NCBI GenBank assembly: GCA_026225255.1
Contig: JAMFSJ010000002.1
Location: 1-64,000 of the forward strand
Length of the DNA: 64,000 nucleotides
Direction of reading: 5' to 3'
From: Methylacidimicrobium fagopyrum
GTDB taxonomy: Bacteria > Verrucomicrobiota > Verrucomicrobiia > Limisphaerales > UBA11358
Positions 1-64,000 of this stretch are shown piece after piece. How positions within the stretch are numbered: the first letter of the stretch is position 1; every line of letters starts with the position of its first letter. The translations under genes were made by a program, and so were the position numbers. A model generated the notes under the pieces. It ran no database searches and was not told the DNA's origin. It worked only from the letters and a program-made list of their open reading frames with translations.

Positions 1-122
1 AAGCCATCTTGATTCAAACACATTGTCAGCAATCCAGATCGCTCGACTAAGGAGAATTATGACATTTTAGAAGTGACATTCGCCTATCTAGGAAAATATT
101 CCGGATACGCATTGCCAAATAA

Positions 123-312
123 TTGTCCCGAAGGGACAACCGGAAATTAGCCAGACACAAAGTGTCTGGTCATGGCCCACAAAAATCTCTTCGTCCCGAA
201 GGGACGATGGACATTTCCACGATAACCACCATGCTTTCAGCACGGAATTTTATTTATCACGACTAACAGATACTGCGTGTCTGGCTAATTTCCATTCGTC
301 GCTCCGCGACGA
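123..312. repeat. Cluster of short hairpins/inverted repeats (REP-like intergenic region)
   Basis: ttgtcccgaagggacaa (123-139), cgtcccgaagggacg (192-206), ccagacac-aaa-gtgtctgg (151-169), tcgtcgctccgcgacga (296-312), and a perfect 17-nt inverted pair ggaaattagccagacac (142-158) / gtgtctggctaatttcc (277-293). Confidence 0.75.
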
Positions 313-333
313 TAAAACCGGAGCGCAGTGGTG

Positions 334-915
334 TTACCGCAATGATTTATGACGATAATGCAAAATCTTAAACGCCGGATCGTCGCGTAATTCTGCCACT
401 AATTCAAACTTGTCCTCAAACGGCGGAAAAAATGCGTCGCCACCTTCAATCTCGCGTTTCACCAACGTCAAATAAAGATCGGAGCAACGCGGCAACGCCT
501 GTTCATAAATCTGCGCGCCGCCGCAGATAAAAATGTCGTTGGGAAATTCGCCCGGATCCAATTTGTCCAGCGACTTGAAAATAAAAATTTCCGTCTCCAA
601 TTTTTCGCCGAGTTTCGCGAAATGAAATTGATACGGCTGCTTGAGATAATTCCCGCCGCGCCACTCGTGATATTGTCCGAAAATTTCCGGATGCTTTTTG
701 ATGAGCTTTTGCGGCTGTTTCGTCAGCACCATGTTCTTACGATTCGGCAACGGCTTGCCGAGGCTTTCGAACGTCTTGCGCCCCATCACGACCACATGGC
801 CCATCGTCGTCTGTTTGAACCATTTAAAATCTTCCGGCAGATGCCAGGGAATTTGATTCCCCGCCCCGATCACCCGGTTCAGCGACATCGCCGCGATGGC
901 TTTGAAATGTTTCAT
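334..915 (-). CDS. folA: Dihydrofolate reductase
   Basis: MKHFKAIAAMSLNRVIGAGNQIPWHLPEDFKWFKQTTMGHVVVMGRKTFES... and FICGGAQIYEQAL; adjacent to thyA. Confidence 0.96.
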   Translation of the reverse strand: MKHFKAIAAMSLNRVIGAGNQIPWHLPEDFKWFKQTTMGHVVVMGRKTFESLGKPLPNRKNMVLTKQPQKLIKKHPEIFGQYHEWRGGNYLKQPYQFHFAKLGEKLETEIFIFKSLDKLDPGEFPNDIFICGGAQIYEQALPRCSDLYLTLVKREIEGGDAFFPPFEDKFELVAELRDDPAFKILHYRHKSLR

Positions 916-924
916 ATTGTTTTA

Positions 925-995
925 GACCGGATTAATAAAATTAACAGAATTCAAAATGGCTGGCCTTTAATTCTGTAAATTCTATTAATCCTGTC
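925..995. repeat. Imperfect ~27-bp inverted repeat between thyA and folA
   Basis: gaccggattaataaaattaacagaatt (925-951) versus reverse complement of taattctgtaaattctattaatcctgtc (968-995). Confidence 0.65.
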
Positions 996-1001
996 AAAAA
1001 A

Positions 1002-1796
1002 TCATACCGCCACCGGCGCTTTGATGGCCGGATGCGGGTCATAACCCACGATCTCAAAATCTTCATATTTGAAGTCGTGAATGTCCTTCACCGTCGGATT
1101 TAACCTCATCTGCGGCAGCGGACGCCGTTCGCGCGACAGTTGTAATTTCGCCTGCTCGACGTGATTGGAATAGAGATGCAGATCGCCGAATGTGTGGACG
1201 AAATCGCCCGGTTTCAGTCCGCAAACCTGCGCGACCATCAACGTGAGCAACGCATAGCTGGCGATGTTGAACGGCACGCCGAGAAAAATATCCGCACTGC
1301 GCTGATAAAGCTGGCAGCTCAATTCACCGTCGCTCACATAAAATTGAAACAGCGTGTGACACGGCGGCAAAGCCATGCCCTGGATTTCACCCGGATTCCA
1401 CGCGCTGACGAGGAGTCGCCGACTGTCGGGATTCTTTTTGATCTGCGCGATCACATCGTCAATCTGGTTGAGCGAGCGGCCATCAGTCGTGCGCCAATCC
1501 GTCCATTGCGCGCCATACACGCGACCGAGATTGCCCTCGGCATCCGCCCATTCATTCCAGATCGTCACGCCGTGATCATTGAGCCATTTGACATTCGTCT
1601 CGCCACGCAAAAACCAGAGCAGCTCATAAATAATGGATTTGGTGTGAACCTTCTTCGTGGTGAGCAGCGGAAAGGATTCGCGCAACGGACAACGGATCTG
1701 CGCGCCGAACAACGAAAACGTGCCGGTGCCCGTGCGGTCGGCCTTGAACTTTCCGTTTTCGAGGACGTGTCGCAGCAAATCGAGATATTGAATCAT
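1002..1796 (-). CDS. thyA: Thymidylate synthase
   Basis: [44 protein letters not shown] active-site motif, [12 protein letters not shown]. Confidence 0.98.
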
Positions 1797-1988
1797 CGCG
1801 CGAAAAATTTAACCGCGCCGCCGCCGAAAGACACGCACAGAAATGACCCTAAAACTTCGGCGGCACAACATGCGGGACCGCTGACTAACCCTTTCGGTTC
1901 TATCCGTCGGTAGACGCAGCTGGCGGAAAAGACCTTGGACCCGATTAACACGATCTCAAATGGCGTAAAAGCCGTTCGTGGTTGATTT

Positions 1989-3134
1989 TTAGCGTGACTG
2001 AAGTTCGTGAATGGCGGCCATAATAGTTTGCCGGTTCATTTCGTGCGCTTCAATGCCTTGGCCGATATCTTTCAGGAGCGTGATGGTTAATTCACCGCCG
2101 AGGTGTTCGCGAAATTCTTCGAGGCCGTTGAGAATTTGTAATTGGCCTTGGTCGTCGGTGGCGAGCAACTCATCGGTGAATAGCTTGAAGCCAAGTTGTT
2201 CGAGCAAATTTAAAATGCGGGTGGCGGACGGCGCGGCCAGCAGTCCGATAGTGCGCGAATAAATCACGTCGAGCGCGATGCCGATGGCAACGGCGGCGCC
2301 GTGTTGGATTTGAAAATGCGAAAGTTGTTCCAGTTTGTGCGCCGCCCAATGACCAAAATCCAAGGGTCGCGCCGAGCCGGTTTCAAACGGATCGCCGCCG
2401 CCCGCGATGTGATCCAAATGCAATTCGGCGCAGCGGTGGATTAAACGTTTCATCGCTGCCGGTTCCCAGTCGGCGAGTTTTTGGGCGTTGTTTTCAATCT
2501 CGCTAAAAAATTGAGCGTCGCGGATGCAGGCGACTTTAACGGCCTCAACGTAACCGGCGCGTTTGTCTTTCGGCGTCAGCGTGGCGAGCAGATTAAAATC
2601 GTTGATGACGACAAACGGCGGCGCGAAGGTGCCGATGAAATTTTTTTTACCAAACGCATTGATGCCATTTTTCACGCCCACGCCGGAATCCGCTTGCGCC
2701 AAAGTGGTGGTCGGAATGCGAACGTGGCGCACGCCGCGATGCGCGGTGGCGGCGGCAAACCCGGCGACATCCAGCAACGCGCCACCGCCCACGGCGATCA
2801 GATACGAGTGCCGATCAATGTGGTGGCTATCAATCTGCGCGTGAATTTCCGCAACGGCGACGGCGGAGTTTTTGGCGCGTTCGCCACCGGCGATGAGCAT
2901 GGGCGGCGCGACGAGTTGCAGGCTGGCGGCGTGCGTAGAGAAATAATTTTCAACTGTGCGGGCCAGATCAGGCTGCGCTTGGGCCAAGGCTTGATCGAGC
3001 ACCACTAATACTTTGCGCGGCGCGGTATCGGCTAGCGCATTTTTCAGAACGGGATTTCCGGGCGTGAAAACGTCGTCGGTGAAAAAGACCCGCAAAGGCC
3101 AACTAACTTGAATGGAGCGTTCGATGACAGACAC
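1989..3134 (-). CDS. 3-dehydroquinate synthase / sugar-phosphate cyclase superfamily protein, EboD-like
   Basis: GGGALLDVAGFAAATAHRGVRHVRIPTTTLAQADSGVGVKNGINAFGKKNFIGTF and GGGDPFETGSARPLDFGHWAAHKLE. Confidence 0.82.
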   Translation of the reverse strand: MSVIERSIQVSWPLRVFFTDDVFTPGNPVLKNALADTAPRKVLVVLDQALAQAQPDLARTVENYFSTHAASLQLVAPPMLIAGGERAKNSAVAVAEIHAQIDSHHIDRHSYLIAVGGGALLDVAGFAAATAHRGVRHVRIPTTTLAQADSGVGVKNGINAFGKKNFIGTFAPPFVVINDFNLLATLTPKDKRAGYVEAVKVACIRDAQFFSEIENNAQKLADWEPAAMKRLIHRCAELHLDHIAGGGDPFETGSARPLDFGHWAAHKLEQLSHFQIQHGAAVAIGIALDVIYSRTIGLLAAPSATRILNLLEQLGFKLFTDELLATDDQGQLQILNGLEEFREHLGGELTITLLKDIGQGIEAHEMNRQTIMAAIHELQSR

Positions 3135-3147
3135 AATTTTTAAATGC

Positions 3148-3552
3148 TTAGCGAGCGCGAAGTTTGTTTACGAAGTAACGGTTGGGAAAACCCGAGAGTT
3201 TTTTGAGAATCGTGTCGGTGTGCCACAGTTCGATGTTTTCAATTTTCGCCGTGGCGGCGATCAGGCGGTCGGCTGGATCTTTGTGCGACCAATCCCACAA
3301 AACGGATTGGCGAGCGATCGGAACCGATACAGGTAAAAGTATCCAAGAGGTCAGGGCTGGCTCTAACCAATCATCGGGATGATCGGTCAATTGTCCACCT
3401 TGCCAGAGCTGGTAGATTTCGATGACGGACATCGGCGACAGATAACGAAGGGTTTCCGGGTCATCGAATGTTTTCTCAACTTCTTCCGGCAAAGGTTGCC
3501 GATGAGCAAATTTGACGAACAAATTGGTGTCAGATAACAGCTTCATTTCCAC
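3148..3552 (-). CDS. PIN-domain (VapC-like) toxin
   Basis: MKLLSDTNLFVKFAH, DPADRLIAATA and HTDTIL acidic motifs; overlaps the antitoxin ORF by 10 bp. Confidence 0.82.
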   Translation of the reverse strand: MEMKLLSDTNLFVKFAHRQPLPEEVEKTFDDPETLRYLSPMSVIEIYQLWQGGQLTDHPDDWLEPALTSWILLPVSVPIARQSVLWDWSHKDPADRLIAATAKIENIELWHTDTILKKLSGFPNRYFVNKLRAR

Positions 3553-3782
3553 TCATCCATGACCGGAGATTGCAAATCACCGAAATGTGACGGATCGGTC
3601 GGTTTTTCCACGCGCCACGGTTTGCCCTTTTTTTCCAGCGGCACGATCATCGCCGCCGGGCGGCCATGGCTGGTCAGGGTCACACGGATGCCGGACTGGA
3701 CTTTTTTAATGACCCCGCACAAATTGCTACGCGCTTGCCCGATGGGCATGGAGATCGTCTTCATGGGCATAATTTTGCCCAT
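3543..3782 (-). CDS. Phd/YefM-like antitoxin
   Basis: MKTISMPIGQARSNLCGVIKKVQSGIRVTLTSHGRPAAMIVPLE; immediately upstream of the PIN gene. Start may be the internal ATG of MKTIS. Confidence 0.78.
   Translation of the reverse strand: MGKIMPMKTISMPIGQARSNLCGVIKKVQSGIRVTLTSHGRPAAMIVPLEKKGKPWRVEKPTDPSHFGDLQSPVMDEWK
3763..3782 (-). promoter_or_regulatory. Candidate autoregulatory operator of the toxin-antitoxin pair
   Basis: Perfect inverted repeat atgggca-taattt-tgcccat over the antitoxin start. Confidence 0.4.
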
Positions 3783-3804
3783 AATTTAAAAGGTGTCAAG
3801 CAAC

Positions 3805-3873
3805 GGAGCGCCGATCTCCTGATCGACAAGCTGGCCAGGAATTTTGGGGAGCCGATCAGGAGATCGGTGCTCC
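3805..3873. repeat. Dispersed palindromic repeat, copy 1
   Basis: ggagcgccgatctcctgatcg ... gccgatcaggagatcggtgctcc; shared with 28071-28136 and 55195-55260. Confidence 0.85.
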
Positions 3874-3887
3874 AAAGGAGCTACAAC

Positions 3888-6383
3888 TCATTTCCCATCT
3901 TCCGGAATGCGCATGCAGTAGAACGAGCGATAGACAAAGATGAGCGCGACGAGGAAACACACGCTGCCGATCACGTAGGATAGGCAGGAATCGGGATGTT
4001 TCTGTTTCATCTCCACGGCGATCTCGACGGCGAGCAGGCCGAAGAGCGTCGTGAATTTGATGATCGGATTCATCGCGACGGATGAGGTGTCTTTGAACGG
4101 ATCGCCGACGGTATCGCCGACCACGGTCGCGGCGTGGAGCGGTGTGCCTTTTTGTTTCAAATCTACTTCGACGATTTTCTTGGCGTTGTCCCACGCACCG
4201 CCGGCATTCGCCATGAAGATGGCTTGGAACAAGCCGAAAAACGCGATGCCGATGAGATAGCCAATGAAGAAATAGGGATTAAAAAACGGCAGGCCGAGCG
4301 CGAAGGCAAACACGACGACGAAAATATTCACGAGGCCGCGTTGGGCGTAAACGGTGCAGATTTCGACGACCTTTTTGCTGTCGGCGAGCGAGGCGGTTTC
4401 TTTGTCGAACTTCATGTTCTTTTTGATGAATACGACCGCACTGTAAGCCCCGGTGACGACGGCTTGCATGCTCGCACCGGTGAACCAATAAATTACCGCG
4501 CCGCCCATGAGTAGGCCGAAAATAATCTGCGGTTGCACGAGACTCAAATTTTCGATCGCGTGGCCGGAAACATTTTGCAGCAGCATGATAATGCCGAAAA
4601 TCATCGTGGTGGAACCGACGACGGCGGTGCCGATCAAGACGGGTTTGGCGGTGGCTTTGAAAGTATTGCCGGCGCCGTCGCCTTTTTCGAGTTCGAGTTT
4701 GGAATTAGCAAAATCGGGCTTGAAGCCGAAATCCTTTTTGATTTCCGCGCTGATGTTGGGCTGCGCTTCGATGCGGCTTAATTCGTAAACAGACTGGGCA
4801 TTGTCGGTGACGGGGCCGAAGCTGTCTACGGCGATGGTCACGGGCGCCATGGCGAGAAATCCAAACGCGACAAGGCCGAAGGCAAAGATCGGGGCGGCGA
4901 AAGTGAACTGTGACGGCATGAGCGCGAGCAGGTCCGCGTTCTGCGAAAAGAGATACGCGACGAACATGAGCGCGAGGATCACAAGGCCCATCCAGAATGC
5001 GGAGAAATTGCCCGCGACGAGGCCGGACAAAATATTGAGGGACGCACCGCCTTGCTCGGAGGAACGTGTGACTTCCTTGACGTGACGCGAGCTGGTGCTG
5101 ACGAAGATTTTCGTGAACTCCATGATGAGCGCGCCGGCCAGAGTTCCGCAGGCCATGATGGCGGACAAAACCCACCAGAGATTGGGCAAAGGAATCCAAC
5201 CGAGTCCAGGAAGGGCAAAATCTCCCAATAAAATTTTGCTCGCAATGAAAGTAACGACAATCGAAAGAATTGAAGTGATCCAAACCAAATCCGTGAGCGG
5301 CGCTTCCCAATTAAAACTCTTTTTGCTGCCGTAACGAACGTTGGCGATGGCTTTGTTCAGATAAAACGAACCGAGCGAGGTGATGACCATCAGGGCTTGA
5401 ATGGCAAACAACCAGACGATGAGCTTGCCGCAAAGGATTGGCGACGCGACCAGCGCGAGCGACAGAAACGCAATGAGCGCGACGCTCGTCACGCCGTAGG
5501 TTTCAAAACCGTCCGCCGTCGGGCCGACGGAATCGCCCGCGTTGTCGCCGGTGCAATCCGCGATGACGCCGGGATTCTTCGGATCATCTTCGGGCAGATT
5601 GAAAACGATTTTCATCAAGTCGCTGCCGATGTCCGCGATCTTGGTGAAGATGCCGCCGCCGATGCGCAAAGCCGAGGCGCCGAGCGATTCGCCAATCGCA
5701 AAACCGATGAAGCATGCGCCGGCGAGATGTTGCGGCACGAACAGCAAAATCGAGATCATGCAGAACAGTTCCACGCAGACGAGCAACGTGCCGATGCTCA
5801 TGCCGGCCTGCAGCGGGATGAACAGTGTCTTGAGCGAATTGCCTTTCAGCGACGCGAAGGCGGTGCGGCTGTTGGCGGTGGTGTTGATGCGAATGCCGAA
5901 CCACGCGACGGCGTAGCTGCCAAGAATCCCCAAAATGGACGCGCCCAAAATCACGGCGACATCCGCAACGGATTTATTTTGCAAACCTTTGAAATAATAA
6001 ACCATGCAGATCGCGATGAGAATCCACAGCGCGGCGAGAAATTTTCCCTGTTGAAACAGATATGTTTTGCACGTTTCCCAAATGATGTGCGAGACGTCGC
6101 TCATGCTTTTGTGAACTTGCAGCGCGCGCGTTTGTTTGTATTGGAAAATTCCGAGCAACGCGCCGAGCACGCAGACGACGAGGCCGGAAAATAAAATCGT
6201 GTGGCTGGTCAACTTGCCCCCGAGAAACGAAGCGTCTTGCAGCGCGGGCAATTGAATATCGGCATCGCCCGCAAAAGCGTTCATAGAACCGAACAGCGCG
6301 AACAGTAAAACCGCGCCGCCAAAAAAGGTTTTTTTCTGAAGCATAAGCGGCACGAGCTTGCCGGAAGCCGGTTGGAATTCCAA
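3888..6383 (-). CDS. hppA: Membrane-bound ion-translocating pyrophosphatase
   Basis: IADIGSDLMKIVFNLPEDDPKNPGVIADCTGDNAGDSVGPTADGFETYG, GDTVGDPFKDTS, many TM segments. Start may be the downstream MLQKK. Confidence 0.95.
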   Translation of the reverse strand: MEFQPASGKLVPLMLQKKTFFGGAVLLFALFGSMNAFAGDADIQLPALQDASFLGGKLTSHTILFSGLVVCVLGALLGIFQYKQTRALQVHKSMSDVSHIIWETCKTYLFQQGKFLAALWILIAICMVYYFKGLQNKSVADVAVILGASILGILGSYAVAWFGIRINTTANSRTAFASLKGNSLKTLFIPLQAGMSIGTLLVCVELFCMISILLFVPQHLAGACFIGFAIGESLGASALRIGGGIFTKIADIGSDLMKIVFNLPEDDPKNPGVIADCTGDNAGDSVGPTADGFETYGVTSVALIAFLSLALVASPILCGKLIVWLFAIQALMVITSLGSFYLNKAIANVRYGSKKSFNWEAPLTDLVWITSILSIVVTFIASKILLGDFALPGLGWIPLPNLWWVLSAIMACGTLAGALIMEFTKIFVSTSSRHVKEVTRSSEQGGASLNILSGLVAGNFSAFWMGLVILALMFVAYLFSQNADLLALMPSQFTFAAPIFAFGLVAFGFLAMAPVTIAVDSFGPVTDNAQSVYELSRIEAQPNISAEIKKDFGFKPDFANSKLELEKGDGAGNTFKATAKPVLIGTAVVGSTTMIFGIIMLLQNVSGHAIENLSLVQPQIIFGLLMGGAVIYWFTGASMQAVVTGAYSAVVFIKKNMKFDKETASLADSKKVVEICTVYAQRGLVNIFVVVFAFALGLPFFNPYFFIGYLIGIAFFGLFQAIFMANAGGAWDNAKKIVEVDLKQKGTPLHAATVVGDTVGDPFKDTSSVAMNPIIKFTTLFGLLAVEIAVEMKQKHPDSCLSYVIGSVCFLVALIFVYRSFYCMRIPEDGK

Positions 6384-6530
6384 CTTTTTGTTAAAGGCGC
6401 GCTGGTAAAAGTAAGCTGACTACTTCCTATAGCACTCGGCGGCAAAGTTTTGGCACACACTCAATGGGTGAAAAAATCGCGCGATTCGTGTCATTGAGTT
6501 TTGCGACATTTGCGGCAAACTAGGTGCGCA

Positions 6531-6938
6531 ATGAGAATTCTCGCCCTCGATCACGGAACCAAACGCATCGGCGTCGCGGCTAGCGACGAGACGAAGACCA
6601 TTGCGCAGCCGCTCGAATATATTCCCGCGGAACCGCTGGCGGATTTTTTGGGGCGGCTCAAAAAAATTCTCATTGAAAAGGAAGTAGATCTCATCCTCAT
6701 CGGCATGCCGCGTAATATGAATGGCAGTTACGGACCGGCGGCGGAAAAGGTGAACGCGTTTGTCGCCGAATTAAAAACGGTTACGCCAATTCCCATCAAG
6801 TTGTGGGACGAACGGCTGACCTCCACGATGGCGAATCGCATTTTGATCCAAGGCAACGTCCGACGCGATCAGCGTAAAGAAAAAGTGGATAAAATGGCGG
6901 CGGCCATTTTGCTGCAAAGCTATTTAGATGTGCTGTGA
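6531..6938 (+). CDS. ruvX: Putative pre-16S rRNA nuclease / Holliday junction resolvase YqgF (RuvX)
   Basis: MRILALDHGTKRIGVAASDE, DLILIGMPRNMNGSYGPAAEKV, LWDERLTSTMANRIL; start placed at ATG 6531 rather than 6501. Confidence 0.92.
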   Translation: MRILALDHGTKRIGVAASDETKTIAQPLEYIPAEPLADFLGRLKKILIEKEVDLILIGMPRNMNGSYGPAAEKVNAFVAELKTVTPIPIKLWDERLTSTMANRILIQGNVRRDQRKEKVDKMAAAILLQSYLDVL

Positions 6939-6963
6939 TTTTTTCAATCACGGATAAACACAA

Positions 6964-6977
6964 AGGGGAAAACCCCT
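6964..6977 (+). terminator. Possible terminator between convergent ruvX and GH32 gene
   Basis: aggggaaaacccct followed by ggttttatt. Confidence 0.4.
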
Positions 6978-7014
6978 GGTTTTATTCAGGCACGCCGGGT
7001 TTAAATCGGGTTGT

Positions 7015-8484
7015 TCACCAAATGGATTTCATCGGCCAAGCTTGAACGCGTTTCACTTTTGCGGCGCCCCCATCGACGTGAATTTCCAATGTCGAATTTC
7101 CGTCGAGCGGTGCAATGACCTTGGTGATGCACACCGTTCCATTCGCGAAAATTTCCAGCACGGAGCGATCTACAAAAATCCGCAGATTTAATTTTCCTTG
7201 GGTCAAAACCAGTGGCGCTTTGGCGTCCAAGGCTTGTAGCTCTGAGCCATTAAAATGAAGGCCGACCGACGGGCCATCTTTCGCGCCGCTCTGCAGTTGC
7301 AGTTCAAGGTTGGTCGCCGTGGTGAGTTCAAGTTCGACCGAGATTTCCAACGTGTTCGTGGGTGGCAGGGCGAAAATGACTTTGCCGCCGACCAGCTCAA
7401 GGTTTCGTTGCTCAGTTTTTTTACCCCGTAGTTGGGTCAATTGCGGCGCGGGATTTTGTTGCAATTGTCCAGCGCTTGAAAAACTTAATTGTCGCGGCAA
7501 ACTCAAGCAGCCATTCCAGCCGCGTCCGCCCGGAAAATCCTTCACCCAGCCCCAAACGAGGCGGCGGTCATCGGGAACTTGCATCGTGTTCGGTGCGTAA
7601 AAACTGGAGCCGTAATCCAAAACGCCATTGGTGCGGGCGGTGAAACGGTCCGTCGTCGCATCGAAATCACCGACGAAATATTGCACTTGGCCGTAAGGCG
7701 AAAGCAGCAAAACCCACTGATTGCCGAGCTTGAAAAAGTTCGGACATTCCGCCGTGGGCGCGCCGGGAACGTGAAATAACGCACCGCGATATTTCCATTC
7801 CGTCAACGCGGAGTTTTGCGCTTCGTAAATATTCACCGCCGCGTCGCCGTCTTTTTTCAGATGTCCGCCCGCGATGAGGAACGTTTTTTTGCCCTCGTGA
7901 AAAATGAACGGATCGCGCCAATCGTAAATTTTCGTCGCGCCATTCACGGTCTCGGACAACACGGGATTCGCCGGCGATTTTTGCCAGGTGATCAAATCAT
8001 CATCGCCGATGGCCGCCCATTGCACGGCTTGATCGAACGCGTTTTTTCCCAGGCCGATGCTCGTGTAAAAGCACATGGGTTGGCCGTCGCCATTGGTCGT
8101 GCAGCAACCGGACCAGACCGATTGCTCGTTCAGCTCGGTGCTGGGCCAGAGGGCGATGGGCAACGGTTCCCATTTCACCAGATCGCGGCTACGAACGTGG
8201 CCCCAATATCTTAAAGTTGTCGGACCGCTCTCGTCGCTGAGCGGATTGAGCTGATAAAACAGATGATAATAGCCTTTGTAGAAAATCGGGCCATTCGGGT
8301 CGTTCAGCCATTGCGCGGGCGAGGTGACGTGAAAAATCGGGTGCCACGGATCGGCCTGCGCGCGGGGGGCCGCGGCCGCCATCGCCGCGGTCGCGCGGGT
8401 GATGGCTTCATTCGGGCTGGCTCCCTGCGAGCAAAATGGCAGCAGTAAAAAAATGGCGATGACTAACGTAAAAATGCGGCGCAT
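7015..8484 (-). CDS. Secreted glycoside hydrolase family 32 (levanase/invertase-like)
   Basis: Signal peptide; WLNDPNGPIFYKGYYHLFYQ, WRDPFIF, TAECPNFF motifs. Confidence 0.95.
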   Translation of the reverse strand: MRRIFTLVIAIFLLLPFCSQGASPNEAITRATAAMAAAAPRAQADPWHPIFHVTSPAQWLNDPNGPIFYKGYYHLFYQLNPLSDESGPTTLRYWGHVRSRDLVKWEPLPIALWPSTELNEQSVWSGCCTTNGDGQPMCFYTSIGLGKNAFDQAVQWAAIGDDDLITWQKSPANPVLSETVNGATKIYDWRDPFIFHEGKKTFLIAGGHLKKDGDAAVNIYEAQNSALTEWKYRGALFHVPGAPTAECPNFFKLGNQWVLLLSPYGQVQYFVGDFDATTDRFTARTNGVLDYGSSFYAPNTMQVPDDRRLVWGWVKDFPGGRGWNGCLSLPRQLSFSSAGQLQQNPAPQLTQLRGKKTEQRNLELVGGKVIFALPPTNTLEISVELELTTATNLELQLQSGAKDGPSVGLHFNGSELQALDAKAPLVLTQGKLNLRIFVDRSVLEIFANGTVCITKVIAPLDGNSTLEIHVDGGAAKVKRVQAWPMKSIW

Positions 8485-8744
8485 AAAAAATTGATTTAGC
8501 TGTCTGCGATGCTGCCGTAAAAGGTGAATTCAACGCAAGGGCGCAACGGTGAAAAGACGCAACATTGGCCGGCGAGCAAAATTGCCAAGGCGTCCTTGGG
8601 CTTGGATTTTTAATTTTCGAAAGCCGGCTGAATTTTGCCGTTCCAGGATGCCGATGCGGCTTGGTGTTTTAAGTTTTGGGCTTCACTGGTGCTTGGCGCT
8701 TGGACGCTTAAAGCTTTTCCGTTAAGTTCATTCCCGAAGAAATC

Positions 8745-9631
8745 ATGGCCGCAAAAACTGAAATTCCCGAAAGTCTCAAATCCGATCTGCCGCCCACGAA
8801 ATGGGGCAAAATCCTCGCGGCCACACCGGTCGTGATGGCGGTCATCGCCACGATGCTGGCCGGCCTTGCGTCCAGCGAAATGACGAAGGCGCAATATGAC
8901 CGTTCACTCGGCGCACAGTTGCAACGAAAGCGGGCGACCAGTGGAGTTATTATCAGGCCAAAAAATTGCGCAGCGCCTTTGCCCATAACTCGCTCGACTT
9001 GCTCGCGGCCACGGGCGAAACCCATCCCCTAGCGGCGGTCGCCTTGGGTGATGCGGATGCCGCCACGGTGGCCGCGTTCACTAAAAATGAATTACCCAAG
9101 ACCGCCCCTGCAAAATTTGACGATCTGGTATCGGCGGCGTTGGCGGCGCTGGCGGATTCATTGCCGGAAAAAGAAATTTCTGCCCGGCTCACTAAAATTA
9201 AACCGGAAGCTTTGGGCAACGCCTTGGTGGCGGCCCAACAAGCGGCGTTGGATTTTGATAATGCCACCAAACCCATCGATAAAAATTCCGACCAGCTGGA
9301 TGAAGCACTGATGGCGGGCGATAACTTGGCCTTCCGTAATTTCAGTGCCGCGCGTTTGCGTTACACGGCGGCGCGTTACGACGTGGAAGCGCACCTGAAC
9401 CAGATCATTGCCAGCGTCTATGAATTGCAAGTGCGCCAAAGCAATACTTCCGCCGAGCAACACCATGCGCGCAGCGGAAAGTTTTTTTACGGCATGCTGG
9501 CGGCACAGCTGGCGGTGATCATTGCCACTTTTGCCATCGCGGCTCGAAAGCGAAATTTTTTGTGGTCGGTCGCCGCGGCGGCGGGCTTGGCGGCGGTGTC
9601 ATTTTCCGTTTACGTTTTTCTTTACGTTTAA
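8745..9631 (+). pseudogene. DUF4337-like membrane protein, interrupted by a frameshift
   Basis: 8745-9032 frame gives MAAKTEIPESLKSDLPPTKWGKILAATPVVMAVIATMLAGLASSEMTKAQYDRSLGAQ; a second frame continues TKAGDQWSYYQAKKLRSAFAHNSLDLLAATGE... to 9631; switch near 8915-8930. Confidence 0.62.
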
Positions 9632-10237
9632 CCAAACTTGTGGCTGGGCGGATCCGCCGGTCGGCAGGTCGGGCAGTTCAGCTCCGGAATAATTTTGCCG
9701 CTATTCTTTCCGCGGCCATAACAATTAAAACTCGTCGCCAGAATTCCGATCGTGGATGATGACGATTTCGTTTAGCCCTTTTCTTATTTTTCGGGCGGCG
9801 GGTTAATCGGTGTTCAAATTGTCCACTTATCGGCCAATCATTGTCTCAAAATCAATCCGCTCAAAAAAAGATGGGTGGTATTGGCCTGCCGACACACCAG
9901 ACCCGTTTTCATTGTTCGTAAATTTTTGTTTTTTATCACTGCCAAAATCCGGACCAAATTATTTTGCAACAATTTTTCTATCAACAAGTTATAAGTTTTA
10001 TTAAAAAATTAATAATTTTAAAACAGTCAAACAGCTCTTTTTTTCGAGATTTTACAATTAAATGGCATTAGATTCGCTTTTGATAAATCGTAATGAAAAT
10101 TCGCGATCTCATTCTTTTGAAAGCCAAGTCATGTTTGATTTCGTTGCTAGTATCGCTGGCCGCCCACGATAAATTTGAAGGTCTAAATCTATTACTTGTC
10201 GCTCCTCGCTAAAACTTCATTGCCGTTATTTTGATTT

Positions 10238-12969
10238 ATGAAATGCATTACTCGGTTTTTATTTGTCTGTAGTCTGGGTCTCGTCGGTCTGATCAGTCCG
10301 CTCACGACGTCCGCCCAATTTACCTTCACCACCAATAGCGGGGCCATCACCATAACCGGCTATTCTGGCACGGCGCCGGCCATATTGGTGATTCCTGATA
10401 CCACGAATGGCCTGCCAGTGGTTAGCCTTGCCAACAATACGTTGATGAACCAAATAGCCCTAAAAAGCGTGACCATAGGTAATAACATCACCAATATTGG
10501 CTCATCTGCGTTTAGGCAGTGCTTATCCTTGACGAACGTGACGATACCGAATGGCGTCATCACGCTCGGCACATTTGCCTTCTATAATTGTTCTTCCCTG
10601 CTTAACGTGGCGATTCCTGCCAGCGTCACCAACTTGGTTGGGTCGCTTGCCGGTAGCTATTTGACGAATGTCACCGTCGACCCGGCGAATCCGGTCTATG
10701 CCAGTTCAAACGGAGTGATTTTCAATAAGGCAATGACCACATTAGTCGCCTTTCCAGCGGGGCGAAGTGGCAATTACACCCCGCCCAATACGGTCACCAA
10801 CCTGGGCGTGCAGGCGTTTTCTTACTGTGCTTACTTGAAGAATGTGGACCTTGGCACCAATCTCAGCCAGATTGCAAACAATGCGTTTGAAGCGTCCGGG
10901 CTGACGAACCTAACGCTTCCTAACAGTCTGGTTTCCATCGGACAATATGCCTTCCAGAATTGCGGCGGCATCCTGAATGCGATCATTCCTGATAGTGTCA
11001 CTAATCTTGGGCCGTATGCATTTAGTCCGTGTAATGGCCTGACGAATGCGATGGTTGGTAATGGGGTTACCATCGTGGATAATGTCTTTAAATCCTGCTC
11101 CAATCTGAAAAATGTAATTCTTGGCAATAGCGTCGCCAATATCGGGAGCCAAGCGTTTTCTGGCTGCAGCAGTCTGACAAATATAACACTGCCCAATAGC
11201 CTCACCAACATTACTAGTCTGGCATTTTATTACTGCCCGAACCTGAAAAATGTGACGCTGCCCATCAACCTGACCAATCTGACCGGTCTGACATTTTACT
11301 TAAGCGGCGTAACCAATTTTGCCGTGGACCCGGCGAATCCGGTTTATAGCAGCGTCAACGGGTTGGTGTTCGATAAAACATGGCAGACTAATCTGATTCT
11401 CGCCCCACCAGTTTTAAGCGCCAACTTTCCCATTCCTGGCAATACCATCAGCATCGGGGATTCTGCGTTTCGGTATAGCACCGGCATCACGAATTTATTT
11501 ATTGGCAACAACGTAACGACCATTGGCGTCAATGGATTTTATAACATAGCTGGCTTGCAGACCGTGACTATCGGCAATAGCGTCACTACCTTCAAGAGCG
11601 GTGCGTTTTCACAATGCCCCAGCCTCGCGAACGTGATTATTGGCAATAGCCTCACGAATATTAGCGACTCGGCTTTTACCTACTGCGTTAAACTGACGAA
11701 TGTAACCCTGGGCAGCAGCGTTAGCACCATTGGTAGTTCGACATTTTTGGGATGTCTTGGCCTGACCATGTGATCTTTCCTAATAGCTTGATCAGCATTG
11801 GATCGGGGGCATTTCAAAACTGCTCTAATTTGGCGAGTGCGATCATTCCGAACAGCGTCACTGGGATTGCCAGCTCGGCATTTTCCCAATGTTCCGGCCT
11901 GACCAATCTAACCTTGGGCAACAGCGTCACCTCGATCGGGAGCCTTGCCTTTGTCGCCTGCTTTGGTTTAAGGAATTTAGTCATTCCTAACAGTGTCAGC
12001 AACCTCATGAGTCAAGCGTTTCAATCCTGCACCAACTTAACGAGCGTGAGTATCGGGCGTGGTGTCACCGCCATCGGGGCTTCTGCCTTTCAATCCTGCT
12101 CCAACTTGACCGCTGTTTATTTTGCCGGCAATGCACCCACGCCGACCAATACGATCTCGGTTTTTACCAATACCTTGGTTACGGTCTACTATCAACCGGG
12201 CACGACTGGTTGGGGGGCGATATTTGATGGACGGCCCACGGTGTTATATGCCGGCGCATTATCGGTGATGAATAATCTTGGGGCGACGTGGTCATTGGAC
12301 GGTGGAAGTTTTACCAACGCCAGCGGGGCCACCCGCTCCAGCCTGATCGTCACCAACCACACGATCATCTTCAACCCGGTCAACGGCTATGCCACGCCCT
12401 CCAATCAAATCGTCGCCGTGGGCTTCAATCTCACCAACAGCATTGTGGGAAATTATGTGGCCGTGCTCACCGCCAACAATGTGGTTTACAACCGCAACCA
12501 ATTGGTGGCTTGGCAATTACGACTGAGTGATTTGCTTGCGAATGTTACCGACCCCTCTAGCAATGTGGTGTCCCTCGCGAGCCTCGGTATCAGCACCAAC
12601 GGGGTGACGCTTGCGATTCGGAATGGCTATCTCCAATACTACAACACCAATCTGGTGAACGACCGGTTCACCTACACCGTTACTAATTCTATTGGCGACA
12701 CGGCTTCGGGCATCATCACCTTGACGGCGGCGTCCGCGCAAGCCTTGGGTGGGCAGGTGAACAGCCTGACCGTGAGCGGTGGCATCGCCACCCTTAACTT
12801 TGCGGGGATTGCCAACTACCGTTACCAGATTCAAGTAACCACCAACCTTGCGGGCAGCTGGACGACGTTGTTAACCACTAATGCGTCGGCCAGTGGCGTA
12901 TTCCACTATATCGATACCAACCCACCTGTCGGTGCCGCCTTTTACCGCCTGCTGTGGGCCGGCAACTGA
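10238..12969 (+). pseudogene. BspA-type leucine-rich-repeat (LRR_5) surface protein, split by a 1-nt frameshift
   Basis: Signal peptide then repeated ~23-aa LRR_5 units (SLTNVTIPNGVITLGTFAFYNC...). ORF 10238-11773 stops at LGLTM*; ORF 11752-12969 resumes the register with VIFPNSLISIGSGAFQNC. Confidence 0.8.
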
Positions 12970-13005
12970 ACCACCACCCTCAATTAAAAACAAAATAATA
13001 AAACT

Positions 13006-13698
13006 ATGAATACCAAGATCAAGGTCGTCGCGTTAGGCTGCTTGCTGGCGGCCTCAGCTGTGTCGGCGGACACGTTTAGTTCTACCAACGTCCTGACCAT
13101 TCCCAATGGCAATCCGACCGGGATCATGGACACCATTAGCGTCAGCAATGTCGCTTGGAACATTGCCAACATCCAGATCAGTCTGGATATCGCCGGTGGT
13201 TACAACGGGAGCTTGTATGCCACGCTGACGGGCCCCAGCGGACAAAAGGCGGTTTTATTGAACCGCGTCGGTGTGTCTTCGACCAATACGTTCGGCTTTG
13301 CGGATGCGGGCATCAACTTGACGTTGGATGACGGCGTTGCCAACAGCGGCAACATCCATGGCTATGGCAATGGTAGCTACAGCCTTAACGGCAACGGACA
13401 AGTCACCGGAACTTGGGGTGCTGACGGACGGGACATTGACCCGCAATCTTCCCCCGCCACGTTTGATAGCGCCGCCACCTTGGCCAACTTGAGTTTGTTC
13501 ACGGGCAGTGACGCTAATGGCAGCTGGACCTTGTTTGTGGGAAACTTGGTGGGCGGTGGTGGCGCACCCGCGACCTTGAATGGCTGGAGCCTGGACATCA
13601 CACCAGTGCCGGAACCCGCCACCGGCGCGTTGCTTGGTTTGAGCGCGCTCGCCTTGCTGGGCTGGTGGAAGTTATCTCGGAGAAGTCGTTCCGCTTAA
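13006..13698 (+). CDS. Secreted proprotein-convertase P-domain protein with PEP-CTERM sorting signal
   Basis: Signal peptide; P-domain-like IQISLDIAGGYNGSLYATLTGPSG ... GSWTLFVGNLVGGGGAPATLNGWSLDI; VPEPATGALLGLSALALLGWWKLSRRSRSA. Confidence 0.88.
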   Translation: MNTKIKVVALGCLLAASAVSADTFSSTNVLTIPNGNPTGIMDTISVSNVAWNIANIQISLDIAGGYNGSLYATLTGPSGQKAVLLNRVGVSSTNTFGFADAGINLTLDDGVANSGNIHGYGNGSYSLNGNGQVTGTWGADGRDIDPQSSPATFDSAATLANLSLFTGSDANGSWTLFVGNLVGGGGAPATLNGWSLDITPVPEPATGALLGLSALALLGWWKLSRRSRSA

Positions 13699-13732
13699 TT
13701 TTTTGGGACGCGCTGCACCGCGCATTTCCGTT

Positions 13733-15019
13733 TCAGACGGGCACGATGCGGGCAGTCAGCCGGAATTTTCCGGACGCGGCCGGCACCAAAGTTTTCATCG
13801 CTTCGGTTTGGATGGCAAATCCGAGCAGTGACTCCAAACGCGCAGTAACTTTTTGTAGATCAGCTTCCGTTGGGACGATTGCGTCCGGCACGAAACGCAA
13901 CGTGCCATCACCGTTTTCTTCCTGCCGCAATTCATAATGCGCGAAGCCATTCGCGCCGGCGAAACATTGATCCACTTGCCACGTCGTCACGCGTTGGCCA
14001 TCGCGGGCCGTCAGCACATCGCGGGCGCGACCGTGGACGGTGTAGCTATTGCCGTAAGGCGTTTCCGTTTTTTGTGCAAGGTCGCCGATGCGATATCGCA
14101 GCAACGGCATAAAATCATTGGTCAACGTCGTCACAATCAACGCGCCGATGCCAGCCGCGTCGGCGTCCACGAGTTCCAGAAACGCAGTTTCGTAGGCAGG
14201 CTTCATTTCTCCCACCGTGTTTTCCATCAGCAAATGACCGGTCTCCGTTGAACCGTAGAGATTGAAGACCGGCACGCCGAAAACGCGCGCGAGAATTTTT
14301 TTGTGCACTACGCTGACAAATTCGTAGCTGCACAAAATGAATTTGAGCGACGGAAACGTGATGCCGTTCGCTTCGCAATACAATGCGAAGCGCATGCCGT
14401 GCACCGGATCCACGTCGAGAAATTGCGGTGCCCAATCAATGATCTCCGCCGCCATGTGCGCCAATTCTTTTTCGCTCAACAAAAACGGAATGCGGGCGAG
14501 ATTGACGAAGAGCGCGTTGCCGATCGTGCGTTGATCACGCGACATCCAGACGGTCGGACACGTCAGGCCGTTGCACGCAGGCGACGTGATCGTTGCGCGG
14601 CGAATGTCGGGATGTTCATCCAAAACAGCAGCGACAAAATCATTCAAGCGCAACGCAGTTTCTTCCTGAGCATTCCACCAGCCGCGCGCGAAGATCACCG
14701 GCAAGCGTTCTTCCGACGTTCCCGACGTGTGTTCGAGCTCGATCAAATTTTTTTCGAGCAACGTTTCGACGGTTTCGTTGTCGGGCAGAAAATTACGCGG
14801 AAAATCCGTGCGCATCTCCCGCTTGGCGATCAGTGGGAGGGTTTTGAAGCAGTCCAAGGCGAAGCTTTTGCATTCCGTGCGGGACAATTGGTTTCGATAT
14901 AAAGGCACGGTTCGCCAACGCGGCAAGAGCTCTTCCAATCGCGCGAGTTGACTCGTTTCGTGGATCATTTCCGGGGTCGCGAGCATGCGGCAATATACAC
15001 GCGAATGCAAGAATGCCAA
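13733..15019 (-). CDS. AMP-dependent ligase, phenylacetate-CoA ligase-like (PaaK/CoF synthetase family)
   Basis: LEHTSGTSEERLPVIFARGWWNAQEE, VFNLYGSTETGHLLMENTVG, LLRYRIGDLAQK. Confidence 0.8.
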   Translation of the reverse strand: MAFLHSRVYCRMLATPEMIHETSQLARLEELLPRWRTVPLYRNQLSRTECKSFALDCFKTLPLIAKREMRTDFPRNFLPDNETVETLLEKNLIELEHTSGTSEERLPVIFARGWWNAQEETALRLNDFVAAVLDEHPDIRRATITSPACNGLTCPTVWMSRDQRTIGNALFVNLARIPFLLSEKELAHMAAEIIDWAPQFLDVDPVHGMRFALYCEANGITFPSLKFILCSYEFVSVVHKKILARVFGVPVFNLYGSTETGHLLMENTVGEMKPAYETAFLELVDADAAGIGALIVTTLTNDFMPLLRYRIGDLAQKTETPYGNSYTVHGRARDVLTARDGQRVTTWQVDQCFAGANGFAHYELRQEENGDGTLRFVPDAIVPTEADLQKVTARLESLLGFAIQTEAMKTLVPAASGKFRLTARIVPV

Positions 15020-15264
15020 ACGGTCGGGCGAATAATTTCAAGGGGCAACGTTTTTAACCCGAAAGGCTCGGAATTCGCGAACGTAAAATCAAAATGGTGA
15101 CGGCCCACGCCGCGCCCGTTGCTGCGGGGGCGATAATTCATTTTAATTTTGAACGAAACTCTTTGTTCCTTTGCCTGTTCAATATTAACGCGCTGGAAAT
15201 TTTGTTGGCCGGAACGAGATTTTTCCGGTTACACTGGCGTCAGAAGTCTGCCCGACAGAACGTA

Positions 15265-16212
15265 ATGATCGAAGTTTCCAATTTAACGAAACGCTACGGT
15301 GGCCGCACGGCGGTGAACGATATTTCGTTCACGGTTGCGCGCGGCGAAATCGTCGGCTTGCTCGGCCCGAACGGCGCGGGCAAAAGCACGACGATGCGGA
15401 TACTTTCCGGCTTCATGCCGGGCACCAGCGGCACGGTGCGCGTGGCGGGCTTCGACGTCTTTCACGATGCGGACGAAGTGCGGCGGCGCATCGGTTATTT
15501 GCCGGAAAATAATCCGCTCTATCTCGAAATGCGGGTGCGCGAATATCTGAAATTTCGCGCGCGGCTCAAAGGTCTCGGTTGGAAAAAATCCCGGGATCGC
15601 GTGGCCACGGTGATGGAGCAATGCAGTCTGACGGACGTTCATCGTCGCGTCATCGGCCAACTTTCCAAAGGCTATCGGCAACGCGTCGGCCTCGCGGACG
15701 CGCTGGTGCATGAGCCGGAATTAATTATTTTGGACGAACCGACCATCGGCCTGGATCCCCATCAAATTCGTTCGGTGCGCACGCTGATCAAAAGTCTCGC
15801 GGGCAAACACACGGTCTTGATTTCAACGCACATTTTGCCGGAAGTGGAAATGATGTGCGGGCGTATCTTGATCATGTTTGGGGGAAAAGTTTTAGCCTCG
15901 GACACGCCGGAAAATTTACAACGTCGCATGGCGGGCGGCAGCCAGGTCATCGCGGAAATCGCCGCGCCGGAAGCGCTGTTGCGGGCCGCGTGGGAGCTGT
16001 TGCCGGAAGTGGAACAATTTGATGTCTCGCCGAGTGAAGGCGATTATCTGCGCTGCGCTTTGACGCCGCGCGAAGGTTTTGATTTGCGCCCGATCATCGC
16101 GAATCTGGCGCGCGAAAAAGGCTGGCCGTTACGCGAATTGACGCGCAGCCGCCATTCGCTCGAAGATATTTACGTGCAAGTGACCAAACCGATCACGGAG
16201 GAAGTGGAATGA
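15265..16212 (+). CDS. ABC transporter ATP-binding protein (GldA-like)
   Basis: MIEVSNLTKRYGGRTAVNDISF, GLLGPNGAGKSTTMRILSG, LSKGYRQRVGLADALVHEPELIILDEPT; start at ATG 15265. Confidence 0.93.
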   Translation: MIEVSNLTKRYGGRTAVNDISFTVARGEIVGLLGPNGAGKSTTMRILSGFMPGTSGTVRVAGFDVFHDADEVRRRIGYLPENNPLYLEMRVREYLKFRARLKGLGWKKSRDRVATVMEQCSLTDVHRRVIGQLSKGYRQRVGLADALVHEPELIILDEPTIGLDPHQIRSVRTLIKSLAGKHTVLISTHILPEVEMMCGRILIMFGGKVLASDTPENLQRRMAGGSQVIAEIAAPEALLRAAWELLPEVEQFDVSPSEGDYLRCALTPREGFDLRPIIANLAREKGWPLRELTRSRHSLEDIYVQVTKPITEEVE

Positions 16213-16970
16213 GCGTTTTTTGGACGTTGTTGCGGCGCGAGTTGGCGTCGTTTTTTTTATCGGTGTCCGGTTACGTTATCATTGCGGCGATCACGCTGCT
16301 GATCGGCTTAAGTTTTGTGGTGTTGACGATCACGCTCGGCAACGCGCCGTTCACCGCGCCGGTGACGGAAATGTTTTACAGCACGTTTTTCTTCTGGCTC
16401 ATCTTGTTGCTGGCGGCGCCGGTGATCACGATGCGTTTGTTCGCGCTGGAACGCGCGAGCGGCACGTTTGAAACCTTGATGACGACGTTGGTGAGCGATG
16501 GGCAAGTCGTCATGGCCAAGTTTCTGGCGGCGATTATTTTCTACATGGTCGCGTGGCTGCCGTTGCTCGCGTGCCTGTTCATCGTGCAACATTTTGCGAA
16601 TCAAGCGGGCGCGTTGGGCACCGGCACGGTGGGCGGAATGTATCTGGGAATTTTCCTGATCGGTTGCGTTTTCCTTTCGCTCGGCTGTCTCGCCTCGGCC
16701 CTTTCGCAAAGCCAAATGACCGCGGCGATGATCAGCTTTGTGCTGGGCGTGGGTCTGTTTTCGCTGGGGTTTTTGGCGAAGGCGGCGCAATCGAAAATCG
16801 GCGACGGCCATTGGCAGACGCAGGCGTTATCGTATTTCAATCTGTTCGACCAGATGCACGATTTCGCGCGGGGCGTGGTGGATACGCGGGCAATGGTTTT
16901 TTATGTGACCGCCACGTTTTTATTTTTGTTCCTGACCTTGCGCGTGGTGGAAAGCCGCCGTTGGAAATGA
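16209..16970 (+). CDS. ABC transporter permease (GldF-like)
   Basis: ATGA overlap with the ATPase; ~6 TM; LFALERASGTFETLMTTLVSDGQVVMAKF. Confidence 0.88.
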   Translation: MSVFWTLLRRELASFFLSVSGYVIIAAITLLIGLSFVVLTITLGNAPFTAPVTEMFYSTFFFWLILLLAAPVITMRLFALERASGTFETLMTTLVSDGQVVMAKFLAAIIFYMVAWLPLLACLFIVQHFANQAGALGTGTVGGMYLGIFLIGCVFLSLGCLASALSQSQMTAAMISFVLGVGLFSLGFLAKAAQSKIGDGHWQTQALSYFNLFDQMHDFARGVVDTRAMVFYVTATFLFLFLTLRVVESRRWK

Positions 16971-16971
16971 C

Positions 16972-18495
16972 ATGAGCGACACGCCTAAATCCCCCCGCAG
17001 TTTCTCGCCCGCGAACCGCCTGAAAATCGGTTTCGACAAGCTCGTGCGCACGGGGCTCGTGCTCGCCGTCGCGGTCATGCTGAATTATCTCGGCACCCAG
17101 TTTTCCCACCGGTTTTATTTAAGCTCGCAGACGAATGTCGGCCTGTCTTCGCAGAGTTTGACCATCCTGCATTCGTTGACGAACCGGATGACCGTGACGT
17201 TGTATTACGACACGCACGATCAAAATAATTTTTATTCCACGCTCCTCGCGCTGGCGAACACGTATGCCGAAGCGAATAAAAATATTTTCATCCACACCGT
17301 GGATTACGTGAGCAATCCCGGCGACGCGGCCAAGGTGAAGGAGCAATATCATTTGCCCGGCGACGCCCAGAGTCCGAACTCGCCGCCCGCGAAAGACCTG
17401 ATCATTTTCGACAGCCCGGGGCGGGTTCCGATCGTGATTCCCGGCGCGGCGATCGTGCAATTCCAGACCGTGCAGATAGCGAAGAATGATCCGGACTTCG
17501 ACCCGAGCGAGCAGAAAATGCAGCTCCGCAAAAAACCCGTGCTGTTCAACGGGGAAGCCATGTTCACCGCCAAGTTGCTTGCGCTCGCCAAGTCGGAGCC
17601 CTTCAAGGCTTACTTTTTGAAAGGCGACGGCGAATCGTCGTTAAGTGATAGCGGTAATTTTGGTTTCACCCAATTCGGTTTGCAACTCGCACAGAATTTT
17701 ATCTACGTCCAGAACCTTGAATTGGCTGGCAATAAGTCAATGCCGGCGGATTGCAACCTGCTCATCATCGCCGCGCCGACGACGATGCTGGCGCCGACCG
17801 ACCTGCAAAAAATTGATCAATATCTCGCGGAAGGCGGCAAGCTGTTCATGATTTTCAATTATCAATCCATTGAGCATCCCTCCGGCCTGGAACCGATCTT
17901 GCAAAAATGGGGCGTCAATGTTCTAAACGATTATGTGAAAGATCCGGACTTTTCCATCACGGGCGACGATATTAAAATCCGCAACTTCAATCTGAAATCA
18001 TTTGTCGCCCCGCTCACGGAACTGTCATTGCAGATCGTCCGTCCGCTGCCGATCACGAAAGTGGATTGGCAAAATCCGCCGGCGAATCCGCCGGAAGTGA
18101 CTGAGCTCGCGTTCACCAGCGACGGCGCGCTCCTCGCGCACGATTCCGTCGCCGCCCCGCACCGTTATCCCGTGATCGCATCGGTCGAACAAAAACCTGT
18201 TGCGGGCGCGGCCAATCCGCGCGGCAACACGCGCATCGTCGTCGTGGGTGATTCCGTTTTCCTGGGCAATTATTACATCCAAGGTGGTGGCAACCGTGAT
18301 TTCGTGAGCTACGCGGCCAACTGGTTGCTCGACCGTCAGGAATTGCTCGGCGGCATCAGCTCACGTTCCATCACGGAATACCGCTTACAGCTCACGCGCA
18401 AACAAGGGCAGCAACTCAATTGGCTTTTGCTCGGTGCCTTGCCCGGCAGCGTGTTGCTTTTGGGCTGGTTCGTCTGGCTCGTGCGTCGCAAATGA
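16972..18495 (+). CDS. GldG-family ABC-associated protein
   Basis: N- and C-terminal TM; LTNRMTVTLYYDTHDQNNFYSTLLALANTYAEAN; operon position. Confidence 0.85.
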   Translation: MSDTPKSPRSFSPANRLKIGFDKLVRTGLVLAVAVMLNYLGTQFSHRFYLSSQTNVGLSSQSLTILHSLTNRMTVTLYYDTHDQNNFYSTLLALANTYAEANKNIFIHTVDYVSNPGDAAKVKEQYHLPGDAQSPNSPPAKDLIIFDSPGRVPIVIPGAAIVQFQTVQIAKNDPDFDPSEQKMQLRKKPVLFNGEAMFTAKLLALAKSEPFKAYFLKGDGESSLSDSGNFGFTQFGLQLAQNFIYVQNLELAGNKSMPADCNLLIIAAPTTMLAPTDLQKIDQYLAEGGKLFMIFNYQSIEHPSGLEPILQKWGVNVLNDYVKDPDFSITGDDIKIRNFNLKSFVAPLTELSLQIVRPLPITKVDWQNPPANPPEVTELAFTSDGALLAHDSVAAPHRYPVIASVEQKPVAGAANPRGNTRIVVVGDSVFLGNYYIQGGGNRDFVSYAANWLLDRQELLGGISSRSITEYRLQLTRKQGQQLNWLLLGALPGSVLLLGWFVWLVRRK

Positions 18496-20291
18496 AAACC
18501 AAATCCACCGCCATCTGGTTCGTCCTCGCGATCTTGCTCTTCGCCTTCATCTGTTTTTGGCAAAAGCATCAACAAAACAACGCGCCGGTGGTGTTGCGTT
18601 TGTTGCCCGGCTTGCGGATCGCCGACGTGACGGACGTGGAAGTCACGCCCGCCGCTGCCTTCGCCATCAACGCCGACCGCACGAACGGCGGCTGGCAATT
18701 AGAAAAACCGTTCATTTATCCCGCGCAAACCACGGCGATTGAAACCTTGCTGACCGCGTTGGAAAAATTGACGCCCGCCCTGCGCATCACACCCGCTGAA
18801 ATTAGCGCGCGCAAAAATACCGACCTTGATTTTGGTTTCAACAATCCCCAGTTCCGGATCAACCTCACGGCGGGTGGCCAAAACTGGCAATTGCAGGTCG
18901 GTAATAAAACGGCGCCCGGCGATCAAGTTTTCGTGCGCATCGTTGGCACCGACGGCGTCTTCGTGACCGACGTGAATTGGTTGCAATATTTACCGCTCAA
19001 CGCCACGGCTTGGCGCGACACCTCGCTCATGGACACGGCCGCGAATTACGATTGGATCGTCATCACGAACGGCACGAAAGTGATCGAACTGCACCGTGAT
19101 GCGACGAACGGGCTCTGGCGCATGACCTGGCCGTTGACCACCGCCCGCGCCGACAGCGACGGCATCAACGCCGCGCTGCAACAACTTCGTTCCGCGCAAG
19201 CGGCGCGCTTTGTCACTGACGATCCGAAAACCGATTTGACCACGTTCGGCTTGCAGCCCGCAGATTTGGATCTGCGTTTTGGCAACAGCACTAATTTGAC
19301 CGCCGGTCTGCATGTCGGTAAAGCGACGACGGATAATCCCGCGCAAGTTTTCGCGCGCCGCGATGGCTGGAATTCCATCGTGGCCGTGGCGAAAGACGTC
19401 TTTACTCCGTGGCGTGGCGGGGTGAATGACTTTCGCGATGCTCATTTGTTTCAACTCACTGCGCCCGTCGCCGAGATCGAAGTGCGTGGCAAAAATAATT
19501 TTACGTTGCAACGACACGGCACGAATGACTGGACCATCATCGGTGAAAAATTTCCCGTTGATGCCGACAGCGTGCGTGATTTCATCCGCGAGCTCACGAG
19601 CGTCCGCGTCGCGGAATTTCGAAAGGACAAAAACACCACGACCGACCTGCAAGGTTTCGGCTTGGACGCGGCTTCCGGCACGAATCAGATCACGTTGCGC
19701 GCGACCGTTGGCGATACGAATAGCGTCATCGCGCAACTTATTTTTGGCGCGCAGACCACGAACCAGGCGTATGTGAAACGCGCCGATGAAAATTACGTTT
19801 ACGCGCTGACCTTGGGCGATTTCAACAACCTCAAGGAGAGGGAAAACAGTTGGATGTATCGCGACCGGCGGATCTGGAATTTTTCGGAAACCAACGTCAC
19901 GCAAATCACGCTGCGGCAAAATGGCAAAACGCAGACGCTATTGCGCACCGGCGCGAACGCCTGGTCGCCCGCGCCCGGCTCGCAAGGCATTATTGCTCCC
20001 GCTGCCATTGAAGAATCGGTGCATCGCCTCGGCGAGATCGACGCGCTTGGGGGTTGGGCGGGACGCAATCTGCCAGCCACAGTCGGCGGCTTTAATACCA
20101 ATAACCTTTCACTCACAATCGAATTGAAAACGGGCGAAAAACTATCCGTAGATTTCGGCATGGAATTGACGCAAGCCAACACCGCCGTCGCCGCCGTGAC
20201 GCTGGATGGCGACCGTTGGGTCTTCGTGTTTCCGCCCGCCACGTATCAATATGTTTTGACGTATCTGACGCTTCCGCCAGACAAGCGGTAA
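18492..20291 (+). CDS. DUF4340 domain-containing protein
   Basis: ATG 18492 overlaps gldG-like stop; MKTKSTAIWFVLAILLFAFICFW; ITDVEVTPAAAF-type DUF4340 layout. Confidence 0.8.
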   Translation: MKTKSTAIWFVLAILLFAFICFWQKHQQNNAPVVLRLLPGLRIADVTDVEVTPAAAFAINADRTNGGWQLEKPFIYPAQTTAIETLLTALEKLTPALRITPAEISARKNTDLDFGFNNPQFRINLTAGGQNWQLQVGNKTAPGDQVFVRIVGTDGVFVTDVNWLQYLPLNATAWRDTSLMDTAANYDWIVITNGTKVIELHRDATNGLWRMTWPLTTARADSDGINAALQQLRSAQAARFVTDDPKTDLTTFGLQPADLDLRFGNSTNLTAGLHVGKATTDNPAQVFARRDGWNSIVAVAKDVFTPWRGGVNDFRDAHLFQLTAPVAEIEVRGKNNFTLQRHGTNDWTIIGEKFPVDADSVRDFIRELTSVRVAEFRKDKNTTTDLQGFGLDAASGTNQITLRATVGDTNSVIAQLIFGAQTTNQAYVKRADENYVYALTLGDFNNLKERENSWMYRDRRIWNFSETNVTQITLRQNGKTQTLLRTGANAWSPAPGSQGIIAPAAIEESVHRLGEIDALGGWAGRNLPATVGGFNTNNLSLTIELKTGEKLSVDFGMELTQANTAVAAVTLDGDRWVFVFPPATYQYVLTYLTLPPDKR

Positions 20292-20292
20292 A

Positions 20293-20769
20293 TCAGTCGC
20301 GGACACGCTGCAGAAAGCACGCCCGCGCCGTCGCGATCGGCGGCAACGAAATAATTTCTGCCAGCTCCGCCGAAATAACGTCGCAAAAAACGCAGACGCA
20401 ACCGTCGGCTTCGCCGCGTCGGATCAAATCCATGGCTTCCGGCACAATAATTTTTTCAGCGCCTACAAAACATAGATTCGGCCCGGTCAATTTGAAATGA
20501 ATCGCAATTTCGCCGACCGCCGCGCTCGGCAAGGTGTAGGCGAACAACGTGGGGCTCGGCCCGCCAATGCCGTTGCGACCTTGCCAAAAATTCACATCCG
20601 TCGTCAACGACCCCGCGCTCGCCGCGAGGCAAATACCAATGCGATCCCGCGCGAATTCATCGAAATTAATTTTCAACGCAGCCACCGCAAGCAACGCCAG
20701 CCGGCTCGATAAATCCAACCGGCCAAAACGTTGCCCCAGTCGCGCGTCCGCCAGATCCGCCTCCGTCAC
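20293..20769 (-). CDS. Stand-alone beta-ketoacyl synthase-like N-terminal domain (Ketoacyl-synt_2/chain-length-factor-like)
   Basis: SPTLFAYTLPSAAVGEIAIHFKLTGPNLCFVGAEK; next to a full ketosynthase. Confidence 0.55.
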   Translation of the reverse strand: MTEADLADARLGQRFGRLDLSSRLALLAVAALKINFDEFARDRIGICLAASAGSLTTDVNFWQGRNGIGGPSPTLFAYTLPSAAVGEIAIHFKLTGPNLCFVGAEKIIVPEAMDLIRRGEADGCVCVFCDVISAELAEIISLPPIATARACFLQRVRD

Positions 20770-20815
20770 GCGCTCGTGGCAATGATGGAGATATCAGATA
20801 TGGAAAATTTGAGCT

Positions 20816-21967
20816 TCACAGTTTTTGCAAAATTAGCGCGCCATTCATTCCGCCAAATCCCGTATTCAGCTTGAGCACATTTTTTAACTGCACCTCAAAA
20901 CGCGGTTCGCGCACGAGGTTTTTGGGTGTGCCTTCCGCCGCCGTTTCCAAGCGCGGTGTGCCGGGTAAAAAATTTCCCGACATTGCCAGCACGCAAATGA
21001 TTGCTTCAATCACGCCCGCCGCGCCGAGCGTGTGCCCCAACATGCCTTTCGAGCCGCTGACCGGCGGACCCTCGTCGCCAAAAATCGTGCGCAGCGCGAG
21101 CGATTCCATCGCGTCGTTGTAACTCGTGCCCGTGCCGTGCGCGTGGACGTAATCCACGTCGTGCGGCAATAATTTTGCGGCCGTCAGCGCGCCGCGGATG
21201 GCCTGCGCCAAACCGGAGCCATCACGTGACGGTCCGGTCAGATGATTCGCGTCGTTGCTGCTGCCGAAGCCGCCAATTTTAATTCTGTCACCGGTCGCAA
21301 AATCAGCCCGCACCAAAACCATCGCCGCCCCCGCTTCGCCCGGACTTAGGCCGCAACGCGCCGCGTCAAACGGACGGCAACCGAGCGGATCAATCGCCTT
21401 CAACGCCGTGAAACCCGCGACGACAAATGCGGACAGCGCATCTACGCCCACGACCAACACGGCGTCGGCGTCGCCGCGCTGGATGAGTTTGGCCCCTTGC
21501 GAAATTGCGGTGAGCCCGGAAACGCAGGCGAGCGAAATAGTTTGCACTGGCCCGCTCGCGCCGTGCGCGGTCGCAAAATCAGCGGCGAGCAAATCCGCCT
21601 GCAAATGACGTCGTGCCGTTTCGGAACCCGGCTGATTTTCCGCGAGGCGTTCCAATGTCGTGATGTTGGCTTTGGTGGTCGAAAGCACGAGGCCGATGCG
21701 GGTGGCAGGGATCGGCGAGAGAATTTTTTGCGCGGCGGCGCAGGCTTGTTGCAACGCTTCGTTCGCCAGTGACCACGCGGGATTTTCAATGTTGATGAAA
21801 CTGTCTGGCACCGCCCCAACGAGGTTGGACTGAAATCGCGGCGGATTAAATTTTTCCAACGGCCGCAAGCCGCTGGAATTTTCACGCAACGCCACCCGCA
21901 GCGATTCGAGGCCGCAACCGACGGCGGAAATCACCCCGCAACCGGCGATGACGACTGGTTCACGCAT
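20816..21967 (-). CDS. Beta-ketoacyl-ACP synthase (FabF-like)
   Basis: VQTISLACVSGLTAISQGAKLI active Cys, VHAHGTGTSYNDAMESLAL, SGSKGMLGHTLGAAGVIEA. Confidence 0.93.
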   Translation of the reverse strand: MREPVVIAGCGVISAVGCGLESLRVALRENSSGLRPLEKFNPPRFQSNLVGAVPDSFINIENPAWSLANEALQQACAAAQKILSPIPATRIGLVLSTTKANITTLERLAENQPGSETARRHLQADLLAADFATAHGASGPVQTISLACVSGLTAISQGAKLIQRGDADAVLVVGVDALSAFVVAGFTALKAIDPLGCRPFDAARCGLSPGEAGAAMVLVRADFATGDRIKIGGFGSSNDANHLTGPSRDGSGLAQAIRGALTAAKLLPHDVDYVHAHGTGTSYNDAMESLALRTIFGDEGPPVSGSKGMLGHTLGAAGVIEAIICVLAMSGNFLPGTPRLETAAEGTPKNLVREPRFEVQLKNVLKLNTGFGGMNGALILQKL

Positions 21968-22376
21968 ACAATGACAATTCTCCCGTCGCGATAATTTGTC
22001 CCTCGCAAGAAATCTTTCCGGCGATCAGTAACATCGGCCCGAGTCGTTTTTGTTCGCGAATTTCGATGTGCAACGTTTTACCCAGCGGCGTCGGCGATTG
22101 GATTTTGAAATTGGAAACCGCGATCAACATGCCATTGGCGGCGGCCCCAGATTTTCCCACGCCCGCTTGCGCCCGCTGACCGAGCGCGGCGGCCACGGTT
22201 TGCGCAACGCATTCGACCAATGCAGTTTCACTGATTTTTCCAGCGGTAACGGCGAAATCGTTTTCGCGAAAACAGGCGGTCGCGGTTGCGGTCGTTTTCG
22301 TGCAATCAATCAACGCGTTGATCCATTGCATCGGCGCGCGGTGCGGAACGAGTTGGTCGAGCGTAACGCGCATCAT
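21960..22376 (-). CDS. Hotdog-fold 3-hydroxyacyl dehydratase-like protein (FabZ/ApeP-like)
   Basis: LDQLVPHRAPMQWINALIDC ... ISETALVECVAQTVAAALGQRA. Confidence 0.72.
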   Translation of the reverse strand: MMRVTLDQLVPHRAPMQWINALIDCTKTTATATACFRENDFAVTAGKISETALVECVAQTVAAALGQRAQAGVGKSGAAANGMLIAVSNFKIQSPTPLGKTLHIEIREQKRLGPMLLIAGKISCEGQIIATGELSLYA

Positions 22377-23342
22377 TCAGTTTTTTTGTTCCGGCGGTTT
22401 AAGGGATTGCGGCGTGAGTTGTGGCGGCGCGTCCAATTTCCAGAACGGATAAAAATTATACCATTGAAATGGATCGCGGCGGACAACGGTTTCCATGTTG
22501 CGGGCGAAATCGGCTGCGCATTTTTTTAGATAGACATCCCGTTGATTGCGGGCGGGCAGCTCTAAAAATTGCGGTTCAAATCCGTAAAATCGATAATGCC
22601 CGCCGGGCTCGCGTTGACTAAAAGCGTGCATCAACGGGGCGCCCGCGATGGCGGCCATCACATACGCGCCGACCGGAAACGCCGCGTCGTCGCCGAGAAA
22701 CGGCAGGCGCGTGGACGGGCTGCCGTAGGAGCGATCGCCGAGCATGGCGACGATTTCGCCGCGTCGCAATGCCGCGACGAGCGGGATGGTGTCGGTGGGC
22801 GAACCGGTCAGTGGCAGCAGACGAAATTTTGTGCTGGAAGCGGAATTTAGCAGCTGACGGATTTCCGGCGATTCGTTGTCGAAACCGGTGACGTTGATCG
22901 GCACGTCCACGCGCGCGAGCAATTGTCCGCCCGCTTCCCAATTGCCGATGTGCGCCGTGAGCAGCAAAACGCCGCGACCATGAGACAGGGCGTCGCGCAG
23001 GTTTTTTTCGCCATCGAAACTGAACGTAAAATGTTTCTTATCGCCCGCCAAAATCGCCGTGCGGTCAATCAAGGCGCGACCGAACGAGAGGAAATGTTTA
23101 AACACATATGCGCGTCGTTTCCACCACGGCAACGGGCCGAAAGCACGACGGTGGAAATCCATCGTGGCCGCGACATCAGGCGACGCGAAGGAAAAATAAA
23201 TCGCGGGCGGCACCGCCAAAAGATACGTGAGCCGCAAGCCGAACACGCGCAGCGCGGTGATGAAAAACCAGATGCCCCGACGTCCACCGCGCAATTGTCC
23301 ACTGCCGGACCAGTGTTTCGTTTTCGGATCAGTAGCGGCCAT
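22377..23342 (-). CDS. LpxL/HtrB-family lysophospholipid acyltransferase
   Basis: GVLLLTAHIGNWEAGGQLL (HxxxxE type), MLGDRSYGSPSTRLPFLGDDAAFPVGAYVMAAIAGAPL. Confidence 0.88.
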   Translation of the reverse strand: MAATDPKTKHWSGSGQLRGGRRGIWFFITALRVFGLRLTYLLAVPPAIYFSFASPDVAATMDFHRRAFGPLPWWKRRAYVFKHFLSFGRALIDRTAILAGDKKHFTFSFDGEKNLRDALSHGRGVLLLTAHIGNWEAGGQLLARVDVPINVTGFDNESPEIRQLLNSASSTKFRLLPLTGSPTDTIPLVAALRRGEIVAMLGDRSYGSPSTRLPFLGDDAAFPVGAYVMAAIAGAPLMHAFSQREPGGHYRFYGFEPQFLELPARNQRDVYLKKCAADFARNMETVVRRDPFQWYNFYPFWKLDAPPQLTPQSLKPPEQKN

Positions 23343-23482
23343 GCGGGTTCATTTTTGTGCGTCAGTTGAAAGCTGCAAGTGCCAAAATGCTAACGGCATC
23401 TGACAGCTTGTCAACGCGCACACAAACGCGCTCTGTCGCCCCCATTCCATTTTGCGCGGTGTGTGTTGTTCGTCGTAAAAAA

Positions 23483-23908
23483 TTACGCTTCCAGTTTTGC
23501 GTCGAGCGAAACCTTCGCATTCAGCAAACGTGAAATCGGGCAGCCAGCCTTCGCGCCGTTCGCGATGGCGGTAAACTTTTCCTGATCGATGCCGGGAATC
23601 GTTGCCGTCATGTCGAGGTGCGATTCAACGACGGTAAAACCGGCGTCAGTTTTTTCCATCGTGATGGTCGCGGTGGTATTGATGGCCGTGGGCGTGAAAC
23701 CGGCTTTGCCGAGTTCCGCCGAGAACGCCATGGAGAAACAACCGGCGTGCGAAGCCGCAATGAGTTCTTCGGGATTCGTGCCGACGCCGTTTTCAAAACG
23801 GGTGCTGAAGGAATATTGCGCCTGCTTGAGCGTGCCGCTTTCGGTGGAGATGGTGCCCTTGCCAGTTTTCAGATCGCCCTGCCACACTGCCGATGCTTTA
23901 CGTTTCAT
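23483..23908 (-). CDS. OsmC-family peroxiredoxin
   Basis: GTNPEELIAASHAGCFSMAFSAELGKAGF and AKAGCPISRLL conserved Cys motifs. Confidence 0.93.
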   Translation of the reverse strand: MKRKASAVWQGDLKTGKGTISTESGTLKQAQYSFSTRFENGVGTNPEELIAASHAGCFSMAFSAELGKAGFTPTAINTTATITMEKTDAGFTVVESHLDMTATIPGIDQEKFTAIANGAKAGCPISRLLNAKVSLDAKLEA

Positions 23909-24038
23909 AAATCAATCCCTTTGGTTTGTCCGGCGGGAATTCGCACGAACGGCTGACATGATAGCAGAGAAAATTTATTTTGCCATGAACCGTTTTTTGA
24001 TCCTTCTCATCGTTCTCCTCTCATCCTCATCGTCATCG

Positions 24039-24095
24039 TCATCGTCATCGTCATCCTCACTTTTCTGCCGAGGGAGAGGATGACGATGACGATGA
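24039..24095. repeat. 20-bp perfect stem built from a (TCATCG)n tract
   Basis: tcatcgtcatcgtcatcctc (24039-24058) and its exact reverse complement gaggatgacgatgacgatga (24076-24095), 17-nt loop. Confidence 0.8.
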
Positions 24096-24121
24096 GGAGG
24101 AGGAGGATAGGGGGAGGCGAT

Positions 24122-25372
24122 TTAAGCCGTCACCCGCAAACGTTCTTCGCTGAACAGTTCCACGCCATTTTCCGCGAGCCGTTGTTGCAGTTCGGTGATG
24201 TGGCCGCGATCGCGCGTTTCCACGGTGCACAACACATGCACACGCGACAGATCCGGTCCGGCGAACGTGCGATTGTGCACGATTTCTGTGACGTTCGCGC
24301 CCGCCGCCGCGAGCACGCCTGCGAGATGCGCGAGCGCGCCGGGACGATCACTGAGCAATACGTCGAAACGATAGATGCGTCCGTCCGCTGCGAGACCGCG
24401 TTCGATCACGCGGCTGTGCGCGAGCGGGTCAATGTTGCCGCCGCTGAGGAGTAACACGACTTTACCTCCAGCAAGTTCAGGCAAACTGCCACTTAGCAAA
24501 GCTGCGAGTCCCGCTGCGCCCGCGCCTTCGATGATGCATTTTTCCAATTCCGCCAACCGCAAGATCGCCAGCGCCAACGTTTCTTCGCTCACGGCGACCA
24601 GGCGATGCGTCAGCGGCTGCATGATGGCGAGCGTGTTGGAACCCGCTTCGGCAACCGCGAGACCATCGGCCACGGTGGCGCGAATCGGAATGCGCACCGG
24701 CGCGCCAGCGGCGAGTCCGGCGGCAAAACACGCGGCACTCGCGGGTTCGACACCGATGATTTGTAACTGCGGTTTCAGCGCGTGAAAAACGGTCGCCATG
24801 CCGGCCAACAATCCGCCGCCGCCCACGGGAATGATGACCGCGTCGGCGTCGGGCACTTGTTCGAGAATTTCAAACGCCATCGTGCCTTGCCCGGCGATGA
24901 CTTGCGGATCGTTGAAGGGATGGATGTAAGTCAGCTTGCGTTCCTCGGCGAGACGACCGGCTTCGCTACGCGCTTCGTCGTAAGTGTCGCCGTGCAGAAT
25001 CACGGTCGCGCCGAATTGCCGGCAACGCGCGACTTTTACCAACGGCGCAAAACGCGGCATCACGACGGTGACCGGAATGCCGAGTAGTCGTCCGTGCCAA
25101 GACAGACCGAGCGCGTGATTGCCCGCCGAGGCCGCGATGACGCCGAGTTTGGCGTGTTCCGGCGTCAATTGCGCCAAGGCATTGCGCGCGCCGCGTTCCT
25201 TGAAACTTCCGGTGCGTTGGAGAAATTCCTGCTTGCAGAAAACGTGGGCTCCAGTCAGTTCGCTCAATGCGGCGGATTCCACGCACGGCGTGCGGGCGAT
25301 GACGCCGTTCAAGCGCGAACGCGCGGTCATGATTTCGGCCAGCGAAACAGTATTGTCAGATTGATTTTTCAT
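24122..25372 (-). CDS. ilvA: Threonine ammonia-lyase with C-terminal ACT-like domain
   Basis: QEFLQRTGSFKERGARNAL PLP lysine, VIIPVGGGGLLAGMA, VVLLLSGGNIDP; C-terminal RPGALAHLAGVLAAAGANVTEIVHNR. Confidence 0.95.
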   Translation of the reverse strand: MKNQSDNTVSLAEIMTARSRLNGVIARTPCVESAALSELTGAHVFCKQEFLQRTGSFKERGARNALAQLTPEHAKLGVIAASAGNHALGLSWHGRLLGIPVTVVMPRFAPLVKVARCRQFGATVILHGDTYDEARSEAGRLAEERKLTYIHPFNDPQVIAGQGTMAFEILEQVPDADAVIIPVGGGGLLAGMATVFHALKPQLQIIGVEPASAACFAAGLAAGAPVRIPIRATVADGLAVAEAGSNTLAIMQPLTHRLVAVSEETLALAILRLAELEKCIIEGAGAAGLAALLSGSLPELAGGKVVLLLSGGNIDPLAHSRVIERGLAADGRIYRFDVLLSDRPGALAHLAGVLAAAGANVTEIVHNRTFAGPDLSRVHVLCTVETRDRGHITELQQRLAENGVELFSEERLRVTA

Positions 25373-25392
25373 GGAGTGATTTAAGCAAATAA

Positions 25393-25420
25393 AAACCCCG
25401 GGCGCTCAGGCTCGGGGTTT
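25393..25420 (-). terminator. Attenuator terminator upstream of ilvA
   Basis: Minus strand AAACCCCG-AGCCTGAGCGCC-CGGGGTTT followed by TTATTT, ~20 nt before the ilvA ATG. Confidence 0.85.
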
Positions 25421-25453
25421 GAGAGATTAGAGTTGCGATGAATCGTTGCGCGT

Positions 25454-25522
25454 CTATCCCTGCCCCAAGCCGGGGCTAATAATGATCGCGAAGATCATGC
25501 GGGAGGTGGCGGAACAAATCAT
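25454..25522 (-). CDS. Isoleucine-rich leader peptide of ilvA (MICSATSRMIFAIIISPGLGQG)
   Basis: In-frame ATG 25522 (AAAGGA 3 nt upstream) or ATG 25498; codons ATC TTC GCG ATC ATT ATT; TAG at 25454-25456; followed by terminator and ilvA. Confidence 0.8.
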   Translation of the reverse strand: MICSATSRMIFAIIISPGLGQG

Positions 25523-25583
25523 GCGTCCTTTTGATACGGGAGAATGTTGCGGGCGTCAAGTGTGCGAAGAAAAGGGTAGTGTC

Positions 25584-25934
25584 TTAATTTGAAGGTTTTA
25601 ATTCTTTTGGCTCAGCTGACTTTAATTGGAAATCAACCGGAATTGAAAATTTGATTCGACTTGCTGTAATGTCAGATGCTTTGGACTGTCCCTGTGAACC
25701 TAATGTAAAAGCTCCAGCCAAAACAGCGATACCACCCTTTGTTCCTGTTTCCTTTTCAACGGTTACAGCAATATCAAAGTCTATGTCTTGCATGGTTTCA
25801 TCGGAAATCTTTCTGCGAACTGGATTCACGACAGAATTGCCATTTTCCTGCTGGGCATTTTCAATGCCCTGAATAATTTGAGTTAGGCTTTCAGAAACGA
25901 ATGTTTTTATATCCATATAATAATTAAATTCCAA
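25584..25934 (-). CDS. Small protein resembling the trypsin-co-occurring (trypco2) family
   Basis: MDIKTFVSESLTQIIQGIENAQQE ... DIDFDIAVTVEKETGTKGGIAVLAGAFTLGSQGQSKASDITASRIKFSIPVDF. Confidence 0.5.
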   Translation of the reverse strand: MEFNYYMDIKTFVSESLTQIIQGIENAQQENGNSVVNPVRRKISDETMQDIDFDIAVTVEKETGTKGGIAVLAGAFTLGSQGQSKASDITASRIKFSIPVDFQLKSAEPKELKPSN

Positions 25935-26014
25935 ATTTAAACGCAGATGGAAAATATTTAGTAAATTTTCTGGGTGTGTCCTATTTTATTTTGGCTCGGG
26001 ATAGACCCTCGGCA

Positions 26015-26545
26015 TTATTTTTTCTCCGCAATCGCCTTCATCGCTGCCAAACCTTTTTTAAAATCGCCACCGATCATCTTGTCGCAATTCATGATCAGGC
26101 CGAACATTTTGCCCATGAAATTGTTTTTGCCGGACATGGTCCACGTCACGAATGTTTGATCGGATTGTGGTTTGAAGCTGAACTCCGCCGTGTTCGTCGC
26201 TTTGAACGGTTTCAAAAATTCCAGCTTGATCAGAATTTGTTCTGCCGGACGGCTTTCCGTGATCGTCATGCGGCCGGCGCCGACTTTTTTATTTCCAATC
26301 CAACTAAAGATCGCGCCTTTTCCGGCAGTTTGTCCTTCATAAGAATTTTTACAGGCGGGATCCATTTTCGCCCAAGGCGACCACGCTTCCCATTGATGAA
26401 AATCATTCACCTGCGCAAACACGGCTGGCGGGGGAGCCGAAATGGCGGTAGAACGCGTGATGCGAAAATCATCCGGCTGCATCGCCACCAGCGTCGCAAA
26501 GATGATGAGCGCGATGGCGATGAGAATCAAAATGGTGATAAGCAT
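26015..26545 (-). CDS. SRPBCC-family (polyketide cyclase-like) protein with N-terminal TM
   Basis: ISAPPPAVFAQVNDFHQWEAWSPWAKMDPACKNSYEGQTAGKGAIFSW. Confidence 0.85.
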   Translation of the reverse strand: MLITILILIAIALIIFATLVAMQPDDFRITRSTAISAPPPAVFAQVNDFHQWEAWSPWAKMDPACKNSYEGQTAGKGAIFSWIGNKKVGAGRMTITESRPAEQILIKLEFLKPFKATNTAEFSFKPQSDQTFVTWTMSGKNNFMGKMFGLIMNCDKMIGGDFKKGLAAMKAIAEKK

Positions 26546-26566
26546 AATGATTTTCCGGGCTCAGTT

Positions 26567-26956
26567 TTAAGCAACAATTTTGGCGGCGAGCAATGCGCGG
26601 TAATGCTTACGGCAGGCGAATGCCAGAAACAGGTTTCCAATTATCAATGGAACCGCCACTGGCAAACCTTCGGGCGCGACGTAGATGTGATAGAGCAAAA
26701 TATTTAACGTGATCGGGAAGATCACGACGGTGGCGAGCGGCACAAATAAGCCGGTGAGAAAAGCAAGGCTGCAAACCAGCTCGGTGACTTTTAGGAGCGC
26801 CATGAAATAGCCCGTGGCGGCGACGCCGTCCATGAACAGCTTCGCGTTGCCGGTCAATTCCGGTGGATGTTTCATGAGATGGAACAGCACGAAGACGGAA
26901 GCGCTCAGAAATACCAACCCCATCAATACGCGAACAATGATCGTTACGATTTTCAT
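26567..26956 (-). CDS. DoxX-like membrane protein
   Basis: 4-TM small protein; LMGLVFLSASVFVLFHLM, MALLKVTELVCSLAFLTGLFVPLATVVIFPI. Confidence 0.75.
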   Translation of the reverse strand: MKIVTIIVRVLMGLVFLSASVFVLFHLMKHPPELTGNAKLFMDGVAATGYFMALLKVTELVCSLAFLTGLFVPLATVVIFPITLNILLYHIYVAPEGLPVAVPLIIGNLFLAFACRKHYRALLAAKIVA

Positions 26957-27020
26957 AGTTTTATTTGGTTTTTAATTGGACGGTAGCGCGGAACTGCCGC
27001 TTTGCCCTGTCAGTTTATAA

Positions 27021-28019
27021 TCAATGTTTGGGTGCTTTGGCCAGATAAGCCGTAAGCTGTTCGAACGTTCCCGCCCAACCTTGGTTCATGCCGCCTTGCG
27101 CGTGCACCGCGTCGAATGTCTTTTGTTCTTCCGCCGTCGGGTTCAACGGAGTCCATTTCAGTGTGATCGTGGTTTTGCCAGCCACTTCGCTGAATACCGT
27201 TTCCGTTAGCATTTCCAGCGGCCACGTCGGACTCAACGGATGCCGCGTCAAGCCGCCGGTAGCATCGGAAAATGAACTCACGAGCATGATACGTTCCGGT
27301 GCGACAATTTCACGATAAATAAATTTGCCCCACATTTCTTTGCCGTCGGGCGAGCGCAGGCCGTAATGAAAACTTCCGCCCGGACGGAAATCCAGCTTCG
27401 CGGTGGACATCGTAAAGCCTTTCGGACCGAACCATTCCAACAGGCGTTCGCGTTCCGTCCACGCTTGCCAAACCAATTCGCGCGGCGCGTCAAATGTGCG
27501 CGTGATGATGAAGGGCGGCGACGCGGCCAGCATCTTTGGCAGATGTTCGCTGAGGCGTTCCAAAGTTTGCTTGCCGCCTTCGATTGCGCCGTATTCCTTG
27601 ACCACAAAATCGCGGGCCGCAGCCGTCGGAAAGACACTATGCAAGGTCAGTTTCGTTTTGTTTGGAGCGAGCGCTTCAAACGTCCAAGTCGCGATAAAAT
27701 TCGCTCCCGCCGCCGCGCCGTCTTCGCGTCCACCGCCGTGCGAATACACGATCTTCTCTGGCACAACGATTTCCTTGAAAATACTTTTGTTCGGATACTT
27801 CGCACCGTCCGGCCCTTGCATGACGTGGTTCCAAACGCCGCCCACGCGAAAATCCATTTCCTCGATCGTCGTGGAGAAACCGCGCGGGCCCCACCAATGG
27901 ATGACGTGCTTGGGATCGGTCATCGCGCGCCAGACCAACTCGCGTGGCGCGTCGAAGGTGCGGGTGAGGACGATCTCGCGATCAGATGTGTTTTCAGAAT
28001 TATTTTTAGCAGCGGTCAT
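27021..28019 (-). CDS. Protein with two tandem SRPBCC/AHSA1 domains
   Basis: LTRTFDAPRELVWRAMTDPKHVIHWWGPRGFSTT and again ITRTFDAPRELVWQAWTERERLLEWFGPKGF; start chosen at MTAAKNNSE. Confidence 0.88.
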   Translation of the reverse strand: MTAAKNNSENTSDREIVLTRTFDAPRELVWRAMTDPKHVIHWWGPRGFSTTIEEMDFRVGGVWNHVMQGPDGAKYPNKSIFKEIVVPEKIVYSHGGGREDGAAAGANFIATWTFEALAPNKTKLTLHSVFPTAAARDFVVKEYGAIEGGKQTLERLSEHLPKMLAASPPFIITRTFDAPRELVWQAWTERERLLEWFGPKGFTMSTAKLDFRPGGSFHYGLRSPDGKEMWGKFIYREIVAPERIMLVSSFSDATGGLTRHPLSPTWPLEMLTETVFSEVAGKTTITLKWTPLNPTAEEQKTFDAVHAQGGMNQGWAGTFEQLTAYLAKAPKH

Positions 28020-28070
28020 AAATAATAAATTTTTAGCAGGCGGCGAAGCGACGCGTTTCAAACCCATCGC

Positions 28071-28136
28071 GGAGCGCCAATCTCCCGATCGGCTCGGCGG
28101 ACATTTGAAACGTGCCGATCAGGAGATCGGCGCTCC
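28071..28136. repeat. Dispersed palindromic repeat, copy 2
   Basis: ggagcgccaatctcccgatcggctc ... gtgccgatcaggagatcggcgctcc. Confidence 0.85.
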
Positions 28137-28143
28137 ATTTGAA

Positions 28144-28578
28144 TCATGCGGGCAGCACCATGACCATCCACATGATTCCGAATTTATCCGCGACCATGCC
28201 GAAGCGCGGCGAATAAAAAGTTTCCGTTTGCGGCATCACGACTGTGCCCTCGGCAGACAGCGCGGCGAAATAACGATCCGCCTCGGCTTTGTCCGTCAGC
28301 GAAAGCGTCAGCGAAAAACCTTCGAACTTCGTCGAGCCGCCATCGCAACGGCCATCGGACAGCATGACCAGCGTGCCGCCAATCCGCAGGCTGGAGTGCA
28401 TGATTTTATTTTCCATGCCCGGCGGAATCATGCCGGGCTGCGGCGTGCCGGGATAATCCTTGAAACGCATCTGGGTTTCCACTTCGGCCCCGAGCGCCTG
28501 ACGATAAAACGCGATCGCTTCTTCGCAACGGCCGTTCAACATCAGATAGGTGGTAATGATGGGATATTTTGGCGTCAT
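28144..28578 (-). CDS. VOC-family (PhnB-like) protein
   Basis: YLMLNGRCEEAIAFYRQALGAEVETQMRFKD ... DKFGIMWMVMV. Confidence 0.9.
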   Translation of the reverse strand: MTPKYPIITTYLMLNGRCEEAIAFYRQALGAEVETQMRFKDYPGTPQPGMIPPGMENKIMHSSLRIGGTLVMLSDGRCDGGSTKFEGFSLTLSLTDKAEADRYFAALSAEGTVVMPQTETFYSPRFGMVADKFGIMWMVMVLPA

Positions 28579-28621
28579 AATTTTGGTTGGTTATTTGATT
28601 ATTGTGATTCGAGAAATGATT

Positions 28622-29125
28622 TCAAGCTTTCGTCCAAAAATGATGTCCAGCCGTTGCCAGTTTTTCCAAACTCTGCGTCATGCCGGCTTCGAAACCGCCG
28701 ATGTATTTTGCCGCCTCCGCCGTCGTCTTGACCAGGCGTGTCACCATGGTAAGCGTCGTTTTTCCATTGCGTTCGGCGAACGTCACGGTGTGGAGAAATT
28801 CAAAGAATTGAATCCCCTTTTCATCCAGCGCGCCGCTGGTGTAGGTCAAACGTTCCGGCTCGATAATCTCCAGATAAACCCCACTCATCGGATAAATCGT
28901 TCCGTTCGGCGCCCGCATATCAATGCGGATCAGCCCGCCGGGCCGCACGTCCAGTTCGCAACGGGGCGCGGTGAAACCACGCGGCCCCCACCATTGCGCT
29001 AACTGTTTCGGATCAATCCACGCTTTAAAAACCAGCGCACACGGCGCATCAAAAACGCGCGTGATGATGATTTCCTGGGGCGTCTTTTTTTGGTCAGATT
29101 GGCGGTCATAATTCCCTGCTTCCAT
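28622..29125 (-). CDS. SRPBCC/AHSA1-family protein
   Basis: ITRVFDAPCALVFKAWIDPKQLAQWWGPRGFTAPRCELDVRPGG. Confidence 0.9.
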   Translation of the reverse strand: MEAGNYDRQSDQKKTPQEIIITRVFDAPCALVFKAWIDPKQLAQWWGPRGFTAPRCELDVRPGGLIRIDMRAPNGTIYPMSGVYLEIIEPERLTYTSGALDEKGIQFFEFLHTVTFAERNGKTTLTMVTRLVKTTAEAAKYIGGFEAGMTQSLEKLATAGHHFWTKA

Positions 29126-29219
29126 GGGTTAATTTGCTTCGGTTTTATTTTGTTCCGTCAGCTATCAATTCCTCTTTCGAGCTCCACCGTTGTCGCCATC
29201 GGACTAGGTGGCATCACGT

Positions 29220-29798
29220 TCATTTGGCTGGCAACGATCCAACGTGACGATAAGTGTTCAAGAGCACGCCCGTGGCCGTGGTTTTCGTGCTGACGAGAGC
29301 GAGTTCGCACGGGTCAGCATTATCAGAAAAGAAGCGTTTGCCCGCGCCCAGTAAGACCGGACAGACGATCAGCACTACTTCGTCAACCAGCCCCTCCTGC
29401 AGCAGCACGGACGTCAGCGTCGAGCTTCCCCAGACAATCAGGTCGGGGCCATCCTGCGACTTGAGATGGCGAACACTCTGTAGCATGTCCGCGCCCAAGT
29501 CCTGGGCCGGCCCCCAGTTGAGGCTTTCCGGCCGGCGGGTCGCGACGTATTTCGTCGCGGCGTTCAAACTTTCCGCAAACGCGCCTTCCTTGACCTTCGG
29601 CCAGAATTCCGCCCAGAGATCGTAGGTGCGGCGACCCAGCAAGAGATCGAAGTTCTTGCCCTGCGCCTCGGCCAGAGCCTCAGCCCCGGCGGAACTCCGA
29701 TACCGCGCCTTCCATCCGCCTTGGGCGAAGTCGCTATCGCCGGGCGGCGCGATTATGCCGTCCAGCGAGATGTGTGCGAAGATCTTGATCTTTCTCAT
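29220..29798 (-). CDS. Dihydrofolate reductase family (RibD C-terminal-like) protein
   Basis: MRKIKIFAHISLDGIIAPPGD ... FDLLLGRRTYDLWAEFWP ... DLIVWGSSTLTSVLLQEGLVDEVVLIVCPVLLGAGKRFF. Confidence 0.92.
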   Translation of the reverse strand: MRKIKIFAHISLDGIIAPPGDSDFAQGGWKARYRSSAGAEALAEAQGKNFDLLLGRRTYDLWAEFWPKVKEGAFAESLNAATKYVATRRPESLNWGPAQDLGADMLQSVRHLKSQDGPDLIVWGSSTLTSVLLQEGLVDEVVLIVCPVLLGAGKRFFSDNADPCELALVSTKTTATGVLLNTYRHVGSLPAK

Positions 29799-29932
29799 TT
29801 TAGGTCGATTCCAGTTAGATGTTTTGCCCGCTATTTTGCAAATGACATTTAGTTTTAAAAACCCCGCCTGATGGCAGTTTCGTTGTTCCTATTCGTCTCC
29901 GGCAGATTCGTCGCCCTATTTCTCCTGGTTGG

Positions 29933-30430
29933 TTAATCTGTTTTAATTTTGCCTTGTTCCATCAGCTCGGCAAATTTTTCGATGGCCGAAGTCCAGCCCG
30001 ATTTGTGATCGGGAACATCTTCCGAGTCCGGCAAACCTCCGTGGGTCAGCGTCAGGCGGGTCGTTTGACCGAGGTCTTCAAATTCGACGGTCACCACGCT
30101 TTCCGACATGGCGTAATGTTCCCATTGCCACGTGAACTGGAGCCGCCGGTTCGGCACAATCTGTTGATAGGTGCCGACGGCGATATGGTCGCCCTCGCCG
30201 TTGACCATGTGGATGCGATACGCGCCGCCGATTTTCAAATCAGCGGCCACGCTCCGGCATTCAATCTCCTTCGGGCTCCACCATTGCACCATCTGTTTGG
30301 GATCGGTCCAGGCGCGGTAAACCAGCGCGCAAGGCGCATGGATGACCCGGGAGATGACCAGTTTAGTAGCTGATACAGTTGAATTATTTTTCATGGCCGG
30401 TTTGCTTTTGCAGCTCTTTGAGATATTCAT
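29933..30430 (-). CDS. SRPBCC/AHSA1-family protein
   Basis: ISRVIHAPCALVYRAWTDPKQMVQWWSPKEIEC. Confidence 0.88.
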   Translation of the reverse strand: MNISKSCKSKPAMKNNSTVSATKLVISRVIHAPCALVYRAWTDPKQMVQWWSPKEIECRSVAADLKIGGAYRIHMVNGEGDHIAVGTYQQIVPNRRLQFTWQWEHYAMSESVVTVEFEDLGQTTRLTLTHGGLPDSEDVPDHKSGWTSAIEKFAELMEQGKIKTD

Positions 30431-30734
30431 CCAAACGATCCAGACTGCCTTCCCAAAATTTGCGATACTCCTCGATCCACGCTTGCGCTTGTTGCATCGG
30501 CGCCGCTTCCAGCTTCAACGAATGCACGCGTCCTTTACGACGGCGACGCACGAGACCGGCATTTTCCAGAATCCGCAAATGCTTTGAGACCGCCGGCAAC
30601 GACATGGAATGCGGCCGCGCCAGATCCGTGACGCAACGGTCACCGCCCGCGAGATGCTCGAGAATCCGCCGCCGCGTGGGATCAGCGAGCGCGGCGAAAG
30701 TGCGGTTCAATAATCGGGGCGAACATTTAACCAT
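30384..30734 (-). CDS. ArsR-family winged-helix regulator
   Basis: LNRTFAALADPTRRRILEHLAGGDRCVTDLARPHSMSLPAVSKHLRILENAGLVRRRRKGRVHSLKLE; start placed at MVKCSPRLL. Confidence 0.92.
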   Translation of the reverse strand: MVKCSPRLLNRTFAALADPTRRRILEHLAGGDRCVTDLARPHSMSLPAVSKHLRILENAGLVRRRRKGRVHSLKLEAAPMQQAQAWIEEYRKFWEGSLDRLDEYLKELQKQTGHEK

Positions 30735-30742
30735 GTGGTTAA
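30727..30742 (-). promoter_or_regulatory. Candidate ArsR autoregulatory operator
   Basis: Perfect inverted repeat TTAACCA-TG-TGGTTAA spanning the ArsR start codon. Confidence 0.5.
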
Positions 30743-30879
30743 GTATTAATTCGACCCGCGCCGGAGTGCAAGGAAAATTTTCGCGGAAGGTTGAGCGTTT
30801 AAAATTCTTCGCCATTCACATATCAAGCTTGCAGAATGGCGCAATTCCAGCGACAACACTCCAGACAAACACCCATCTG

Positions 30880-31824
30880 ATGGAAACGCTCGTCGAAGAT
30901 TTTTTGCAATTCCTGCGCCACGAACGCGGGCAGTCCGATAACACGGCGAAAACTTACGCCGCGTTGCTGGGAAAATTTACGACGTGGGCGGCGTCACAAA
31001 AGCTCACTGATTGGGCGTCCGTTGAACTAAAACATCTCATGGCGTTTTTGCAGCACGAACGCGCGCGACCGCGGCTGGATGAACCGCCGGAATCCACGCA
31101 GCGTTTGAGCGGCGAAAGCGTTTATCTGGAGATCGCGGCGTTGCGGGCGTTTTATCGATTTGCCGAGAACGAAAAAATTCTGCCGCTGAATATTGCGGAA
31201 AATCTTTCGCTGCCGCGCCGCTGGAAACGATTGCCGAAAGCGCTGTCGAATGACGAAATCGAAAAGCTGCTCAAACCGGAAACGCCGGCGACGGAAAATA
31301 CGTTGTGCGATCAAGCGGTGCTGGAACTGGCTTACGCCTCCGGCCTGCGTTTGTCCGAATTGAAAAATTTGCGGCTGGAACAGTTGCATCTCGAAGCGGG
31401 CTTCATCAACGTCATTGGCAAAGGCAACAAGGAACGCGTCGTGCCGGTGGGCCGCACAGCGGTGGACGCGTTGCAACGTTTCCTCGGCCAAGGGCGGCCA
31501 AAATTGGTCACGCCAAAATCGCCGGCGAATGTTTTTTTGTCGCAACGCGGCACGCCGTTCGCGGCGGTGACGTTGTGGTTGCGGATCAAAAAACGCGTTC
31601 AGCGCGCGGACATTGAACGCAATATCACGCCGCATATGTTGCGACATAGTTTTGCGACGCATCTGTTGGAGCACGGCGCGGACTTGCGCGTGATCCAGGA
31701 ATTGCTCGGTCACGCGAGCATCGGCACCACGGAAATTTACACGCATGTGACGCGCAACCGATTGCGTGAGGTGCATCGAAAATTTCATCCGCGCGCCCAA
31801 GCAGAATCGCCGCAAGGCCGATAA
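30880..31824 (+). CDS. Tyrosine recombinase, XerC/XerD-like
   Basis: SGLRLSELKNLRLEQL, HMLRHSFATHLLEHGADLRVIQELLGHASIGTTEIYTHV (R-H-x-x-R-Y); start at METLVEDF. Confidence 0.95.
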   Translation: METLVEDFLQFLRHERGQSDNTAKTYAALLGKFTTWAASQKLTDWASVELKHLMAFLQHERARPRLDEPPESTQRLSGESVYLEIAALRAFYRFAENEKILPLNIAENLSLPRRWKRLPKALSNDEIEKLLKPETPATENTLCDQAVLELAYASGLRLSELKNLRLEQLHLEAGFINVIGKGNKERVVPVGRTAVDALQRFLGQGRPKLVTPKSPANVFLSQRGTPFAAVTLWLRIKKRVQRADIERNITPHMLRHSFATHLLEHGADLRVIQELLGHASIGTTEIYTHVTRNRLREVHRKFHPRAQAESPQGR

Positions 31825-32079
31825 TTCGCTGAGGGTGTCTGGCTGTTATGGCTCATTTTTACGACTGGCGCTGGCCGGTTTTTATCAGCGCATTGTCCTG
31901 TTATTTGGCTTGAGTGTCACAAATTGGCGCAGTTGGGTGGGTGATTATTTTTCAACAGCGAGAAACCATTAGGAACAGTGCGGAAATGCAGTTTTACGTA
32001 TAATTAGCACTAAAATTGCTTGTTAAGTTTGTGGTAGCCATGTGTTTAGCGATTTAATGGGCGGGAGTCAGCGGGCGAT

Positions 32080-34137
32080 ATGAACAAAACTCTGGGGTTG
32101 CGAAATTTTTTTCGCGGGAGAAAATGGAAGTTCGGAACTTCTTGGCTCTTGCCTGTGCTCATGCTGGTCGGCACCCCGGTGCTGGCGGAGGACGCTTCCA
32201 ATACCAGCACGAATACCGATCTGACCAATCTGGCCAACATGGATATTGACCAGTTGATGGAGGTGAAAGTTTCCATTCTCGGTTCAGCGCAATCCGTTTC
32301 CCAAACTCCGGCGGCGGTTTCCGTGGTGACGCAGGACGACATCCAACGTTCCGGTGCGCGCAATATTCCCGAGGCCTTGCGGTTGGTGCCAGGCATGGAT
32401 GTGGCGCAGGTGGACGCGAACCAATGGGCCGTCAGCGCGCGTGGGTTCAACGATGTGTTCGCCAATAAATTGTTGGTGATGCAAGACGGTCGCAGTCTTT
32501 ATACGCCGCTGTTTTCCGGCGTGTTCTGGAATGAACAGGACACGATGATGGAAGACATTGACCGGATCGAAGTCGTGCGCGGACCGGGTGCCACGGTGTG
32601 GGGCGCGAACGCGATGAACGGCGTCATCAATATCATCAGTAAGAACGCGGCGGATACGCAGGGTTTGTTGGCTTCCGGCGGGGGCGGCAATTTTGATCGG
32701 GCGTTTGGCGAAGCGCGTTACGGTGGGATGCTGGGCACTAATACCTTTTATCGCGTTTACGGGGCTTACTCCGACAACGGCGCGACACAGTTGACGGATG
32801 GCAGCAGCGCCAATAATCCCTGGCAATCCTTCCGCAGCGGTTTTCGCATCGATTCGACGCCGACGGAAGATAATTTATTCACCCTGCAAGGCGACGGTTA
32901 TGTGGAAAATATCCATCAAGTTTTTGGCGTATTCGATCCCGCTTCGCCGACGTTCACCACTTCGGTGCAAAATCTGGAGACTGCGGATGGCGCCAATATT
33001 CTCGGGCGTTGGACGCGGACGCTTTCGGACACGGCGAACTTTAAATTGCAGGCGTATTACGATTACACCGCTCTGGACGCGGCGGTGATTGATGAGCAAC
33101 GGCACACGTTCGATCTGGATTTTCATAATGAATTTGCGCTCGGCGAGCGCAATCATTTGAGTTGGGGTTTGGGTTACCGGGTCACGGCCGACCAGGAAAA
33201 AAACAATCCGACGCTCACGTTCAATCCAACGTCCGAAACGTTGAATTTATACAGCACGTTTTTGCAGGATGAAATCACGCTCGTGCCAGATTGTCTGACG
33301 TTGACGCTCGGTTCGAAATTCGAGCACAACGACTATACCGGATTTGAATTTGAACCCAGTGCGCGGCTATTGTGGACGCCGGTGGTGCACCAAACTTTTT
33401 GGGGCTCCGTTTCACGCGCCGTGCGCACGCCGTCGCGCGCCGAGGAAACATTTGATCTGATGCAGTCGGAACAATATGCGCCCGGCCACTACGCGCCGGT
33501 CAATATTATCGGCACGAATAGTTACGGCTCAGAAGATCTGATCGCTTACGAAGTGGGTTATCGCACCGAGCCTTTTGATAAATTGTCGCTCGACATCGCG
33601 GCGTATTTCAACAACTACGATCATCTGCGGAGCGAGCAAGCCATTGACGGCAACCCGACCCAGCTGGCGATTGCGAATGATCTTTATGGCAACACCTACG
33701 GCACGGAAATTTCGGCGACGTGGCGTGTGCTGGCTTGGTGGCGGTTGCAACCGTCTTATACTTTTTTGAAAATGGATTTGCACGCGCGGCCCTATGCGCC
33801 CGGCTTGGCCGACAACGCATCGGTAGCGCAACTCGAAGGCACGAGCCCGGAAAATCAATTTTCTATCCGTTCCTCGATGGACTTTTCGCACGGCCTGTCA
33901 TTCGATACTTCGTTGCGCTATGTGGATTACCTGTCGTATTTCGCGATCAATAGTTATTTTGAACTCGACGCGCGGCTGGCGTGGCAAATTAACAAACATT
34001 GGGAAGTCGCGCTCGTCGGGCAAAATCTTTTACACGACGCCCACGCCGAATTCGGGCCGACGTATCTGGGAACGCAAAACGGAAATATCACTGAAATCCC
34101 ACGCAGTGTTTATGCCAGGGTCACGTGGCGCTTTTGA
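32080..34137 (+). CDS. TonB-dependent receptor
   Basis: Plug region QSVSQTPAAVSVVTQDDIQRSGARNIPEALRLVPGMDVAQVDANQWAVSARGFND ... C-terminal aromatic VTWRF. Confidence 0.94.
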   Translation: MNKTLGLRNFFRGRKWKFGTSWLLPVLMLVGTPVLAEDASNTSTNTDLTNLANMDIDQLMEVKVSILGSAQSVSQTPAAVSVVTQDDIQRSGARNIPEALRLVPGMDVAQVDANQWAVSARGFNDVFANKLLVMQDGRSLYTPLFSGVFWNEQDTMMEDIDRIEVVRGPGATVWGANAMNGVINIISKNAADTQGLLASGGGGNFDRAFGEARYGGMLGTNTFYRVYGAYSDNGATQLTDGSSANNPWQSFRSGFRIDSTPTEDNLFTLQGDGYVENIHQVFGVFDPASPTFTTSVQNLETADGANILGRWTRTLSDTANFKLQAYYDYTALDAAVIDEQRHTFDLDFHNEFALGERNHLSWGLGYRVTADQEKNNPTLTFNPTSETLNLYSTFLQDEITLVPDCLTLTLGSKFEHNDYTGFEFEPSARLLWTPVVHQTFWGSVSRAVRTPSRAEETFDLMQSEQYAPGHYAPVNIIGTNSYGSEDLIAYEVGYRTEPFDKLSLDIAAYFNNYDHLRSEQAIDGNPTQLAIANDLYGNTYGTEISATWRVLAWWRLQPSYTFLKMDLHARPYAPGLADNASVAQLEGTSPENQFSIRSSMDFSHGLSFDTSLRYVDYLSYFAINSYFELDARLAWQINKHWEVALVGQNLLHDAHAEFGPTYLGTQNGNITEIPRSVYARVTWRF

Positions 34138-34145
34138 CGTCGAGC

Positions 34146-34748
34146 ATGAATCACACTAAACAGCTTGATCGGCGCCCCTTGCCAACTGCGGCCAGTTTTA
34201 CCAACTGGCGACGCGGGTGCGTTTTGCTTTTGGCGTTGCTGTGGCTGGCCAGCGTCGGCCAGCTGCGGGCGCAGGAAGACAAGCCGTCCGAATATCAGGT
34301 AAAAGCCGCGTTCTTATACAACTTCGGCAAATTCGTTATCTGGCCGACGAACGCCTTTGCTGATGCTTACGCCCCGCTGGTGATCGGCGTCGTCGGCGAA
34401 GACCCGTTTCATGGCGATTTGAAACGGCTGGTCGCCCATAAAAAAATTGACGGGCACATGGTGATCATTCGCACGATCACCTCGGCGGATCAGGTGAAAG
34501 GGTGTCACATCATCTTCCTCAGTTCCGCCGCGCAGAGCAGTCCGAGTGATTTGCTGGCGGCGGTGCGCCAGCCGGGCATCCTGACCGTCACGGAAAATCT
34601 GGAGCATTTTACGAATTCGAATCTCATCATCAATTTTGTGCGACTGGACAATCGAATCCGGTTTGAGATCAATGTCCCGACCGCGGATAAAGCCGGTTTA
34701 AAGATCAGTTCCCGATTGCTGCCGCTCTCCAAGCCGGCGGAAAAATAA
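34146..34748 (+). CDS. YfiR-family (DUF4154) periplasmic protein
   Basis: EYQVKAAFLYNFGKFVIWPTNAF ... GCHIIFLSSAAQS ... INFVRLDNRIRFEINVPTADKAGLKISSRLLPLSKP. Confidence 0.9.
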   Translation: MNHTKQLDRRPLPTAASFTNWRRGCVLLLALLWLASVGQLRAQEDKPSEYQVKAAFLYNFGKFVIWPTNAFADAYAPLVIGVVGEDPFHGDLKRLVAHKKIDGHMVIIRTITSADQVKGCHIIFLSSAAQSSPSDLLAAVRQPGILTVTENLEHFTNSNLIINFVRLDNRIRFEINVPTADKAGLKISSRLLPLSKPAEK

Positions 34749-34754
34749 AAGGCC

Positions 34755-37226
34755 ATGCGCACGTTTTCGATCAGACAAAAATTACTGTTGATCACGATGG
34801 TCAGCAGCGCAACGGCGTTGCTGCTGGTGTCGGCGGCGTTTCTCATTTACACCCATTTTTCGTTCCGGCAACAGATGCTGGATGATATTTCCACGCTTAC
34901 CCAAGTGGTCGGCGACCAAAGCTCGGCGGCGTTGACGTATGGCGACCGCCAGACGGCACAAGATAATCTGGAAACCCTGGTCGCCGGGAAACCCGCTGAT
35001 CGGAGCGCGGAAACCCCAAAAAAATCCCAGATCATCGCCGCCTGTTTTTACGCGAACAACGCGCGCTTCGCTTGGTATCGCGATCCGGAACACAGCGATC
35101 TGGCTTTCGACTCACAGCCCGGGCCAAATGTTTTGCTATTCACCAACGGGATGCTGGCCGGCTACCAGCATATTTTTCTGAATGGCGAAGATATCGGCGC
35201 CCTTTATGTCTGCTCCAGCCTGGATGTGTTGCACTCGAAAATGTGGGGTTACGCGGCCATCATGCTGTTGTTTATTTGCAGTGCGCTCGCCGTCGTTTAT
35301 CTGCTCGCCTCGCGGCTGCAACGGATCATTTCCCAGCCGATTTCGCATCTGGCGAACACGGCGAAAATTGTTTCCGCCGAAAAAAATTATTCCATCCGCG
35401 CCGTCAAGCAGTCTGATGACGAACTGGGAAATTTGATTGATGGGTTCAACGGCATGTTGACGCAGATTCAAATGCGCGATGTCGCCCTGCAGCGCGTCAA
35501 CGATGGTTTGGAAAAACGCGTGGACGAACGCACGCGCGATTTGCAGCAGCAATTCGACCGCATCAGTTTGTTGAACCAGATCACGTTCGCCGTCGCGGCG
35601 CGGCAGGATTCGGAAAGCATCGTCATGGTCGTGCTGCAACAGCTGGAGCATTATCTGCCGCTGGATTTTACGAGTGCGTATTGGTTTGATCCGACGACGA
35701 AAAATTTCAAGGTCATGGCGCGCGGGCCGAAGGCGTGGGCGATTGTCGAGCGGCATCAATTGAATTCCGAACTCACGCTCACCAACGCGTCCTATGAAAA
35801 ATGCGTGCGGGGCGAAATGGTTTATGTGCCGGATTTGAGCAAAAGCACGGCCCACATGGCGCAAAAAATTTCCGAGACGGAAGATTTTTCCGGCCTGTTG
35901 GTGCCGCTGTTTCTCGATTCCAAGATGTTCGGCCTGCTGATTTTGCTGCGACGCGGAATAAACGCCATCGATGAGCCGGAGCGCGAATTCATCCATGGTT
36001 TGAGCATGCACGTCGCGTTGGCGGTGCGGCAGGCGCAGCTGTATCAGGATCTGCAAAAGGCTTACAACGATCTGCACCAAACGCAGCAAACCGTCATGCG
36101 GCAAGAACGGCTTAAAGCGCTCGGCCAGATGGCCAGCGGCATCGCGCACGACATCAATAACGCGTTGTCACCCGTGGTCGGCTTCGCGGAATTGATTGTT
36201 GCCACCGAGAAAAATTTGACCGCCGACGCCAAGAAATATCTGGGCTACATCAAAACCGCCGGCGAAGACATCACCCACATCGTGGCCGGGCTGCGCGAAT
36301 TTTACCGGCTGCGCGAAGAGAATGAATCGCTGCATACGCTCAACTTGAATCAATTCGTCCGGCAAGTGATTGACATGACTCGGCCGCGTTGGCGCGACCT
36401 CTCGCAATTGAGCAGCATCATGATCAATGTGCGCGAAGAACTTGAGCCGGAACTGCCGGCGATCGTCGGTATTGAAAGCGAAATCCGCGAAACGCTCACC
36501 AATCTCGTCATCAACGCCCTGGACGCGTTGCCCGTCGGCGGCACCGTCACCCTCCGCACCCGCAGCGCCGGGACCAATGTGATCATTGAGGTCAGCGATA
36601 CCGGCACCGGCATGGACGAGCAAACCCGCAAGCGTTGTCTCGAACCTTTTTATTCCACCAAAGGTCGGCGCGGCACCGGCCTCGGTCTGGCGATGGTCTA
36701 CGGCATCATAGAACGGCATCACGGCAAAATTGAGATTGATACCGAGCTGGGGCAGGGAACCACCATGCGGCTCGTTTTTCCCGCTGACAAAACCAAAGCG
36801 ATCGAGCTCCGGGCCGATCCCAAAAAAGAAACGGTTCCCGGCCCGTTCCGTATTTTATGCATCGACGACGAGCCTGCCATCCGCGAACTCCTGTTTGAAA
36901 TGCTTCGCCACGACCAGCACGAAGTCGAGCTGGCCGATGGTGGTAAAAATGGGGTCGCCGCCTTTCTCGCGGCACGCACGCAAGGCAAACCGTTTGACGT
37001 CGTCATCACTGATTTTGGGATGCCGCAAATGGACGGACGCGAAGTCGCGTCGGCGATCAAAGCCGAAGACGCCGTCATGCCCATCATCATGCTTACTGGC
37101 TGGGGCGCCTTCATGCAGGACGAACATTTCAAAGGCGTTAGCGGCATTCTGAGTAAGCCGCCGCAGCTGGAAGACCTCCGCACCATGCTCCGCCGCGTCG
37201 TGACCGACGTTCAGGCGAAATCGTAA
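34755..37226 (+). CDS. Hybrid sensor histidine kinase (CHASE8-like, HAMP, GAF, HisKA, HATPase, REC)
   Basis: GQMASGIAHDINNALSPVVGFAELI; DTGTGMDEQTRKRCLEPFYSTKGRRGTGLGLAMVYGI; ILCIDDEPAIRELLFEML ... DVVITDFGMPQMDGREV. Confidence 0.93.
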   Translation: MRTFSIRQKLLLITMVSSATALLLVSAAFLIYTHFSFRQQMLDDISTLTQVVGDQSSAALTYGDRQTAQDNLETLVAGKPADRSAETPKKSQIIAACFYANNARFAWYRDPEHSDLAFDSQPGPNVLLFTNGMLAGYQHIFLNGEDIGALYVCSSLDVLHSKMWGYAAIMLLFICSALAVVYLLASRLQRIISQPISHLANTAKIVSAEKNYSIRAVKQSDDELGNLIDGFNGMLTQIQMRDVALQRVNDGLEKRVDERTRDLQQQFDRISLLNQITFAVAARQDSESIVMVVLQQLEHYLPLDFTSAYWFDPTTKNFKVMARGPKAWAIVERHQLNSELTLTNASYEKCVRGEMVYVPDLSKSTAHMAQKISETEDFSGLLVPLFLDSKMFGLLILLRRGINAIDEPEREFIHGLSMHVALAVRQAQLYQDLQKAYNDLHQTQQTVMRQERLKALGQMASGIAHDINNALSPVVGFAELIVATEKNLTADAKKYLGYIKTAGEDITHIVAGLREFYRLREENESLHTLNLNQFVRQVIDMTRPRWRDLSQLSSIMINVREELEPELPAIVGIESEIRETLTNLVINALDALPVGGTVTLRTRSAGTNVIIEVSDTGTGMDEQTRKRCLEPFYSTKGRRGTGLGLAMVYGIIERHHGKIEIDTELGQGTTMRLVFPADKTKAIELRADPKKETVPGPFRILCIDDEPAIRELLFEMLRHDQHEVELADGGKNGVAAFLAARTQGKPFDVVITDFGMPQMDGREVASAIKAEDAVMPIIMLTGWGAFMQDEHFKGVSGILSKPPQLEDLRTMLRRVVTDVQAKS

Positions 37227-37510
37227 ACGGTGACTTTTTTCACCAGCGGCTTCACGTATTTCGAGATAAACTCCAAGTGCAGCGGATGCACCTGATAATC
37301 ATCCTGCGCCTGCTTGTTTTCGAACACCGTGTTCAGCGCCACCTGATAACTTTGCTCCACTACCGGTCGTTCGCTGCCGACCATCTTGCCGATGTGGAAA
37401 AATTTTAATCCCGGAATCGGTTGCAGATATTTTTGCGCGCCCACGATCAATTCATCCGCCGCTTTTGGTTGCGCCGGATCCGTCCAAAAAATAACAACGT
37501 GTGAAAACAT
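37211..37510 (-). CDS. Dabb (stress-responsive A/B barrel) family protein
   Basis: MFSHVVIFWTDPAQPKAADELIVGAQKYLQPIPGLKFFHIGKMVGSERPVVEQSYQVALNTVFENKQAQDDYQVHPLHLEF. Confidence 0.85.
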   Translation of the reverse strand: MFSHVVIFWTDPAQPKAADELIVGAQKYLQPIPGLKFFHIGKMVGSERPVVEQSYQVALNTVFENKQAQDDYQVHPLHLEFISKYVKPLVKKVTVYDFA

Positions 37511-37708
37511 GAAAGAATTTAACCACGTAGCCGAAAGGCTGCGAAGAAAATTTTTGGGAATTATGGCCGGCAATTGATCGAAATCCGGCACGCTCCAGTC
37601 AATTGATCCGGGAACCCGGCGCCGTAAGTAACCGGCATCTTTCGCGAATAATCCGTTGAAACCACGCCCTAAACCCGGTCGTTCACCAGCGTTGGGAGCG
37701 CACTTCGC

Positions 37709-38416
37709 TTATTTGGCAGCGTTTGCTTCCGCGGTAAATTTTTTGATCACGGTGATCTTCTCGCGAAAGATTTTTTCACGGACCGCTCCATCCGAGTCCT
37801 TTCCGCCGTAAGGAATTTCACAAATGAACCGCGAGCAATCCGCCGTGACCACCGCCATGTTCGGTGCAAAACCACCCTCTTCCGGGCCGAAGAAACCTTG
37901 CCCCACCGCCGCCGGAACTTGGTTCAGTTCATTTTCATGCCGCACAAATACGAGCACGAGGCCATCATTAAAAACATCGTAGAAATGCGCCATCGCGCAA
38001 TTGCTGCTGCCGCCCATCGGCTTGGCGGGCTTGAGCATGGAATCCCATTCCATGATGAAACCGATCATTTTCTTTTCCGATTTCGCCTTGGCTTTGGCGG
38101 CGTCCAATTGATCCAGTGAGAAGGCTAGATTTTTGGTCAAGTTGACCGTCGCGTTTTGGCGGGCGAAAGAAAGCCCCATTTCGTAAGGGTCATAATGATA
38201 TTTTTCCTTGAGGTCAACCGGCAGGTTATTGAACGGCACGGTGACGCCATGGAGCGAGTCCGCCGTGCCATAAACGAAGAAAAGTCCGGTGCGTTTTAAG
38301 GCCACGTCTTTGACGTTTTCATATTTGTGGCCGTCAAGCGTGGTGATGTCATCCGCCCAGCCGGTCGTGAACGCGCAACTGACGACGAAGGTAAGGAAAA
38401 GTAAATTCGCTTTCAT
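37709..38416 (-). CDS. Secreted hypothetical protein
   Basis: Signal peptide MKANLLFLTFVVSCAFTTGWA; no confident family. Confidence 0.6.
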   Translation of the reverse strand: MKANLLFLTFVVSCAFTTGWADDITTLDGHKYENVKDVALKRTGLFFVYGTADSLHGVTVPFNNLPVDLKEKYHYDPYEMGLSFARQNATVNLTKNLAFSLDQLDAAKAKAKSEKKMIGFIMEWDSMLKPAKPMGGSSNCAMAHFYDVFNDGLVLVFVRHENELNQVPAAVGQGFFGPEEGGFAPNMAVVTADCSRFICEIPYGGKDSDGAVREKIFREKITVIKKFTAEANAAK

Positions 38417-38566
38417 GTTTTGAGGAGTTGCCCCAAAGATGATAAGCCAACGGGCGCCGGAGTTCAAACCAAGTTAACCCCGGGTAGTGGTCTCTTTTGA
38501 AACCGGTTTTTAATTTGTCGTTTTTATTGGTTTTTGGAATGATCAGGGCTTACCTCAACCGATATT

Positions 38567-38800
38567 ATGACTAACAACGAAAAAAGCATATTCATTTTGC
38601 TGATCGCCTTGACCGAGAAGTCCTGCCACCTTGCCGAGGAACAGCTCGAGATAAATCGCGTATTGTCTTCTTTGCCTCAGATAGACGCTTCGCTTCGAGA
38701 TTCTCTGAAATCTGCCGTAGCACGGTGCGAATTTTTTTATGATCAGACGCGTGCTTCGTTAAATGACGTGAAAGCTTTCGCACGGCAGCATGGAATTTAG
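38567..38800 (+). CDS. Small hypothetical protein inside the IS1-like element
   Basis: MTNNEKSIFILLIALTEKSCHLAEEQLEINRVLSSLPQIDASLRDSLKSAVARCEFFYDQTRASLNDVKAFARQHGI; convergent with transposase, 4-nt overlap; competes with opposite ORF 38592-38864. Confidence 0.45.
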   Translation: MTNNEKSIFILLIALTEKSCHLAEEQLEINRVLSSLPQIDASLRDSLKSAVARCEFFYDQTRASLNDVKAFARQHGI

Positions 38801-39660
38801 CCTCTAATTTTGATTTTTTTTGGTTTTTCATACGTAGGGACTGGTAGGGCCGCGAGTTCTTCAATAGACCAGACGTGTTTCGACACGCCAGCCTCCATTG
38901 CCGGAGTCACCCGCAGCGTTTGATGAATCCGGCAAAAATTGTAGTGCATGAAATGCAGCGCCAAGGAATGTTTGTGATTCTCGATCTTCTTGCTGAAACC
39001 GTTCGTTAAACGCGTAAACCGTCTGTTCTGCATCCGCAGCGTCATGTTCTGACGCTCGACAAAGCTGGTGGAGATCAGCTTCCGATCAGGCTTGCCGGTG
39101 ATTTTACGACGACGCACACCAATGCAGGCGGGCGGCGAATAGCGCGCCTCAAAGTTCTGCTGCTTGCCGAACAGCTTGATCAGCATCGCGTAGTCCACAT
39201 CACCACCAAACGCATCTTCAACCGCCGTCTTGTATGGCCGGTAGCCGTCGCTGGTGAGCTGGATGCGATTGGCTATGCGACTCTTTAAATCGTGAATGAA
39301 GATCTGCGCGCTGGTCAAACTGCGGTCGCCGACGAAATAAGACGGAACTAGCTTGGTATCGGCATCAATGGCAATCCACGTCCACGTATCGCCGATGCCT
39401 TCCATGTCCCTGTGTTCCTCGGGGATGTTTGCCTGCTTGCAATACGTGAAGCTCCAGACCTCGTCCACCTGCACGGTTTTGCATTTCAGGTCACGCATGA
39501 TCTTGTCGTGATACTTGGCGCAGGCCTCGCCAGCGTCCGTCATCACCCTGGCCACGCCCTTGCGAGAGAATCCAGTCATCCTGACGGTGGCCCGGAGTGA
39601 GCAACCTTCAATCAGGCAGGAAATGATGCGTGCGCGTTTTTCGATGCTTAATTTGTTCAT
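38797..39660 (-). CDS. IS1-family-like DDE transposase (single ORF)
   Basis: KTVQVDEVWSFTYCKQANI, GDTWTWIAIDADTKLVPSYFVGDRS, RIQLTSDGYRPYKTAVEDAFGGDVDYAMLIKLFG, STSFVERQNMTLRMQNRRFTRLTNGFSKKIENH. Confidence 0.9.
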   Translation of the reverse strand: MNKLSIEKRARIISCLIEGCSLRATVRMTGFSRKGVARVMTDAGEACAKYHDKIMRDLKCKTVQVDEVWSFTYCKQANIPEEHRDMEGIGDTWTWIAIDADTKLVPSYFVGDRSLTSAQIFIHDLKSRIANRIQLTSDGYRPYKTAVEDAFGGDVDYAMLIKLFGKQQNFEARYSPPACIGVRRRKITGKPDRKLISTSFVERQNMTLRMQNRRFTRLTNGFSKKIENHKHSLALHFMHYNFCRIHQTLRVTPAMEAGVSKHVWSIEELAALPVPTYEKPKKIKIRG

Positions 39661-39957
39661 TATTTACTGGGGAAATAGGTTGCGAAAGGCGTGATACACT
39701 AAAATCGTGTTGACCTGCGGAACGGGCGGGTATTTGATGAAGCCTGACAATTTAACGTAGCCGGATTGGACAGCCAGAAAACCGCTAATTTTCACCCGTC
39801 CAGAAGATCCACCGAACCACGCCCAGATCGGGCGCGGCTTGACGTGTTTCTCTGGACAGGCTCTTAGCGGTGCCTCTGGCTGGGACGCGTCGAGTTCGCG
39901 CCCATTATCTTCTCCGTCTGCACAACACTAACGAATAGGTTGCAGAAGGGATTCGAT

Positions 39958-40380
39958 ATGAAACGGGCACTTTTGGCGGTTTTATCGGGAGTTTTACTTT
40001 GCGGATGCACGCCGAAAAATCAGGACGTGCAATTAATCTCCAAGCAGATTGACGACTTGGCACGAACGCAGGATGTCCTGCTTAAAAATCAAGAGGTGAT
40101 AATGAGGGAGATGGCTTTTCAGGCCACCAATTTACCGAGCGTAAACCAAATGTTTGTTTTAGCCGCAGGATTTTACACCAACGAGGTTAACGCGCAATTG
40201 TTCTGCACCAGCAACGTGCTGAGCGCAATGTCGGCAGAGAGTCAAAAGTCAGTGAATGCCATTAATGATGAAACCCGACGCCTAATAAACATCACCAGCT
40301 CCATGCTGCTCACAAACGACAACCAGATTCAAATGGAGGCTGGTGTTGAGAAGATCAAATCAAAGTTGGAAATTAACTAA
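39958..40380 (+). CDS. Cargo lipoprotein
   Basis: MKRALLAVLSGVLLCGCTPKNQD lipobox (LLCGC); coiled-coil-like remainder. Confidence 0.65.
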   Translation: MKRALLAVLSGVLLCGCTPKNQDVQLISKQIDDLARTQDVLLKNQEVIMREMAFQATNLPSVNQMFVLAAGFYTNEVNAQLFCTSNVLSAMSAESQKSVNAINDETRRLINITSSMLLTNDNQIQMEAGVEKIKSKLEIN

Positions 40381-40390
40381 ATTAAAACCC

Positions 40391-40759
40391 ATGATAAATT
40401 CAGAAAATCCTTTTGAAATCAACGATCTCTACGAAAAAGCGATAATTGATATTGGCACGGGAAAATATAAAACCATGACCAAGGATGAACTGGGCAAAAT
40501 GCGCTCTGTTTTTGTGGATTACGCCCAGATCAATAAAATGTTTGCAGACGTATCTGGCTATTTGGCAATGGTTGATGGTGAAATATCAAAACGAGAATCT
40601 GCCCGCACAAATTTTATCCTGCTTTGGGCAGCGATCATTGCGGCTATTTTTGCTGTGATTGCATCTTGGCCAATTGTGAAAGACCGGCTTCCAGCTTTTC
40701 GATCCGGGGAAAAATCTGCCACGTCGCAATCGTCTCAATCAAATTCAATACCAAAATAA
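40391..40759 (+). CDS. Cargo single-TM protein
   Basis: MINSENPFEINDLYEKAIIDIGTGKYKTMTKDELGKMRSVF ... TM NFILLWAAIIAAIFAVIASWPIV. Confidence 0.62.
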   Translation: MINSENPFEINDLYEKAIIDIGTGKYKTMTKDELGKMRSVFVDYAQINKMFADVSGYLAMVDGEISKRESARTNFILLWAAIIAAIFAVIASWPIVKDRLPAFRSGEKSATSQSSQSNSIPK

Positions 40760-40827
40760 GAATCATCAGCACCACAAGCACGGAGTGCAGGCAGCAGGAA
40801 TTGGCTATGGATTTCATAAAATAAAAA

Positions 40828-40846
40828 ACCCGCCTTGTGAGCGGGT
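40828..40846 (-). terminator. Hairpin terminator inside the IS1-like element
   Basis: acccgc-cttgtga-gcgggt next to an A-run (U-run on the minus strand). Confidence 0.55.
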
Positions 40847-40852
40847 GGTTGG

Positions 40853-40972
40853 TTATTGTTTGCGCCCACGCCTTTTACGGGCGGGCTTTTCAGTTAGTTT
40901 GATGACACGTTTCAATACATCGAATGAAGCAACGTTAGGATCACTCGAAGGCTTTGATTTCGCTTTCTTCAT
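40853..40972 (-). CDS. 39-aa basic small protein (not in ORF track)
   Basis: ATG 40972 to TAA 40853: MKKAKSKPSSDPNVASFDVLKRVIKLTEKPARKRRGRKQ; followed by a hairpin terminator on the same strand. Confidence 0.55.
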   Translation of the reverse strand: MKKAKSKPSSDPNVASFDVLKRVIKLTEKPARKRRGRKQ

Positions 40973-41058
40973 CCGCCCATTTTAGCACGAATGATTCCAC
41001 GCGGAAGATTTCAGATTTCAAAAGAGACCACTACCTAACCCCGGATCGGTTTTACCCT

Positions 41059-42135
41059 TCAGATTGAAAAATCTTCGTTGAAAACTTTCACGTTCTTCAG
41101 CTCTACAAAAACCCGTTCGCCGGTTTTGAGCTGGAGCTGTTGGAATTCCTCTTTGCTCAGTTGCGCGGTGAATTGAACGCCGCCATTGACGCGGGCCAAT
41201 TCGAGATTCGCCACCGGCCCGGCGGCGTTGCTGCGAACGACCAGCGCCGCAAACGTTTTGTCACCGTTCGCCTCGCGCGTGATACGGATGTCATGCGGCC
41301 GCACAAACGCCACGGTGGACGTTTCCGTTTCGCCCGCTGTTTCCGGCACGGAAAATTCCGTATCACCAATGATCACCGACCCTTCGTGCACGCGGCCGCT
41401 GAACAAATTCACATTGCCGAGAAAATCATAAACAAACGGCGACGCGGGATTATCGTAGATCTCTTCCGGCGAACCGATTTGTTCAATCTTGCCAGCGCGC
41501 AGAATCGCCACGCGATCGGAAACTTCTAGTGCTTCTTCCTGATCGTGCGTCACGAACAACGTCGTGATGTGGATCTCATCATGCAACTGGCGCAACCAGC
41601 GGCGAAGTTCCTTGCGCACTTTCGCGTCGAGCGCGCCGAAAGGTTCGTCGAGCAGGAGAACTTTCGGTTCGACCGCAAGCGCGCGGGCAAGGGCGACGCG
41701 TTGACGCTGGCCGCCGGACAGCTGCGAAGGATAACGTTTCGCGAGCGGCTCCAGCTGGATCAGTTGCAGCAATTTATTGACGCGCTGGCGGATTTCGTCT
41801 TCCGGCGGGCGCGTTGTTTTGGGACGCACGCGCAAGCCGAACGCAATGTTCTCAAATACGCTCATGTGACGGAACAGCGCGTAATGTTGAAACGCAAACC
41901 CGGCCTTGCGTTCACTCGCGGGAATCAGCGTCACGTCTTCCCCGTAAAATAAAATTTGCGCGGTGCCGGGATCGGGAAATTCCAGACCGGCGATGGTCCG
42001 CAGCAAGGTCGTTTTGCCGGAACCGGACGGGCCGAGCAATGCGACGAGTTCACCGGATTCGACCTTGAGGTTCACGTTGTCGAGCGCGATAAAGCTGCCG
42101 AATTTTTTGGTGACGTTTTTGACTTCAACACTCAT
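41059..42135 (-). CDS. cysA: Sulfate/thiosulfate ABC transporter ATP-binding protein
   Basis: [92 protein letters not shown]. Confidence 0.95.
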
Positions 42136-42141
42136 GGGAAT

Positions 42142-43062
42142 TTATTGGCTGGCCGCGTGCAGCGCGGCGTTTTTGCGTTCGGCCCAAAGTTTCAAAGCCA
42201 GCGTGATGAGCGCGAGAAACGCCAGCACGGACGCCACGGCAAAAGCGCCGGTGAAATTATATTCGTTATACAAAATTTCCACGTGCAGCGGAATCGTATT
42301 GGTCTCGCCGCGAATGTGACCGCTAACAACTGACACGGCGCCGAATTCGCCCATCGCGCGCGCGTTGCACAAAACGACGCCGTAGATCAAACCCCATTTG
42401 ATATTGGGCAACGTCACGCGCCAAAAGGTTTGCCAACCGCTCGCACCGAGCACGCGCGCGGCTTCTTCTTCGGTGCGGCCTTGCGCTTGCATGAGGGGAA
42501 TGAGTTCCCGGGCGACAAACGGGAAAGTGACAAAAATCGTCGCCAGCACAATTCCCGGCACGGCGAAAATGATATGAAAGTCGTGGACGTTCAGCCATTG
42601 CGCGAGCCACGGAAACCACGGCTTGTCGGCGTTCATGTAAAGCCCGAGCCAGCCTTGCGCGCCAAAAACAAGGACGTAAATCATGCCGGAAATCACGGGT
42701 GAAATCGAGAACGGCAAATCAATCAGCGTGAGCAAAATATTTTTGCCGCGAAAATCAAACTTTGCGATCGCCCACGCCGCGCAGACGCCGAAAACGCAGT
42801 TCAGCGGCACGGAAATCCCCGCGGCGATGAGCGTTAATTTGATCGCACTCCAAGCGAGTGGATCCGACAGGGTTTTGAGATAAAAGCCGATCCCTTTGTT
42901 CAAGCCTTGGGCAAAAACCGCGATGAGCGGCACAAACAAAAACAGGGTCAAGAACAGCAACGCGATCGTGATAAGCAGCCAGCGCACCCACGGCGGTTCG
43001 CTCGTGGAGCGACGTTGCGTGCCGGCGCGCGGCAGATGCAAAGTGGTGGCGACGGGCGTCAT
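42142..43062 (-). CDS. cysW: Sulfate ABC transporter permease
   Basis: Six-TM permease; [70 protein letters not shown]. Confidence 0.94.
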
Positions 43063-43907
43063 GATAGGTTGGTGGCGTTATAGCGGTTGGCCCACCACTG
43101 GAGCACGTTGATCGTGAGGAGGAGCACGAAAGAAAAGACCAGCATCACGACGGCGAGCGCGGTGGCCCCGGGGTAATCAAACTGTTCCAGCTTGGTCATG
43201 ATGAGCAGGGGAACGATCTGCGTTTTCATCGGAATGTTGCTTGAAATGAAAACGACCGATCCGTATTCGCCCAGCGCGCGGGCAAAAGCGAGCGCGAAAC
43301 CGGTGATAAGCGCCGGCGTCAAGGTTGGGAAAATAATGCGCCAAAAAACCTGCCAACGATTCGCGCCGAGACTCGCGGCGGCTTCTTCGATTTCGGGTTC
43401 AAAATCTTCAAGAATCGGTTGCACCGTGCGCACGATGAACGGCAAACCGATGAACGTCAACGCGACGAGCACGCCGAGGCGCGTGAAAGAAATTTTGATT
43501 CCGAGCGGTTCAAAAAATTGGCCAATCCAGCCGTTCGGCGCGTAGAGCGTCGCCAGGGTGATGCCCGCCACGGCGGTCGGCAGCGCGAACGGCAAGTCTA
43601 CGAGCGCATCCACAAATTTTTTGCCGAAAAAATTGTAGCGCACCAAGACCCAAGCGACGATCAGGCCGAACACGGAGTTGATAAGGGCGGCCAACAATGA
43701 CGCGCCAAAACTCAACCGATACGCGGCGAGGGCTTGCGGCGACGTGATGACTTGCACGAATTGCGGCCACGTCAGCAAACTTGTTTTCCAAAAAACCGCC
43801 GCCAGCGGGATGAGCACGATCAGGCTTAAATAAAGCAGCGTGTAGCCGAGGGTCAGTCGGAAGCCGGGTAATACTCGGGTCTTCGATTTAAATAATTTTT
43901 GAGCCAC
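43059..43907 (-). CDS. cysT: Sulfate ABC transporter permease
   Basis: [16 protein letters not shown]-type motif, [63 protein letters not shown]. Confidence 0.94.
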
Positions 43908-43934
43908 AAATTAAGAGCCCAATAGCAAAAACTT

Positions 43935-44912
43935 TCAGGGCGCGGTTAGCAAGCCGCTAATATCGTCAGATTCAACATTAATATCCGCGAATAGCCACGT
44001 TGAAAGGTAGCGTTCGCTCGAGGATGGAATTATGGCGACGATAGTTTTGCCTTGGTTTTCCGGGCGTTTGGCGACTTCCAATGCGGCCCACACAATGGCG
44101 CCGCTGGAAATTCCGATGGGAATTCCGTCGAGTTGATTCACTTCTTTGGTGATCGGGGCGGAATCTTCTTCCGAAACTTTGATGACTTCATCCACGATTT
44201 TTACGTTCAGATTTTCCGGAATGAAACCCGCGCCGATGCCTTGCAATTTATGCGGGCCGGGCGCGCCGCCGGAGAGCACGGGCGACTTGGCCGGTTCGAC
44301 GGCAACGGCTTTGAATCCCGGTTTTAATTTTTTGATGACTTCCGCCACCCCGGTGATCGTGCCGCCGGTGCCGACGCCCGCGACGACAAAATCCACTTTG
44401 CCGTCCGTGTCACGCCAGATCTCTTCGGCGGTCGTGCGGCGATGAATCTGCGGATTGGACGGATTAGAAAATTGCTGCAACACGACGCTGTTCGGAATTT
44501 GTTTGTGCAATTCTTCCGCCTTGGCGATCGCGCCTTTCATGCCTTTCGGGCCCTCGGTCAAAACCAGTTTGGCGCCGAGAATTTTGAGCAATTTACGACG
44601 TTCGGTGCTCATCGTTTCCGGCATCGTCAAAATCAATTTCAAGCCGCGCGCCGCCGCGACAAACGCGAGCGCAATACCGGTATTACCGCTGGTCGGCTCG
44701 ATCAAAATCGTATCCTGGCCAATCGCGCCGGAGCGCAATGCGTCGTCGATCAACGCCACGCCGATGCGATCTTTCACGCTTGAGAGCGGATTGAAAAATT
44801 CGAGCTTCAGTAAAACATTGGCGACCGCGCCGTGGTTTTTTGCCGTGCGATTGAGGCGCACAAGCGGGGTGTTGCCGATGGTTTCCGTGATGTCGTTAAA
44901 TATGCGGGACAT
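43935..44912 (-). CDS. cysK: Cysteine synthase
   Basis: [66 protein letters not shown]. Confidence 0.97.
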
Positions 44913-44933
44913 AAATAATATTGGTATATTGGT

Positions 44934-45767
44934 TTATATGTTGGGTGCGTAAGCGATGAATTTCCGGTATTCGAGCAAGATGGTTTGCAATGAGGCGACG
45001 AACGCGCATTGCTTCAAGTATTCTGGCGGCGCGGACGGCGTTTCCAAAATGAGCTCAAACGGCCGCGGCCGTGACTTCGGCGGCGCGCTGAGAACGCCAT
45101 CGTAGCAATCGCGGATGATACCGTTGCGCGCGGGGAAACCGTCAATGACGGAACGTCCGTCGCGCGGGAGAAATTTTTCCGCCGCCGCGAGCGCCGGTTC
45201 GATCAAATTTTTCGTCAACGTCGCGCCGCGCACGAAGCCATAAAAACCATGGCTGGTGTTGTCGGTATGCAAGGAGATGACGCCTTGAAAGGAATGCGAT
45301 TGCAGTTCGGCTTGCAGTTGGCGGACTTCGGGTTCTTCAGAATTTTTCCAGAACTCACGGTTCAAATCTTTGCCGCGACGCGAAAAGCGCGTGCTGTCTT
45401 CGAAGCCGGTCGGATTACAGATCGGATAAAAGGACAAATAATAACCGGCGGCGAGCTCGGGCTTGGCTTCCAGCAATTTAATGAATTGCACCAGGGCATG
45501 CGAACCTTCGGGTTCGTCGCCATGAATCCCGGCAAAAATGCCGATGCGGATCGGCGTGTCACCGCCGCGTGGGCCGACGAATAAATAACGTGGCAAATCG
45601 TAAGTCTCGCCGTTCACATCAAAACGCGCATCATGATTGGTGACCAAATTCGGCGAGGTGGCGGCAATCCGTTCCAGCGGCGCGAGCAGTTCGGCGATGG
45701 AGCGACGTTGGCGGGGCCGCGTTTGGACGGCGGCAGTGGCGGAAACTTCGGCGATTTTCATGATCAA
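44934..45767 (-). CDS. M14-family zinc carboxypeptidase-like protein
   Basis: IGIFAGIHGDEPEGSHALVQFIKLL (HxxE), NPTGFEDSTRFSRRGKDLNREFW, GVISLHTDN, FELILETPS. Confidence 0.82.
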   Translation of the reverse strand: MIMKIAEVSATAAVQTRPRQRRSIAELLAPLERIAATSPNLVTNHDARFDVNGETYDLPRYLFVGPRGGDTPIRIGIFAGIHGDEPEGSHALVQFIKLLEAKPELAAGYYLSFYPICNPTGFEDSTRFSRRGKDLNREFWKNSEEPEVRQLQAELQSHSFQGVISLHTDNTSHGFYGFVRGATLTKNLIEPALAAAEKFLPRDGRSVIDGFPARNGIIRDCYDGVLSAPPKSRPRPFELILETPSAPPEYLKQCAFVASLQTILLEYRKFIAYAPNI

Positions 45768-45852
45768 GATTTAGTGTTGCGCGTTAAATTTTTTAGAGGA
45801 GCGGCGGCCTGAAGTTCGTCCAAGCCACCGCTTTCTTCGGAGGATCCGCAAT

Positions 45853-46851
45853 CTAGTTTTGCGGTTGGAAGATTTGGTCAAACACGCCGCCGTCGGCGAA
45901 ATGCGTGGCTTGCGCTTTGGTCCAGCCGCCGAATTCCTGGTCAATCGTGACCAGTTTCAGTTGCGTGAAGTTCGCGGCGTATTTCGTGGCGATGGCTTGG
46001 TTGCGAGGACGATAGAAGTTCTTCGCCGCGATTTCCTGACCTTCATCGGAATAGAGATAATTCAAATAGGCATTGGCCACTTCCGTGGTGCCGTGCTTTT
46101 TCGCATTTTTGGTGACGAGCGCGACCGGCGGTTCCGCCAGAATGCTCAAGGGCGGCGTGACGATGTCGAATTTATCCGCGCCAAATTCCTTCGATGCGAG
46201 ATGCGCTTCGTTTTCCCACGCCAGCAACACGTCGCCGATGCCGCGTTGGGCGAAGGTCACCGTGGAACCGCGCGCGCCAGAATCCAGCACCGGCACATTT
46301 TTATAAAGCTGCTTGATGAAGGCGCGGGCCTTGGCATCGTCGTGATTGAAAGTTTCCAGCGCATAGGCGTAGGCGGCGAGATACGCCCAACGCGCACCAC
46401 CGCTCGTCTTCGGGTTCGGCACCACGACCGACGTGCCTGCCTTCACGAGATCATCCCAGTTGTGGATGTTCTTCGGATTTCCTTTGCGCACGAGAAACAC
46501 AATCGTGGAAGTGTAAGGCGTGCTGTTGTTCGGAAACTTTTCGCCCCAATTCGCGGGCAATAATTTCGCCTGCGCGGCGATCGCGTCAATGTCATACGCC
46601 AGCGCCAGCGTCACGACATCCGCGCCGAGCCCGTTGATGACCGACTGCGCCTGCTTGCCGGAACCGCCGTGTGATTGCGCGACGACGACGTCATCGCCGG
46701 TTTTCGTCTTCCAATATTTCGCGAACGCATCGTTGTATTCCTGATACAACTCGCGCGTCGGGTCGTAGGAGACGTTGAGCAGTTTGATTTCCTTTGCGTT
46801 GGCCGATACGGCCAGCGCCAGCACTAATCCGATATTTAACAAAGTTTTCAT
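45853..46851 (-). CDS. sbp: Sulfate ABC transporter substrate-binding protein
   Basis: [69 protein letters not shown]. Confidence 0.96.
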
Positions 46852-46886
46852 GAATTTATCGTAATGTTTTAATTTTTTAATCAGGA

Positions 46887-48392
46887 TCAGAATGCCAGTT
46901 GAATTCGGGTGAATAAAACGTTTTCCGGCTGGGCGGTCACCGTGCCGCTTTTGCCGCCAGAGAAGGTGGTGCGCGAGAAGCTCGTAGCGACCTTGATGTT
47001 TTTATTGAGATACCAATTAAGCCCGATCGACCATGCGTCGGCGCCCGAGGCGGAATTTCCTACGCTGGCCAGACCGTGATCGAACACCGCATTATCCACG
47101 TCGACATTCGCATAACGTGCGACCACCTGCCAGGCGCCCCACTGACCATTGCTCAAGCTGAACGGACTGCGCGGGTTAACTCCATTGTAGCTGGCGTCTT
47201 CACCCGTCAACACCCAACCGATTGAAGTTTCCCAAGAGGTGTTCTGAATCCCGTATTTGATGCCGGTTGAGTTGTTCAAAATGTTTTGATCGGAGATAAC
47301 GTATTCGCCGAGAAAGTTGAACGGACCATAGTAGTAATAGGCCTGCGGTGAAACCCGCCAGTGGGTGCCGTCGGCCAGAATCGTGGTCGGCGTATACGAG
47401 AAGAACGTTTGCTGGCCGTCCGTTTTGTAACCGGGCGTCAAACCAGCGATGCCTTTCGTATCAAATCCATAGCTGCCGCCCACGCCGAAACCGAGGCCGC
47501 GCAACGCATCTGTCGAAGTATTCTTCCAAGGCTGTGCGAACAGGCGGCCAGCGAAAGATTTGTTGTTGTCAGTGTCTTGATTCGATGTGGTGCTATTGTA
47601 ATCCGAAACACCGTTGAAAATTCCCGCCGCGTAGCTGAGGGTGCTATTGAACAGATCGCCGTGCAATTCCACGCCGACATCACGATTAGGAATGAGATCA
47701 TTGGCGATGGAACGTTCATTAAAGGATACAAAATTGTCGGACTGTAATTGCTCCAAACCAACCGGCGACTTGAACTTGCCCGCTTGCACTTGGATGGCCG
47801 AGTTATAACGATAATTCAAAAATGCATCTTGAATCTGCGTCGTCGTGCCGCCGAAATCCGGCGTGAAGTTGAAATCAAAATCGTGGAACACCGTGCCCGT
47901 AAAAATCGGCCGCGCGCGGCGCAATAGGAAAGTATCATTGCCGGCCGCGAGTTTGGAATTGGAGAAAAACTGCCGGCTGTCCAACTGGATCAAGCCATGC
48001 AAATTGAGCACAAAATTTGTGTCGGCCGAGCTGAAGCTAAAACCATTCGCGCTCAGGGAAATTTTCGGCTGCGTCTTCGCAACCGCGACGGCATCATCCT
48101 TGTCGATCTCGCGTTCGCGTTCCAATATTTTAACCTTCTGGTCGAGGGCTTGTTCCGTAGCGGAGGGCGCCGCGACCGATGACTGGGCTTGCAACGTGTT
48201 AATTTTTTGCGCGAGTTCCTGCACTTCTTTTTTCAGCGCATCAATCTCCGCCGCCTGCGACGTGTTGGCATTATCTGCTTGCGGCGCAGTGTTAATCGCG
48301 TCCGCGGCGTGCGTTGGCTGGGCGAATTGCAGGCTGGCGACCGTCGCGAGGGTGGCGACAGTCAGTTTTTTCAGTTGATGGGTCGATTTCAT
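46887..48392 (-). CDS. OprP/OprO-like porin with N-terminal coiled coil
   Basis: [93 protein letters not shown]. Confidence 0.88.
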
Positions 48393-48443
48393 TGTCAGGT
48401 TTAATATCTACTATATATGTCGTTATTAAGTTTAAAATAAAGA

Positions 48444-48458
48444 CCGGACTGAATCCGG
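48444..48458 (-). terminator. Hairpin between Rrf2 gene and porin
   Basis: ccgga-ctgaa-tccgg, minus strand followed by TCTTTATTTT. Confidence 0.5.
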
Positions 48459-48463
48459 CCATT

Positions 48464-48510
48464 CTTAGTTCATTTGAACAACGACTTGATAAGTCGTAAT
48501 TTGAACTAAG
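48464..48510. promoter_or_regulatory. Nested inverted repeat, candidate regulatory element of the sulfate operon
   Basis: Outer arms cttagttca (48464-48472)/tgaactaag (48502-48510), inner arms acgactt-gat-aagtcgt (48481-48497). Confidence 0.5.
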
Positions 48511-48546
48511 TCATTAAAACTGTCAACGAACTTTTTGAAATTATTT

Positions 48547-49008
48547 TTAGATGCCTTCGCCGCCGATGAAGCCGGCATAGACTTCGCTCTTGGTCAAAGG
48601 CTGACCTTTGGCCACGTCGGCGAGCGTGGATTTGTCCATGAGACTGGCGACATAATTACGGGCGTCGAAGAAAACGCGGCGAAAACGGCAGACCGATTCT
48701 TGAGAGCAGCGAGCATAACCCGTGACGGAAACGCAATCAATCGGGGCTAAAATGCCATCGAAATGCCGGACCACTTCGCCCATCGTGATCTTGGCCGGAT
48801 TTTTGGCGAGGAAATATCCACCCCGAATCCCCGCGCTGCTGTCCACCCAGCCTTGGGATTTCAAGGCGAGCATGATTTGTTCGAGAAACCGTTTCGGCAC
48901 ATCGTTTCGCCGCGCCAATTCGCGGATGGGAATCGGTTGACCGCCAAAATGATCGACGAGGGTGAACAAAGCACGCAACGCATAATCCGTTCGTTTAGAA
49001 ACTCGCAT
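48547..49008 (-). CDS. Rrf2-family transcriptional regulator
   Basis: MRVSKRTDYALRALFTLVDHFGGQPIPIRELARRNDVPKRFLEQIMLALKSQGWVDSSAGIRGGYFLAKNPAKITMGEVVRHFDG. Confidence 0.95.
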   Translation of the reverse strand: MRVSKRTDYALRALFTLVDHFGGQPIPIRELARRNDVPKRFLEQIMLALKSQGWVDSSAGIRGGYFLAKNPAKITMGEVVRHFDGILAPIDCVSVTGYARCSQESVCRFRRVFFDARNYVASLMDKSTLADVAKGQPLTKSEVYAGFIGGEGI

Positions 49009-49082
49009 AACAGTTAAGGACGATAGTTATGGTCGGTTTTAAGTCAATCGTGAAAGCGGGCTGGTTTTAACGGCCAATAAAA

Positions 49083-49115
49083 ACGGATGGACGTTTTTTA
49101 ATCGCGTCCATCCGT
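49083..49115 (-). terminator. Terminator downstream of pilT
   Basis: Perfect 11-bp stem acggatggacg/cgtccatccgt, minus strand followed by TTTTATT. Confidence 0.7.
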
Positions 49116-49139
49116 GCAAATGCGCTCCAAGATCGCCGT

Positions 49140-50228
49140 TTATCCGACGATACGTCCGCCTTCGTTCAAGAAGATACCTTTGAAATTCATCTCCAACGCT
49201 TGCGGGTTGGAGGCTTTGGCCAGCGCTTCTTTTTCCGTGATTTTGCCGGCTTTGACGAGGTTGAACAGACATTGATTGAACGTGATCATGCCATCATCAC
49301 CACCCGTTTCGACGGCGGCGGATAATTTGTCCAACCGATTTTCTTCGATCATCTTTCGCACCACCGGCGAGTTGGTCAAAATTTCCAGTGCCGGCGTCAT
49401 TTTGCCGTCAATCGTCGGCACCATCCGTTGGCAGATCACGCCGCGCAAACAGCTCGCGAGCTGGCGACGAACCTGTTCGCGATCGTCGGCCTTAAAGAAA
49501 TCTAAAACGCGGGTGATGGACTGCGCCGCCGTCGTCGTGTGCAAGGTGGAAAAGACCAAATGGCCCGTGTCCGCCGCGCTCATCGCCGCCGTGAACGTGG
49601 TGGCATCGCGCATTTCGCCGAGCATGATGATGTCCGGGTCCTGGCGCAAAACGTGTTTCAACGCGCCGTGAAAAGTGGCCGTATCCAGGCCGATTTCGCG
49701 TTGTTCGATCACGGATTGATTATCTTCAAACACGAATTCGATCGGATCTTCGAGCGTGACGATGTGCTTTTTGAAATTGCTGTTGATATGCTCGATCATC
49801 GCCGCGAGCGTCGTGGATTTGCCGGAACCCGTCGAGCCGGCGATCATCACGATACCGCGCGCTGATTCGGCGAGCCCTTTGATCTGTTCGAGCAAACCGA
49901 GTTGTTCAAAACTCGGCACGGTGGCTTTCACGTGGCGCATGGCCAACGCCCACGAACCGCGCTGTTGAAACACGTTGGTGCGGAAGCGTCCGGCACCGGC
50001 GAGGTTGTAGGAAAAATCCACTTCCCGGTCGTCCTCCAACTTTTTCTTCATGTGGATGGGCGTCATTTTTTCGATGACGTTATTCATCCATTCTTCGGTG
50101 GGAATGGGGCAATCAATGGAAATCAATTCGCGGCTGATGCGGAAAATGACCGGCGTGCCGACTTTGATGTGAATGTCCGAAGCGCCGCCGTCAACGGCGG
50201 TTTTGAGAATTTTGTTAAACAGTTCCAT
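49140..50228 (-). CDS. pilT: Type IV pilus retraction ATPase PilT/PilU-like
   Basis: MIAGSTGSGKSTTLAAMIEHIN, VTLEDPIEFVFEDNQSVIEQREIG, ADTGHLVFSTLHTTTAAQSITRVLDFF; start at MELFNKIL. Confidence 0.93.
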   Translation of the reverse strand: MELFNKILKTAVDGGASDIHIKVGTPVIFRISRELISIDCPIPTEEWMNNVIEKMTPIHMKKKLEDDREVDFSYNLAGAGRFRTNVFQQRGSWALAMRHVKATVPSFEQLGLLEQIKGLAESARGIVMIAGSTGSGKSTTLAAMIEHINSNFKKHIVTLEDPIEFVFEDNQSVIEQREIGLDTATFHGALKHVLRQDPDIIMLGEMRDATTFTAAMSAADTGHLVFSTLHTTTAAQSITRVLDFFKADDREQVRRQLASCLRGVICQRMVPTIDGKMTPALEILTNSPVVRKMIEENRLDKLSAAVETGGDDGMITFNQCLFNLVKAGKITEKEALAKASNPQALEMNFKGIFLNEGGRIVG

Positions 50229-50464
50229 GCGAAAAAAATAATCCATTTCCCGCCAAACGCCAGCGCGGAAAAAAGCATTTTCAACGGCGGATGGACGCAG
50301 GTGGGAAATCGGTGGATGCGAATGGCGCTCGTTTTTACGCATTCAATTTGTCTGATTTAATTGGTGTCCCTCCGTGGTTAAAAATTCGCCCGCGGAAAGC
50401 GGGCGCGCCGGGGCGGATTCACCAACCTTGAGTTTTTGCTGTAAAACCTTAAACTGCGGTGGTC

Positions 50465-51763
50465 ATGCACGATTTTCATTACGTCGGAAATAAATTATTT
50501 TGTGAAGGTGTCGCGGTTGAAACGCTCACCAAAAAATTCGGCACGCCGCTTTATGTCTATTCCCAAAACACGGTCACCGATCATTTTCAGAAATTAGACG
50601 CTGCGCTCGGGCCGCTGGATCATTTGATTTGTTTCGCGATGAAGGCGAACTCCAATCTCTCCGTCATGCGCGTGCTCGCGAAGCTCGGCAGCGGGTTCGA
50701 CGTGGTCAGCGCGGGCGAATTGCAACGCGTCATCGCGGCGGGCGGCGATCCGAAACTCTGCGTTTTTGCGGGCGTGGCGAAATCGGAAAGCGAAATTGAA
50801 TTCGCGCTGCGCAAAGGCATTTATTCTTTTAACGTCGAAAGCGAACCGGAAATCACGCGGATCAATAAAGTGGCCGCGCGGTTGAAAAAAATCGCGCCGA
50901 TCGCCGTGCGCGTGAATCCAAACATCGAAGCGCACACGCACGCGAAAATCACGACGGGCACTTACGAAAATAAATTCGGCATCGCGTTCGAGAACATCGA
51001 AGGCGTTTATGCGCGGGCGGCGAAGTTGAAAAACATCAAGCTGCGCGGGATCCAAATGCACATCGGTTCGCAGTTGACGCAGACGTCGCCTTACGAGCTG
51101 GCGGTGACGAAAGTATTGCCGTTGGTCAAAAAACTGGCGGCAAAATATAAGCTGGAATTTTTTAGTCCCGGCGGCGGACTGGGCATCGTTTATAATCCGG
51201 CACTGGCGAGCGGTTCGTCCGCGTGGTGGAAAACGGAAGCGGCGAAGGGCATCATGACGCCGGCGACGTATGCGGAAAAATTGTTGCCGCTGTTGCAACC
51301 GCTGGGTTTGAAAATTCTGATCGAGCCGGGTCGTTTCATCGTGGGTAACGCGGGCGTTTTGGTGACGCAGGTGGAATATGTGAAGCGAACGGGCAAAAAG
51401 AATTTCGTGATCGTGGACGCGGCGATGAATGATTTGATCCGTCCGGCGTTTTACGATGCGTATCATGAAATCGTGCCGTTGACGAAAAAAGCGGGCGCGA
51501 CAATTCCGTCCGACGTGGTCGGCGGCATTTGCGAATCCGGCGATTATTTCTGCAAAGACCGTCCGCTGGCGAAAGTCGGCGAGGGCGATCAACTCGCGTT
51601 GTTGAGCGCGGGCGCTTATGGTTTCGTGATGTCATCGAATTATAATGCGCGTCCGTTTGCCGCGGAAGTTTTGGTGAGCGGCAAGCAAGCCGCCGCCGCG
51701 CGCGAACGTCAAAAGGTTGAAAAAATCTGGGAAGACGAAAAAATTGTGTCATGGTTGAAGTGA
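50465..51763 (+). CDS. lysA: Diaminopimelate decarboxylase
   Basis: ICFAMKANSNLSVMRVLAKLGSGFDVVSAGEL, LRGIQMHIGSQLT, GGICESGDYFCKDR, AGAYGFVMSSNYNARP. Confidence 0.97.
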   Translation: MHDFHYVGNKLFCEGVAVETLTKKFGTPLYVYSQNTVTDHFQKLDAALGPLDHLICFAMKANSNLSVMRVLAKLGSGFDVVSAGELQRVIAAGGDPKLCVFAGVAKSESEIEFALRKGIYSFNVESEPEITRINKVAARLKKIAPIAVRVNPNIEAHTHAKITTGTYENKFGIAFENIEGVYARAAKLKNIKLRGIQMHIGSQLTQTSPYELAVTKVLPLVKKLAAKYKLEFFSPGGGLGIVYNPALASGSSAWWKTEAAKGIMTPATYAEKLLPLLQPLGLKILIEPGRFIVGNAGVLVTQVEYVKRTGKKNFVIVDAAMNDLIRPAFYDAYHEIVPLTKKAGATIPSDVVGGICESGDYFCKDRPLAKVGEGDQLALLSAGAYGFVMSSNYNARPFAAEVLVSGKQAAAARERQKVEKIWEDEKIVSWLK

Positions 51764-51767
51764 GTTT

Positions 51768-52964
51768 GTGAACAACGGCTATTCCATAGCGGCGTATTGG
51801 GCGGGCGGGATGGACGAAGACGGCCTGGCCGACTGGGCGCGCCGTCTGCGTAATCGCTTGCCGGCAGCGGAAGTTTCGCTCGGCTTGGTATTCATGTCGC
51901 CGAATTTTTTCCCGCACGCGGCGCAGGTTTTGGAAATCCTCCGGGTGCACGCAAAAATCCCTTTGCTCGTCGGTTGTTCGAGCAGCGGCGTGATTGCCGG
52001 TGGCGAAGAAATTGAAAGCGCCGGAGGCTTGTCGCTGTCGCTGCATTCGTTGCCGGGCGCAAAATTGGAATCGGTTCGTTTCACGCAGGAACAAGTCGAG
52101 GCGGCTGCGGGCGATGACAATTATTGGCCGGTCGAAACCGGCATCGCGCCGCAAAACGTGAACGGTTGGCTTACGTTTATCGATCCGTTTCACATGGATG
52201 CGGAAGCGTGGTTACGTTCGTGGAATAAAAATTATGCGGCGCTGCCGGTTTATGGCGGCTTGGCGAGCGGCACTTTTCCCGAACCGTTTTCGCAGGTTTA
52301 TCTGAACGGCGACGTTTTTGAAGATGGCGGCGTGGCGATCGCAGTCGGGGGCGACGTGATGTTGAGCGGCGTCGTCGCGCAAGGTTGCACGCCCATCGGC
52401 GAAGCGTGGACGTTGACACGCGTGGAGCAAAATTTGATCCGCCAGATCGGCAATCGTCGCGCCTACACAGTGCTCGAGGAAACGGTCAGCCAGTTGACGC
52501 CCGCGGAACAACTGCAGGCGCGCGGCAATCTCTTCATCGGCCTGGTCGTGAACGAATATCTGGAAGATTTTCATCGCGGCGATTTTCTCGTGCGCAATCT
52601 GATCGGCGGCGATCCGAATTCCGGGGTGCTCGCGGTCGGCGCCTTGCCGCGCATGGGCCAGACGATTCAATTTCAACGGCGCGATGCCGCGACCGCCTCG
52701 CAAGACATGAATGACTTGCTGGCCACCGCAAAAACCCAGCTCGCGGACAAGACGATTTACGGCGGCTGTCTTTTTTGTTGCTACGGTCGCGGCAAAGGAC
52801 TTTTTGGCAAAGTCAGCCACGACGCCGGCTTGGTGCAGAAACATTTTGGCGCGATGGGTTTAGGCGGATTTTTCTGCAACGGCGAAATTGGACCCATCGG
52901 CGAAAAGAATTTTCTGCATAGTCACACCGCTGCGCTCGCGCTGTTTGTCAAAAAGGAACGATAA
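51768..52964 (+). CDS. FIST-domain (FIST N/C) signal-transduction-type protein
   Basis: LLVGCSSSGVIAGGEEIESAGGLSLSLHSLPG; VALAVGGDVMLSGVVAQGCTPIGEAWTLTRVEQN-type FIST; GGCLFCCYGRGKGLFG ... GFFCNGEIGPIGEKNFLHSHTAALALF. Start codon uncertain. Confidence 0.85.
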   Translation: MNNGYSIAAYWAGGMDEDGLADWARRLRNRLPAAEVSLGLVFMSPNFFPHAAQVLEILRVHAKIPLLVGCSSSGVIAGGEEIESAGGLSLSLHSLPGAKLESVRFTQEQVEAAAGDDNYWPVETGIAPQNVNGWLTFIDPFHMDAEAWLRSWNKNYAALPVYGGLASGTFPEPFSQVYLNGDVFEDGGVAIAVGGDVMLSGVVAQGCTPIGEAWTLTRVEQNLIRQIGNRRAYTVLEETVSQLTPAEQLQARGNLFIGLVVNEYLEDFHRGDFLVRNLIGGDPNSGVLAVGALPRMGQTIQFQRRDAATASQDMNDLLATAKTQLADKTIYGGCLFCCYGRGKGLFGKVSHDAGLVQKHFGAMGLGGFFCNGEIGPIGEKNFLHSHTAALALFVKKER

Positions 52965-52976
52965 TTCGTCTTTGCA

Positions 52977-53982
52977 TTTGCCGGACAAGCCGCCATCCTC
53001 ACCTGAATTTGTGCCAGACGAACAACCAAATCTAAATCAGCCCGCCACTGCGGCGCGCCGTCCCAGCAATCGCCGTCGCGGTCGTCGGGGTGGACGCGGT
53101 CGTGGTCGCGACCCTCGTCCCATGTCGGAAACTGCTACTCTCCCTAACGCCGAAGAAACTTCGCCCGCGCCCGCAACGGCAGCGGAAAATAATCCAGCCG
53201 TGGAAAACTCCAAGGTTGAATCCGCGCCGGAAAATTCCGGTGCCCCCGAAATCGCCCAACCCGTTGCCGCTGCTGAAAATGCGCCGGAACAACCCGCTGG
53301 CGAAAAACCCATTGCTCCGCCGCGTCCGCCGCCCATCCGGCTCACGCCCCGGCCTGACCGTCCCGAACGGCCCGAGCGCGGTGAGCGTCAAGATCGTGGC
53401 GAACGTGGTGAACGCCCCGAGCGCACCGAAAGACCGGAACGCGCCGATCGCGGCGAACGTCCGGAACGGGCGGAGCGGCAAGAGCGTCCGGAACGTCGCC
53501 CCGAGCCGCCGCGCCAGCCGAAACCGTGGGTCAAGCCCGCTGATTTTCGCGAGGCTGATACCTCCGCCATTCATCAAGCCGTTGTCCACGCGACCGAAAT
53601 CGCGGAGTCATTGAAGATGATGACGGATCGCATTGACGAAATTTTGGAATTGGTCGAAGTTGCCGAACGCCAGAAACTCGCCGACGAACGCGAATTGGAT
53701 AATCTTCGCCGCGCCCTGCGCCGCATTCAGCCGCCGCGCCAGTTGGACGAACCGCCGCAACGCGATGCACAGCGGGATTCACAACGCGGCCAATCACGCG
53801 ATTCGCAACGTGAACCGCGGCGAGATTCACGCAATGAATCGCGCCCACGCCCGGAAGCCCCGCAAAACCAGCCGGAGCCGTCAGGTCACGAAGCGCCCGC
53901 GGAAACGCCGACGGAACCGACCGAATCTCACGAGCCGGAAAGCCACGACGACCATGGCGATGAGCCGCGGCGTTTGGAATGA
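52977..53982 (+). CDS. Low-complexity R/P/E-rich (disordered) protein with short C-terminal coiled coil
   Basis: NRRRGRRGGRGRGRDPRP; RPERPERGERQDRGERGERPERTERPERADRGERPERAERQERPERRPEPPRQ; DEILELVEVAERQKLADERELDNLRRALRRIQ. Start uncertain; TTG 52977 proposed. Confidence 0.6.
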
Positions 53983-53997
53983 TTTTATTTCCGCGCC

Positions 53998-54411
53998 ATG
54001 AACCTCGCGGAAAAACAAAATCAAATCACCGCCGAATTGACCGCCCTTAAAAACGGGCAAGACCGTCTGGCCTTGCTCGTTGAAAAAGCTAAAGCCAGCT
54101 CGCCGCTCGCGTCGGAATTGCGCACGGTCGAAAATTTGATTCCCGGCTGCCTCGCCAAATTATGGTTCACCGCTGAATTTCGCGACGGGAAATGTTTCTA
54201 CGCGTGCGATTCCGATTCACTCGTTGTCAAAGCCATCGCCGGCTTGCTCTGCGATTTTTACAGCGATCAATTGGCGTTCGAAATTCTCGCGCATAATCCC
54301 GGTTTTCTTGCGCCCCTCGGCATCACGCAACATCTCACGCCTAACCGCCGGAACGCCCTCGCCAAAGTCTGGGAACGGATCCACGAATTTGCCGAGGTTA
54401 ACGTGAAATGA
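53998..54411 (+). CDS. sufE: SufE-family Fe-S assembly protein
   Basis: TVENLIPGCLAKLWFTAEFRDGKCFYACDSDSLVVKAIAGLLCDFYS ... LTPNRRNALAKVWERI. Confidence 0.93.
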   Translation: MNLAEKQNQITAELTALKNGQDRLALLVEKAKASSPLASELRTVENLIPGCLAKLWFTAEFRDGKCFYACDSDSLVVKAIAGLLCDFYSDQLAFEILAHNPGFLAPLGITQHLTPNRRNALAKVWERIHEFAEVNVK

Positions 54412-55211
54412 ATTTCTACGACGCCCACAATCATTTGCAAGACGACCGTTTCGCTGGCCAGCAAAGCGAACTGCTCGCGGCGTGCGAAAAAGTTGGCGTG
54501 ACGCGCATGGTCGTGAACGGCGCCTGTGAAAGCGATTGGCCGCAAGTCCTCGCCTTGGCGCACGCGAACAAAATGGTGTTGCCGAGTTTTGGTTATCATC
54601 CGTGGTATTTGGCCGAGTGCACCGTTGATTGGCAAAAAAATCTTGAAAATTTTCTCGATCAAATTCCCAGCGCCGTCGGTGAAATTGGCCTCGATCGCTG
54701 GAAACCGGACTTGGCTTATGCCGGACAGGAAGAGATTTTTCTCATGCAACTGCGTATCGCTACCGAGCGCAATCTGCCTGTGAGCATTCACTGTTTGCAG
54801 GCGTGGGGACGAATGCACGAATTGCTCCGCGATCATCCGCGTCCTTTACGCGGATTCGTGCTGCACAGTTTTGGCGGTCCGCTGGAAATGATTCCTGCGT
54901 TCGCCAAACTCGGCGCGTATTTCAGTTTCCCCGGCTACTTCTTGCATGAGCGTAAACTGCGTCAACGCGAAACTTTCAAGCAGGTTCCGCCCGATCGTTT
55001 GCTTGTAGAAACCGATGCGCCCGACCAGCCTTTACCTGAATCTGAAAATCGTTTTCCGCTTTTTGGCGTTGAGGGTAAACCGGTGAATCATCCGGCCAAT
55101 CTTGTAGCGGTTTACGAAGGGTTGGCACAATTACTTGGTGAGAAAACTGAATTACTGACGGTGCGCATTGAAGAAAATTTTCTGCGAGTTTTCGGAGCGC
55201 CGATCTCCTGA
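54408..55211 (+). CDS. TatD-family hydrolase
   Basis: MNFYDAHNHLQDDRF, SFGYHPWYL, VGEIGLDRWKPD, LPVSIHCLQAWGRM, LLVETDAPDQPL; C-terminus GAPIS supplied by palindromic repeat. Confidence 0.93.
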   Translation: MNFYDAHNHLQDDRFAGQQSELLAACEKVGVTRMVVNGACESDWPQVLALAHANKMVLPSFGYHPWYLAECTVDWQKNLENFLDQIPSAVGEIGLDRWKPDLAYAGQEEIFLMQLRIATERNLPVSIHCLQAWGRMHELLRDHPRPLRGFVLHSFGGPLEMIPAFAKLGAYFSFPGYFLHERKLRQRETFKQVPPDRLLVETDAPDQPLPESENRFPLFGVEGKPVNHPANLVAVYEGLAQLLGEKTELLTVRIEENFLRVFGAPIS

Positions 55212-55260
55212 TCGGCTCGACGAAAGATAGAAAGTTACCGATCAGGAAATTGGCGCTCCG
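55195..55260. repeat. Dispersed palindromic repeat, copy 3
   Basis: ggagcgccgatctcctgatcggctc ... ttaccgatcaggaaattggcgctcc; covers the 3' ends of tatD (+) and tcdA (-). Confidence 0.88.
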
Positions 55261-56036
55261 CTTTTGCCTTCCGCAATTTTCCGCACAATAAATCCTGCCG
55301 CCGCAAAACCAAAAGCACCGGTCACAAACGTTGCCGAGCCCAGACCGCCGTCGCAATTCAGGCGCGAGCCTTCTTCGGTTGCCGCGCGGTTTTCGCCCAC
55401 CGAACCATCGGGCTGTGGGAAGATAGTTTTTTCCACCGAATACACGCACGGCAAAGACATCACGCGATGTTCGGCGGGAAAATGATGTTCTTTGCGCAAA
55501 CGCCGTCGCACTTCGGACAGCAATTTATCGTGGCTGGCCTTCGATAAATCGCCGAGCCGCACGGAAGCGAGATCGCGGCGTCCGCCCGCGCCGCCGCAGG
55601 TGATGACCGGCAGATTTTTATCGCGACATTGCACGAGCAGCAAAATTTTATTAGTCACGTCATCAATCGCGTCGAGGATGAAATCGAATTTCGGCGCGAG
55701 CAATTCGCCGGCGGTTTGTGCGTTGAAAAAGCGTTGTTCCACCGCCACACGACATTCGGGATTGATGGCGCGGATGCGTTCGGCCATGACTTCGACTTTC
55801 GCGCGGCCCACGGTTTCCGTGAGCGCAGGCAATTGGCGGTTGATATTCGTCACGCAGACTTCGTCCAAATCCACCAGTGTCAACGCGCCGATGCCCGAGC
55901 GCGCCAACGCCTCGACCGCCCAAGTGCCGACGCCGCCGATGCCAATCACGCAGACATGCGCCGCCCGCAACTTTTGCAAACCCGCTTTGCCGTAAAGTTT
56001 TGCGATGCCGCCGAATCGTGTTTCAAAATCACTCAT
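55242..56036 (-). CDS. tcdA: tRNA threonylcarbamoyladenosine dehydratase (ThiF/HesA family)
   Basis: MSDFETRFGGIAKLYGKAGLQKLRAAHVCVIGIGGVGTWAVEALARSGIGALTLVDLDEVCVTNINRQ; start at 56036. Confidence 0.93.
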   Translation of the reverse strand: MSDFETRFGGIAKLYGKAGLQKLRAAHVCVIGIGGVGTWAVEALARSGIGALTLVDLDEVCVTNINRQLPALTETVGRAKVEVMAERIRAINPECRVAVEQRFFNAQTAGELLAPKFDFILDAIDDVTNKILLLVQCRDKNLPVITCGGAGGRRDLASVRLGDLSKASHDKLLSEVRRRLRKEHHFPAEHRVMSLPCVYSVEKTIFPQPDGSVGENRAATEEGSRLNCDGGLGSATFVTGAFGFAAAGFIVRKIAEGKSGAPIS

Positions 56037-56204
56037 GTGCCGGGGAAATTTTAAACACAAAAGATACGAAAGTAAAAAGCTTGGACGGGAATTTAACGCA
56101 AGGACGCAAAGGCACGAAGACGCAAGGAGCGTTTGTTAAAAGGGGGCTTGGGGGTTGGGGCAAAGTGACTGCTCTTGCCCCAATTATCAAGTTTTGGAAT
56201 TTTC

Positions 56205-56248
56205 ACAGAAGGGAACGAAGTGAACAAAGACTCTTCGTTCCCTTCTGT
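56205..56248 (+). terminator. Strong hairpin with T-run, orphan terminator
   Basis: Perfect 15-bp stem acagaagggaacgaa/ttcgttcccttctgt followed by tcattttttt. Confidence 0.6.
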
Positions 56249-56283
56249 TCATTTTTTTAAAACAGCCACGCGGCAACTTGGTT

Positions 56284-58398
56284 TTACTGGCTTAATTGTT
56301 GTAGTAAAATTGTCGCTTCATGGGTCGGCGGCTGGCAGGCATTGCCGGTGCAGACGAAGGCGGTTGCGTCATTTTTTGAAGTCAGTGTTTTTGCAAACGG
56401 TTCGACGGCACCAAGGTTGCCCAGCACAATTTTATTCGGCTGATAAACCGAGTGCGCGGCATGAAGCAGGTTTTGAAATTCGACTGACTCACTTTTCCCG
56501 GCGATGACGATGCGCCGCGGTTCATCCAGCCAGAAGTCGAGCGCGTTCAACATGAAAGCAAGTGAGGCCGGCTGGCTTTGTAGGCGGTGCGCAAAGAGTT
56601 GCAGTGTCATCTCGGCGGCGTGCTTAAAATCTTCGCGACCAGTGATGCCGGCGAGTTTGAGCAGCGCGCGCGTGGCGACGGAATTGCCGCTGGGTTCTGC
56701 GCCGTCGTAGTCGTCTTTCACACGCAGGATCAAATCGTTCGTGCCCGCGAGGCTCTGCCAAAATCCCCCGTTCGCGGCATCGTAAAATTTGGCGAGCAAC
56801 ACTTCGGCGAGTTCGATGGCAAAATCCAAATGGCTTGGCGCGAGCGTGGCTTCGTAAAGTTGAATCACGCCGTCGAGCAGGAATGCGTAGCCTTCGAGGA
56901 GTTGGACGTTGTCACGTTCGCCATCACGCCAGCGGTGGAATAATGTGCCGACGTTATCTTGTGGGCGATCCGGCCCGGCCGAGAGGATGTCGGTCGCACT
57001 TTTTACCCACAGTTTTTCGCGAATGAACGCTACGTTTTTCTCGGCCGCCACGCGATATTTCTCATCGTTTAAAACAACGGACGCGCGGGCAAACGCGCCG
57101 AGCATCAGGCCGTTCCATGAGGCGAGAACTTTATCGTCGAGATGCGGACGAATGCGCGTGGCGAGCACGGCGAGCATTTTGGTTTTGGCGGCGGCGAGCA
57201 AAGGTTGATCAGCGGCGGGAACGTTTGGGTTCACTACGCTCAAAATATTTTGTCCCGTCAGCGGTGTGGGATGACTGTGGTCGACGAAGTTTCCTTCGGC
57301 GGTGATGCCGAAATAGGTCGCGGCGACATTGTATTCCTCGACCGTGAGCAGCTTGGAAAGTTCGTCTTTGGTCCAACAATAATATTTGCCTTCGTGACCT
57401 TCACTGTCAGCGTCTTCGGCGGAATAAAACCCACCGTCGGGATGCGTCATGTCGCGCAAAACGTAATCCAAAATATCGCGCGCGACCCCGCCGTAAATTT
57501 GAGGTTTTAGATTTGAGATTTCAGGCTGGCTGATCAGGTGCGCGTCGAGATAAAGCTGCACAAGCTGCGCGTTGTCGTAGAGCATTTTCTCGAAATGCGG
57601 CACAAGCCATTCGGCATCCACGGCGTAGCGCGCGAAACCGCCGCCGAGTTGATCATGAATGCCGCCAGCATTCATGCGGTCGCAGGTGTGCAAAACCATT
57701 TTGATCGCCGCGTCATCGCCGAACCGTTTGGCCGCGCGCAACACGAGCAACGGAATGCCGGGCTGCGGAAATTTGGGCGCGCCGCCGAAACCGCCGTTCG
57801 CGGGATCGTAAGCATCCTTGAACATTTCCGTCGCGTGCCGGAGCGTTTGGGGCGTGAGCGGGAGGTTCTCCTTCGCATCGCGGGCGGTGACGAGTTCGAG
57901 GCGCGCGTGCAATTCGTCGGCGGACGCGGCGATCTCTAATTTCCGTTCGCGCCACAGGCCGGCGATCTGTTCGAGCAATTGCAAAAAACTTGGACGACCA
58001 TGGCGTGCGTCCGGCGGAAAATACGTGCCGCCAAAAAACGGCTTTAATTCCGGCGTGAGAAAAACATTCAACGGCCAACCGCCGCTGCCGGTCGTGGATT
58101 GCACGAAGGTCATGTAAATTTTATCCACGTCGGGCCGTTCTTCGCGGTCCACCTTGATGCTGACAAAATGTTCGCGCAAAAACGCGCCGACCTTTTCGTC
58201 CTCAAAACTTTCCCGTTCCATGACGTGACACCAATGGCACGTCGAATAGCCGATGCTCAAAAAAATCGGTTTGTCTTCCGTGCGCGCCTTGGCGAACGCC
58301 TCGTCGTTCCACGCGCACCAATCCACGGGATTGTGCGCGTGTTGGAGCAGATACGGCGATTTTTCGCGGGCGAGCCGGTTCGTGTGCATTTTGATCAC
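56284..58398 (-). CDS. Thioredoxin-domain protein, YyaL/DUF255 family
   Basis: [90 protein letters not shown]. Confidence 0.96.
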
Positions 58399-58505
58399 GA
58401 GACAGAATTAACAGAATTATTCAGAATTTAAACCGGCAAAATTTTCGATCCCGGCCGGTTAAAATTGAAATCGTCTCCCCCGCGCATTTCAACTAGACTG
58501 AACTA

Positions 58506-59237
58506 ATGTTGTGGAAAAAAACGTGGCAACCGGAAGCGGTGCTGATGCTGGCGGGCGGCATCGTGCTCTCGTTTTTTCTAGGCGGCCTCGCGGTGGAACT
58601 CTTGCGTCGCGGACACGTCGCCGGTTTTCAAACGGCGGATGATGTCGGCAGCGTCTTGCTGGCCACGTTGAGTTTTCACGGCGCGGTGATCGTGCTGGGA
58701 ACGGTCTTTTTGAAATTGCACAATTTGAGTTGGTGCGACGTGCTCGGCTTGCGCGGCGTGAACTGGCAACGTCATTTATTCATGGCCGTCGGCGTCTTGG
58801 TGATGGTCGCGCCGTTGATGATCGGTTTGAAAATTGTTTCCGAATTGCTGATGAAGCAGATTGGCTGGAAGGTGGAAGATCAAGATGCGGTGGCAATGTT
58901 TTTGGGCATCAAGTCCATGGCACTGAAGATTTATATGGGGATTTTTGCGGTTGTGATTGCGCCGATCGCGGAGGAATTTATTTTTCGCGGGTTGTTATAT
59001 TCAACGGCCAAAAAATTGGGATGGCCGAAATGGGGTGCGGTGGGCGCCAGTTTTTTGTTCGCGCTCATTCATTTCAGCGCGCCGATTTTTCTGCCGCTGT
59101 TCGTTTTTGCGCTCGCGCTGACGTGGCTTTACGAGCGGACGGAAGGTTTGCTCGCCCCGATTTTTGCGCACGCGTTGTTCAACGGTGCGAATCTTGGCCT
59201 GTTAATTTTAGCGGATCATTTCGGTCTTAAACCTTGA
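58506..59237 (+). CDS. CPBP-family intramembrane glutamic endopeptidase
   Basis: VIAPIAEEFIFRGLLYSTAKKLG ... ALIHFSAPIFLPLFVFALALTWLYERTEGLLAPIFAHALFN. Confidence 0.93.
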   Translation: MLWKKTWQPEAVLMLAGGIVLSFFLGGLAVELLRRGHVAGFQTADDVGSVLLATLSFHGAVIVLGTVFLKLHNLSWCDVLGLRGVNWQRHLFMAVGVLVMVAPLMIGLKIVSELLMKQIGWKVEDQDAVAMFLGIKSMALKIYMGIFAVVIAPIAEEFIFRGLLYSTAKKLGWPKWGAVGASFLFALIHFSAPIFLPLFVFALALTWLYERTEGLLAPIFAHALFNGANLGLLILADHFGLKP

Positions 59238-59240
59238 TTC

Positions 59241-60179
59241 ATGAACGAATTTGAACTCATTGCGCGCCTGACGAAATCGCTGCCGACCAACCATACGGTG
59301 ATGGTCGGCGCGGGTGATGATTGCGCGGTGCTGGATTTGGGCGTGGCGGAAAAGCTGATTTTATTCAAGACGGACGCGGTGGTTGAAGGGGTTCATTTCA
59401 CGCGCGAAACGCCGCCGGAAAAAGTCGGACGCAAAGCGCTCGCGCGTTGTTTGAGCGACATCGCGGCGATGGCGGGCACGCCGACGGCGGCGTTGGTGAC
59501 GATTGCGTTGCCGGAAAATTTCGACGCGGAATTTATCGCGAAAATTTACGACGGCTTGAACGCGCTGGCGCAGGAATTTGGCGTGGCGATTGTCGGCGGG
59601 GAAACGACGACGAATCCCGAACGCATTTTAATTTCCATCGCGCTGCTGGGAACGGTTTCACGCGGAAAACAATTTTTACGCAACGGCGCAAAAGTGGGCG
59701 ACGCGATTTTTGTGACGGGTGAACTGGGCGGTTCGCTCGCGGGCAAGCATCTGGATTTTGAGCCGCGTTTGGCCGAGGCGCGCTGGCTGGCGGAACATTT
59801 TCCCATTCACGCGCTGATGGATTTGAGCGACGGGCTGGCGGGCGATTTACGCCATATTTTGCGCGCGAGCGGCGTCGGCGCGGAAATTTTAAAAACAGCC
59901 GTGCCGATTGCGCGGGCGGCCAAATTGCGGGCGCGGGAAAATTCAGCGGCGAAACCGCCGCTCATCGCGGCGTTGAGTGATGGCGAAGATTTTGAATTAT
60001 TGTTCACCATCGCCAGCAGTGATGCGGTGAAGTTGCTCGACGGGTGGAAAAAACAATTTCCAAAACTGAAGCTAAGTTGCGTTGGAAAAATCGTCGCGGG
60101 CGACGGCGTGGTGCTGCGCGATCGCATGGGGGCGTATCAATTGAATACGAATGGCTACGCCCATTTTGCCGACAATTAA
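59241..60179 (+). CDS. thiL: Thiamine-monophosphate kinase
   Basis: MNEFELIARLTKSLPTNHTVMVGAGDDCAVLDLG, KALARCLSDIAAMAGTPTAALV, GGETTTNPERILISIALLG, LMDLSDGLAGDLRHILRASGVGAEI. Confidence 0.95.
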   Translation: MNEFELIARLTKSLPTNHTVMVGAGDDCAVLDLGVAEKLILFKTDAVVEGVHFTRETPPEKVGRKALARCLSDIAAMAGTPTAALVTIALPENFDAEFIAKIYDGLNALAQEFGVAIVGGETTTNPERILISIALLGTVSRGKQFLRNGAKVGDAIFVTGELGGSLAGKHLDFEPRLAEARWLAEHFPIHALMDLSDGLAGDLRHILRASGVGAEILKTAVPIARAAKLRARENSAAKPPLIAALSDGEDFELLFTIASSDAVKLLDGWKKQFPKLKLSCVGKIVAGDGVVLRDRMGAYQLNTNGYAHFADN

Positions 60180-60225
60180 TAAGGTAGAACTCGAGAACCG
60201 GTTGCTTTCGTTCCGGTATTCCTGA

Positions 60226-60649
<424 letters not shown>

Positions 60650-60669
<20 letters not shown>

Positions 60670-61276
60670 ATTTTCTTCAGAGCATCGGAGCGCGGCTTTG
60701 GCACGCGACGGACAAGTTCTCGCCGAGGCGACGGAAACCGGCGGCCGCGGGACGAACGCGCTTGCGCTGATCGAAAATGTTTTGGCGGAAGCAAAAATCG
60801 CGCGGGAAGAAATTGAGGTCATCGCGGTTGGATCAGGGCCAGGTTCTTACACGGGGATTCGCGCGGCGATCGCGGTGGCGCAGGGTTGGCAGTTGGCGCG
60901 CGGTGTCAAAGTGCTGGGTATTAGTAGCGTGGAAGCCATTGTGGCTCAGGCGCAGGCGGCGGAAATTTGGGGTCAGGTGAACGTCGTGATCGATGCGCAA
61001 CGCGGTGAATTTTATCTGGCGACGTGGGAAATTTCGGCGACGACGCGAATGGAAATTGCGCCGTTAAAAATTATCACGGCGGCGGAAATGGCTGCGCGGC
61101 AAAGTGCCGGAGAATTATTCGTTGGCCCGGACACGGGATTATTCCCAAACGCAGCGGCGATGGCGCGGCTGGCGGCAGGGCGGACGGATTTTATCCCGGG
61201 CGAAAAGCTGGAGCCGATTTATCTGCGGGAAACGACTTTCGTGAAAGCCCCAGCGGCGCGAGTGATGTCGGCCTGA
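60650..61276 (+). CDS. tsaB: tRNA threonylcarbamoyladenosine biosynthesis protein TsaB
   Basis: MTILALEFSSEHRSAALARDGQVLAEATE, AVGSGPGSYTGIRAAIAVAQGWQLA. Confidence 0.94.
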
Positions 61277-61402
61277 GCAGCAGGACAACGTTTGTCGCGT
61301 TTGTGGACAGGATAAGTGCTTGGCTATGCGATATTTGTCTGCGGGGCGATGTGGCACGCGGCGTGCTTGATGCAAGCTTCAGTTCAGTTGAAATGAAGCT
61401 TT

Positions 61403-61957
61403 ATGCAATGCAAACCTAAACCATCGACCGGCTGGCAACGCTGCGGATGTCCGCTTTCCGGCAAATCAACGTCGGGTTTGACGTTGGTTGAAGTGGTTGT
61501 ATCGGTGGCGATTGTGGCGGTAGTTTTTGGCGGAACTCTTAAGGCTTATATCCAATCAGGTTTACGACTGCAATGGACGGGTTATTCCTTGGCGGCCCAA
61601 TCGCTGGCCTTGGAAACGATTGAGCAGGCTCGGTCAGCAGTTTGGGATCCGGCCCAGACGCCAGCCGTAAGTCAAATATATCAACTAAACTTGATGGGGG
61701 TAGTTTCTAACAGCACCAGTTGGTCGGGTTATTCCACCAATATCTTGGATATTCCATATAGCAGCACTAATTACATCACAGCAACCAATTACGTGACGGT
61801 GCAAACGCTTACGGTTAGCATTTACACTGGAGTTCAGGTTCAAATGGTGCGCGTGGATACGGTCTGGCCGTTCTATATTCGGAAGCAAAATCTTTATTTT
61901 ACCAATACGGCCTGCACCATGATTGCCCCGGATAATCGCGACGCCAGCACTTTTTAA
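61403..61957 (+). CDS. Prepilin-type N-terminal cleavage/methylation protein (GspI/PilV-like)
   Basis: SGLTLVEVVVSVAIVAVVFGGTLKAYIQSGLRLQ. Confidence 0.8.
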   Translation: MQCKPKPSTGWQRCGCPLSGKSTSGLTLVEVVVSVAIVAVVFGGTLKAYIQSGLRLQWTGYSLAAQSLALETIEQARSAVWDPAQTPAVSQIYQLNLMGVVSNSTSWSGYSTNILDIPYSSTNYITATNYVTVQTLTVSIYTGVQVQMVRVDTVWPFYIRKQNLYFTNTACTMIAPDNRDASTF

Positions 61958-61962
61958 CATCA

Positions 61963-62627
61963 TGAAATTATACCCACAAAAGAATGTTAAAATACGCGGG
62001 GCTGATCGCCAACTGTCTGGGATGACGTTGGTGGAGATCATGATTACTTCCGCCCTTATGGTGATAGTCATCCTCGCCTTGGTAAGCGCCAATTACATTG
62101 GGCTTCGGGAGAATCAATTGATGTCGAGCAAGTCCGGTGCGAATAATACATCGCGCAATGTCGCAAACTATCTCTATCAAGATATTCGCATGGCTAAAGG
62201 TTACCAAATTGGCTCTCTCTCAGGCACCAATGGCTTGATTCCGATCACCAACGGTAATCAGCAGGGGGTGGCCTTGCAATTATTCCCGATCCTTATCAGC
62301 ACCAATGAGGCGATTGATACGACTAAATATACTCTGTATTATTTTGATTTAAGCGATGCGGCTAATAGTAACGGCAAGTTATGGCGCTACGTCAGCACGA
62401 ATCAGACGACGACGGTGATGGCTTCGAATCTTATCAATACTCTGTATTTTACCGGGGAAGATTTCACCGGGGCGACCCAAACAGTTAGAACCTATAAAGG
62501 CATCATCCATACTACGTTTCAGTTCAGTGAGTTCCAGTATCCGAAAACAAAGGTGGGTTCTAATTATCTGTTTAACTATTACCGGGTTGATTGCCGGGCA
62601 ACACCTCATTTACCAGACGGACCATGA
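61963..62627 (+). CDS. Prepilin-type protein (GspJ/PilW-like)
   Basis: SGMTLVEIMITSALMVIVILALVSANYIGLRENQLM; ORF track starts at 61923, an internal ATG at 61963 fits better. Confidence 0.78.
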
Positions 62628-64000
62628 AAATAAAACTGACATCCTCATCATCGGCCTGTGGATTTATTCTGCTTTTGGTCATGGTTTTGTGCGCCGCAAG
62701 TCTGGTGGTCTTGGCCGGGGTTATGAGCTACACCAACACGACCGCTAATATTAATCAGCGCAATAACCAAGTGGCAATGTGCCGCAATGCGGCCGAGGCG
62801 GCCACGGAAAAAGTATATTCGAAAATGGCTTATGATTTTACTGCTTATGGGCTTGGCCAGGTCAGCAATAATATGGTTGCGGGTATTTATAAGGCAATCG
62901 TGCCGACAACGAATGATAATGCATTTTTCGGAAATTTTAATTTTTCTGATGCGACCAGCAATAATTACACTTATATCGGTTTTTTGACGAACTATACCGG
63001 GCCGATGCCGAGCCAATACACGAATTCTTATGTCGCCACCTCCCCGATTTACCGGATTGTTTCAAACGTTACGATGCCCGGCACACGTTTCAATACGATC
63101 GTCGGCACGGCGCAGGAAGATTTACTGCTCGCACTGGTGCCGATTACTACCTACGCGATTTTTTATAATGGAGAAATCGAATTCACCGGCTGCGCCACGA
63201 TGACTATCAATGGTCGCACTCATTCCAATGCGGATATCTGTGTCGGCACGAGCGCATCGTGCACTTTTAATGCGCCAGTCACTTGTTGCAGTGTTATTCA
63301 AATGCCGCAAAGAGCTTCTTGGGGTCCATATACTACATCTACCGCGCACACTACTTACAATGCCGGCTCTTCGACCAATGTCGTCAGCGTTGCCATCTCC
63401 ATTCCGATGACCAACACCCATTCCATCATTGAGCTCCCACCTGCGGGAGAGTTGACTACTTCGGTTCTGGGATTGCAGCGGGAATATAATAAAGCTAATG
63501 TGTGCATAATTGTAACTAACTCACCTTCGGGCGGCACTAATCCGGCAGTATATATTACCCTTCAAAATTCCTATAATGGAAATGCTCCGGTATTGGATAT
63601 AAATGCTAAGAGCTACTATTATACCAATGTCACTACGACGTTCTTACAGACGAATTGGAGTTGCATAACCAACTATGCCGCCACAGCTTTCGGTCCCAGC
63701 AATGCGCTAGGCAGCATTGCGCTGCCGTTCCTCAGTTTGACGAATACCTTTTATGATCAGCGTGAAAGCAAGACTAACTTAGTGACTCAAATTGACGTGG
63801 GCGCGTTCGCAAGCTGGGCCTTAACTAATATTGTTTGCAGCAATAAATTTGTCTTGAGTGGCAATTATCCATCTATTTTATATGTGGCCGACCGGCGCAA
63901 TGTCAACTCAAAGCAAATGGCGGTAGTGCGAGTTGTGAATGGTCAACAGTTGCCCTACAACAATGGTATTGGATTTTCAGTGGCCACGCTGAATCCCATT
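62624..64000 (+). CDS. Large PilX/GspK-like minor pilin or secreted protein, incomplete at window edge
   Basis: ATG 62624 overlaps previous stop (ATGA); MKIKLTSSSSACGFILLLVMVLCAASLVVLAGVMSYTNTTANINQRNNQVAMCRNAAEAATEKVYSKMAYD..., open to position 64000. Confidence 0.75.
   Translation, partial: MKIKLTSSSSACGFILLLVMVLCAASLVVLAGVMSYTNTTANINQRNNQVAMCRNAAEAATEKVYSKMAYDFTAYGLGQVSNNMVAGIYKAIVPTTNDNAFFGNFNFSDATSNNYTYIGFLTNYTGPMPSQYTNSYVATSPIYRIVSNVTMPGTRFNTIVGTAQEDLLLALVPITTYAIFYNGEIEFTGCATMTINGRTHSNADICVGTSASCTFNAPVTCCSVIQMPQRASWGPYTTSTAHTTYNAGSSTNVVSVAISIPMTNTHSIIELPPAGELTTSVLGLQREYNKANVCIIVTNSPSGGTNPAVYITLQNSYNGNAPVLDINAKSYYYTNVTTTFLQTNWSCITNYAATAFGPSNALGSIALPFLSLTNTFYDQRESKTNLVTQIDVGAFASWALTNIVCSNKFVLSGNYPSILYVADRRNVNSKQMAVVRVVNGQQLPYNNGIGFSVATLNPI

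Follow-up and report, generated by a model that had tools for sequence, protein, structure and literature searches.

Putative isoleucine-sensing transcription attenuator upstream of ilvA in Methylacidimicrobium fagopyrum and related Verrucomicrobiota

The ilvA gene of Methylacidimicrobium fagopyrum is preceded by a short isoleucine-rich open reading frame, an antiterminator and a competing intrinsic terminator. Judging from its sequence and from folding models, we consider it very probable that this element is a ribosome-mediated transcription attenuator, which would sense charged tRNA-Ile and set the transcription of ilvA. The same element occurs upstream of ilvA in all 17 relatives whose IlvA protein is at least 80% identical. 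Our analysis started from a 64,000-nucleotide stretch of the genome (the window; all positions refer to it) and from an original prediction that proposed an isoleucine attenuator at this place.

Anatomy of the ilvA leader

The leader ORF is located between a small gene and ilvA, all three on the minus strand (Table 1). Re-reading the sequence confirmed the position and the isoleucine content first claimed for this predicted ORF, in which an Ala-Ile-Ile-Ile (AIII) run supplies codons for the end product of the pathway. The product of ilvA contains a Pfam PALP domain and one ACT domain. Apparently, ilvA forms a single-gene transcription unit, because the next gene on the same strand encodes an OsmC-like protein and lies beyond a repeat-rich hairpin. 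Just 3' of ilvA (24000-24120) we observed an imperfect inverted repeat with TCATCG/CGATGA units, which includes a 6-nt tandem repeat at 24021-24059 and is a possible end-of-gene hairpin.

Table 1. Features of the ilvA leader region in the window.
Feature	Position	Strand	Details
Small upstream gene	25934-25584	minus	without Pfam match
Predicted promoter	-35 25559-25554, -10 25536-25531	minus	TTGACG-N17-TATCAA, consensus match 9/12
Leader peptide ORF	25522-25454	minus	MICSATSRMIFAIIISPGLGQG and stop; 22 codons, 5 Ile
Other Ile codons of the leader ORF	25519-25517 and 25495-25493	minus	
Control codons	25478..25486	minus	ATC ATT ATT, Ile13-15; conserved Ile run
Segment 1	25476-25472	minus	GCCCC; pairs with GGGGC 25466-25462
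Segment 2, antiterminator 5' arm	25453..25471	minus	GGCTTGGGG 25471-25463, AGGGAT 25461-25456, AGA 25455-25453
Leader stop codon	25456-25454	minus	within segment 2
Hairpin capping the antiterminator	25435..25451	minus	GCG 25451-25449 with CGC 25437-25435
Antiterminator 3' arm	25409..25431	minus	TCT 25431-25429, ATCTCT 25427-25422, CCCCGAGCC 25417-25409 (segment 3)
2:3 core helix	25471-25463 with 25417-25409	minus	GGCTTGGGG with CCCCGAGCC, 9 bp, one U-G
2:3 extension	25461-25456 with 25427-25422; 25455-25453 with 25431-25429	minus	around GCG:CGC
Intrinsic terminator 3:4	25391..25420	minus	25420-25410 with 25403-25393; U-tract 25395-25391
3:4 core helix	25420-25413 with 25400-25393	minus	AAACCCCG with CGGGGTTT
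ilvA, threonine ammonia-lyase	24122..25372	minus	416 aa, ATG at 25372; TIGR01127 above cut-off

The three pairings initially proposed, 1:2, 2:3 and 3:4, are all present at the expected positions, and two of them are longer than anticipated. Beyond the 9 bp of the 2:3 core, AGGGAUAGA pairs with UCU/AUCUCU; the antiterminator is thus a long interrupted helix composed of GGCUUGGGG:CCCCGAGCC, AGGGAU:AUCUCU and AGA:UCU with a GCG:CGC cap. It shares the 5' arm of the terminator, so that the two structures exclude each other. The terminator gains two pairs past an A.C mismatch; it lies between the leader ORF and ilvA, and its U-tract ends about 20 nt ahead of the ilvA start codon, as had been predicted. 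The element's terminator was not detected by a generic terminator scan, probably owing to the A.C mismatch and the A-U pairs entering the U-tract, and for that reason the element also escaped a pattern scan of the window for III-containing ORFs with perfect hairpins. A conserved hairpin, AUGAUC-N5-GAUCAU, is made up of the Met-Ile..Ala-Ile codons within the ORF (25498-25482, minus strand); one relative has a double change in it and another a wobble pair. It could be a codon by-product or a pause signal.

The match of the putative sigma-70-like promoter to the consensus has a P of 0.004 against shuffles. In the window, 8 nt separate its -10 box from the leader ATG; across the relatives the distance is 8-11 nt, and TTGAC is found at the same upstream place in 16 of the 16 leaders with enough sequence. 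A generic promoter scan detected no promoter at the leader. The promoter position in these 16 loci predicts a leader mRNA that is leaderless or nearly so, with a start about 0-4 nt from the leader ATG.

Conservation and covariation

The 17 ilvA loci of the close set, with 80-92% protein identity of IlvA, belong to Verrucomicrobiota of subdivision 3 / Pedosphaera-like, Chthoniobacter, Verrucomicrobium and Prosthecobacter; the cultivable Chthoniobacter flavus is among the carriers. The element has a common layout, i.e. the promoter, an ORF of 19-23 codons with the Ile run, a conserved pairing domain and the terminator before ilvA; a counterpart of the leader ORF was also identified at one further locus. 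The presence of the leader-ilvA unit is patchy, with about 80% identity across orders, and horizontal spread is a possibility.

Statistics on the single sequence are modest: P is about 0.005 for at least 5 Ile among 21 residues at the composition of ilvA, and the 141-nt leader folds with z = -2.6 compared to dinucleotide shuffles. What is decisive is the comparison with the relatives. Isoleucine accounts for 20% of the residues in 25 ilvA leaders (Val 3.7%, Leu 6.0%), compared to 5.5% in the IlvA protein. The original prediction was to be judged by the conservation of the isoleucine codons and by compensatory changes in segments 1-4, and it withstood this comparison. Nearly all relatives retain the Ile run, despite changes between ATC, ATT, ATG and GTC (variants ATC ATT ATT, ATT ATT ATT, ATC ATG ATT and GTC ATT ATT); in one leader, a single Ile is left in the run. 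Compensatory changes occur as well: both alternative pairings show covariation among segments 2, 3 and 4. In helix 1:2, the 17 close relatives have changes in one of the two arms only.

The complementarity between the leader and the terminator 5' arm exceeds the shuffle mean in 18 of 18 leaders (mean z -2.4), which are related and not independent. The alignment of the 17 sequences (A3) was scored against shuffles, which leave the relatedness in, so that the following figures are counts and not probabilities. In the terminator conformation, 93.8% of the cells are paired and 18 show double changes (shuffles 6.6, slid versions at most 5); in the antiterminator, the values are 87.4% and 13 (shuffles 5.7, slid versions at most 8), and none of 500 shuffles scored as high. 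Helix 3:4 by itself is paired in 98% of the cells of these sequences, with double changes at four pairs, and the GCG:CGC cap in 92%, including changes from C-G to U-A. A second alignment (A4) comprises 34 full elements, one weaker match and two reverse-strand fragments that reach the terminator only; it was built with a model that does not contain the antiterminator. Here, the 2:3 helix is paired in 83.1% of the cells with 24 double changes (shuffles 12.1; 1 of 500 as high). The positions of segment 3 covary with both partners: A/G at column 176 changes together with U/C at column 197 in the terminator and with U/C at column 44 in the antiterminator. Such columns are the signature of a switch. 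Of the three helices, 1:2 (GCCCC:GGGGC) has the least support; it is paired in 89% of the cells of A3 with no double change, and double changes appear only in the wider, model-fitted A4.

Folding of the stalled and terminating states

A stalled ribosome was represented in the folding models by forcing the bases under it to be unpaired, with footprint edges set to E. coli values from general knowledge. The original prediction held that a stall at the Ile codons would mask segment 1 and favor the 2:3 pairing. The models agree: with Ile13 in the A site, the window RNA has a P(2:3) of 0.98 and a P(3:4) of 0.02, while P(3:4) is about 1.0 when the ribosome is at the stop codon or absent. In these constrained foldings, the control codons and the stop codon are placed such that a ribosome would free or mask segment 2, respectively.

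What is more challenging is the behavior of the full-length RNA in the relatives. At equilibrium, the terminator is favored in most of them even when the ribosome is stalled; hence, the switch must be kinetic and decided during transcription, which is also how classical attenuators work. The full-length equilibrium test, which did not separate stalled from unstalled states in most relatives, was dropped in favor of folding the nascent RNA before the synthesis of segment 4. In the nascent RNA of 34 leaders, the mean probability that segment 3 is sequestered by upstream sequence is 0.75 in the stalled state and falls to 0.25 when the ribosome sits on the stop codon; stalled controls with a shuffled spacer reach 0.54.

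Distribution in Verrucomicrobiota

A covariance model of the element (R1) was searched in 394 Verrucomicrobiota genomes. Clear matches precede ilvA at three loci in Verrucomicrobiales and short ilvA copies in seven Opitutaceae. The leader-controlled copies of these Opitutaceae match the query only up to about residue 330 and hence seem to be without the ACT domain, unlike their leader-less paralogs, which match over the full length. Leader-less ilvA paralogs with 44-58% identity exist in the same and in other genomes, which indicates that the element follows particular ilvA lineages. Matches below about 35 bits were inspected, and none lies upstream of ilv genes.

Six further matches in Opitutaceae (38-48 bits) precede cimA, again with an Ile-rich small ORF and a terminator. 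The encoded citramalate synthase is the alternative source of 2-oxobutyrate and the other entry enzyme for isoleucine synthesis; for one of the six loci, the identity of the protein is given by a score above the TIGR00977 cut-off. A weaker case, the weaker match in A4, is found in a genome of the window's order, where LIASIIIGHPGR with its stop codon and a terminator precede cimA. Reading by eye upstream of cimA in the seven Opitutaceae with an ilvA leader revealed no Ile leader. Conversely, among the six Opitutaceae with a cimA leader, a search at E 1e-50 found no ilvA relative in four; the remaining two possess ilvA relatives without a model match. Three cimA genes of Verrucomicrobiales have a different Ile-rich small ORF upstream (of the MASQPAIFGIRIIIGLLCA type, followed by a stop codon), with possible hairpins and no clear U-tract terminator.

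The genome of the window contains two more candidate leaders of this architecture, with different sequences and with Val or Leu codons. Upstream of ilvB, a Val-rich leader (MLKNVSQAVILLVVVVSDAVGAC, then stop) is followed by a terminator; an Rfam search of this leader gave no match. The ilvB leader is widespread: among 21 relatives, a Val-rich ORF was detected in 15 and a terminator in 20. Upstream of a leuA-like gene, a Leu-rich leader (VKQNLNLLLTNALLTSAAVGF, then stop) is combined with a terminator formed by CCCACTGCC and GGCGGTGGGTTTTTT. Both leaders act like attenuators in the nascent-RNA folding test. With these two, the codon matches the pathway three times. End-product control predicts just this assignment: Ile at the Ile-specific enzyme, Val at the shared acetolactate synthase and Leu at the leuA-like gene.

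Discussion

According to the proposed mechanism, transcription would begin at or just upstream of the leader ATG. With ample Ile-tRNA, the ribosome would reach the stop codon and cover segment 2, so that the 3:4 terminator would halt RNA polymerase about 20 nt short of ilvA. With scarce Ile-tRNA, the ribosome would wait at the AIII run and cover segment 1, leaving segment 2 free; the long 2:3 antiterminator could then form before segment 4 is synthesized, and ilvA would be transcribed. The stalling, the response to isoleucine and the size of its effect are what we infer here.

By analogy, the element would share its mode of action, a textbook mechanism, with the enteric attenuators of ilv and trp. 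The attenuator of the E. coli ilvGMEDA operon (ilvL) has a leader peptide rich in the amino acids of the pathway; it senses Ile, Val and Leu and has five genes, ilvA among them, under its control. Pathway residues in the leader, an exclusive antiterminator and terminator, and, by prediction here, control of ilvA are common to both systems – we claim a likeness of layout, not sequence homology – whereas in our case Ile dominates and ilvA stands alone. In Firmicutes, T-box elements upstream of ilv genes sense tRNA charging and act by termination. They, too, link tRNA charging to isoleucine synthesis, but they bind the tRNA directly and have no leader peptide, and no T-box match was obtained here.

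Similar in form are the leaderless amino-acid leader peptides of Streptomyces lividans, ilvL, leuL and trpL, with short ORFs, control codons and competing hairpins; some leaders of this species control single genes, trpE and trpS. Unlike the ilvA leader, ilvL precedes ilvBHC and contains few Ile codons, and the portions of that study on which we rely describe no ilvA or cimA case (PMC8079986). The RNA of Sinorhizobium meliloti trpL starts at the leader ATG, as is predicted here, and forms a stall-dependent antiterminator, but it uses Trp codons and its target is trpE(G) (PMC7298713).

The trpL example also bears on the alternative that survives best, namely that the attenuator works as described and that the RNA left by termination, or the leader peptide of 22 residues, acts in trans as well. 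Trans functions are reported for Sinorhizobium rnTrpL/peTrpL, and the predicted near-leaderless start resembles rnTrpL, whose 5' end is the trpL ATG (PMC7298713). We judge such an additional role very unlikely for the ilvA leader: apart from the Ile run and the stretch that segment 2 encodes, the peptide sequence varies freely between relatives, with no sign of selection for a function in trans.

Still less likely is a riboswitch, T-box or RNA-binding protein that drives the same terminator and antiterminator in place of the translation of Ile codons. The stop-codon region and beyond (GGGGCAGGGAUAGACGCG...) is indeed conserved more than a bare stem requires, but this is just where the antiterminator arm and the stop codon lie, and the Ile run and the ORF are retained while codons change. 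Moreover, the window and eight other leader-bearing loci match no Rfam family, T-box included, at gathering score, and a relaxed Rfam search of the leader yielded matches at chance level only. An ordinary intergenic terminator of the small upstream gene next to a chance ORF, with ilvA served by its own downstream promoter or by constitutive readthrough, would fit the frequency of terminators between same-strand genes and the modest single-sequence statistics, but it is exceedingly improbable given that the element holds its position before ilvA in 17 loci, that the predicted promoter falls between the upstream gene and the leader ORF, and that ORF, antiterminator and terminator have been conserved as a set and show covariation.

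As read from the sequences, the attenuator proposed here is a putative phylum-level extension of a known type, together with the ilvA/cimA parallel. According to a survey from 2010, which itself added Firmicutes, leader-peptide attenuators had until then been known in Proteobacteria and Actinobacteria alone (PMC2965389). In the open full-text literature we found no leader-peptide attenuator for Verrucomicrobiota, nothing relevant on citramalate synthase with a leader peptide, and no description of the Val-type ilvB and Leu-type leuA leaders of this genome; this search covers open papers only and leaves the novelty unproven. We lean towards the broader view that Verrucomicrobiota use near-leaderless attenuators of the Ile, Val and Leu types, and that the Ile type is joined to either ilvA or cimA, which encode unrelated enzymes; in each of the 13 Opitutaceae genomes that we inspected, it was seen at one of the two genes and not at both. 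Common descent or convergence may account for the leaders of ilvA and cimA.

For the little-studied phylum Verrucomicrobiota, the element is a clear candidate amino-acid sensor, and it points to the biosynthetic threonine deaminase among paralogs. With ilvA or cimA under one type of switch, the two genes are a natural pair for following the movement of an RNA switch between non-homologous genes of a pathway.
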